Assembly: GCA_028870665.1 (NCBI GenBank) | Contig: JAGWPB010000019.1 | Span: forward strand, 1-41,984 | DNA length: 41,984 nt | Source: Lysobacteraceae bacterium | GTDB lineage: Bacteria > Pseudomonadota > Gammaproteobacteria > Xanthomonadales > Rhodanobacteraceae | Reading direction: 5' to 3' | Part shown: one piece after another, positions 1-41,984 of the stretch | Layout: every line of letters starts with the position of its first letter | Numbering within the stretch: the stretch's first letter is position 1 | The notes under the pieces: generated by a model | The model's input: only the letters and a program-made list of their open reading frames with translations | Databases searched by the model: none | Told to the model about the DNA's origin: nothing | Program-made: the position numbers and the translations under genes

Positions 1-499
1 TCAGTCGTGCCGCTTCCGGATACCACTGGTCCCAGCACACCAGCACGCCGAGCTTGCCGACCGAGGTGGCGATCGGCTCGAAGCCGAGATCGCCGGGAGT
101 GAAGTAGAACTTTTCCTGGAACCCCGGGTCGTCGGGAATGTGCATCTTGCGATAGCGGCCGGCGATCGCGCGCGAACGATCGAAGACCACCGCGGTATTG
201 TGATAGAGACCCGCGGCGCGACGTTCGAACAGCGACGCCACGACCACCAGGCGCAACGCCTCGGCCAGCTCGCCGATGCGTGCGGTGGTCGGGCCCGGAA
301 TGGACTCGGCGCGGTCGAACTCGGCGACATCTTCGTGCTGACAGAAATACGGGCCGTTGTGCAACTCCTGCAGCAGCACGAGCTCGGCGCCGGCCGCGGC
401 CGCGGCGCGCATGCCGGTCTCGATCGCATCGAGATCGGATTCGCGGCTGCCGCGCTCGCGTTCCTGCAGCAGCGCCACTTTCAGCGTCGTGCGTTGCAT
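1..499 (-). CDS. aguB: N-carbamoylputrescine amidase (3' part beyond window)
   Basis: Carbon-nitrogen (nitrilase-type) hydrolase that converts N-carbamoylputrescine to putrescine, CO2 and ammonia in the cytoplasm. The first 166 residues are visible; the frame is open through the window edge, and the family is usually about 290 residues. The Glu-Lys-Cys catalytic triad is visible as E45 (LLQELHNGPYF), K118 (GRYRKMHIPDDPG) and C155 (GVLVCWDQWYPEAARL), the last being characteristic of AguB. The start ATG is at 497-499 and no better upstream start is seen. It lies 45 bp downstream of aguA on the same strand, so the pair forms the agmatine-to-putrescine pathway, probably as one operon. Confidence 0.93.
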   Translation of the reverse strand, partial: MQRTTLKVALLQERERGSRESDLDAIETGMRAAAAAGAELVLLQELHNGPYFCQHEDVAEFDRAESIPGPTTARIGELAEALRLVVVASLFERRAAGLYHNTAVVFDRSRAIAGRYRKMHIPDDPGFQEKFYFTPGDLGFEPIATSVGKLGVLVCWDQWYPEAARL

Positions 500-544
500 G
501 ATCGGTAGGTTCCGGACAATCCCGCATCATAACGCCGGATGGCG

Positions 545-1585
545 TCAGGCCAGCACGCCGCGCGGCAGCTGCATGGTGACGCAGTGCAGGCTGCCGTTCT
601 GCCCGATCAGCGGCCGGCAGGGCACTTGCACGATCTCGCGCCCCGGATGCGCGTCGCCGATGATCGCGGCGGCTGCCGCGTCCGCGGGATCGCCGTAGGC
701 CGGCACCAGCACGCCGCCGTTGACGACGAGATAATTGGCGTAGGACGCCGCCAGGCGACGGCTGCCCTCGCGGATGGGCTGCGCCCAGGGCAGGGCGCGC
801 AGCGGGTAGGAGCGCGCCTGGATATCGCGCAATGCGGCCAAATCGTCGCGCATGCGCGCCAGTTCGGCGTGGTGCGGGTCCGCGACGACATCGCAGGCCT
901 GGTACACGATCGAGCCGTCGGGCGCGAAGCGGGCGAGGGTATCGATATGCGCGTCGGTGTCGTCGCCTTCGAGATAGCCATGCTCGAGCCACAGCACCCG
1001 CGTCGCGTGGAGCGTCTGGCGCAACCGCGATTCGATCGCGGATCGTTCCATGCGCGGATGCCGTTGGTGCAGACAGCGCCAGGTGGTCAGCAGGCTGCCG
1101 TGACCATCCGCCTCGATGGCGCCACCTTCGAGGGCGAACTCGATGCGCTGATGATCCGCGGCGGCGAACAGCCCTGCGCTCTGCAGCCCGTCAATCAGCG
1201 CATCGTCGCGTTCGGCCGCGTATTTCCCGCCCCAGCCGGTGAAGCGGAAGTCATCGAGCAGGAATCGACCGCGGCTCTCATCGACCAGGGTGACCGGTCC
1301 CGAGTCGCGAAGCCAGGTATCGTCGTAGGCCAATTCGACGAAGTGCACCTGTGACGGCTGCACACCAGCGGCCGCCAGCTGTCGCCCGGCACGCCGGCGC
1401 AGGTCTGGATCCGCGACACAGATGACGACGCGTTCGAAGCGCGCGATCGCGCTGACCAGCGCGACGTAAGCGATCTCGACCTCGGGCAGCCGCGGGGCCC
1501 AGTCGGTGCCCGCATGCGGCCAGGCCACGAGGATGGCGTCTTGCGGCTCCCACTCGGCGGGCAATCGGAAGGCAGTACGGTTCAT
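545..1585 (-). CDS. aguA: Agmatine deiminase
   Basis: Hydrolyses agmatine to N-carbamoylputrescine and ammonia, the step before AguB. It has 346 residues, a normal length for this member of the guanidino-group-modifying (PPAD-type) fold. The N-terminus MNRTAFRLPAEWEPQDAILV is typical, WPH lies near residue 23, and the nucleophile sits in the C-terminal motif NGSLHCVTMQLP as C335. The start ATG is at 1583-1585. It is transcribed ahead of aguB with a 45-bp gap. Confidence 0.95.
   Translation of the reverse strand: MNRTAFRLPAEWEPQDAILVAWPHAGTDWAPRLPEVEIAYVALVSAIARFERVVICVADPDLRRRAGRQLAAAGVQPSQVHFVELAYDDTWLRDSGPVTLVDESRGRFLLDDFRFTGWGGKYAAERDDALIDGLQSAGLFAAADHQRIEFALEGGAIEADGHGSLLTTWRCLHQRHPRMERSAIESRLRQTLHATRVLWLEHGYLEGDDTDAHIDTLARFAPDGSIVYQACDVVADPHHAELARMRDDLAALRDIQARSYPLRALPWAQPIREGSRRLAASYANYLVVNGGVLVPAYGDPADAAAAAIIGDAHPGREIVQVPCRPLIGQNGSLHCVTMQLPRGVLA
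788..795 (+). other. KOPS-type FtsK-orienting octamer left of dif
   Basis: GGGCAGGG on the plus strand, pointing towards dif; another lies at 5035-5042 inside the element. Orientation is opposite to those right of dif. Confidence 0.45.
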
Positions 1586-1657
1586 CGCGGGGCACTTTAG
1601 ATCAGGCGGCCGCAGACGAGCCGGAAGGCAACGGCGGAGGACGATCGACGCGCGTGC

Positions 1658-1981
1658 TCAGGGGGCGTAAGGCTTTTCGCCGCTCGGTGCATCAAGCACC
1701 GAATGGATCACCGTGCTGCGTTCGAAATACACCACATAGCCCGGATACACCCAGCGGTTGATCGGCGGCTGGTACTTGCTGCCGCCGCCGCGGGTCGGCA
1801 GTTTCGCGCTCGGCGCGCCGAACCGCTTCTCGACCTGCGCCATGCTCATGCCGCGGGTCGGCATGGTTTGGCTCTGCTCGCGCCGAACCTGCATTTTCAG
1901 GGTGTCGGCGTGGGCGGTAGAGGGCGCCGCGAGGCTCAATGCGAGGGCCATGGCGGCAGCGGCAGGCAGCATGCTTTTCAT
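1658..1981 (-). CDS. Small exported protein of unknown function
   Basis: 107 residues. A clear Sec signal peptide occupies about residues 1-25 (MKSMLPAAAAMALALSLAAP, cleavage probably after AHA), so the mature protein of about 82 residues is probably periplasmic. The mature part has a MSMAQVEKRFGAP segment reminiscent of the SmpA/OmlA/BamE-type fold, in which a short helix carries 'G(M/L)xxxxVxxxxGxP', then a Pro-rich stretch and INRWVYPGYVVYFE. I believe similar small proteins occur across Xanthomonadales, but no function is known to me. A GGAG Shine-Dalgarno lies at good spacing before ATG 1979-1981. It is probably transcribed independently of rpmJ, since a terminator hairpin lies between them. 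Confidence 0.75.
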   Translation of the reverse strand: MKSMLPAAAAMALALSLAAPSTAHADTLKMQVRREQSQTMPTRGMSMAQVEKRFGAPSAKLPTRGGGSKYQPPINRWVYPGYVVYFERSTVIHSVLDAPSGEKPYAP

Positions 1982-2137
1982 GACGATCTCCGTGACAGTC
2001 GGCGTCGTGGCGCTGTTTTAGCAGAAGCCCGCTTCGGCTGCCATCGACGCGCCCGCGAGGCGTGGACCCTGTCGCAGCATTCGAGCGAGGCACCCCGCCG
2101 GTGCCGCGGCCATGCGGGCGAGCCAGGTCTGCAAACG

Positions 2138-2165
2138 GCAAGGGGCCGCGTCAGCGGCCCCTTGC
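2138..2165 (-). terminator. Hairpin downstream of rpmJ
   Basis: Perfect 12-bp GC-rich stem (2138-2149 with 2154-2165) around a 4-nt loop, 33 bp after the rpmJ stop codon. Read on the minus strand it is followed by CGTTTGC, so the U-tract is weak. It probably terminates rpmJ. Confidence 0.6.
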
Positions 2166-2198
2166 CCATCCGCCGCCTGCGCGGCCATGCCACGAGAT

Positions 2199-2324
2199 TC
2201 AGCGCTGGCGTGCCTTGAATCGTGGATTGCTCTTGCAGATCACGAAGACCTTGCCGCGGCGACGCACGATCTTGCAGTCGCGATGCCGCTGCTTGGCGGA
2301 CTTGAGCGAGGACAGCACCTTCAC
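2199..2324 (-). CDS. rpmJ: 50S ribosomal protein L36, zinc-independent (type B) form
   Basis: 41 residues, small and highly basic, matching the YkgO-like type B L36 by [16 protein letters not shown] and [19 protein letters not shown]. The zinc-binding CxxC...C...H set of the classical L36 is absent; only C17 and C30 are present. The start codon is GTG (2322-2324), chosen because AGGAG sits 6 nt upstream and the family begins exactly at KVLSSLK. It has its own promoter (2362-2391) and a downstream hairpin, so it is monocistronic. In E. coli the type B paralogue is induced under zinc limitation; here no Zur-box-like palindrome was obvious to me. Confidence 0.93.
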
Positions 2325-2361
2325 GGCCAACTCCTGTGAAATCGGGTTACCAAAGCGTGCA

Positions 2362-2391
2362 ATTGTATCGACTAGGCGACTGGCGAGGCAA
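2362..2391 (-). promoter_or_regulatory. Likely sigma70 promoter of rpmJ
   Basis: On the minus strand TTGCCT (2386-2391), an 18-bp spacer, and TACAAT (2362-2367). This predicts a short 5' leader of about 30 nt before the GTG start of rpmJ. Confidence 0.5.
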
Positions 2392-2552
2392 GCGGAGCGT
2401 GATGCTGCGCGCGCAAGAGGGTGGGGACCGTCGGAACATCCCCCTGCCATGGGCCGCAAAGGTTGCACGGACACATGGCAAGCATCTGATTTGAAATTGA
2501 AAGTTCGAGCGATAACGGGACGGGTTGCCGGCCAGCAGGCTGGTCCGAGCGC

Positions 2553-4241
2553 TCAAGCGCTTTGCGCGCGCAGTTGGCGGTAACGGCGGATCAGCGCATT
2601 GGTCGAACTGTCGTGGGCCAGTGCCGGTTCGGCCATGGCCGCAAGTTCAACGGCCGTTCGTGCGGCCAGTTGCTTGCCGAGCTCAACGCCCCACTGGTCG
2701 AATGAGTCGATATCCCAGATCACGCCCTGCACGAAGACGCTGTGCTCGTAGAGCGCGATCAAGGAGCCGAGGGATGTCGGTGTCAGAGCGTCGACGAGGA
2801 TCGTCGTGGTCGGCCGATTGCCCTCGAAAACCCGGTGCGGTGCCAGCGCGCCGGGTGTGCCTTCGGCCTTGACCTGCTCGAGTGTCTTGCCGAACGCGAG
2901 CGCTTCGCCTTGCGCGAACACGTTTGCCATCAGCAGGTCATGCTGATCGCGGGCGCGCGCGCCGGACATCGGAGTCGACATCCGGCAGAACCCGATGAAG
3001 TCGCACGGGATCAGCCGGGTCCCCTGATGGATCAGCTGGTAGAACGAGTGCTGCCCATTGGTGCCGGGTTCGCCCCAATAGATCGGCCCGGTGGCGTAAT
3101 CCACCCGGTTGCCGTCGAGGCTGACGTGTTTGCCGTTGCTCTCCATCGTCAACTGCTGCAGGTACGCCGGAAAGCGCTTGAGGTATTCGGCGTAGGGCAG
3201 CACTGCGATGGTCTCCGCACCGAGGAAATTGACGTTCCAGATCGCCAGCAGCCCCATCAGCACGGGCAGGTTGCGTTGCAGCGGAGCACTGCGGAAATGC
3301 GCGTCCATGGCGTGAAAGCCGGCCAGCATCGCGCGGAAATTGTCCGCGCCGATCGCCAGCATCGTCGACAGTCCGATCGCGGAATCCATCGAGTAGCGAC
3401 CGCCGACCCAGTCCCAGAAGCCGAACATCCGGGCTGTATCGATGCCGAACTTGCGGACTTCCGCAGTGTTGGTGGAGACCGCGACGAAGTGCCTCGCGAT
3501 CACCAGGCTTTCATCCACACCGGCGGCGCCCAGCGCCTGCAGGCACCAGGCACGTGCCGCCTGTGCATTGGCCAGTGTCTCCAGCGTGTTGAAAGTCTTG
3601 GAGCAGATGATGAACAGCGTCTCCGCCGGATCGAGGTCGCGCGTAGCCTCCGCGAAATCGCCGCCATCGACATTGGAGACGAAGCGGAACGTCATCTCGC
3701 GCCGGCTGTATTGGCGCAGTGCTTCATAGGCCATGACCGGTCCGAGATCGGAACCGCCGATGCCGATGCTGATCACGTTGCGCACGCGCTTGCCGGTATG
3801 ACCGGTCCAGGTGCCATCGCGCACGTGCTCGGAAAAGGTCGCCATCCGATCGAGTACCGCATGCACGTCCGGCACCACGTCATGACCGTCGACCATGATT
3901 CTTTCGTCGGGCGGGGCACGCAACGCCACGTGCAGCACCGCGCGATCCTCGGTGACATTGATGCGTTCACCGTGGAACATGGCCTCGATGCGCGCTGGCA
4001 AGCTGCAGGCACCGGCCAATTCCAGCAGCAGGCGCAGCGTCTCGTCGCTGATGCGCTGCTTGGAGTAGTCGAGATACAGGCCGGCGGCCTCGGCCCGCAG
4101 GCGCTCGCCGCGCGCGGGATCAGCGGCGAACAGCTCGCGCAGGTGGCTCCGGCCGAGCGCCCCGGCATGTTCCTGCAACGCCCGCCACTGCGGGCGCCGG
4201 GTCAGGGCACCGGACGATGCGGCAGATTGCGAGGGGTCCAT
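2553..4241 (-). CDS. pgi: Glucose-6-phosphate isomerase
   Basis: Interconverts glucose 6-phosphate and fructose 6-phosphate. From the ATG at 4239-4241 the protein has 562 residues (E. coli Pgi 549). Family landmarks include [49 protein letters not shown] and the C-terminal [10 protein letters not shown], with SHDSSTN replaced here by AHDSSTN. Homology begins near QWRALQEH, about 20 residues in. An alternative ATG at 4266-4268 would add 9 residues; neither has a strong Shine-Dalgarno. The frame stays open upstream to an ATG at 4500-4502 at the junction of the dif element, which would add 87 residues. I reject that as the native start but describe it under findings. Confidence 0.95.
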
Positions 4242-4404
4242 GGCGGTACTCGTCGTCAGTTTCTGCATGAATTTGCCAGCGCGTCGCTCCGTGCGCAGAT
4301 GCGCAGCGGCGGTTGGCCGGAAATTGATCTGGCGCTCACGGTCTGCCGCCAACGCGGCACAGTCGAGCTGCCCGGACTGCAGCTTACCGAAGCGGAGGGT
4401 CAAG

Positions 4405-4493
4405 CCGAAGCCCTGCGGATCGAGGCGCCAGACCCGCGGGCGCGGGCGACGGGCACCGGCTCGGGTCGGTTCCTTGAGTGCGCATAATGTATA
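4405..4493. repeat. Left copy of 89-bp direct repeat (xafT 5' remnant plus dif half)
   Basis: Identical to 5963-6051 except for 5 mismatches and no gaps (84/89). On the minus strand it encodes [19 protein letters not shown] and the next 11 residues ([10 protein letters not shown]), i.e. the N-terminal region of the XafT-like protein; three residues differ from the right copy. Downstream of this (below 4405) similarity stops and the sequence becomes the pgi upstream region. I read it as the stump of an older dif-integrated element. Confidence 0.8.
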
Positions 4494-4504
4494 GGTGGTC
4501 ATGC
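4477..4504. other. Degenerate dif-like recombination joint (left end of element)
   Basis: Contains the complete XerC arm (4477-4487, AGTGCGCATAA) and central region (4488-4493, TGTATA) of dif. The XerD arm (4494-4504, GGTGGTCATGC) bears little resemblance to the TTATGTAAAAT of the intact dif at 6052-6062. One intact dif plus one half-degenerate joint is the expected outcome when an Xer-exploiting element integrates. The degenerate arm carries the ATG (minus strand, 4500-4502) of the XafT-like gene. Confidence 0.8.
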
Positions 4505-4879
4505 AGGCGCCCCCGACCGGTCCCCGGCGGCCGGGCTATCTTGGAGGCCTGTCGGCGACGGGTGCAAATCGTTCACCGGAGGGCGCGAAAAAACGCCGGG
4601 CCCCTCCCAACCCAGCAGGGACGATGCGCAGTCCAAGACGGGCAGGCGGAGCTTGACCGCGTGCGCGTTGAGGCGCTCGGTGAATTCGTGGTGCAAGGCG
4701 CCGAGGAAGGAACCGCGATTCGCCCACGGCTGCCCGGTTTCATCGAGCCACGGCTCGCCGCTGGCCTTGAAATCCTCAACGATGCCGCGGCCGGCGGCGT
4801 AGTAGGCCTGCAACGCGAAGGCGAGCGCCTGTTCAGCGCTCAGGCATTGCACCTGCGACAGCACATCAACACTCTTCAT
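4499..4879 (-). CDS. Element protein of unknown function (126 residues)
   Basis: I do not recognise this protein. It is 126 residues, apparently soluble, with a helical first half ([20 protein letters not shown]), a [15 protein letters not shown] motif, then [19 protein letters not shown] and a Pro/Gly-rich, probably disordered tail. ATG 4877-4879 is chosen for AGGGA upstream and because the residues before it in the longer frame are low-complexity. The TGA (4499-4501) lies immediately beside the dif-like core and overlaps the ATG at 4500-4502 (ATGA), so in the excised circle its translation would be coupled to xafT. In the integrated state the same ATG opens a frame running into pgi. Confidence 0.6.
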
Positions 4880-4892
4880 GGCATGATCCCTG

Positions 4893-4962
4893 CGGGGGCC
4901 ACGCCCCCGGTTGTTGTTGCACCCGCGGCACCCGGATCGCCTCGACGCTGGCCGGGTGCCGC
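4893..4962. other. Two adjacent hairpins between element genes
   Basis: Stem 4925-4935/4952-4962 (11 bp, perfect, 16-nt loop) and stem 4893-4899/4903-4909 (7 bp, 3-nt loop) fill the 94-bp gap between the RHH/SEC-C gene and the 126-residue ORF. The second lies just upstream of that ORF's start. They could be an attenuator, or a single-strand origin or packaging signal of a filamentous-phage satellite; nothing in the window decides between these. Confidence 0.55.
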
Positions 4963-4973
4963 ACCTTCCCCCC

Positions 4974-5303
4974 CTACGCAGGCGGCCCACCCGGCGCGCC
5001 GTGGCATCGCTTGTACTTGCGACCGCTGCCGCAAGGGCAGGGCTGATTGACCCCCACCACGGGCAGCCGGGCCGGCGTCGCCCCCCTGCGGACCGGGCCG
5101 GTTGTCGGTGCCGGTGCGGTCGTGGCCTGAAGGCCGGCGAAGCCCGGGGGTGGCGTGCCCTTGCGGGCCAGGTACGGCACGAACGAGCGCAGGGCCATCA
5201 CGCACAGGGCGTTGAGGCTCAGGCCGTGGTGGCTGGCGACGGCCTCGGCTTGAGCCTTGAGGTCGGGCGGCAGTCGCAGGTTGAGCTTGGCGGTTTCGGT
5301 CAT
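4974..5303 (-). CDS. Ribbon-helix-helix / SEC-C zinc-motif fusion protein
   Basis: 109 residues. Residues 5-46 form an Arc/HicB-like ribbon-helix-helix DNA-binding unit: strand KLNLRLP, helix [15 protein letters not shown], helix [15 protein letters not shown] Pro/Thr/Ala-rich linker (about 48-85) leads to a C-terminal SEC-C motif, C89-P-C91-GSGRKYKR-C100-H101, which in SecA binds zinc. It is probably an autoregulatory repressor of the element. Three 11-bp repeats overlapping a promoter lie 18-48 bp upstream of its ATG (5301-5303), and RHH repressors commonly bind tandem operators. It could instead be an antitoxin-like protein, but no toxin gene adjoins it. A long frame covering this region in the xafT reading frame is a GC-driven shadow. 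Confidence 0.8.
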
Positions 5304-5320
5304 GGCAGGTCCCGGAAGTG

Positions 5321-5353
5321 TGGCCCCATTGTGGCCCCATTATGGCCCCGTGG
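5321..5353. repeat. Three 11-bp iterons (candidate operator)
   Basis: TGGCCCCAT repeated at 5321, 5332 and 5343 (third copy TGGCCCCGT) with an exact 11-bp period, so the copies lie on one face of the helix. They overlap the -10 element of the promoter at 5339-5367 and lie directly upstream of the RHH/SEC-C gene. They are a likely binding site of the RHH protein, or less probably an origin iteron set. Confidence 0.65.
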
Positions 5354-5367
5354 CGATCCCCCTGAAA
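5339..5367 (-). promoter_or_regulatory. Candidate promoter of the element operon
   Basis: On the minus strand TTTCAG (5362-5367), a 17-bp spacer, and CATAAT (5339-5344). The -10 lies between the second and third iteron. It would drive the RHH/SEC-C gene and the 126-residue ORF. Beyond them, transcription would reach xafT in the circle or pgi in the integrated chromosome. Confidence 0.45.
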
Positions 5368-5380
5368 GCCGTGCCGTTGC

Positions 5381-6051
5381 TCACTTTCGGCGGTTGGCGT
5401 GCCCTTTGTTATAGAAGGGACAAGCCCAGAGGCGGCGGCGCCGGGCGCTGGCGCGCCCGCCGCCTGCCGCCCGAGGCCCTCGACCCGGTCCCTGAACCGG
5501 GCCAGCCGGCCGCCGGACGGTCGCAAAGCGGGTTTGGCGGGACGGTGGCCGCTGGGGGCCACCGGCGGCCGGGACTCCGACCCCGCGCCCTCGAGGCCAG
5601 CCCGTCGGAGCGTCACGGCCTGCGGCCTCGCGGGGGCTGCCGCCCCCACACCCCCGGCGTGTTCGCGGTCGTAGCGGGTGCGAAAGGCGCGCGCCTGCGC
5701 CACCAGCAGCGACCAATAACCCAGATCGGACGCGGCAAAGGTGCGGCCTTCCGGGCTGCGCAGCAGGCTGCCGTGCAGCGTCCAGCCGGTCCACGCCGGC
5801 GCCAGTGTCCCCAGATCACCCTGGCGCAGCAGCCGCAGCAGGCGCACCACCGGCCACGGGACCCGGCAGCGGCCGGCCTCCCAGTAATGCACCGTCCGCA
5901 GGCTGACGCCGAGCCAGTCCGCGGCCGCGCGGCGGGTCAGCAGGCACGACCGGCGCAGCTCCCCGAAGCCCTGCGGATCGAGGCGCCAGACCCGCGGGCG
6001 CGGGCGTTGGGCGCCGGCTCGGGCCGGTCCCTTGAGTGCGCATAATGTATA
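5381..6051 (-). CDS. XafT/VC1465-like Xer recombination activation factor, start codon displaced by integration
   Basis: The family member XafT of the V. cholerae TLC satellite phage contacts and activates XerD, allowing FtsK-independent recombination at dif. The match is by domain appearance: an HTH-like segment (LTRRAAADWLGVSLRTVHYW), then WEAGRCRVPWPVVRLLRLLR, then PAWTGWTLHGSLLRSPEGR and LGYWSLLVAQARAFRTRYD, as in DUF3653-type proteins. In this orientation the frame is preceded by TAA at 6052-6054 inside dif and has no ATG or TTG before the domain. The first GTG (5892) would remove the HTH. The native ATG is at 4500-4502 across the excision joint. The main frame stays open to 4876 over the SEC-C gene, which is implausible. 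A one-base change near 5410-5413 would switch to a frame ending PFYNKGHANRRK with its stop at 5381, used here as the end. Confidence 0.7.
5963..6051. repeat. Right copy of 89-bp direct repeat (xafT 5' region plus dif half)
   Basis: Partner of 4405-4493 (84/89 identical). It is continuous with the rest of the xafT-like gene, so this is the functional copy. The last 17 bp are the XerC arm and core of dif. Confidence 0.8.
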
Positions 6052-6062
6052 TTATGTAAAAT
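6035..6062. other. dif: Chromosomal dif site (XerCD dimer-resolution site)
   Basis: 28 bp: XerC arm AGTGCGCATAA (6035-6045), central TGTATA (6046-6051), XerD arm TTATGTAAAAT (6052-6062). From memory of the E. coli site this differs at two positions, the first base of the XerC arm and one base in the XerD arm. It lies 51 bp from the end of tadA. The polarity of FtsK-orienting octamers changes here, which supports it being the working terminus site. Confidence 0.93.
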
Positions 6063-6078
6063 ATTAGAAGGAGACGAA

Positions 6079-6129
6079 ATGCCCAGAGCCAACGCACCCA
6101 AGGCCACTGAGGTTCAGCGCCGCCGTTGA
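6079..6129 (+). CDS. Doubtful 16-codon ORF with a strong ribosome binding site beside dif
   Basis: AGAAGGAGACGAA directly precedes an ATG at 6079; the frame encodes MPRANAPKATEVQRRR and stops at 6127-6129, inside the 3' end of tadA on the opposite strand. The Shine-Dalgarno is the best near dif, which makes it worth noting. It could be the severed 5' end of a gene lost during earlier integration or deletion events, or chance. Confidence 0.25.
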   Translation: MPRANAPKATEVQRRR

Positions 6130-6629
6130 AAGAAGTCACGCAGCAGCGCCGCGCTGAGCTCGGCATCGAGTCCGCTCGCGACGGCGATGCGATGGTTGTG
6201 CTGCGGCGAGATCAGCGTGTCGAACACGCTGCCTGCGGCCCCGGTCTTGGGATCAGGGGTCGCGTAGATCACCTTGGCGACGCGCGCGTGCACCAGCGCC
6301 ATGGCGCACATGGCGCACGGTTCGAGGGTCACGTAGAGCGTGCTGCCGGGCAATCGGTAATTGTGCTGCTGCTGCCCGGCTGCGCGCAGGGCGACGATCT
6401 CGGCGTGGGCGGTCGGATCGTGCGAGTTGACCGTGCGATTCCAGCCCTCGCCGATCGCCTTGCCGTCCAGAACCAGCACGGCACCGACCGGCACTTCATC
6501 GTGCATCTCGCCGGCATGGCGGGCCAGCTCCAAGGCGCGCTGCATCCAGCGGACATCCTCGGCACTGAAACGGTGCGCCGGGGTTGGCGGCAAAGGGGCT
6601 GACGGAACGATCGGCGGTGAGGTCGGCAT
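6114..6629 (-). CDS. tadA: tRNA-specific adenosine deaminase
   Basis: Deaminates A34 to inosine in tRNA-Arg(ACG). 171 residues with the cytidine-deaminase zinc signature: H75-A-E77 (catalytic glutamate) and P104-C105-AM-C108. The first 18 residues (Pro-rich) extend beyond the usual E. coli-type N-terminus, so a later start is possible, but no better Met lies before RFSAEDVRWMQRALELA. The gene ends 51 bp from dif and lies 50 bp downstream of guaA on the same strand. Confidence 0.94.
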   Translation of the reverse strand: MPTSPPIVPSAPLPPTPAHRFSAEDVRWMQRALELARHAGEMHDEVPVGAVLVLDGKAIGEGWNRTVNSHDPTAHAEIVALRAAGQQQHNYRLPGSTLYVTLEPCAMCAMALVHARVAKVIYATPDPKTGAAGSVFDTLISPQHNHRIAVASGLDAELSAALLRDFFQRRR

Positions 6630-6679
6630 GGGCTGCGATGAAATCCGCGGCGGTCACGGGCGTAAGTCAGCGCGCGGAC

Positions 6680-8326
6680 CTACTCCCACTCGATCGTGGC
6701 CGGCGGCTTGCCACTGATGTCGTAAACAACGCGAGAAATACCATTCAACTCATTGATAATACATAGAGAAACCTCTTCGAGGAACTCGTACGGCAGGCGC
6801 GCCCAGCGGGCCGTCATGAAGTCGACGGTCTCGACCGCGCGCAGCGCGATCACCCACTCGTAGGCGCGACCGTCACCAACGACACCAACGGATTTCACGG
6901 GCAGGAACACCGCGAAGGCCTGGCTGACGCGGTCGTAGAGGTCGTGCCTGTGCAAGGCCTGGATGAACAGATGATCAGCCTGCTGCAGCAAGGCGACGTA
7001 TTCGGGCCTGATCGCGCCCAGCACGCGAACGCCCAGCCCCGGGCCGGGGAACGGATGCCGGTAGACCATCGCGCGCGGCAGGCCGAGCTCGACGCCGATC
7101 CGGCGCACCTCATCCTTGAACAGCTCGCGCAACGGCTCGACCAGTTTCAGATGCATGCGTTCGGGCAGGCCGCCGACATTGTGGTGGCTCTTGATCACGT
7201 GCGCCTTGCCGGTTTTCGCTCCCGCCGACTCGATCACGTCGGGGTAGATCGTGCCTTGCGCCAGCCACTTCACGCCTTCGAGCTTGTGCGACTCCTCGTC
7301 GAATACCTCGACGAACAGGCGGCCGATGATCTTGCGCTTGGCCTCGGGATCCTCGATGCCGGCGAGCGCCGCGAAAAAGCGCTCGGCCGCGTTGACGCGG
7401 ATGACATGCACGCCCATGTGCTCGGCCATGGTCGCCATCACCTGATCGCCCTCGCCGAGGCGCAGCAGGCCGGTGTCGACGAAGACGCAGGTCAGCTGCG
7501 TGCCGATGGCCTTTTCGAGCAGCGCGGCGACCACCGAGGAATCGACACCACCGGACAGACCCAGCAGCACCCGGTCCTGACCGACTTTGGCGCGAACGCG
7601 CGCGATGGCGTCCTCGATGATGCGCGCGGGCGTCCACAGCGTGGCGCAGCCGCAGATGTCGACCACGAATCGCCGCAGGATCTCGCTGCCACGCGTGGTG
7701 TGCGTGACCTCGGGATGGAACTGCACGCCGTAGTAGTGGCGCGCCTCGTCGGCCATGGCGACGACTGCGACGCTGGCGGTGGACGCCACTGCGGAGAAGC
7801 CGGCGGGTACTGCGGTAACGCGATCGCCGTGCGACATCCAGACATCCAGCACGCGGCGCGTGTCGGTCGGCGCGGGCGTCGCGTCCAGCGGCGGCGTGGC
7901 GCGCTGGGAAGGCGCATCCGGAGCTTGACGCGCCGTCCCGTCCTGGTCGTCCAGCGCATCGAACAGCCGGCACGATCCGGTCAGCTCGACCGCGGCGTAG
8001 CCGAACTCGCGGGCATGACCGCCCTCGACGCGGCCACCCAGTTGCGCGGCCATGGCCTGCATGCCGTAGCAGATGCCGAAGACCGGCACGCCCCGATCGA
8101 ACACGGCATCGGGCACCCTCGGCGAACCCGTCTCGGTCACCGACTCGGGTCCGCCGGACAGGATCACGCCTTTCGGTGCGTAACGCGTGATGTCAGCCGG
8201 GTCATGGTCCCAGGCCCAGATTTCGCAATACACGCCGATCTCGCGCACGCGGCGGGCGATCAGCTGCGTGTACTGCGAGCCGAAGTCGAGGATCAGGATC
8301 TTGTCGCTGTGGATGTTCGTTGGCAT
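6680..8326 (-). CDS. guaA: GMP synthase (glutamine-hydrolysing)
   Basis: Converts XMP to GMP using glutamine and ATP, the step after GuaB. 548 residues from ATG 8324-8326, just before [20 protein letters not shown]. The class I glutamine amidotransferase domain has nucleophile C86 (FGICYGMQ); the ATP-pyrophosphatase loop is [11 protein letters not shown], and the C-terminus ends PPATIEWE. The protein is about 23 residues longer than E. coli GuaA because of a Pro/Ala-rich insertion at about residues 128-155, between LFDAL and DVWMSHGD in the amidotransferase domain. Upstream in-frame codons to 8482 cover 7-bp tandem repeats and are not coding. It follows guaB by 152 bp, probably as guaBA. Confidence 0.96.
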
Positions 8327-8361
8327 CGGGACTTGGGACTCGGGACTCGGGACTCGGGATC
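8327..8361. repeat. 7-bp tandem repeat in the guaB-guaA spacer
   Basis: Five units of CGGGACT (8327, 8334, 8341, 8348, 8355; units 2 and 5 imperfect) directly upstream of the guaA start codon. Similar GGGACTCGGGA tracts are, to my knowledge, frequent in intergenic DNA of Xanthomonadales. On the minus strand it lies where the guaA Shine-Dalgarno would be, so copy number could affect guaA translation. Confidence 0.8.
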
Positions 8362-8368
8362 CCTGCCC
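8361..8368 (-). other. KOPS-type FtsK-orienting octamer, nearest right of dif
   Basis: CCCTGCCC on the plus strand (GGGCAGGG on minus), pointing towards dif. Further octamers in the same orientation lie at 10800, 20438, 24961, 25569, 26353 and 41705. Confidence 0.5.
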
Positions 8369-8478
8369 TGTTGCGCATGCATTGCCGACGAGCTGCCGCA
8401 TTCCAGTCCGGCGTCGCCGGACCCGGCCAGGGGCCGTATTTCGCAGCCCGACTCCGATCCCCGAGCCACGGTCATACC

Positions 8479-9951
<1,473 letters not shown>

Positions 9952-9993
9952 TCAATTGCACAATTGTACGCGGCGACTGTCCGGGCGCCTAGC

Positions 9994-10024
9994 AAAAACG
10001 CGCCGCGGCGTCCGCCTGGCGGCG
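9994..10024 (-). terminator. Likely terminator of folD
   Basis: On the minus strand, 3 bp after the folD stop, CGCCGC pairs with GCGGCG across a 12-nt loop and is followed by CG then TTTTT. The GC stem plus U-tract fits an intrinsic terminator separating folD from guaB. Confidence 0.5.
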
Positions 10025-10027
10025 AAT

Positions 10028-10888
10028 TCAGGCCGAAGCGGCGAAGGCCTCCGCGGCCTCCAGGGTGTTCTCCATCAGCGTCGCCACCGTCATCGGCCCC
10101 ACCCCGCCGGGCACCGGGGTGATCCACGAGGCGCGTTCGCGTGCCGCCGCGAACTCGACGTCGCCGACCAGGCGCCCATCCTCAAGCCGGTTGATGCCGA
10201 CATCGATCACGACCGCGCCCGGCTTGATCCACTCGCCATGCACGAGACCGGGCCTGCCGACGGCGACGATCAGGATGTCAGCCTGGGCGACGAAGCCCGC
10301 CAGATCGCGGGTGAATTTGTGGCAGCAGGTGGTCGTGCAGCCGGCGATCAGCAGTTCCAGCGCCAGCGGCCGGCCGACGTGGTTGGACACGCCGATGACC
10401 ACGGCGTGCTGCCCGCGCACCGGCCGATCGGTGTGGCCGAGCAGGGTCATCACGCCCTTCGGGGTGCACGGGCGCAGGCCGAAACGGCGCAGCGCCAGAC
10501 GGCCGACATTCTCGGGATGGAAGCCATCGACGTCCTTGCGCGGGTCGATGCGTTCCACCAGGGCGTCCTCGTCGACATGCGCCGGCAGCGGCGACTGCAC
10601 CAGGATGCCGTGCACCTCGGGCCTGGCGTTGAGCCGGTCGATCAACGCGAACAATTCGGCCTGCGTGGTCGCGGCCGGCAGGTCAAAGTCGAAAGAGCGA
10701 AACCCGACCTGTGCGCATGCCTTGCGCTTGTTGCGCACGTAGACGGTCGAGGCGGGATCGCCGCCGACCAGTACCACCGCCAGGCCCGGAGCACCCAGCC
10801 CCTGCCCGACTCTGGCGGCAACGCGCTTCCTGACACGCACCAGCAGTTCGTGGGCGACGCTCTTGCCGTCTAGCAGGTGTGCGGTCAT
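10028..10888 (-). CDS. folD: Methylenetetrahydrofolate dehydrogenase / methenyltetrahydrofolate cyclohydrolase
   Basis: Bifunctional enzyme that interconverts 5,10-methylene-, methenyl- and 10-formyl-tetrahydrofolate with NADP+. 286 residues from ATG 10886-10888 ([16 protein letters not shown]); earlier in-frame codons lack family similarity. The catalytic lysine lies in YVRNKRKAC. The usual QLPLP appears as QSPLPAHVD, and the C-terminal signature is [18 protein letters not shown]. The Rossmann loop is [11 protein letters not shown], where many homologues have GRSxxVGxP, so an Asn replaces the usual Ile/Val. It is divergent from the DUF1244 gene. Confidence 0.96.
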
Positions 10889-11008
10889 GTCGGGTGTCGG
10901 CAAAACGCCATTGTCGCAGCGTGCGGCGGTCAGCTCAAACACAGGCGCATCCGGCTGCGCCGCGATGTGCGATGCTCGATCACGGTTGCAGCCGCAAGGA
11001 GGTTCTCC

Positions 11009-11314
11009 ATGCCGTCAACGCCATCCGAAATCGAGTTCGAGGCCGCCGCCTTCCGTCGCCTGCTGGAACATCTGCGCCTGCGCAGCGACCTGCAGAACAT
11101 CGAACTGATGACCCGCGCCGGATTCTGCCGCAATTGCCTGGCCGACTGGTATCGCGAGGCCGCCGAGGCTCGCGGCGTCCATATCGACAAGGACGCTGCT
11201 CGCGAGCATGTCTACGGCATGCCGTTCGCCGAGTGGAAAGCGCGCTACCAGAGCGCATCGACACCCGAACAGCGCAGCGCGTTCGCGGCAGCGTCGAAGA
11301 GCGATCACGATTGA
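11009..11314 (+). CDS. DUF1244 family protein
   Basis: 101 residues, soluble and mostly helical. It is recognised by the family core [15 protein letters not shown] (two cysteines, CxxC-like RNC) and [13 protein letters not shown]. The start ATG 11009-11011 has a strong AAGGAGG 7 nt upstream. The family is widespread in proteobacteria and its function is unknown to me. It is transcribed divergently from folD and ends 40 bp before the convergent gacA stop. Confidence 0.85.
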
Positions 11315-11354
11315 TCGTGAATGCTGCGTCAGGTCTGGCGCGCAGCCGCTCGTC

Positions 11355-12038
11355 CTACGTGGGCACGACCGCTCCGGCGTGCAGCAGCTCGTGATGGCCG
11401 GATGGCTGCTGGTCGATCAGCCCGTGGGCGCTCATCAGGTGTGCCAGCGCGATCACGTTGTCCATGCCCAGCTTGTCCAGCAGGCGCTGCTTGTAGGTCG
11501 ACACGGTCTTGGGGCTGAGGTGCAGCTGCTCGGCGATCGCGAACACGGGCTTGCCGCGCACCAGCATCAGCGCCACCTCGAGTTCTCGCCCGGACAGCGC
11601 ATCGAACGGCGACTCCTGCCCGTCCAGCGTCGCCAGCGCCAGCTGCTGCGCAACGGCCGGTGCGAGATAGCGACGACCCTGGGCAACCTGGCGCACCGCA
11701 GTCAGCAGCTCTTCGGAGGCACAGGCTTTGGTGAGGTAACCGAGGGCGCCGGCTTCGATCAGGCGTTTGGGAAAGCGCGCATCCTCGACCACCGTCAACA
11801 CGACGATCTGGGTCGGCAGCCGCGCACGCGCCACGCGCTCGGTCAGTTCGATGCCGCTCATGCCCGGCATGTGCACGTCGACCAGGGCGACATCCGGTTT
11901 GAGCTCGCGGATCAGCTTCAGCCCCTGCTCGGCGCTGCCGGCCTCGCCCACGATCTGCATGTCCAGTTGCGGCTGCAGGATCAGACGAAAGCCCGTGCGC
12001 ACCAGTTCGTGGTCATCCACGAGCACCAGCTTGATCAT
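11355..12038 (-). CDS. gacA: GacA/UvrY-family response regulator
   Basis: 227 residues. The receiver domain (1-120) has acidic residues D8/D9 and phospho-acceptor D54 (ALVDVHMPGMSG), plus TVV and K106-type conserved sites. The C-terminal LuxR-type HTH (about 150-210) contains LSGRELEVALMLVRG and LSPKTVSTYKQRLLDKL. In gammaproteobacteria GacA activates the small RNAs that titrate CsrA/RsmA. In E. coli the orthologue uvrY lies directly upstream of uvrC. Here it sits on the other side of the pgsA-tRNA block, so the pair is rearranged. The last 17 residues are a variable tail. Confidence 0.9.
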   Translation of the reverse strand: MIKLVLVDDHELVRTGFRLILQPQLDMQIVGEAGSAEQGLKLIRELKPDVALVDVHMPGMSGIELTERVARARLPTQIVVLTVVEDARFPKRLIEAGALGYLTKACASEELLTAVRQVAQGRRYLAPAVAQQLALATLDGQESPFDALSGRELEVALMLVRGKPVFAIAEQLHLSPKTVSTYKQRLLDKLGMDNVIALAHLMSAHGLIDQQPSGHHELLHAGAVVPT

Positions 12039-12129
12039 GGCGATGTCCCCCGACTCCCCACTTGGACATTAGCCAAGGCGCGAGGCGATTTGCAAGGGCC
12101 GTGCGTATTGGGTGCTCGCGTCGATGGCA

Positions 12130-12218
12130 TGGTGCCCGGGGCCGGACTCGAACCGGCACGGCCCTCGCGGGCCTGCGGATTTTAAGTCCGCTGCGTCTAC
12201 CGATTTCGCCACCCGGGC
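12130..12218 (-). tRNA. leuZ: tRNA-Leu (anticodon TAA)
   Basis: 89 nt including an encoded CCA (12130-12132). Acceptor GCCCGGG pairs with CCCGGGC; the anticodon loop is CTTAAAA with TAA; there is a long class II variable arm (GCCCGCGAGGGC) and TTCGAGT in the T loop. It is third in the Gly-Cys-Leu series on this strand. Confidence 0.96.
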
Positions 12219-12261
12219 GGACGGCGCACAGACGCATCGCCCGATGGCATGCCCTCATCGA

Positions 12262-12335
12262 TGGAGGCCAGGGTCGGAATCGAACCGGCGTACACGGCTT
12301 TGCAGGCCGCTGCATGACCACTCTGCCACCTGGCC
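12262..12335 (-). tRNA. cysT: tRNA-Cys (anticodon GCA)
   Basis: 74 nt including encoded CCA. Acceptor GGCCAGG/CCTGGCC, anticodon loop CTGCAAA, T loop TTCGATT, and discriminator base U73 as required for cysteinyl-tRNA synthetase. Confidence 0.96.
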
Positions 12336-12414
12336 CCACGGATGAAGCGATCACCATCCCGCCACGTGCTGGGATTTTCGTCTGCGCTGTGCCCGTCGAG
12401 CTTAGCCCTGACGC

Positions 12415-12447
12415 GAAAAAAACAAAACCTCGGGAGGCCGAGGTTTT
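12415..12447 (-). terminator. Rho-independent terminator between tRNA-Gly and tRNA-Cys
   Basis: Perfect 10-bp stem AAAACCTCGG/CCGAGGTTTT (12424-12433/12438-12447) with a 4-nt loop, followed on the minus strand by TTTTGTTTTTTT. It should end the transcript coming through pgsA and tRNA-Gly, so tRNA-Cys and tRNA-Leu probably have their own promoter. Confidence 0.85.
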
Positions 12448-12460
12448 GCGGATGCAACGA

Positions 12461-12536
<76 letters not shown>

Positions 12537-12655
12537 ATCAGACGGCGTATGGTACGGATGGCCTCCGGGGTGTCAATAGCTGCGCGCCTTCGCCGTGCGC
12601 GCCACCCGATGCAACGGCCCGGCAGCGGTGCGCGCCACCGCATCCGATCCGGACG

Positions 12656-13228
12656 CTAGGGCGCTCCCCGACCTTCATCGCGAAGCGCAGGCCAGGCGGC
12701 GCGCAGATAGGCCACGCCCGAGATCAGGGTCAGACCGGCCGCGATCACCAGCAGGAACTCGCCGACGTGGTAAAGGCGCAGCGTTTCGGCATTGCGCTCG
12801 ACCAGCAGTACCACCAGAGCGACCAGTTGCATCACGGTCTTGATCTTGCCGATCGTGGCCACCCGTACGCGCGCGCGCTGGCCGATCTCGGCCATCCATT
12901 CGCGCAGTGCCGAAACCGCGATCTCGCGGCCGACGATGACCGCGGCGGTGACCGCGAGCAGCACACTGGGGTGGGCCTGCACCAGCAGGATCAGCGTCAC
13001 CGCGACCATCAGCTTGTCCGCGACCGGATCGAGAAAGGCACCGAAGCGCGAGGTCTGGCCCCATCGGCGGGCGAGCCATCCATCCAGCCAGTCGGTCGTC
13101 GCGGCCGCGACGAAAACGCCGGCGGCCGCGAAATCGGCGAGACGCATCGGCGCGTAGTACACCACCACCATGACCGGCAGCAGGGCAATGCGGAACAGGG
13201 TCAGCCAGGTCGGAATGTTCAGACGCAT
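12656..13228 (-). CDS. pgsA: CDP-diacylglycerol--glycerol-3-phosphate 3-phosphatidyltransferase
   Basis: Makes phosphatidylglycerol phosphate, the committed step to phosphatidylglycerol and cardiolipin, in the inner membrane. 190 residues with several transmembrane segments. The CDP-alcohol phosphotransferase signature DG-x2-AR-x8-G-x3-D-x3-D is complete (DGWLARRWGQTSRFGAFLD followed by PVAD, about residues 49-71). N-terminus MRLNIPTWLTLFRIALLPV is typical. It lies 54 bp downstream of uvrC. Confidence 0.95.
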   Translation of the reverse strand: MRLNIPTWLTLFRIALLPVMVVVYYAPMRLADFAAAGVFVAAATTDWLDGWLARRWGQTSRFGAFLDPVADKLMVAVTLILLVQAHPSVLLAVTAAVIVGREIAVSALREWMAEIGQRARVRVATIGKIKTVMQLVALVVLLVERNAETLRLYHVGEFLLVIAAGLTLISGVAYLRAAWPALRDEGRGAP

Positions 13229-13282
13229 GCGGCAACCGGTTCTTGCGGGCCTGCGCAGTGTGGCACGCCACGGCGACGGGCG

Positions 13283-15109
13283 TCAGCCGTGCAATGCGTC
13301 GTAGATGCGCTCGGCGAGAGCGCGATCGATGCCCTTGACGCGGGCCAGTTCCTCAATGCCGGCGGCGGCGAGGCCGGCCAAGCCGCCGAATGCACGCAAC
13401 AGGGCGGTGCGCCGACGCGGCCCGATGCCGGCGATGTCATCGAGCACGCTGCCCTCCCGCGCCGCCTGGCGGCGCTTGCGATGGGCGCCGATCGCGAAGC
13501 GGTGCGACTCGTCGCGAATCGCCGCGATCAGGTGCAGTGCCGGCGATGAAGCTCCAGGGTGCAATTCGCGAGCACTGTCGGCGAGGATCAGGGTTTCCTC
13601 GCCGGCGCGTCGCGTTGGTCCCTTGGCAACGCCGACCACCGCGATGCCCTCGATATCCAGATGGCGCAGAACCCGCAGGGCGCGCTGCACCTGTCCCTTG
13701 CCGCCGTCGATCAGCAGGAGGTCCGGGCGGCTGCCTTCACCCTCCTTCAGGCGACGAAAGCGCCGGGTCAGCGCCTGCTCCATCGCCGCGTAGTCATCGC
13801 CGGGCGTGATATCGGCGATATTGAAGCGACGGTAGTGGCTCTTCTCCGCTCCTTCCGGGCCGAACACGACACAGGACGCCACGGTGGCCTCGCCCTGGGT
13901 GTGGCTGATGTCGAAACATTCGATGCGCTGCGGCGGCGCAATCAGGCCAAGCAGTCGGCGCAGATCCTCGAAGCGCATATCGAGTGTCTGCCGGCTGGCG
14001 AGCCGGCTCGCCATGGCGGCATCGGCATTGCGCAGTGCGAGCTCCAGGAACCGCGCGCGATCGCCGCGCGGCGCGCTTCCGATGCGAACCCGATGACCGG
14101 CATGCGCCGAGAGTGCATCGGTCAGGAGCGTGGCATCCACCGGCGCGGCGCTCAGCACCAGCTCGGCGGGCGACGGACGTTCAAGGTAGTACTGAGCGAT
14201 GAATTGCGTCAGTACCTCGCCCGGCTCTGCTTCGAACGGCAGCCGCGGAAAGAAATCGCGCGACCCCAGGCTGACACCGGCGCGGAAAAACAGCACGCTG
14301 ACGCAGGCTTGCCCCGCCTCGATGCGGCAGGCGAGCACATCCATGTCGGCCACGACGCCCTGCACGTAGCGGCGACTCTGCAGCTGCCGCAATGCGGCGA
14401 CCTGGTCACGCAGTCGTGCGGCAAGCTCGAAATCCAGCGCCGCGCTGGCCTGTTCCATGGCGGCGGCGATCTCGTCGGTCACGGTGCTGCTGCGGCCCTC
14501 CAGAAACATCTCCACATGGCGAACGTCAGCGGCATACCGGTCGCGTTCGATCAGGCCGACGCAGGGTGCGCTGCAGCGGCCGATCTGATGCTGCAAGCAG
14601 GGTCGCGAGCGATTGCGAAAATAACTGTCTTCGCACTGGCGCAGCTTGAACAGCTTCTGCATCAGATTCAGGCTTTCGCGCACTGCGTGCGTATTCGGAT
14701 ACGGTCCGAAATAACGGCCCGGCGCCTTTCGGGCACCGCGATGGAAAACCAGCCGTGGATAGTCCTGGAAGCTCGACAGGTACAGGCCGGGATAGCTCTT
14801 GTCGTCACGCAACAGAATGTTGTAGCGCGGCTTCAGCGTCTTGATCAGCTGCGCCTCGAGCAGCAGCGCCTCACCCTCGGTACGAGTGACCGTGGTCTCG
14901 ATGCGCGCGATCTGCGCCACCATGGCCGCGATCCGCGGATCCATGCGCGGTTTCAGGAAATAGCTGCCGACCCGCTTCTTCAGGCTGCCGGCCTTGCCGA
15001 CGTAAAGCAGATCGTCGCTGGCGCCGAACATGCGGTAGACGCCGGGCGCGGCGGTCAGCGTATGGACATAGGCCTTGCCGTCGAAGGGGGCCGGGTTGCC
15101 TGCTTGCAT
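13283..15109 (-). CDS. uvrC: Excinuclease ABC subunit C
   Basis: Makes both incisions in nucleotide excision repair after UvrB loading. 608 residues. The N-terminal GIY-YIG nuclease (about 18-98) contains GVYRMFG and YVGKAGSLKKRV. A Cys-rich stretch (about 148-175) has RPCLQHQIGRCSAPCVG, and a UvrB-binding UVR motif lies near 204-238. The RNase H-like C-terminal nuclease includes IECFDISHTQGE and LLIDGGKGQ. Tandem helix-hairpin-helix motifs (IAGIGPRRRTALLRAFGG, RVKGIDRALAERIYD) close the protein. It is followed by pgsA and the tRNAs. Confidence 0.97.
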   Translation of the reverse strand: MQAGNPAPFDGKAYVHTLTAAPGVYRMFGASDDLLYVGKAGSLKKRVGSYFLKPRMDPRIAAMVAQIARIETTVTRTEGEALLLEAQLIKTLKPRYNILLRDDKSYPGLYLSSFQDYPRLVFHRGARKAPGRYFGPYPNTHAVRESLNLMQKLFKLRQCEDSYFRNRSRPCLQHQIGRCSAPCVGLIERDRYAADVRHVEMFLEGRSSTVTDEIAAAMEQASAALDFELAARLRDQVAALRQLQSRRYVQGVVADMDVLACRIEAGQACVSVLFFRAGVSLGSRDFFPRLPFEAEPGEVLTQFIAQYYLERPSPAELVLSAAPVDATLLTDALSAHAGHRVRIGSAPRGDRARFLELALRNADAAMASRLASRQTLDMRFEDLRRLLGLIAPPQRIECFDISHTQGEATVASCVVFGPEGAEKSHYRRFNIADITPGDDYAAMEQALTRRFRRLKEGEGSRPDLLLIDGGKGQVQRALRVLRHLDIEGIAVVGVAKGPTRRAGEETLILADSARELHPGASSPALHLIAAIRDESHRFAIGAHRKRRQAAREGSVLDDIAGIGPRRRTALLRAFGGLAGLAAAGIEELARVKGIDRALAERIYDALHG

Positions 15110-15119
15110 CGCGCGGATT

Positions 15120-16538
15120 TTACTCGCCGATCGGCAGGCGCCGGATCTCGCCGTTCTCGAGATTCACGCGCAGTACCGCATGCGCGTTGCGATCCGCCAG
15201 CCACAGGGTACGACCATCCACACACAGGCCCGCCGGCTCATGCAGCCGTTCGCCAAGTTTCAGGACCCGCACGCCGGTTCCGGTTCCGGCATAGGCCACC
15301 ACGCGATCGTTGAGCGTATCGGCGACGAAGGCGTGACCGGTGCCATCCACGCCGATGCCCAGCGGGTGCGCCAGGCAGGCGCCGATCTCGCCTTTCCCGG
15401 GTTGCCAGCGTCCGGCTCCGGCCAGCGTCGAGACCATGCCATCGGCCAGGCGCACGGCACGCAGGGCATTGCCGCCGGCATCGGCCACCAGCAGCTGGCC
15501 CGGCAGCAGCGCCAGCGCCGCCGGCTGCGCAAACGCGGCCGACAGCGCTTCGCCATCGACCACATCGGCCAGACCGCTGCCGGCCAGCACGTCGACCCGA
15601 TCGTCGCCGAGATGGATCTGCCAGATCTGGTGTTGCCCGGCCAGCGACACGTACAGGCGATCCGCGCCCGCAGCGAGGCCGACCGGTGCGCTGATGGCCA
15701 GTTCGCTGCCGGCGATGCCGCCTCGGGGGGCGTCGTAGCCCAGTTCGCCATGCCCGAGCACGGTGGCAACATCGCCCGTCAGCAGGCGAATCCGGCGCAC
15801 CGCGTGGTTGCCGGTATCGGCGACGAACAGCGCGTCGCCGAGCAGCGCCAGACCCTGCGGATCGCTGAAGCCCGCATCATTGCTGTGCCCATCCCAGTAG
15901 CCGGGGTTGCCGGAACCGAACTGCCGCAGCACCCGGCCATCGAGGTTGCACTCCAGCACGCGATTGTGAGCGCTGTCGCTGACGTACAGGCGCTCGCCGG
16001 CGATTGCCAGTGCGCCGGGAAATCGCAGCGCCACGCGCGGCTCCGGACGGGACGAGGTCGGAGCCGGGTCGAAACGGCGCAGGTCGCGCGCCGCGGCCTC
16101 ATCGAGCAATGCAGCGACCATCTCGTCGAGATCGCGCACGCAATCGTCGCCCTGCACGCGCGCCGCCTGCTGACTCTCGCAGTCCAGGACCAGTACGCTG
16201 GGCCACGCTTCGATCTCCAACCGGCGCCACAGCAGCCAGTCGGCGTCATTGGCGACCGGGAACCGGAGATGCAGCCGATTGGCCGCCTTGAGTACGGCTG
16301 CCGCATCGCGCTGTGCCGCGTATTTGGGCACGTGGATGCCGAGCACGGCGACACCATCGTGGTACTTGGTCTGCAGCTGGCGCAGCGCCGGCATCAGGTT
16401 GATGCTGTGGATGCTGTCGTAGCTGAAGAACACCAGCAGCACGACGCGGCCGCGCAGCGACGCCAGCGACGGCCGATCGCCCACGTTGACCCAATCGAGA
16501 TCGTCTGGAAATTCCTGCACCACGCTGCGCGTCGGCAT
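15120..16538 (-). CDS. Thioredoxin-like / NHL-repeat protein lacking the redox cysteines
   Basis: 472 residues from ATG 16536-16538, with GGGGAGGAG just upstream. Residues about 10-165 form a thioredoxin-like domain (VVLLVFFSYDSIHS, then the WPSVLVLD cis-Pro strand). About 185-470 hold NHL beta-propeller repeats (LYVSDSAHNRVLECNLDGRV, LFVADTGNHAVRRI, LLVADAGGNALRAV, AFVADTLNDRVVAY, LWLADRNAHAVLRV). The domain order is that of NHLRC2-like proteins. Where relatives carry a CxNC site after the first strand, this one has D41-S-I-H-S45, so it cannot act as a disulfide reductase by that site. No signal peptide is visible. It lies downstream of kdsB by 25 bp. Function unknown; a binding or scaffold role is an inference. 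Confidence 0.8.
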   Translation of the reverse strand: MPTRSVVQEFPDDLDWVNVGDRPSLASLRGRVVLLVFFSYDSIHSINLMPALRQLQTKYHDGVAVLGIHVPKYAAQRDAAAVLKAANRLHLRFPVANDADWLLWRRLEIEAWPSVLVLDCESQQAARVQGDDCVRDLDEMVAALLDEAAARDLRRFDPAPTSSRPEPRVALRFPGALAIAGERLYVSDSAHNRVLECNLDGRVLRQFGSGNPGYWDGHSNDAGFSDPQGLALLGDALFVADTGNHAVRRIRLLTGDVATVLGHGELGYDAPRGGIAGSELAISAPVGLAAGADRLYVSLAGQHQIWQIHLGDDRVDVLAGSGLADVVDGEALSAAFAQPAALALLPGQLLVADAGGNALRAVRLADGMVSTLAGAGRWQPGKGEIGACLAHPLGIGVDGTGHAFVADTLNDRVVAYAGTGTGVRVLKLGERLHEPAGLCVDGRTLWLADRNAHAVLRVNLENGEIRRLPIGE

Positions 16539-16563
16539 GGCTCCTCCCCTGTGCGGGCTGATC

Positions 16564-17370
16564 TTAACTGCTGCTGCGATCGGCCGTGGCATCCGCACCA
16601 AGATCCCGTTCCGCGCGGGCCAGGTCGTCGGGGGTGTCGATGCCGGGTGGAAAGGCTTCGGGTGTCAGAGCGACTGCGATGGCGTGGCCGTGCTCCAGGA
16701 CGCGCAGCTGCTCCAGCGATTCGGCCTGCTCCAGCGGCGTGCGCGGCAGCGACGGAAAGCTGCGCAGGAACCCGGCGCGATAGGCATAGATGCCGATGTG
16801 GCGCAGGAACGGCATGTTGGCGGGCAGTTGCGTGCGGTCGACGGCAAAGGCATCACGCGCCCAAGGCAGTGGCGCGCGGCTGAAATACAGCGCATGGCCA
16901 TGACAGTCGCGTACGACCTTGACGAGGTGGGGGTCGAACAACTGCTCGATCCCGGTGATCGGCGCGGCCAGGGTCGCCATCGGAGCACCGGACGTGACCA
17001 GTGCCGCGACCACGGCGCGGATTCCCGCCACGGGGGCGAACGGTTCGTCACCTTGCAGATTGACGATGACAGTCGCGTCGTTCCAGCCAAGGTGAACCGC
17101 GCATTCGGCCAGCCGGTCGCTGCCGGAGGCATGGGTCGTGGCGGTCATCGCGATCTGGGCGCCGCTGCCGGCCAGTGCCGCGACGATGCGCGCATCATCG
17201 GTGGCGACCACGACTGCGGCCGCGCCGGCAGATTGCGCCCGTCGCACCACGTGCCGGATCAGCGGCTCGCCGCCCAGCAGGCGCAGCGGTTTGCCCGGCA
17301 GGCGGCTGGCGCCGTAGCGTGCCGGGATGGCGATGATGAAAGGCGGCAGCCCGTCTGCCTCGTTGTTCAT
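16564..17370 (-). CDS. kdsB: 3-deoxy-manno-octulosonate cytidylyltransferase
   Basis: Activates KDO with CTP to CMP-KDO for lipopolysaccharide inner-core synthesis. 268 residues. The nucleotide-binding signature [15 protein letters not shown] is near the N-terminus, with [12 protein letters not shown] and the late [12 protein letters not shown] motif. The C-terminal tail after ARAERDLG is variable. Its ATG overlaps the aroA stop (ATGA, 17367-17370), indicating coupled translation. Confidence 0.96.
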
Positions 17371-18698
17371 GGGACCGCCCCATCCGCTGCGGGAGACGTG
17401 GCAACAACCATGCCGGCCGCGCGGGCTGTATCGAGAAACCCCGGGAACGACGTGGCGACATTGGCGCAGTCGCGGATGTGCACTGGTGCTTCGGCGACCA
17501 GTCCGGCCAGGACGAAACTCATCGCGCAGCGATGATCACCGCAGCTGTCGACCTCGCCGCCGTGCAGGGCGCCGCCCTCGATCACGGCGCCGTCGGGCCG
17601 CTCGTCGACCGCGGCGCCGAGCCGGCGCAATCCGGCGGCCATCACCGCGATGCGGTCGGACTCCTTGACCCGCAGTTCGGCCGCGCCGCGCAGCACGGTC
17701 CGGCCCCGTGCACGCGCCGCGGCGACAAACAGGGCCGGACACTCGTCGATCATGTCCGCCACCAGCGCCGCCGGGATCTCGATGCCGTGCAGTGGCGCGT
17801 GACGCACGCGCAGGTCGCCAACCGGTTCGCCACCCTGCTGGCTGGTTCGCTCGATGGCGATATCCGCGCCCATTGCGCGCAATGCCTCGAGCAGGCCGGT
17901 GCGGCGCGGATTGAGGCCCACATTGCACAGCACGAGATCGCTGCCGGGGGTCACGCTGGCGGCGACGGCCAGAAAGGCGGCTGAGGAAAAATCGCCGGGG
18001 ATGCGTACGTCGGCCGCATGCAGTCGATATCCGCCGTCCAGGCGCGCCCAGCCGGGTCCGAACGTGATCGGCCAGCCGAAGGTCGCCAGCATGCGCTCGG
18101 TGTAATCGCGTGTCGGCTGCGGTTCGCGCACCTCGGTCGTGCCCTCGGCATAAAGGCCTGCCAGCAGGATCGCCGATTTCACCTGGGCACTGGCGACGGC
18201 AGTGTCCATCGTGACCCCGCGCAGGCCAATTCCGCCGTGAATATGCAACGGCGGCAACCCGTCGTGGCTGTCGATGCGCGCGCCCATGGCGGCCAACGGG
18301 TCGATCACCCGCCGCATCGGTCGGCGCGACAGCGACGCATCGCCCACCAGCGTGCTGTCGAAGTCCTGCCCCGCCAGCAGTCCAGCCAGCAGGCGCATGC
18401 CGGTGCCGGCGTTGCCGCAATCGAGTGGCTGCGTGGAGGCGCGCAGGCCGTGCAGGCCGACGCCGTCGATCACACGCACGCCAGCGGCGGGCGCGGTGAA
18501 ACGCACGCCCAGCTGTTGCAGGATCGCGGCGGTAGCGCGCGTGTCCTCGCCCTCGAGAAAGCCCTCGATGTGCGAGCGTCCCTCGGCCAGCGACGCCAGC
18601 ATCAGCGCGCGGTGCGAGATCGACTTGTCGCCAGGCACGCGCAGCTCGCCGTGCAGCGGCCCGGCCGGGTGGCTGATCCAGTCGAGTCGTGTGCTCAC
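17367..18698 (-). CDS. aroA: 3-phosphoshikimate 1-carboxyvinyltransferase (EPSP synthase)
   Basis: Transfers enolpyruvyl from PEP to shikimate 3-phosphate in the shikimate pathway. 443 residues. Class signatures: [17 protein letters not shown] at the N-terminus, the PEP-binding [17 protein letters not shown], a [13 protein letters not shown] region and [15 protein letters not shown]. The start codon is GTG (18696-18698) and overlaps the hisC stop as GTGA. In many class I enzymes the loop reads LxGNAGTAMRPL; here the residue after GT is Met, as in some class II forms, so inhibitor sensitivity cannot be assumed. Confidence 0.96.
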
Positions 18699-19801
18699 GG
18701 CAGCGCTTCCAGCAGGCGCAGGTTCTCGTCGCGCCTGCCGATGCTGATGCGCAACGCGTGCGCCAGCCCGTATCCGCCCATCGGGCGCACGATCACGCCG
18801 TGCTCGAACAGGTGCCGCTCCAGCAGCGTCGCGTCCCGAGCCAGATCCAGCAACAGGAAGTTGGTCTGCGAGGGCAAGGTACGGTAGCCGCGGCGAGCCA
18901 GTTCGGCTGCCAGCCAGGCACGCTCGCTGCGGTTGAATTCGCGTACCCGCGCCAAATGCCCAGGGTCCTCCAGCGCGGCTTCGGCGGCGGCCAGCGCCAC
19001 GCCATTGACGTTGAAGGATTCGCGCAAGCGCTCCAGCACCGCGATCACCGACGGGTGCGCCACGGCGTAGCCCACGCGCAGCCCGGCAAGCCCGTAGGCC
19101 TTGGAAAAGGTTCGTGTCACGACGAGATTGGGGTGGCGCTCGGCGAACTGCAGCGCGCTGCTCAGTCCGGGCGCATCGACGTATTCGTGATATGCCTCAT
19201 CCACCACCACCAGGACCTGCGGCGGCACGCGATCCAGGAACGCCGCCAGCGCGTCGTCGTCGAACCAGCTGCCGGTCGGGTTGTTGGGATTGGCGAGGTA
19301 GACCAGCCGCGTGGCCTTGCCGATCGCGGCCGCAAGGGCATCCAGGTCGTGGCCCAGCGGCATGGCGGGATGGTTCGCCGGCAGCGACGGGATCGCCGTC
19401 GCGCGCGCACCGCTGGCCGCAGCGGCGAGCATGAACACCGCAAAGCCGTATTGCGAGTAGATGACCTCGTGCGCGGCATCGGCGAAGCACTGCGCCAGCA
19501 GCATCAGCAGCTCGTGCGAGCCGTTGCCGAGTGCGATGCGATCGCGATCGACATTCAAGCGTCGGGACAGGGCGGCTTTCAGTGCGCCACCCTTGGGATC
19601 GGGATAGCGATGAATATTGGCCAGCGCGATCTGCGCCGCGGCGCGGGCGCGCGGGCTCGGGCCCAGCGGATTCTCGTTCGAACCCAACACGGCGATGGCG
19701 GCACCGAAGCGCAGCCGCAGAGCGGGCAGATCGTGGCCGGGGTCATAGGCGCGCAAGTCGCCGATCGCGGCGTTGGTCAGTGACGCGGCGTCGAAGCTCA
19801 C
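18695..19801 (-). CDS. hisC: Histidinol-phosphate / aromatic aminotransferase (HisC family)
   Basis: PLP-dependent class I/II aminotransferase of 368 residues. The active-site lysine is in TFSKAYGLAGLRVGY, the substrate and PLP contacts are in LGSNENPLGPSP, LANPNNPTG and VVDEAYHEY, and the arginine is in ALRISIG. GTG start 19799-19801 overlaps the pheA stop (GTGA). In serC-pheA-hisC-aroA clusters this copy is commonly thought to serve phenylalanine/tyrosine transamination as well as, or instead of, histidine synthesis; sequence alone does not decide. Confidence 0.92.
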   Translation of the reverse strand: MSFDAASLTNAAIGDLRAYDPGHDLPALRLRFGAAIAVLGSNENPLGPSPRARAAAQIALANIHRYPDPKGGALKAALSRRLNVDRDRIALGNGSHELLMLLAQCFADAAHEVIYSQYGFAVFMLAAAASGARATAIPSLPANHPAMPLGHDLDALAAAIGKATRLVYLANPNNPTGSWFDDDALAAFLDRVPPQVLVVVDEAYHEYVDAPGLSSALQFAERHPNLVVTRTFSKAYGLAGLRVGYAVAHPSVIAVLERLRESFNVNGVALAAAEAALEDPGHLARVREFNRSERAWLAAELARRGYRTLPSQTNFLLLDLARDATLLERHLFEHGVIVRPMGGYGLAHALRISIGRRDENLRLLEALP

Positions 19802-20898
19802 GGAATGGCGACCGGGTATGAGCCCAGCACGCGGATCTCCCCTGCATACGGGGCCAGCTCCTCGAGTGACGCGCGCAAGGCGGCGTCCTCGACGTGACCC
19901 GAGAGGTCGATGAAGAACGCGTACTGCCATTTGCCCTGATGGGCGGGCCGCGATTCGATGCGGTTCATGCTGACGCCGTGACGCGCGAACGGGCTGAGCG
20001 CATTGAACAGCGCCCCGGGCTGATCGTTGACGAATACCAGCAGCGAGGTTCGATCATGTCCGGTGGCGGGAAACAGTTCGCGCCCCAGCACCAGAAAGCG
20101 CGTGGTGTTGTCGGGGCGGTCCTCGATCGGACCCGCCAGCACCTTGAGACCGTAGACGTGCGCCACCGCTTCGCCGGCGATCGCCGCGGCATCGTCGGCC
20201 AGGCGCGCGCGCCGCGCGCCCTCGGCATTGCTGGAGGCCGCCACCCGCTCGCTGGCGGGCAGGTGCTGGCGCAGCCAGACTTTGCACTGGGCCAGCGACT
20301 GCGGGTGGGAATAGACCCGTTCGACATCCTCCATGCGGCCGGTGCGCGAGAGCAGATATTGATGCACCCGCAGCTCGATCTCGCCGCAGATCTTCAGCCG
20401 CGAGGTCAGGAACATGTCCAGTGTCGACTGAATAGTGCCCTGCCCCGAGTTCTCCACCGGTACGATGCCGAAATCGGCATGCCCGGCCTCGACCTCCTGG
20501 AAGACCTCCTCGATGCTGGCCAGCGCCAGCAGGCGCGCGCTGTGGCCGAAGTGCTTCTGCGCCGCCTGCTGGCTGAAGGTGCCCTCGGGGCCGAGGTAAC
20601 CGATGCGCAGCGGCTCCTGCTGTGCGAGGCACGCCGACATGATCTCGCGGAACAGCCGTACCACCTCCTCGTCGGAGAGCGGACCTTTGTTGCGATCCAC
20701 CACCATGCGCAGCACCTGCGCCTCGCGCTCGGGCCGGTAGTAGTCCACTGCCGCCTTGAGCGGACCCTTGGCGCGGCCGACCTGCTGCGCCCAGCGCGCG
20801 CGCTCGGCGATCAGCGCCTGCAGTTCGCGGTCAATGGCGTCGATGCGCTGGCGCGCATCGGCCAGCTCGGGTGCCGCGGGTTCGGGGATATCGGTCAT
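19798..20898 (-). CDS. pheA: Bifunctional chorismate mutase / prephenate dehydratase
   Basis: Makes phenylpyruvate from chorismate. 366 residues from ATG 20896-20898; longer in-frame codons upstream are not conserved. An AroQ-type chorismate mutase occupies about residues 15-95 (RIDAIDRELQALIAERARWA). The prephenate dehydratase lies at about 108-285 (GYLGPEGTFSQQAA, IVPVENSGQGTIQSTLD, TTRFLVLG). The ACT regulatory domain (about 295-365) has the phenylalanine-binding motifs GALFNAL and ESRP, so feedback inhibition by Phe is expected. It lies 64 bp downstream of serC. Confidence 0.96.
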   Translation of the reverse strand: MTDIPEPAAPELADARQRIDAIDRELQALIAERARWAQQVGRAKGPLKAAVDYYRPEREAQVLRMVVDRNKGPLSDEEVVRLFREIMSACLAQQEPLRIGYLGPEGTFSQQAAQKHFGHSARLLALASIEEVFQEVEAGHADFGIVPVENSGQGTIQSTLDMFLTSRLKICGEIELRVHQYLLSRTGRMEDVERVYSHPQSLAQCKVWLRQHLPASERVAASSNAEGARRARLADDAAAIAGEAVAHVYGLKVLAGPIEDRPDNTTRFLVLGRELFPATGHDRTSLLVFVNDQPGALFNALSPFARHGVSMNRIESRPAHQGKWQYAFFIDLSGHVEDAALRASLEELAPYAGEIRVLGSYPVAIP

Positions 20899-20962
20899 GA
20901 TCGGCAACGTGCGGGCATCGGCGACGCCTGGGCGTCGATAGTGCGCGATCGCCCGCTGCCGC

Positions 20963-22048
20963 TCAACCGTGCCTGCGCTGGAAGTCACTCATGAACGCCA
21001 CCAGCGCATCCACGCCTTCCTGCGGCATGGCGTTGTAGAGCGAGGCACGCATGCCGCCCAGGGCGCGATGGCCCTTCAGCGCCAGCAGTCCGGCCTGCTC
21101 GGATTCGGCGAGGAAGCGGCCATCCAGTGCCGCGTCGACGAGGAAAAACGGCACGTTCATGCGCGAGCGTGCGGCGGCTGCGACCGGATTGCGGTAGAAA
21201 CCGCCGGAAGCGTCGATCGCGGCATACAGCGTGTCGGCCTTGCGGCGGTTGCGCGCTGCCATCGCGGCGAGGCCTCCGTGGCGCGCGATCCACCGGAAGG
21301 TCAGGCCCGCCAGGTACCAGCCGAAGGTGTTGGGCGTGTTGAGCATCGATCCCTGCGCGGCGTGATCGGCATAACGGAAGATCGTCGCCATCGGCCGCGT
21401 CGCCCGCGCCAGCAGATCCTCGCGCACGATCAGCAGGGTCAGCCCGGAGGGGCCGATGTTCTTCTGCGCCCCGGCGTAGACCATGCCGTAGCGGCTGATG
21501 TCGATCGGCGCGGAGAGGATGCTGGAGGAGAAATCGGCGACCAGCGGCACGGCACCAACCTCGGGAACATCCGGAAACTCGAGTCCGTGAATGGTCTCGT
21601 TGGGCGTGTAATGCACATAGGCTGAGCCTGGATCGAGCTGCCATTGCGCGTGCGGTGGCAGTGTCGTGTAGCCGGAGTCGCGGGCGTCCGCGGCGATGCG
21701 TACATCGACATAGGGCGCGGCCTCGCGTGCGGCTTTGTCGCTCCAGTGGCCGCTGAGCACGTAGTCGGCCCGCTGTGCAGGTGCCGCCAGGTTCATCGCC
21801 AGCAGTGGAAATTGCAGCGTCGCACCACCCTGCAGGAACAGCACCTTGTAGTGGTCCGGTATGCCCGCCAGCGCACGCAGGTCCGCCTCGATCCCGGCGG
21901 CCAGGGCCATGAACGCCTTGCCGCGGTGGGAAATTTCCATCACCGATGCCCGCACATCGCGCCATTCGAGCAGTTCGGCCTGCGCCTGGCGCAGGACTTC
22001 CTCGGGCATCGCGGCGGGGCCGGCGGCGAAATTCCAGGTACGACTCAC
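20963..22048 (-). CDS. serC: Phosphoserine aminotransferase
   Basis: Transaminates 3-phosphohydroxypyruvate to phosphoserine (serine synthesis) and also acts in pyridoxal phosphate synthesis. 361 residues from GTG 22046-22048, chosen because AAGGAG lies upstream and the family starts at [18 protein letters not shown] lysine in [17 protein letters not shown]; also [10 protein letters not shown] and the C-terminal [19 protein letters not shown]. First gene of the serC-pheA-hisC-aroA-kdsB series. Confidence 0.96.
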
Positions 22049-22175
22049 AGGGCGGTCTCCTTGGCCATGACGGATTATGCCTGCGGCATTCACGGCGCAT
22101 GAACCCGGCGTGTGTAGCCTGTGTAAGGGGCCGCGCGTTGATGCGGTCTGTCGCTGCAGTATCCCGGAGTTCGCC

Positions 22176-23162
22176 ATGCCCACGCGCCGCCCGCCCGACC
22201 TGCCCGAACGCGATGTGACCCCGGAGGCGATCTTTCACGATCGCCGCCGCCTGGTGCGTCTGCTGGCACTCAGCCCGCTGGCTCTGGCCGCCTGCAGCCA
22301 GAAAGGCGAGGCCGGAGCACCGGCTCCGGCGCCGCCGCCCGCGCCGGGAACCGCGCTGAGCTTCACGCCGAATCCTGCGTTCCGCACGCGCGGGCCGCTG
22401 ACCAGCTGGCAGGACGTCACCCACTACAACAACTACTACGAATTCGGCACCAGCAAGTCCGACCCCGCGCGCTATTCAGGCACGTTCAAGCCGCAGCCAT
22501 GGAGCGTCACCGTGGGCGGCGAATGCGAGGTCCCCGGCATCTTTGCATTCGAGGACTTGATCAAGGGCATCGCGCTGGAACAGCGCATCTACCGGCACCG
22601 CTGCGTCGAGGCGTGGTCGATGGTGATCCCGTGGGTTGGCTTCCCGCTCGGCGTGTTGCTGAAGCGGTTCAAGCCGACCTCGCGCGCCAAGTACGTGGCG
22701 TTCACCACCGTCGACCGCCCCGGCCAGATGCCGGGCCTGTCCTATCCGGTGCTGGACTGGCCGTACCGGGAGGGCTTGCGCATCGACGAGGCCATGCATC
22801 CGCTCGCCTTGCTGGCGGTCGGCGTGTACGGGCGCGTGCTCCCCAATCAGAACGGCGCCCCGCTGCGTTTGGTGGTGCCCTGGAAATACGGCTTCAAGAG
22901 CACCAAGGCGATCGTGCAGATTGCCTTCAGCGAGACGCAGCCCGTCACCTCATGGAGTCAGGCTGCCCCCGACCGTTACGGGTTCTACGCCAACGTCAAT
23001 CCGGAGGTCGGCACGGTGCCCTGGAGTCAGCACACCGAACGCCGCATCGCCGGCGCGGGCTTCAGCCTGTTCGGCAATCGCATCGCCACGCGCTTGTTCA
23101 ACGGTTACGCCGATCAGGTCGCCAGCCTCTACGCGGGCATGGACCTCCGGCGCGATTACTGA
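22176..23162 (+). CDS. msrP: Protein-methionine-sulfoxide reductase, catalytic subunit (molybdoenzyme)
   Basis: Repairs oxidised methionines of periplasmic proteins using a molybdopterin cofactor and electrons from MsrQ. 328 residues. The molybdenum ligand is C143 in [11 protein letters not shown]; other family motifs are [24 protein letters not shown] and [10 protein letters not shown]. The N-terminus has a twin-arginine pattern ([12 protein letters not shown], about residues 21-32) followed by LAAC at 37-40, so it may be a Tat-exported lipoprotein rather than a soluble Tat substrate. ATG 22176 has GGAG upstream. Its TGA overlaps the msrQ ATG. Confidence 0.94.
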
Positions 23163-23818
23163 TGCGCCGCCCGGATGCCGTCGGCTGGAGCAAGCCGCTT
23201 GTTGCGCTGCTCGCCCTGATGCCGCTGGTGCTGCTGGTGCTGGCGGTCCTGCACGATACGTTGGGTCCGGATCCGGTCTCGCGACTGGAAAAGCACACCG
23301 GTATCTGGGCGCTGCGCCTGCTGCTGCTGACGCTTGCGATCACGCCGCTGCGACGCATCACCGGCTGGAGCGCTCTGCTCCGCTACCGGCGCATGCTGGG
23401 GCTGTTCACGTTTTTTTACGCCACGGTGCATCTGACCGTGTACCTGGTGATCGACCTCGGCGGCTTCTGGTCGCAGATATTCACTGAGATCGCCAAGAAG
23501 CCTTACATCACCGTCGGTTTCGCCGCCTGGCTGCTGCTGATTCCGCTGGCGCTGACCTCGACACGCGGAATGATGCGGCGTCTGGGTCGGCGCTGGGGCC
23601 AGTTGCACAAGCTGGTCTATCTGATCGGCGTGCTCGCGGTCCTGCACTATCTGTGGCAGGTGAAATTCGGACAGACCATCGCCGTGCGCCAGCCGGTCGT
23701 CTACGCGGCGATCCTGGCGGCCCTGCTGCTGGCGCGCTGGCGTCCGCGGCGGCAGGCGATGGCGATCAGCGCGCGGCGAGCACCAGGGCGATCGCCAGCG
23801 CCAGCGCCGCCGCCGTAA
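23162..23818 (+). CDS. msrQ: Heme-binding membrane subunit of the MsrPQ system
   Basis: 218 residues, about six transmembrane helices, ferric-reductase-like cytochrome b fold that passes electrons from the quinone pool or flavin reductase to MsrP. Candidate heme histidines are in FYATVHLTVYL, WGQLHKLVYL and VLHYLWQV. ATG 23162 overlaps the msrP TGA (TGATG), so translation is coupled. The last 17 codons overlap the convergent FHA gene by 53 bp; the tail (RRAPGRSPAPAPPP) looks like read-through into that gene's complement. Confidence 0.93.
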   Translation: MRRPDAVGWSKPLVALLALMPLVLLVLAVLHDTLGPDPVSRLEKHTGIWALRLLLLTLAITPLRRITGWSALLRYRRMLGLFTFFYATVHLTVYLVIDLGGFWSQIFTEIAKKPYITVGFAAWLLLIPLALTSTRGMMRRLGRRWGQLHKLVYLIGVLAVLHYLWQVKFGQTIAVRQPVVYAAILAALLLARWRPRRQAMAISARRAPGRSPAPAPPP

Positions 23819-24509
23819 GCAGCAGCCACCACACCTCGCGGCGCGGGCCGGCGGTGTCCTCGGGCAGCGCGGCCTCGTGTGGAAGAAACGATTGCGCCGC
23901 CTGGTCGCGTGCCGCCACGGTCGGCGCCTCGACGCGGAAGCGTTGCATGCCGAGCACGATCTGGTCGCCGTCATGAAGGCGCGCCGTCGTCACGGCATGA
24001 CCATTGACACGCAACCACGATTGCGCGTGCGCCGCGCGACTGCGCAGGCAAGGCACGCCGTCGCACAACTCGACCCAAACCGAGCCCGCCGGCAGATCCG
24101 GTCCGTCGAGATTCAAGATCGGCGCGATCGCCAGGGTCTGTCCCGACAGTGCGCCGGTCAGCATGCGCAGGATCGCGGTTCCGGGCGGACTCCGGACGTC
24201 GGCGTTCGCCAACGGGGCTGCCGGCGGCGGCTGGTCGCTCTTGAGCAGCAACTGCGCGCTGCCGACACTGATCTGGTCGCCCGCCGTCAGCAACGCCCGT
24301 TCACGCACCGGGCGGGCGTTGACGTAGACGCGCGGTGCGCCAGACAGCACGTCGAGCACGGTCCCGCGGCGATCATGGCTGAGGCGCAGATGACACCCCG
24401 AGATGCCGGTGTCTTCGAGCCGGAGGTCGCAACCGGCGTCACGGCCAATGGTGATCGTCGTCGCGGAGCTGGCAAAGTCGTCGCGTGGCGCGGGGAAGCC
24501 GAGGCGCAT
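23766..24509 (-). CDS. Tandem FHA-domain membrane protein
   Basis: 247 residues. Two forkhead-associated folds: residues about 15-90 (ITIGRDAGCDLRLEDTGISG then HLRLS, keeping the G-R and S-x-x-H phosphothreonine-reading positions) and about 118-195 (weaker, SWLRVNGHAVTTARLHDGDQI). A single C-terminal transmembrane helix (REVWWLLLTAAALALAIALV) follows, so the FHA part is cytosolic. No kinase, phosphatase or type VI secretion gene adjoins it. Its partner is unknown. Confidence 0.8.
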   Translation of the reverse strand: MRLGFPAPRDDFASSATTITIGRDAGCDLRLEDTGISGCHLRLSHDRRGTVLDVLSGAPRVYVNARPVRERALLTAGDQISVGSAQLLLKSDQPPPAAPLANADVRSPPGTAILRMLTGALSGQTLAIAPILNLDGPDLPAGSVWVELCDGVPCLRSRAAHAQSWLRVNGHAVTTARLHDGDQIVLGMQRFRVEAPTVAARDQAAQSFLPHEAALPEDTAGPRREVWWLLLTAAALALAIALVLAAR

Positions 24510-24584
24510 GGGCAGGATCCGGAAAGCGCGGCGACTCTAGCATGCCGATGCCGCTGCTAAGATCATGCGCACGGAGGCAGTCCG

Positions 24585-24860
24585 ATGCCCAGCATCGATA
24601 TCACGCGCACGCATGCGGTCGGCCTGCAAGAGGCGCGCACCACCGTGGACGAACTGGCCGCGGCGATGCGCGAACGTTTCGGCGTCGATTGCGCATGGCA
24701 AGGCAACACCCTGGCGTTCCGCCGCAGCGGAGTGAATGGCGCGATCGAGGTCGCGAAGGACCGCGTGCGCGTGCACGCCGACCTCAGCTTCCTGCTGCTG
24801 GCGCTGAAGCCGACGATCGAGGAGGAGATCCGCCGTCATCTCGAGGCCCATTTCGGCTGA
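24585..24860 (+). CDS. Polyhydroxyalkanoic acid system family protein
   Basis: 91 residues, small alpha/beta protein matching the family often annotated near PHA granule genes: starts MPSIDITRTHAVGLQEARTT and ends LLLALKPTIEEEIRRHLEAH. ACGGAGG lies 8 nt before the ATG. No PHA synthase or phasin gene is in this window, so a role in PHA is only by family name. Same strand as the patatin gene, 77 bp upstream of it. Confidence 0.85.
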   Translation: MPSIDITRTHAVGLQEARTTVDELAAAMRERFGVDCAWQGNTLAFRRSGVNGAIEVAKDRVRVHADLSFLLLALKPTIEEEIRRHLEAHFG

Positions 24861-24937
24861 GGTGCCGTGTGCTCGCGTGAACGGCCGGGATCGCGGATGG
24901 GTTTTTAGACTTGACTGACCGATTCCGAGGATCATGC

Positions 24938-26230
24938 ATGCTGCAACTCGACGCCGGACGCCCTGCCCGCAGTGCCCGCGACCGTGGCCGGATCGGTCTG
25001 GCAGTCGCCGGCGGCGGCCCGATCGGCGGCATGTGGGAACTCGGCGCGCTGCATGCGCTGGCCGACAGCATCGATGGTCTCGACCTGACTGAACTGCACG
25101 TCTATGTCGGCGTCAGTTCCGGTTCGTTTCTCGCCGCCGGCCTGGCCAATGGCCTGGACACGGCCGAGATGGCGCGCATCTTCCTCACCGGCAACTCGCG
25201 TGAGGCGGTATTCCACCCCGAGTCGTTCGTGCGCCCGGCCGTGTTCGAATACCTGCGACGTGTTTCCGGTCTGCCACGCATGATGCTCGACTGGGTGGGC
25301 GATATCGCTCGCAACCCATTGAATATACGAGTTTCAGAAGTCGTACTTCGTCTCGGCAGTCTGCTTCCGACCGGCCTGTTCGACAACGAGTCGGTGGAGG
25401 CGTTCCTGCGCGGGGTGTTCACCGGGCCGGGCCGCAGCAACGACTTCCGGGAACTCGGGCGGCGGCTGCTCTTGATCGCGGTCGAACTGGATTCCGGCAA
25501 GGCGGTACGTCTGGGCGGCCCGGGGCTCGAGGCCGTGCCGATCTCGCGCGCCGTCGAGGCCAGCGCCGCCCTGCCCGGCCTCTATCCGCCGGTGAAGATC
25601 GGCGACCGCTGGTACGTGGACGGTGCGTTGGCGCGAACACTGCACGCGTCCGCCGCGCTCGATGCGGGCGCGACACTCGTGTTTGCGGTCAATCCGCTGG
25701 TCCCCTACAACGCGGACCGCACCGCGGACACCGGGCGCGCCGCGCCGGAGAGCCTGATCCGGGGCGGGCTGCCGGCGGTGTTGTCGCAGACCTTCCGCAC
25801 CCTGCTGACCTCGCGCATGCAGGCCGGACTCGGCAAGTACGCCAAGGCATACCCGCAGGCCGACATGCTGCTGTTCGAACCACGCTGCGATGAGATCGAG
25901 CTGTTCTTCACCAATCTGTTCAGCTACAGCCATCGCCGTCGTGTCGCCGAACTGGCGTGGCGCGTGGTCCGCGCCGACTTGCGTCGCCATGCCGAATCGG
26001 TGACACCGCTGCTGGCGCGACATGGGCTGGCCTTGCATCGGGACCGTCTCGACGAAACCGGCCGCAGCCTCGAAAGCAGCCTGCTGCTGCATCCGGCGCG
26101 ACATGCAGCCACGGCATCACTCAATGCGGCGTTGAATGCACTCGACGGTGCGTTGCGGCAGCGCAAAACCGCATCCGTGCGGATGCCGGAGGCGCTGGCC
26201 GGACATCGTCGCGCGACGGCGAACGGCTGA
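24938..26230 (+). CDS. Patatin-like phospholipase
   Basis: Lipid acyl hydrolase of 430 residues with a Ser-Asp dyad. The oxyanion-hole loop is GGGPIGG (25-31), the nucleophile elbow is G58-V-S60-S-G62, and the catalytic aspartate is in YVDGAL (DGA motif). No signal peptide is visible. ATG 24938 is preferred over an upstream TTG at 24911 because of the GAGG upstream. The C-terminal 60 residues are variable. Substrate unknown; such proteins often act on membrane phospholipids or PHA-associated lipids. Confidence 0.88.
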
Positions 26231-26237
26231 GCGCGGC

Positions 26238-26266
26238 TTTCACGGGCGGTGTTCGCATGGCACAAT
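26238..26266 (+). promoter_or_regulatory. Possible promoter of infA
   Basis: TTTCAC (26238-26243), 17-bp spacer, CACAAT (26261-26266), 40 bp before the infA ATG. Matches to consensus are moderate. Confidence 0.35.
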
Positions 26267-26306
26267 TGCCGGCTTGCGCGGCTTGCGCAGTCCCGATCCG
26301 GAACCC

Positions 26307-26525
26307 ATGGCCAAAGACGACGTCATCGAAATGGAAGGCACGGTCACCGAGACCCTGCCCAACACGATGTTCCGCGTGCAGCTCGAGAACGGGCATGTGG
26401 TCACCGCCCACATCTCCGGCCGCATGCGCAAGAACTACATCCGCATCCTCACCGGTGACAAGGTCAAGGTCGAGATGACTCCCTATGACCTGACCAAGGC
26501 CCGCATCACCTACCGCAGCAAGTGA
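26307..26525 (+). CDS. infA: Translation initiation factor IF-1
   Basis: 72 residues, the standard length, an S1/OB-fold protein that occupies the ribosomal A site during initiation. [19 protein letters not shown] and [19 protein letters not shown] are diagnostic. It is adjacent to clpA as in many gammaproteobacteria, but here convergent to it. Confidence 0.98.
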
Positions 26526-26539
26526 CGTCAGGATGACGT

Positions 26540-26639
26540 CACCCCGGCTCGTGCAGGGGTGTACCGCCGGCCGGGATCCAGACTGAAGGGCATACATCAT
26601 CCCGGCCCGTACGGGGGATGCACAGCCGGTCGCGATCCA
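26540..26639. repeat. Two imperfect REP-like palindromic units between infA and clpA
   Basis: Units 26540-26580 and 26595-26639 are related: each begins with a hairpin (CACCCC/GGGGTG; CATCCC/GGGATG) and continues CCGG-x-CGGGATCCA or a near match. They lie between convergent genes, a usual place for REP/BIME elements, and may help transcript termination. Confidence 0.5.
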
Positions 26640-26652
26640 TTCCCGAAGCGCA

Positions 26653-26683
26653 GGCGGGCGGCGGCGCGGATCGCGCGCCCGCC
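26653..26683 (-). terminator. Hairpin downstream of clpA
   Basis: Nested stem on the minus strand: GGCGGGC/GCCCGCC enclosing GCGCG/CGCGC, a few bases after the clpA stop. No U-tract follows, so termination would rely on the stem or on Rho. Confidence 0.4.
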
Positions 26684-26688
26684 GGGAT

Positions 26689-28965
<2,277 letters not shown>

Positions 28966-29009
28966 GGGAGATGGCCTCCGCTGACCGATGCCGGTGATGT
29001 GGGGTCCGC

Positions 29010-29336
29010 CTACAGCTTTTCCATGGCGCAGAGCAAAGGATGATGATGTACCCGCGCGTAATCGTTGACCTGATTCACCTTGGTCTCGGCCACCTCGCGC
29101 GTGAATACGCCGCAAACACCCTTGCCGCGATGGTGGACGTGCAACATCACCTGTACCGCGCGCTCCTGGTTCAGGCCGAAGAATGTGCGCAACACCTCGA
29201 CCACGAATTCCATCGGCGTGTAATCGTCGTTGAGCAGTACGACCTGGTACATCGCCGGGCGTTCCAGACGGGGCTTTGCCGTCTCGACCGCAAGGCCGTG
29301 TTCGAGTTCTTGGTCGCGGTCCGGATTCTGGGCCAT
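29010..29336 (-). CDS. clpS: ClpS adaptor of the ClpAP protease
   Basis: 108 residues. Delivers N-end-rule substrates to ClpA. Core motif [18 protein letters not shown] contains the conserved Asn-Asp-Asp that binds the N-terminal amine; also [19 protein letters not shown]. The disordered first 27 residues match the extension that engages ClpA. Start ATG 29334-29336. Precedes clpA. Confidence 0.97.
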
Positions 29337-29453
29337 TGCGTTTCGTGATCTGGATTGGTTTCGAGTATACGCCGCGGCCACGAGGATGCCGTCGCGGACC
29401 AGGGTGAACAAGGTGATGGCACAATCACGTTTTGACAAGGAGTCGCCGGCGCG

Positions 29454-29936
29454 ATGACCAGCAAGCTTTCCGTCGATGGCGTATGGCGGCCGCGCGTGAC
29501 CGTCGCCACCGTGGTGGCCGACGGCGAGCGCTTTCTGATGGTCGAGGAAGACGTGCACGGCGAACTGCGCCTGAACCAGCCGGCGGGCCATCTGGAAGCT
29601 GGTGAGGACCTGGTTGACGCCGCCGTGCGCGAGACCCTCGAGGAGACCGGCTGGGAAGTCGCGCCCGAGCACTTTGTCGGCGTGATGCCTTGGATCAACC
29701 CGCGCGCCGGCGACACCACGCTGCGCTTCGTGTTCGCGGCCCGCGCGCTGCGGCACCATCCCGATCGGCCGCTCGACGACGGCATCGCGCGTGCATTGTG
29801 GCTGACGCGCGACGAGATCGCCGCGTCGACAGCGCGCCTGCGCACCGCGCTGGTGCTGAAGAGCGTCGACGCCTGGCTGGCCGGGCGGCGCCTGCCGCTG
29901 GATGTCATCGCGCGCCTGCGCGATGCGGCGGTGTGA
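29454..29936 (+). CDS. nudJ: Nudix hydrolase, NudJ-like
   Basis: 160 residues. Complete Nudix box at residues 45-67 ([16 protein letters not shown]). Strand and residues outside it (RVTVATVV at the N-terminus, NQPAGHLE) fit NudJ, which in E. coli hydrolyses nucleoside tri- and diphosphates and thiamine pyrophosphate intermediates. AAGGAGTCGCCGGCG precedes ATG 29454. First in nudJ-mnmA-hflD, the same order as in E. coli. Divergent from clpS with a 117-bp gap. Confidence 0.92.
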
Positions 29937-29940
29937 ATCC

Positions 29941-31038
29941 GTGCGCGTGATCGTCGGCCTGTCAGGCGGGGTCGACTCCTCGGTCGCGGCGCTGCTGCTC
30001 GCGCGTGCAGGCAATGCGGTCGAAGGCCTGTTCATGCACAACTGGCGCGAGGATGAACGCGCCCCCGGCTGCCGGGCCGAGGACGATCGCCGCGACGCGG
30101 TGGCGGTGGCGGGCCGGCTCGGCATCCCGTTTCACGTTCGTGATTTTTCCGCCGAATACTGGGACGACGTGTTTACGCGGTTTCTCGCCGAATACGCCGC
30201 CGGCCGCACACCCAATCCGGATGTGCTGTGCAATCGCGAGATCAAGTTCAAGCGTTTCCTCGATGCGGCGTACGCCTTGGGCGCGGAGAAGATCGCCACC
30301 GGCCATTACGCGCGGGTGCGCGAGCGGGACGGCCGATACCAGCTTTTGCGCGGTATCGATGGCGCCAAGGACCAGAGCTATTTCCTGCATGCGCTGGCAC
30401 AGACGCAGCTGGCGGCGACGCTGTTCCCGCTCGGCGAATTGCGCAAGCCCGACGTGCGTCGGCTGGCGCGGGAGGCCGGGCTGTCGAACCACGCCAAGAA
30501 GGATTCCACGGGCATCTGCTTCATCGGCGAGCGCGACTTCCGCAGCTTTCTCGCGCGTTATCTTGCGGCACGCCCCGGGCCGATCCGCACGCCCGAAGGG
30601 CGCGTGCTCGGCGAGCACTCGGGCATCATGTACTACACCCTCGGCCAGCGGCAGGGCCTGGGTCTGGGCGGCGTGCGCGGTGCGGCCGAGCACCCGTGGT
30701 ACGTGATCGGCAAGGAAATCGCCACGGATGCCTTGATCGTCGCGCAGGATGAACACTGGCTGCTGTCGCGGCGATTGACGGCCTCGGCCCTGACCTGGGT
30801 GGATGGGGCAGCGCCCGCGCCGACATTTCGCTGCTCCGCCAAGACGCGTTATCGCCAGGATGATCAGGCCTGCGAAGTGCATGTCGATACCGTGTCGGCG
30901 AGCGTCCGCTTCGATGCTCTCCAGCGTGCGGTGACGCCGGGGCAGGCCGTGGTGTTCTATGACGGCGACCGGTGCCTCGGCGGTGGCACCATAGAGACGA
31001 CCGACGCCGCATTCGGCGGCCTGGAACCGGAACAATGA
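29941..31038 (+). CDS. mnmA: tRNA-specific 2-thiouridylase MnmA
   Basis: Thiolates U34 of tRNA-Lys, Glu and Gln. From GTG 29941 it has 365 residues. PP-loop [16 protein letters not shown] at the N-terminus; catalytic C97 ([12 protein letters not shown]) and C193 ([12 protein letters not shown]); [17 protein letters not shown] near 240. GTG 29941, 4 bp after nudJ, is chosen because homology begins there; ATG 29923 overlapping nudJ by 14 bp is an alternative, and neither has a clear Shine-Dalgarno. Its TGA overlaps the hflD ATG. Confidence 0.95.
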
Positions 31039-31658
31039 ACGAAGAACGCGTGCTTGCCCTCGCCGGATTGTTCCAGGCGCTCAGCCTGGTGCGCAGCCTG
31101 GCGACCGAGGGCAGCTGCGACGCCAGCGCGCTCGAGACCAGCCTGTCCAGCGTGCTGCGCATCGATGCCGCCAGTACCGCCGAGGTGTTCGGCGGCAGCG
31201 GCGGCGTGCGACTGGGTCTGCGCACGTTGCTGGCGCAACTCGACGAGGGTCGCCCGGACACGGCGCTGACGCGCATGGCGCTGACGGTGCTGCGCCTGGA
31301 GCGACGTCTGATGGCCCACGCGGATCTGCTGACCCGGCTCCAGGAAGGCCTGCGCGCCGCCCAGCGCCAGGCAGACCATTTCGGCATCACCCACGCCACC
31401 GTGGTGGGTCGTCTGGCCGAACTGTATGCCGACACGCTTTCCACGTTGCGGCCGCGCGTGCTGGTCACCGGCAGTCCGCTGCATCTCAATCAGCCGGCCC
31501 AGGTCGAGCGTATCCGCGCGTGCTTGCTGGCGGCGGTACGCTCCGCGGTGCTTTGGCGCCAGCTGGGGGGGCGGCCGTGGCGACTGATCCTGCACCGCCG
31601 CCAGGTGGCGATGCTCGCGCGCGGCATGCTGGCGCGCGCCTCGCTCGACGTCGGCTGA
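31035..31658 (+). CDS. hflD: High frequency lysogenization protein HflD homologue
   Basis: 207 residues, all-helical. HflD of E. coli is a membrane-associated protein that binds phage lambda CII; the general host role is unclear. Recognised from [26 protein letters not shown] and the C-terminal [19 protein letters not shown] plus context after mnmA (ATGA overlap). The next gene here is acnA, not purB as in E. coli. Confidence 0.92.
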
Positions 31659-31772
31659 TCCTCGCGGCAGTCCTGCGCCGTCGCCGCCGGCTTGGGCGAT
31701 AATAAGCGGCTGAGCCGTCCATGCGCGCCCCCGCCCGCTGGGCATGCCTGCCGAATCATCCGGGAGTCAGGA

Positions 31773-34520
<2,748 letters not shown>

Positions 34521-34632
34521 ACCGTACGGGCGTGAACGCCGGACGGCGCCTCGCTACGGGATGTCATCGGGAGGCACCGCGCGGTCTGCCGCCGAAGCGG
34601 CGGCTTCGGCCGCGCGCCGACTTGCCTCAGTG

Positions 34633-35547
34633 CTACAGGCGCCGATGCGCGCGATAGGACCCGATGTCGTGCACCGGAGTCTCGCTGCGCAGTCCGCTGA
34701 CCTGGGCGCGCACCTCGGCATAGTCGCGCAGGTGGTCACGCATCCACGCCCGCGCGACCGGGCCGAGCAGGGCATCGACCTTCTGTGCCGGCATTTGCAG
34801 TTGGCCGGACGCGGCGTCGCGCTTCCATGGCTCGCGTTCGGGATCGGTGATGAGGCTGGCTGGCTGCGGCAGCAGTGGCAGCGAGGCATCCAGGCCGAGG
34901 AACGCCCGGATCCGATGCCAGCCCGGCTGCGGGCGCGCGGCCAGGTCCTCCAGACAGAGCAGCAGATGGCGCGGACTGTCGCGACAGGCCAGATGCATCT
35001 CGATCGAGCGGTTCCAGCGGCGTGCCCACACGGCCAGTCCGCCGCCGAAATCATGCGTGGGCTGGTGCAGGTCGCCATCCATGATCGACGCCATGACGTC
35101 GGCACCGTTGCGCAGCACGTGAATGAAGAGCGCATCCGGAATATGCCGCGCAATCTCATCGATGTACATCAGGTGGCTGGGCGTCTTTTCCACCCACAGC
35201 GACGCTCCGCTGAGCCGGGCGCAACCATCGAGCAGGTCGACATAGCGGCGCACGCAGGCTGCGGGCGTCAACGGCGAGGCGGCGTGCTTTCGGCCAGCCA
35301 GCATGCGTTCCAGGCGGCGCAGCCGCCGCCGACCGGACGAGCGGGCAAGGCCCATGCGGTGGTACCAATGATGCTCGCCGTGTGCGCCGAGGTCGCCCCA
35401 GCGGCGACGGATGCCGCCGTAGAGCGACTCGAAGTAGCCGGTCTCGGGGAACGAATGCACGGCGGGATGGCGCGCGATCAGCGCCTGCACGACGGTGGTG
35501 CCCGAACGCGGGCAGCCGACGATGAAAACTCGCTGCGGATCCGCCAT
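34633..35547 (-). CDS. Sulfotransferase family protein
   Basis: 304 residues from ATG 35545-35547. The PAPS 5'-phosphosulfate-binding loop is GCPRSGTT (11-18) directly after the first strand; a second conserved region is LSGASLWVEKTPSHLMYIDE (the VEKTP, about 126-130) and a 3'-phosphate-binding segment FIHVLRNGADVMASIM (about 148-163) follows. It is cytosolic, with no signal peptide. The acceptor is unknown; bacterial homologues modify glycans, lipids or small metabolites. It stands alone on the minus strand between acnA and the S10 peptidase gene. Confidence 0.85.
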   Translation of the reverse strand: MADPQRVFIVGCPRSGTTVVQALIARHPAVHSFPETGYFESLYGGIRRRWGDLGAHGEHHWYHRMGLARSSGRRRLRRLERMLAGRKHAASPLTPAACVRRYVDLLDGCARLSGASLWVEKTPSHLMYIDEIARHIPDALFIHVLRNGADVMASIMDGDLHQPTHDFGGGLAVWARRWNRSIEMHLACRDSPRHLLLCLEDLAARPQPGWHRIRAFLGLDASLPLLPQPASLITDPEREPWKRDAASGQLQMPAQKVDALLGPVARAWMRDHLRDYAEVRAQVSGLRSETPVHDIGSYRAHRRL

Positions 35548-35924
35548 CAGGGTGCTACTCGCGGGGCGCGACCGGGGTCGCAGATGCGTCCGTGATCGAC
35601 CGAAGCCTGCGCGGACGCAACGACTATAGACACGCAGGCGCGTGCGCGGTGGACGCGAATCTTGCGGAATGTAACGCTTGGTAAGGAACCCGGCGGAGGG
35701 CAAGGGCGGCGATTACGGCGGGCATCGCGCGCCGATGCGGTCGGGGCGAATCGCGGGATGACGCTGGCGCAACGGATCGGGTCCATACCGCGGACAACGG
35801 GCGTCGAACGCCGCGGTTGACCTCGTGCCGCAAGGAACCCGCATCGTCACGGAGGCGATGCGGGTGGACGAGAGGCGGCGAGCGCGGCCGCAGCCGCTGA
35901 CTCGCGTCGCTCAGCTGCGGCGGA
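35548..35924. other. Intergenic region, 377 bp
   Basis: Lies upstream of the sulfotransferase gene and downstream of the S10 peptidase gene. It holds a 9-bp hairpin (35838-35864) and the presumed sulfotransferase promoter, which I cannot assign. The in-frame extension of the sulfotransferase ORF to 35703 is Arg-rich and not conserved-looking. No RNA gene was recognised. Confidence 0.5.
35838..35864 (-). terminator. Possible terminator of the S10 peptidase gene
   Basis: Perfect 9-bp stem CCCGCATCG/CGATGCGGG with a 9-nt loop, 60 bp after the stop codon on the minus strand; followed by TTCCTTG rather than a U-tract. Confidence 0.4.
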
Positions 35925-37472
35925 TCAGTGGCTGATGGCCGCAGCGTAGAACGTCTCGAGATCCTTGTGCAGCGATTTCAGCGCGTCCGGATTGAGATAG
36001 ATCATGTGCCCGGACGGGTAGTAACCGAAGCTGAGATGGCTGCGCAGTGCCGGCTCGAGCATCATGTGGTCGAGATCGAATTCGGTGGCGTGAAACGGCG
36101 TGGCCAGGTCGAAGTAGCCGTTGGCGGAGAACACGCGCAGATGCGGGTTCTGGCGCATCGCCGCGCCGAGATCGCCGACCACGTAGGGCAGCGGCAGCGG
36201 CCAGCCGCCGTCCCCCGGCACGCGATGCTTCCAGTCCCAGCTGCGGATGATCTTGTCGTTCATCACCGCATAGGGCACGTCGGACTTGTACTTGAGTACG
36301 TTGGTGACATACCAGTTGAAAGCCGCCGTGTAGGCCGGAGTGATGAACGCGTCCGAGGGATCGAAGTCGGGCGTGGCCGAGATCGAGTTGATGTTGTATC
36401 CGGCATAGCGGCCATCGTAACGGCCGATGCTCTCGCGCTCGGGCAGCATCAGCTCCTTGCGGAAGTTGCTGGCCTCGATGCGCAGGTTGGCGCGCTCGAT
36501 GTAGTTCACCGGCAGGCCGGTATAGGCATGCAGCTTCTGCGCGATGGCATCCGCCTCGGCTTTCGGCAGGTTCTCGCCCTGCGCGAGGGCGCGTGCATAG
36601 TCGGTATCGGCGAAGTGGCGCACCTGGTCGAGGAAGGTCGCCAGGTCGGCGGGCTTGCTGGGCAGCTTGTCGTGATACCAGGCGATCGCCGCATACGTTG
36701 GCAGATACAGCTCGTACTTGGCGTCCTGGCCGGGCATCAGCAGGCCGTAGTTGAGGATCGACGATTGCAGCACGACGCCGTTGAGGGCGATGCCGTGCTC
36801 CTGGAGATACTCGGCCAGTGCCGCCGAGCGCGTGGTGCCGTAGCTTTCGCCGTAGAGGAATTTGGGCGAATTCCAGCGGTTGTTGACGGTGATGTAGCGC
36901 TGGATGAAATCGCCGAACGAGCGCACGTCCTCGTCCACGCCCCAGAAATCCTTGTCCTTGCCGGTGCCGACGATGCTGCTGTAGCCGGTGCCGACTGCAT
37001 CGATGAAGACCAGATCCGTGCGGTCAAGGATGCTTTGGTGATTGGCCACCAGATCGTAGGGCGGCGGCGGGGTCGCCGCGCCGTCGCCGACCACCACGCG
37101 CATCGGGCCAAACGCACCCATGTGCAGCCAGATCGACGAGGAGCCGGGCCCCCCGTTGTAGAGGAAGGTGACCGGCCGCGCAGCCATGTTTTTCTCGCCG
37201 TCACGCGTATAGGCGACATAGAACATGCTCGCCACCGGCAGGCCCTTGTCGTTGCGGATCAGCAGGGTGCCGGCGGTGGCGGTGTAACGGATGTCCTGGC
37301 CGTTGATCGTGACGTTGCCATGCGTCACGACCGAATGCTCTTTCGGTATCTGCGCCGTGGCGGTTTCCTTTTGTGCCGCGGCCTGGCCGGCAGCGGCGTC
37401 CGCGGCGTGCAGCAATGGGGACGAGGCGGCAAGCAAGGCGGCAATCGACAGCGCAAGCAGCGTATGTTTCAC
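35925..37472 (-). CDS. Exported serine carboxypeptidase (peptidase family S10)
   Basis: 515 residues from GTG 37470-37472, chosen for AGGAGGGTTCCT directly upstream and because it begins a good Sec signal peptide (KHTLLALSIAALLAASSPLL, cleavage near HA-AD). Alpha/beta-hydrolase fold with oxyanion NGGPGSSS (about 107-114), nucleophile S200 in GESYG, catalytic Asp in NGYFDLATPF and His in SGHMIYL near the C-terminus. It is probably periplasmic or secreted and releases C-terminal amino acids from peptides. Divergent from fadD, with 244 bp between them. Confidence 0.93.
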   Translation of the reverse strand: MKHTLLALSIAALLAASSPLLHAADAAAGQAAAQKETATAQIPKEHSVVTHGNVTINGQDIRYTATAGTLLIRNDKGLPVASMFYVAYTRDGEKNMAARPVTFLYNGGPGSSSIWLHMGAFGPMRVVVGDGAATPPPPYDLVANHQSILDRTDLVFIDAVGTGYSSIVGTGKDKDFWGVDEDVRSFGDFIQRYITVNNRWNSPKFLYGESYGTTRSAALAEYLQEHGIALNGVVLQSSILNYGLLMPGQDAKYELYLPTYAAIAWYHDKLPSKPADLATFLDQVRHFADTDYARALAQGENLPKAEADAIAQKLHAYTGLPVNYIERANLRIEASNFRKELMLPERESIGRYDGRYAGYNINSISATPDFDPSDAFITPAYTAAFNWYVTNVLKYKSDVPYAVMNDKIIRSWDWKHRVPGDGGWPLPLPYVVGDLGAAMRQNPHLRVFSANGYFDLATPFHATEFDLDHMMLEPALRSHLSFGYYPSGHMIYLNPDALKSLHKDLETFYAAAISH

Positions 37473-37716
37473 AGGAACCCTCCTGGGTGTCGCAACGGGC
37501 AACGCCACAGCGGGCGCCGGAAGCAGTTAGAGCGGGGCGCGTCGCGGTGGTTCCGTGCCTAGGTCATAGGTCATGCCCCGAAGCCTGCGTGGCCGGTCGC
37601 GGGGCAGCTTGAGGCGCAGCCTTGCTGCACGCTGCGGCGCTATGCTCCAATCAAGAACGCGCCAGGGCGCTGCGTCACCGTCGCGCTCCACACTTCGAGG
37701 GGAAGGACAAACGTCC

Positions 37717-39393
37717 ATGAGCAACGAGCGTCCGTGGCTGGAGCACTATCCTGCCGGCGTGCCGAAGGAGGTCGACCTCGGCGCCTACTCCTCGATCAAC
37801 GCGGTACTCGACGAAGCCTTCGAACGCTTCCGCGATCGTCCGGCATTCGCCAACTTCGGCCACACGCTGAGCTATGCCGAGGTGGATCGCCTCAGCCGTC
37901 AGTTCGCCGGTTACCTGAGCGGCGAATTGAAGCTGGCCAGGGGCGATCGCATCGCGATCATGCTGCCCAACGTGCTGCAGTATCCGATCGCTCTGTTCGG
38001 CGCGCTGCGTGCCGGGCTGACGGTGGTCAACACCAATCCGATGTACACCGCACGCGAGCTCAGGCACCAGCTGAGCGACTCCGGCGCGACCGCCATCGTG
38101 GTCCTGGACAATTTCGCCTCGGTCTTGCAGGAGGTGCTGCCCGAGACGCCGATCAGGCATGTCATCACCACGGGCATCGGCGACATGCTGGGCGCGATCA
38201 AGGGCGCGCTGATGAATGCGGTGGTCAAGCACGTCAAGAAGATGGTGCCGCCCTACCACATCGATGGCGCGGTGCGCTTCGGCGACGCGCTGGCGCGCGG
38301 CTGGCGCCAGTCGACGCCGCGGCTGGTGCTGGGCCTCGACGACATTGCCTTCCTGCAGTACACCGGCGGTACCACCGGCGTCGCCAAGGGCGCCATGCTC
38401 ACCCACCGCAACATGGTCGCCAACATGCTGCAGGCGTCGCTGTGGATGGGCGACGCCATCCGTCCCGGCGAAGAGGTGATCATCACCGCCCTGCCGCTGT
38501 ACCACATCTTTGCGTTGACGGCCAACTGCTTCACCTTCATCAAGTCGGGCGGACTCAACGTGCTCATCACCAACCCGCGCGACATGCCCGGCTTCGTCAA
38601 GGAACTGGCCAAGACGCGCTTCACCGCGATCACCGGCGTCAACACCCTGTTCAATGGACTGATTCATGCGCCTGGCTTCGCGCAGCTTGATTTTTCGCGG
38701 CTGCGCACGACCCTCGGCGGAGGCATGTCGGTGCAGCGCGCAGTGGCGGAGAAGTGGAAGCAGATGACCGGCTGCACGCTGGCGGAGGCCTACGGCCTGA
38801 CCGAGACATCACCTGCTGTCTGCATCAACCCGCTCGATCTCAAGGAGTACAACGGCTCGATCGGGTTGCCGGTGCCCTCGACCACGGTCTGCATCCAGGA
38901 CGAGGCCGGGCAGTTGCTGGCCACGGGCCAGATCGGCGAACTGTGCGTGAAAGGCCCGCAGGTGATGAAGGGTTACTGGAACCGGCCCGACGAGACCGCC
39001 AAGGTCATGGACGGCAACGGCTGGTTGCACACGGGCGACATCGCGCGCATGGACGAGCGCGGCTACTTTTTCATCGTCGACCGCAAGAAGGACATGATTC
39101 TGGTGTCGGGCTTCAACGTCTACCCGAACGAGATCGAGGATGTGGTCGCGCTGCATCCGGGCGTGCTGGAGGTGGCCGCGGTCGGGGTGCCGGACGAAAA
39201 ATCGGGGGAGGCGGTCAAGCTGTTCGTGGTGCGCAAGGACCCGGGCCTGACCGAGGCCGAGCTGCGGCGGCATTGCGAGGAGAACCTGACCGGCTACAAG
39301 CGGCCGAAGACCATCGAGTTCCGCGACAGCCTGCCGAAAAGCAACGTCGGAAAGATCCTGCGCCGCGAATTGCGCGAGTCGGCGGCGCGCTGA
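37717..39393 (+). CDS. fadD: Long-chain fatty acid--CoA ligase
   Basis: Activates fatty acids with ATP and CoA for beta-oxidation or lipid synthesis; usually associated with the inner membrane. 558 residues from ATG 37717 ([20 protein letters not shown]). AMP-binding P-loop [18 protein letters not shown] (near residue 214), A4/A5 motif [11 protein letters not shown], the [14 protein letters not shown] hinge motif, and the C-terminal lysine region [25 protein letters not shown] lies 14 nt upstream of the ATG. Monocistronic by context; no FadR box was recognised. Confidence 0.95.
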
Positions 39394-39405
39394 GCACGCG
39401 CGGAA

Positions 39406-39756
39406 TCAGGCACTCAGCGCCATGTCGTCCCAGGGCTCGAGCCGGTCGGCGTGGCCGCCCAGCAGGTTCCACAGCGGCACCTGCTTGTCCTCGGGGATGC
39501 GCGCGTAGGCGAAACACACATGGCCGTGGGTGACGCGCGCCACGGTGGCTTCGACATTGATGTGCAACCCGGCCTCGAACAGCATGTCGAGCACCCACAG
39601 CTGGCCCGATTCGCCATCCCAGCCCTGCGGTCGCCGCAGCCGCACCCCGGTGGCGGAAATGTCCTCGATTTCACTGGACAGGCTCTCGCCGCCGCGGTTC
39701 ATCAGCACGGTGGTGTCGAGTTGTTTGCGTGCGTGACGCAGTCCCTGTACGGACAT
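39406..39756 (-). CDS. PilZ-domain protein
   Basis: 116 residues, essentially one PilZ fold, the c-di-GMP-binding domain. The first half has the Arg-containing switch region (RHARKQLD, about 7-14) and the D-x-S-x-x-G motif as EDISATGVRL (about 31-40). The rest is beta-barrel strands ending WDDMALSA. An RxxxR pattern (R7..R10/K11) is imperfect, so binding may be weak. ATG 39754-39756; the longer frame upstream is low-complexity. Convergent with fadD by 12 bp. Confidence 0.85.
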   Translation of the reverse strand: MSVQGLRHARKQLDTTVLMNRGGESLSSEIEDISATGVRLRRPQGWDGESGQLWVLDMLFEAGLHINVEATVARVTHGHVCFAYARIPEDKQVPLWNLLGGHADRLEPWDDMALSA

Positions 39757-40233
39757 GGTGTGCTCCCGATCCGACGTTGTTGCCGGCACCGCCATGGAAC
39801 CGGCTCCTGCGGCGGTGCCATCGAACTGTGTCAAGCAAATCGCGGGCCAGCGGCAACAATCGTGCTGGCCGGGCCCAGCGGCACAGGCGGTGGGCCCGAC
39901 TGCCGGCGCCATGGGGCGCGCCGGATCGCCCCCGCGCGGCAAGCCCTGACCCAGCGCGTCCATCACGGCCGGCCTTGGCCGACGCTGGACAGATGTGGCG
40001 CGGGGTCTTAGTCTTGGACCGTCGGGTGGGGTTGCGGTCGGCGAGATGCCGTCCGCGTCAGTGTCATGCCGTTGCCCTGAACGAGCCTTGCGGCGCCCCC
40101 GGGGCAAGTGCCCGGCCCTACCGGGATCGCGCGCGGCGCCGGATCAGCGCCACCGCCGGCTGCCTCGCCCCGAATGTTCGCAGGACACGCTGAGCCAGGC
40201 CGCGGCGCGCGGCTGTCGTCACGTGAGTGCCGT
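39757..40233. other. Intergenic region, 477 bp, structured
   Basis: Between the divergent PilZ and scpA genes. It contains two stable inverted repeats: 39785-39793/39811-39819 (9 bp, 17-nt loop) and 39870-39877/39891-39898 (8 bp, 13-nt loop). Frames in it are short or low-complexity. I could not match it to rnpB, tmRNA, 6S or a riboswitch. Promoters for both neighbours should lie here but are not identifiable by eye. Confidence 0.5.
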
Positions 40234-41091
40234 ATGCATTCCGAGCCTTCCGAGGCCGCCCCGGCGAATGCGCCGCAAGGTGTTTTCGGACCGATACCGC
40301 AGCAACAGGAAATGCCGCTCGCCTTGGTGCGTGGGCTGCCATTGCTGCAGATGCCGCAGGATCTGTATATCCCGCCGGATGCGCTCGAGGTCATCCTCGA
40401 GGCGTTCGAGGGGCCGCTGGATCTGCTGCTGTACCTGATCCGGCGGCAGAATCTGGACATTCTCGACATTCCGATCGCCGAGATCACCCGGCAGTACATG
40501 GACTACATCGGGCTGATGCACGAGATGCGGCTGGAGCTGGCCGCCGAATATCTGGTCATGGCGGCCATTCTGGCCGAGATCAAGTCGCGGCTGCTGCTGC
40601 CCCGTCCGCCTGCCGCCGAGGGCGTCGAGGATGACCCGCGCGCTGAACTGATACGCCGGTTGCAGGAGTACGAACGCTTTCAGAAGGCCGCTGCCGACAT
40701 TGATGCTCTGCCACGGATGGAGCGCGACACCGCGCTGGCGCAGGCCGGGGTGACCGATCGGGTGGTCGTGCGTCTGCCGCCACCGGTCGATCTGCGCGAA
40801 CTGCTGCTGGCGCTGCGGGACGTCCTGCGTCGGGCCGACTTGTCGGGCCATCACGCGGTGCGCCGCGACGCGCTGTCGGTGCGCCAGCGCATGGGCGAAG
40901 TGCTGAAGTCGCTCCAGGACGGCGCCTTTCATGCGTTCCAGACGCTGTTCGAGCCGGGCGAAGGGCGACTGGGCGTGGTGGTCAGCTTTCTCGCGATGCT
41001 CGAGCTGGCCAAGGAAATGCTGGTGGAAATCGTGCAGGAGGCGCCGCTGGCGCCGATCTACCTCAAGGTGCGCATTGCCGTATCCGAATGA
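40234..41091 (+). CDS. scpA: Segregation and condensation protein A
   Basis: Kleisin subunit that bridges SMC heads with ScpB in chromosome condensation. 285 residues from ATG 40234; the first 45 residues are variable and a later start at MPLALVRG (40312) is possible. The kleisin N-terminal region is FEGPLDLLLYLIRRQNLDI, followed by EYLVMAAILAEIKSRLLL; the C-terminal winged helix is about 205-285 (VSFLAMLELAKEMLVEIVQ). scpB starts 4 bp after its stop. Confidence 0.95.
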   Translation: MHSEPSEAAPANAPQGVFGPIPQQQEMPLALVRGLPLLQMPQDLYIPPDALEVILEAFEGPLDLLLYLIRRQNLDILDIPIAEITRQYMDYIGLMHEMRLELAAEYLVMAAILAEIKSRLLLPRPPAAEGVEDDPRAELIRRLQEYERFQKAAADIDALPRMERDTALAQAGVTDRVVVRLPPPVDLRELLLALRDVLRRADLSGHHAVRRDALSVRQRMGEVLKSLQDGAFHAFQTLFEPGEGRLGVVVSFLAMLELAKEMLVEIVQEAPLAPIYLKVRIAVSE

Positions 41092-41095
41092 ATCC

Positions 41096-41794
41096 ATGGA
41101 CAAAGCCAACCTGAAACGCATACTCGAGGCCGCCCTGCTGGCCTCACCGCATCCGCTCTCGCTGCCGCAGCTCGGCGCGTTGTTCGGCGACGCCGACCAG
41201 CCAGGCCCCGATGCCATCGCGCAGGCCATCGAGGCGCTGGCCGGCGATGCCGAGCACCGGGGCGTGGCCTTGGTCGAGGTCGCTTCGGGCTTCCGCTACC
41301 AGGTGCGCGCCGACGTTCACCCCTGGGTGGCCCGGCTGTGGAGCGAGCGTCCCGGCAAATACTCGCGCGCACTGCTCGAGACGCTGGCGCTGATCGCCTA
41401 CCGGCAGCCGATCACGCGCCCCGAGATCGAACAGATCCGCGGTGTGGTGGTGTCCAGCAACATCATCCGCACGCTCGAGGAGCGCGAGTGGATCCGCGTC
41501 GTCGGCCATCGCGACCTGCCCGGGCGGCCGGCGCTGTTCGCGACCACCAGGTCCTTCCTGGACTACTTCAATCTGCGCTCGCTCGATGAGCTGCCGCCGC
41601 TGGCCGACATCCGCGACCTCGACGAGATGCTTCCGCAATTCGACTTCGCGACCGTGCCGGCGCGTGCCGACGGCGGCCCGGCCGTTGCCGTGGCTGATGC
41701 GTCACCCTCCCCCGCCACCGCCGTCGAGGCGGAGGCCTTCGCGGATGCCCCCGAGGGCACCGCTCCTGCACCACCCGAGGAGTTTCGCGCATGA
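41096..41794 (+). CDS. scpB: Segregation and condensation protein B
   Basis: Winged-helix partner of ScpA and SMC. 232 residues: tandem winged helices about 1-165 ([78 protein letters not shown]), then an Ala/Pro-rich acidic tail. ATG 41096 follows scpA closely; its TGA overlaps the rluB ATG. Confidence 0.96.
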
Positions 41795-41984
41795 CTGCGC
41801 CCACCCGTACCCTGCTTACCCTCAAGCGCGAGCGCGACGCGGAGTCCGCCGCGCTCGAAGAGCGCCTGCACAAGGTGCTCGCCAACGCCGGTCTCGGCTC
41901 GCGCCGCCTGCTCGAGCAGCGCATCGAAGCCGGCGAGATCAGCGTCAACGGCAGCCCGGCCGGCATCGGCACCAGCGTGCACGC
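41791..41984 (+). CDS. rluB: 23S rRNA pseudouridine synthase RluB (5' part)
   Basis: The first 64 residues are visible before the window ends. An S4 RNA-binding domain follows a short charged leader: [20 protein letters not shown], then [10 protein letters not shown]. The pseudouridine synthase catalytic domain lies outside the window. The assignment to RluB rather than RsuA/RluE/RluF rests on scpA-scpB context (ATGA overlap with scpB). CGAGGAG lies upstream. Confidence 0.85.

Follow-up and report, generated by a model that had tools for sequence, protein, structure and literature searches.

Integration at dif separates an xafT-like gene from its proposed start codon in a small mobile element of a Lysobacteraceae bacterium

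The window analysed here, a stretch of 41,984 nucleotides from a Lysobacteraceae bacterium of the GTDB family Rhodanobacteraceae (assembly GCA_028870665.1, contig JAGWPB010000019.1), carries a complete dif site on its plus strand (6035-6062), in which the XerC arm (6035-6045) faces an integrated element, the core TGTATA occupies 6046-6051 and the XerD arm (6052-6062) faces the chromosome. A pgi-type frame (minus strand, ending at 2553) lies on one side of dif and tadA- and guaA-type genes (minus strand, from 6114 upwards) on the other, these names being read from the translations of the frames. The element adjoins dif on its left, measures 1558 bp (4494-6051) and has a GC content of 0.73. A near-identical locus on the G010 contig represents the empty site, as its flanks match those in the window at 99.6% and 99.9% identity, the 1558 bp are absent and dif is intact, and for this reason we consider the element mobile. 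Both ends of the element are embedded in a direct repeat of 89 nt (94% identical, spacing 1558). The empty site already has the left repeat (4405-4493), in its left-end version. The repeat thus lies outside the present element, and we read it as what is left of the xafT gene of an older one, a probable minus-strand fossil of roughly the first 30 codons that adjoins pgi.

The left attachment site (4477-4504, plus strand) reads AGTGCGCATAA TGTATA followed by GGTGGTCATGC. Its XerC arm (4477-4487) and core (4488-4493) are dif-like and its XerD arm (4494-4504) is degenerate, which is the composition described for the attP of TLC-phi in a part of PMC4246890. Integration has occurred precisely at dif, with duplication of the core and retention of dif, as is typical of an IMEX, and the element shows no recombinase of its own among its three likely genes. 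It is thus most likely, judging from its sequence, an IMEX-type element with a TLC-like attachment site that was integrated by XerCD.

All three likely genes lie on the minus strand. One encodes a ribbon-helix-helix protein of the HicB family with a SEC-C motif (4974-5303, 109 aa, assigned by domain matches); another, ORF3 (4499-4879, 126 aa), has no Pfam or PHROG match at E 0.1. The third is a headless xafT-like frame adjoining dif (5647-6051) that remains open to 4876, so that its C-terminal end is provisional, and whose product matches HTH_31 (PF13560, 27.8 bits at a cut-off of 27) and DUF3653 (PF12375, 27.2 bits at a cut-off of 22.4). An HTH plus DUF3653 is what we take to be the domain make-up of XafT-like proteins, and the window protein has both. 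The name xafT as used here rests on these domains together with the TLC-type attP, and the protein is likened to the Vibrio XafT by description. It might instead be a repressor or another kind of regulator, in which case the loss of its first codons would relieve or impose regulation. Similar proteins are indeed annotated as regulators in several phages, but the combination of HTH and DUF3653 beside dif, in an element with no visible recombinase, fits XafT, and the XafT of TLC-phi, a satellite phage of Vibrio cholerae, is cited in a passage of PMC9765430 as a XerD-activating factor. We therefore think a purely regulatory role improbable and treat the protein as a putative XerD activator.

The xafT frame begins directly after a TAA (6054-6052) that lies within the XerD arm of dif. 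The integrated copy in the window contains no ATG, GTG or TTG in this frame between dif and the GTG at 5892-5890, which lies inside the HTH and codes for the V of RTVHYWE. This bears out the preliminary description, according to which the gene is startless before its HTH. The same description had located the missing start at the other end of the element, and there, too, it holds: the left core is identical to the right one and reads on the minus strand into ATG ACC ACC (4502-4494), the proposed codons 1-3 of xafT, which lie in the degenerate XerD arm and are in phase with the right-end frame, the phase TAT|ACA being common to both ends. Joined at TGTATA, the two ends form one uninterrupted frame, as had been proposed, in which the 17 nt of XerC arm and core encode residues 4-9 (YTLCAL), the last codon being shared. 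The TGA of ORF3 overlaps the xafT ATG as ATGA. We hold these facts about the split frame with very high confidence.

Relatives of the element offer a comparison. Matches were found in 52 of 233 genomes at the family level and, with a profile, in 109 of 398 at the order level, where many were weak ones to the HTH part; at the class level, DUF3653 was matched in 5 of 369 genomes, and the window's own genome is counted in all three tallies. Within f108, a second family, matches came from 11 of 150 and later 24 of 399 genomes (the draws overlap). The named homologues (28 loci) are mostly from Rhodanobacter, with others from Dyella, Frateuria, Luteibacter and their kin. A first set comprised 34 matches whose phase A or phase C frame is open into a dif-type core, one of which (G196) has a doubtful core. 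This count excludes 11 matches without the N-terminus of the profile, four phase-B rows, G157, whose frame is closed before the core, and 17 matches without a dif-type XerD arm upstream (for example G135 twice, G169 twice, G154 and G156, and also the inner copies of G099 and G339). The far end could be located for 15 of the 34 right ends, and the other 19 were left out. A uniform script, accepting only ATG or GTG within 10 codons of the core with no stop between, found an in-phase start 1-8 codons before the core at all 15 far ends, while the other two phases of the same far ends gave a start in only 3 of 30 cases (Fisher p 2e-9, to be taken as a guide only because the rows are related). Such a difference speaks against chance.

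Under the same rule a second draw, from f108, gave in-phase starts at 4 of 6 far ends, with 1 of 12 in the off-phases, or 5 of 7 and 2 of 14 when G1100 is scored by hand (phase C holds both for its dif-proximal element and for the ATG at -7 of the far end). G145 and G169, likewise scored by hand and outside the rule, are in phase too. As to the two misses, G1041 has a startless far end but an in-frame ATG in its XerC arm, and the far end of G1232 is a doubtful hit at 11 kb belonging to a truncated xafT. The check that had been put forward for the proposal, namely whether homologues have an in-phase start shortly past the core, thus came out in its favour. In-phase far-end starts occur in two GTDB families, f1 and f108, whose XerC arms differ in their letters. 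Furthermore, phases A and C are intermixed on a tree of XafT from 17 agreeing elements, with six changes on the best tree and at least three on well-supported branches. In this analysis each far end was given the label of its right end, because all scored cases agreed, and a test of the pair on the tree accordingly restates that agreement. Repeated phase changes of xafT nevertheless imply that the far end shifted phase with the gene each time, so that the phase match is, as far as these sequences tell, more than shared ancestry alone.

Natural junctions provide a further view of the joined gene. The joined frame is present in four tandem arrays (G169, G339, G1054 and G1153), and in the last three of these the dif-proximal copy is headless whereas the next copy has an in-frame ATG or GTG; the dif-proximal copies of G1054 and G339 contain an internal GTG and an ATG at codon 21, respectively. 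Of seven junction-type cores that immediately precede an xafT match, six are in phase (G099, G169, G339, G868, G1054 and G1153), the G099 junction being a remnant and G868 coming from a third family within the order. The seventh is a mixed array, G1100, in which elements of phase C and phase A are neighbours and the distal gene, of phase A, lacks an in-phase start, from which it follows that the gene is restored only by tandems of the same phase. The view that XafT is made from the circle or from a tandem array is therefore supported by four arrays with the joined frame and has to be narrowed by the mixed one, whose gene is not joined. We regard the boundaries of the element, the loss of the start, the phase-locked start at the far end and the natural joined frames as established at the level of sequence.

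Translation signals at the far end point in the same direction in one of the two families. In all ten f1 elements scored (G000, G099, G150, G180, G085, G041, G202, G056, G145 and G169; a raw count) the proposed start either abuts the stop of the upstream ORF (TAATG) or shares an overlap of 4 or 8 nt with it, although the upstream ORF of G056 has only 34 aa. Overlap of this type commonly indicates translational coupling. In f108 the start overlaps an upstream stop in one of seven elements (G951). Taken over all elements scored, the Shine-Dalgarno sequences at far-end starts are stronger than the background of the element (Fisher combined p 2e-4), owing to six of eight f1 elements; they are at background in all seven f108 elements scored, where the start is unsupported by this signal. 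A test for coding constraint on the stretch from dif to the first internal ATG (G339/G983) had low power and is suggestive only, with simulated fractions of 0.06-0.13. A terminator-like hairpin (4617-4594) lies about 90-95 nt before the xafT ATG of the window and, if real, would stop read-through from ORF3; xafT may then have a promoter of its own in the circle. A search of 4400-6700 found no sigma-70-like promoter. Taken together, there is little doubt on the sequence evidence that the joint gene is used in the circle or in a tandem.

But is the integrated single copy really silent? XafT might still be made from it through an internal GTG or ATG, a non-standard start, or an ATG in dif combined with frameshifting. 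An internal ATG or GTG precedes the profile match in 16 of the 34 phase-A or phase-C right ends, four of the remaining 18 (G339, G983, G994 and G909) have an ATG just inside the match, and dif does hold an ATG in a frame other than that of xafT. Against this, 18 of the 34 right ends, that of the window included, have no start before the profile match, most of the internal starts listed have weaker Shine-Dalgarno energies than the far-end starts of f1, and in the window the conserved R20 and W22 lie upstream of the first available start. Continued synthesis from the integrated copy thus seems quite unlikely, and the lone copy in the window is very probably silent for xafT. As read from the sequences, the beheading is absolute in the window element but not in every relative, since many right ends have an internal ATG or GTG.

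Relatives with a start inside the right-end sequence, which the preliminary description had named as evidence against its proposal, do exist as other element types. An own start after dif is found in G135, G154, G156, G157 and G274, and in G135, which belongs to the genus of the window, it consists of a GGGAGG Shine-Dalgarno sequence and an ATG, with xafT out of frame with the core. G274, from a third family, was for this reason rejected as a split-start relative, and the match in G573 was discarded as no usable xafT. An ATG inside dif is found in G100, G193, G739 and G802; G1222 has the phase of these elements but no ATG. The far end of G739 carries GGGGGA 8 nt before the dif ATG, so that there integration would remove the ribosome site instead. 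The phase match at 15 of 15 far ends stands beside these variants.

The existence of own-start and dif-ATG variants would, on the other hand, fit a history in which attP merely arose within a coding region and the loss of XafT from the lone copy was a tolerated, unselected side effect. Filamentous phages of Xanthomonas and Stenotrophomonas (XacF1, Cf1c, phiLf and SMA9) lend some weight to this explanation. As in the window, their attP lies within a gene of the operon that contains the HTH/DUF3653 gene; the authors of XacF1 state, in a part of PMC4076744, that its attP lies in ORF12, which integration may split, and in three of six phage regions (phiLf, SMA9 and Cf1c) we found the core within the ORF that immediately precedes the DUF3653 ORF. 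Different from the window, however, where the HTH-DUF3653 gene itself loses its first codons, these phages have their core in the 3' part of that preceding ORF, and their DUF3653 ORF retains a start of its own. NO16-VIB1 has a core with one mismatch outside annotated genes, and the examined stretches of phiSHP2 and PE001 contain no core. Against this explanation stand the phase locking through at least three to six changes and the start/stop overlaps in f1, which show the joined gene to have been kept functional, and we consider the explanation rather unlikely. The phase locking and the overlaps bear on the function of the joined gene and not on selection for silence when integrated. That the arrangement is a selected switch controlling excision appears to us reasonably probable.

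Our reading is the following. The attP would consist of XerC arm, core and degenerate XerD arm, and the last of these would also hold the site where translation of xafT begins. Where same-phase copies meet inside a tandem, and likewise in the circle, ORF3, ATG, core and xafT would be continuous and full-length XafT could be made, which we infer activates XerD for recombination with dif. Single-copy integration would exchange the degenerate arm for the true XerD arm, whereby the start is lost and an antisense TAA gained. Read directly, the XerD arm of dif supplies TAA to phase A; in phase C a single base decides between a stop (TGA/TAA) and none. The arm swap at integration would therefore in most cases exchange a start for a stop. 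Transcripts from the tadA side could span the headless gene and still not yield full-length XafT. A lone copy would, lacking the activator, stay in place, until another copy of its type arrives, rebuilds the joined gene and re-arms recombination. The activity of XafT, the silence of the lone copy and the effect on excision are what we infer from these sequences, and we give the overall reading, in which the circle or a same-type tandem produces the activator and a lone copy does not, a probability of about 0.74.

How does this compare with known systems? In integrase expression of the ICEclc Pcirc type and in integration-dependent phage immunity the output of the circle also differs from that of the integrated form, which is brought about via a promoter or a truncated repressor; in the window element it is the start codon itself that is relocated. 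The element resembles TLC-phi in integration at dif, type of attP and an encoded putative XerD-activating factor, as far as described in parts of PMC4246890 and PMC9765430, and differs from it in its size of 1.56 kb and in that no Rep was seen. The four largest f1 elements scored (G099, G150, G180 and G085; 2.3-2.5 kb) have a long ORF in common, and the G150 version of it is a match to a rolling-circle Rep (PF23343, E 2e-34); inspection by eye of same-strand ORFs of at least 55 aa found no Rep-type ORF in the smaller f1 elements (1.2-2.0 kb, including the window). The window protein has no relatives in phage or plasmid records or in IMG/VR, and its G339 homologue has only distant phage and plasmid matches, below 60% identity, with no TLC-phi record among the best 60 of 62 matches listed.

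The closest parallel in principle are the archaeal SSV-type suicidal integrases, in which, according to a part of the review PMC8371274, the attachment site lies in the element's own recombination gene, integration breaks that gene and an intact copy is needed from outside; the same part terms self-disrupting recombinases exclusively archaeal. Like these, the window element has its attachment site within a gene for recombination. It differs in that the split gene is bacterial and is an HTH/DUF3653 gene for a putative activator of the host XerCD, not a tyrosine recombinase gene with attP inside it, and in that only the start and first codons are severed. Nevertheless, it may work like a suicidal integrase. 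An attP that may split a regulator gene is known from XacF1 and the splitting of an integrase's own gene from archaea, whereas the severed start of a putative XerD activator may be new; the arrangement was not found described in the literature searched on XafT and Xer, DUF3653 and attP start codons, and the original XafT work may note it. We see a little better than even chances for the more specific proposal of a bacterial 'suicidal' module, in which the XerD arm of a TLC-type attP would owe its degeneracy to the start of the activator gene located there, the dif arm would supply stops in matching phase, the exchange of start for stop would lock the lone copy, and an incoming or same-type tandem copy would re-arm excision.

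If true, this would explain how elements that use an ever-present host recombinase escape expulsion, as the start of the activator is lost through recombination itself, and it predicts that stability differs sharply between single and tandem copies. Gene callers may overlook or shorten such split genes in integrated copies. It would also assign a function to the odd XerD arm of TLC-type attP sites and provide a bacterial counterpart to the self-splitting integrases of archaea.

At the element's left end, the ATG at 4502 (minus strand) that is the proposed start codon of xafT, the element's putative activator gene, is also in frame, via the fossil adjoining it, with an open frame that contains the pgi-type gene (649 aa; 4502-2553, minus strand). 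Because of this shared frame, integration could, judging from the reading frames, yield a Pgi with an N-terminal extension begun at the element's left ATG. The fossil itself (4405-4493, beside dif), which is also present in the empty site, is probably the remnant of an older xafT 5' end, and a similar 34-codon remnant adjoins dif in another genome (G130, locus L053). The contig carrying the empty site (L052, G010:C182) matches the flanks of the window at 99.6-99.9% identity and yet has been assigned a different genus code within the family; perhaps it is misbinned.

Inside ORF3, about 90-95 nt upstream of the xafT ATG, lies a terminator-like hairpin with a T run (4617-4594, minus strand), in view of which xafT may have a promoter of its own in the circle. 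In several relatives (loci L005, L007, L013, L017 and L022) a second frame, just past dif and lying between it and the HTH, overlaps the xafT N-terminus; by eye, its predicted product (e.g. MRRPEPSPPALWAALWLALA) resembles a small membrane peptide.

One locus (L193, G1100) is a mixed tandem array in which a phase-C element adjoins dif and a phase-A element comes behind it, so that the distal xafT is without an in-phase start. Neighbouring xafT genes in opposite orientation occur as pairs in L142 (G196:C34) and L137 (G861), those of L142 flanking a single dif. Finally, G274, of a third family, has two DUF3653 genes at contig ends (L133, L132) that start at dif or a dif-like arm, one of them with its own SD and ATG.

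The larger relatives (L035, L034, L038 and L041; 2.3-2.5 kb) have in common, between xafT and ORF3, an ORF for a G2P-type rolling-circle Rep, an identity checked in G150 only. The smaller relatives seemingly lack this ORF, and the smaller elements may be satellites of their larger, Rep-bearing relatives.
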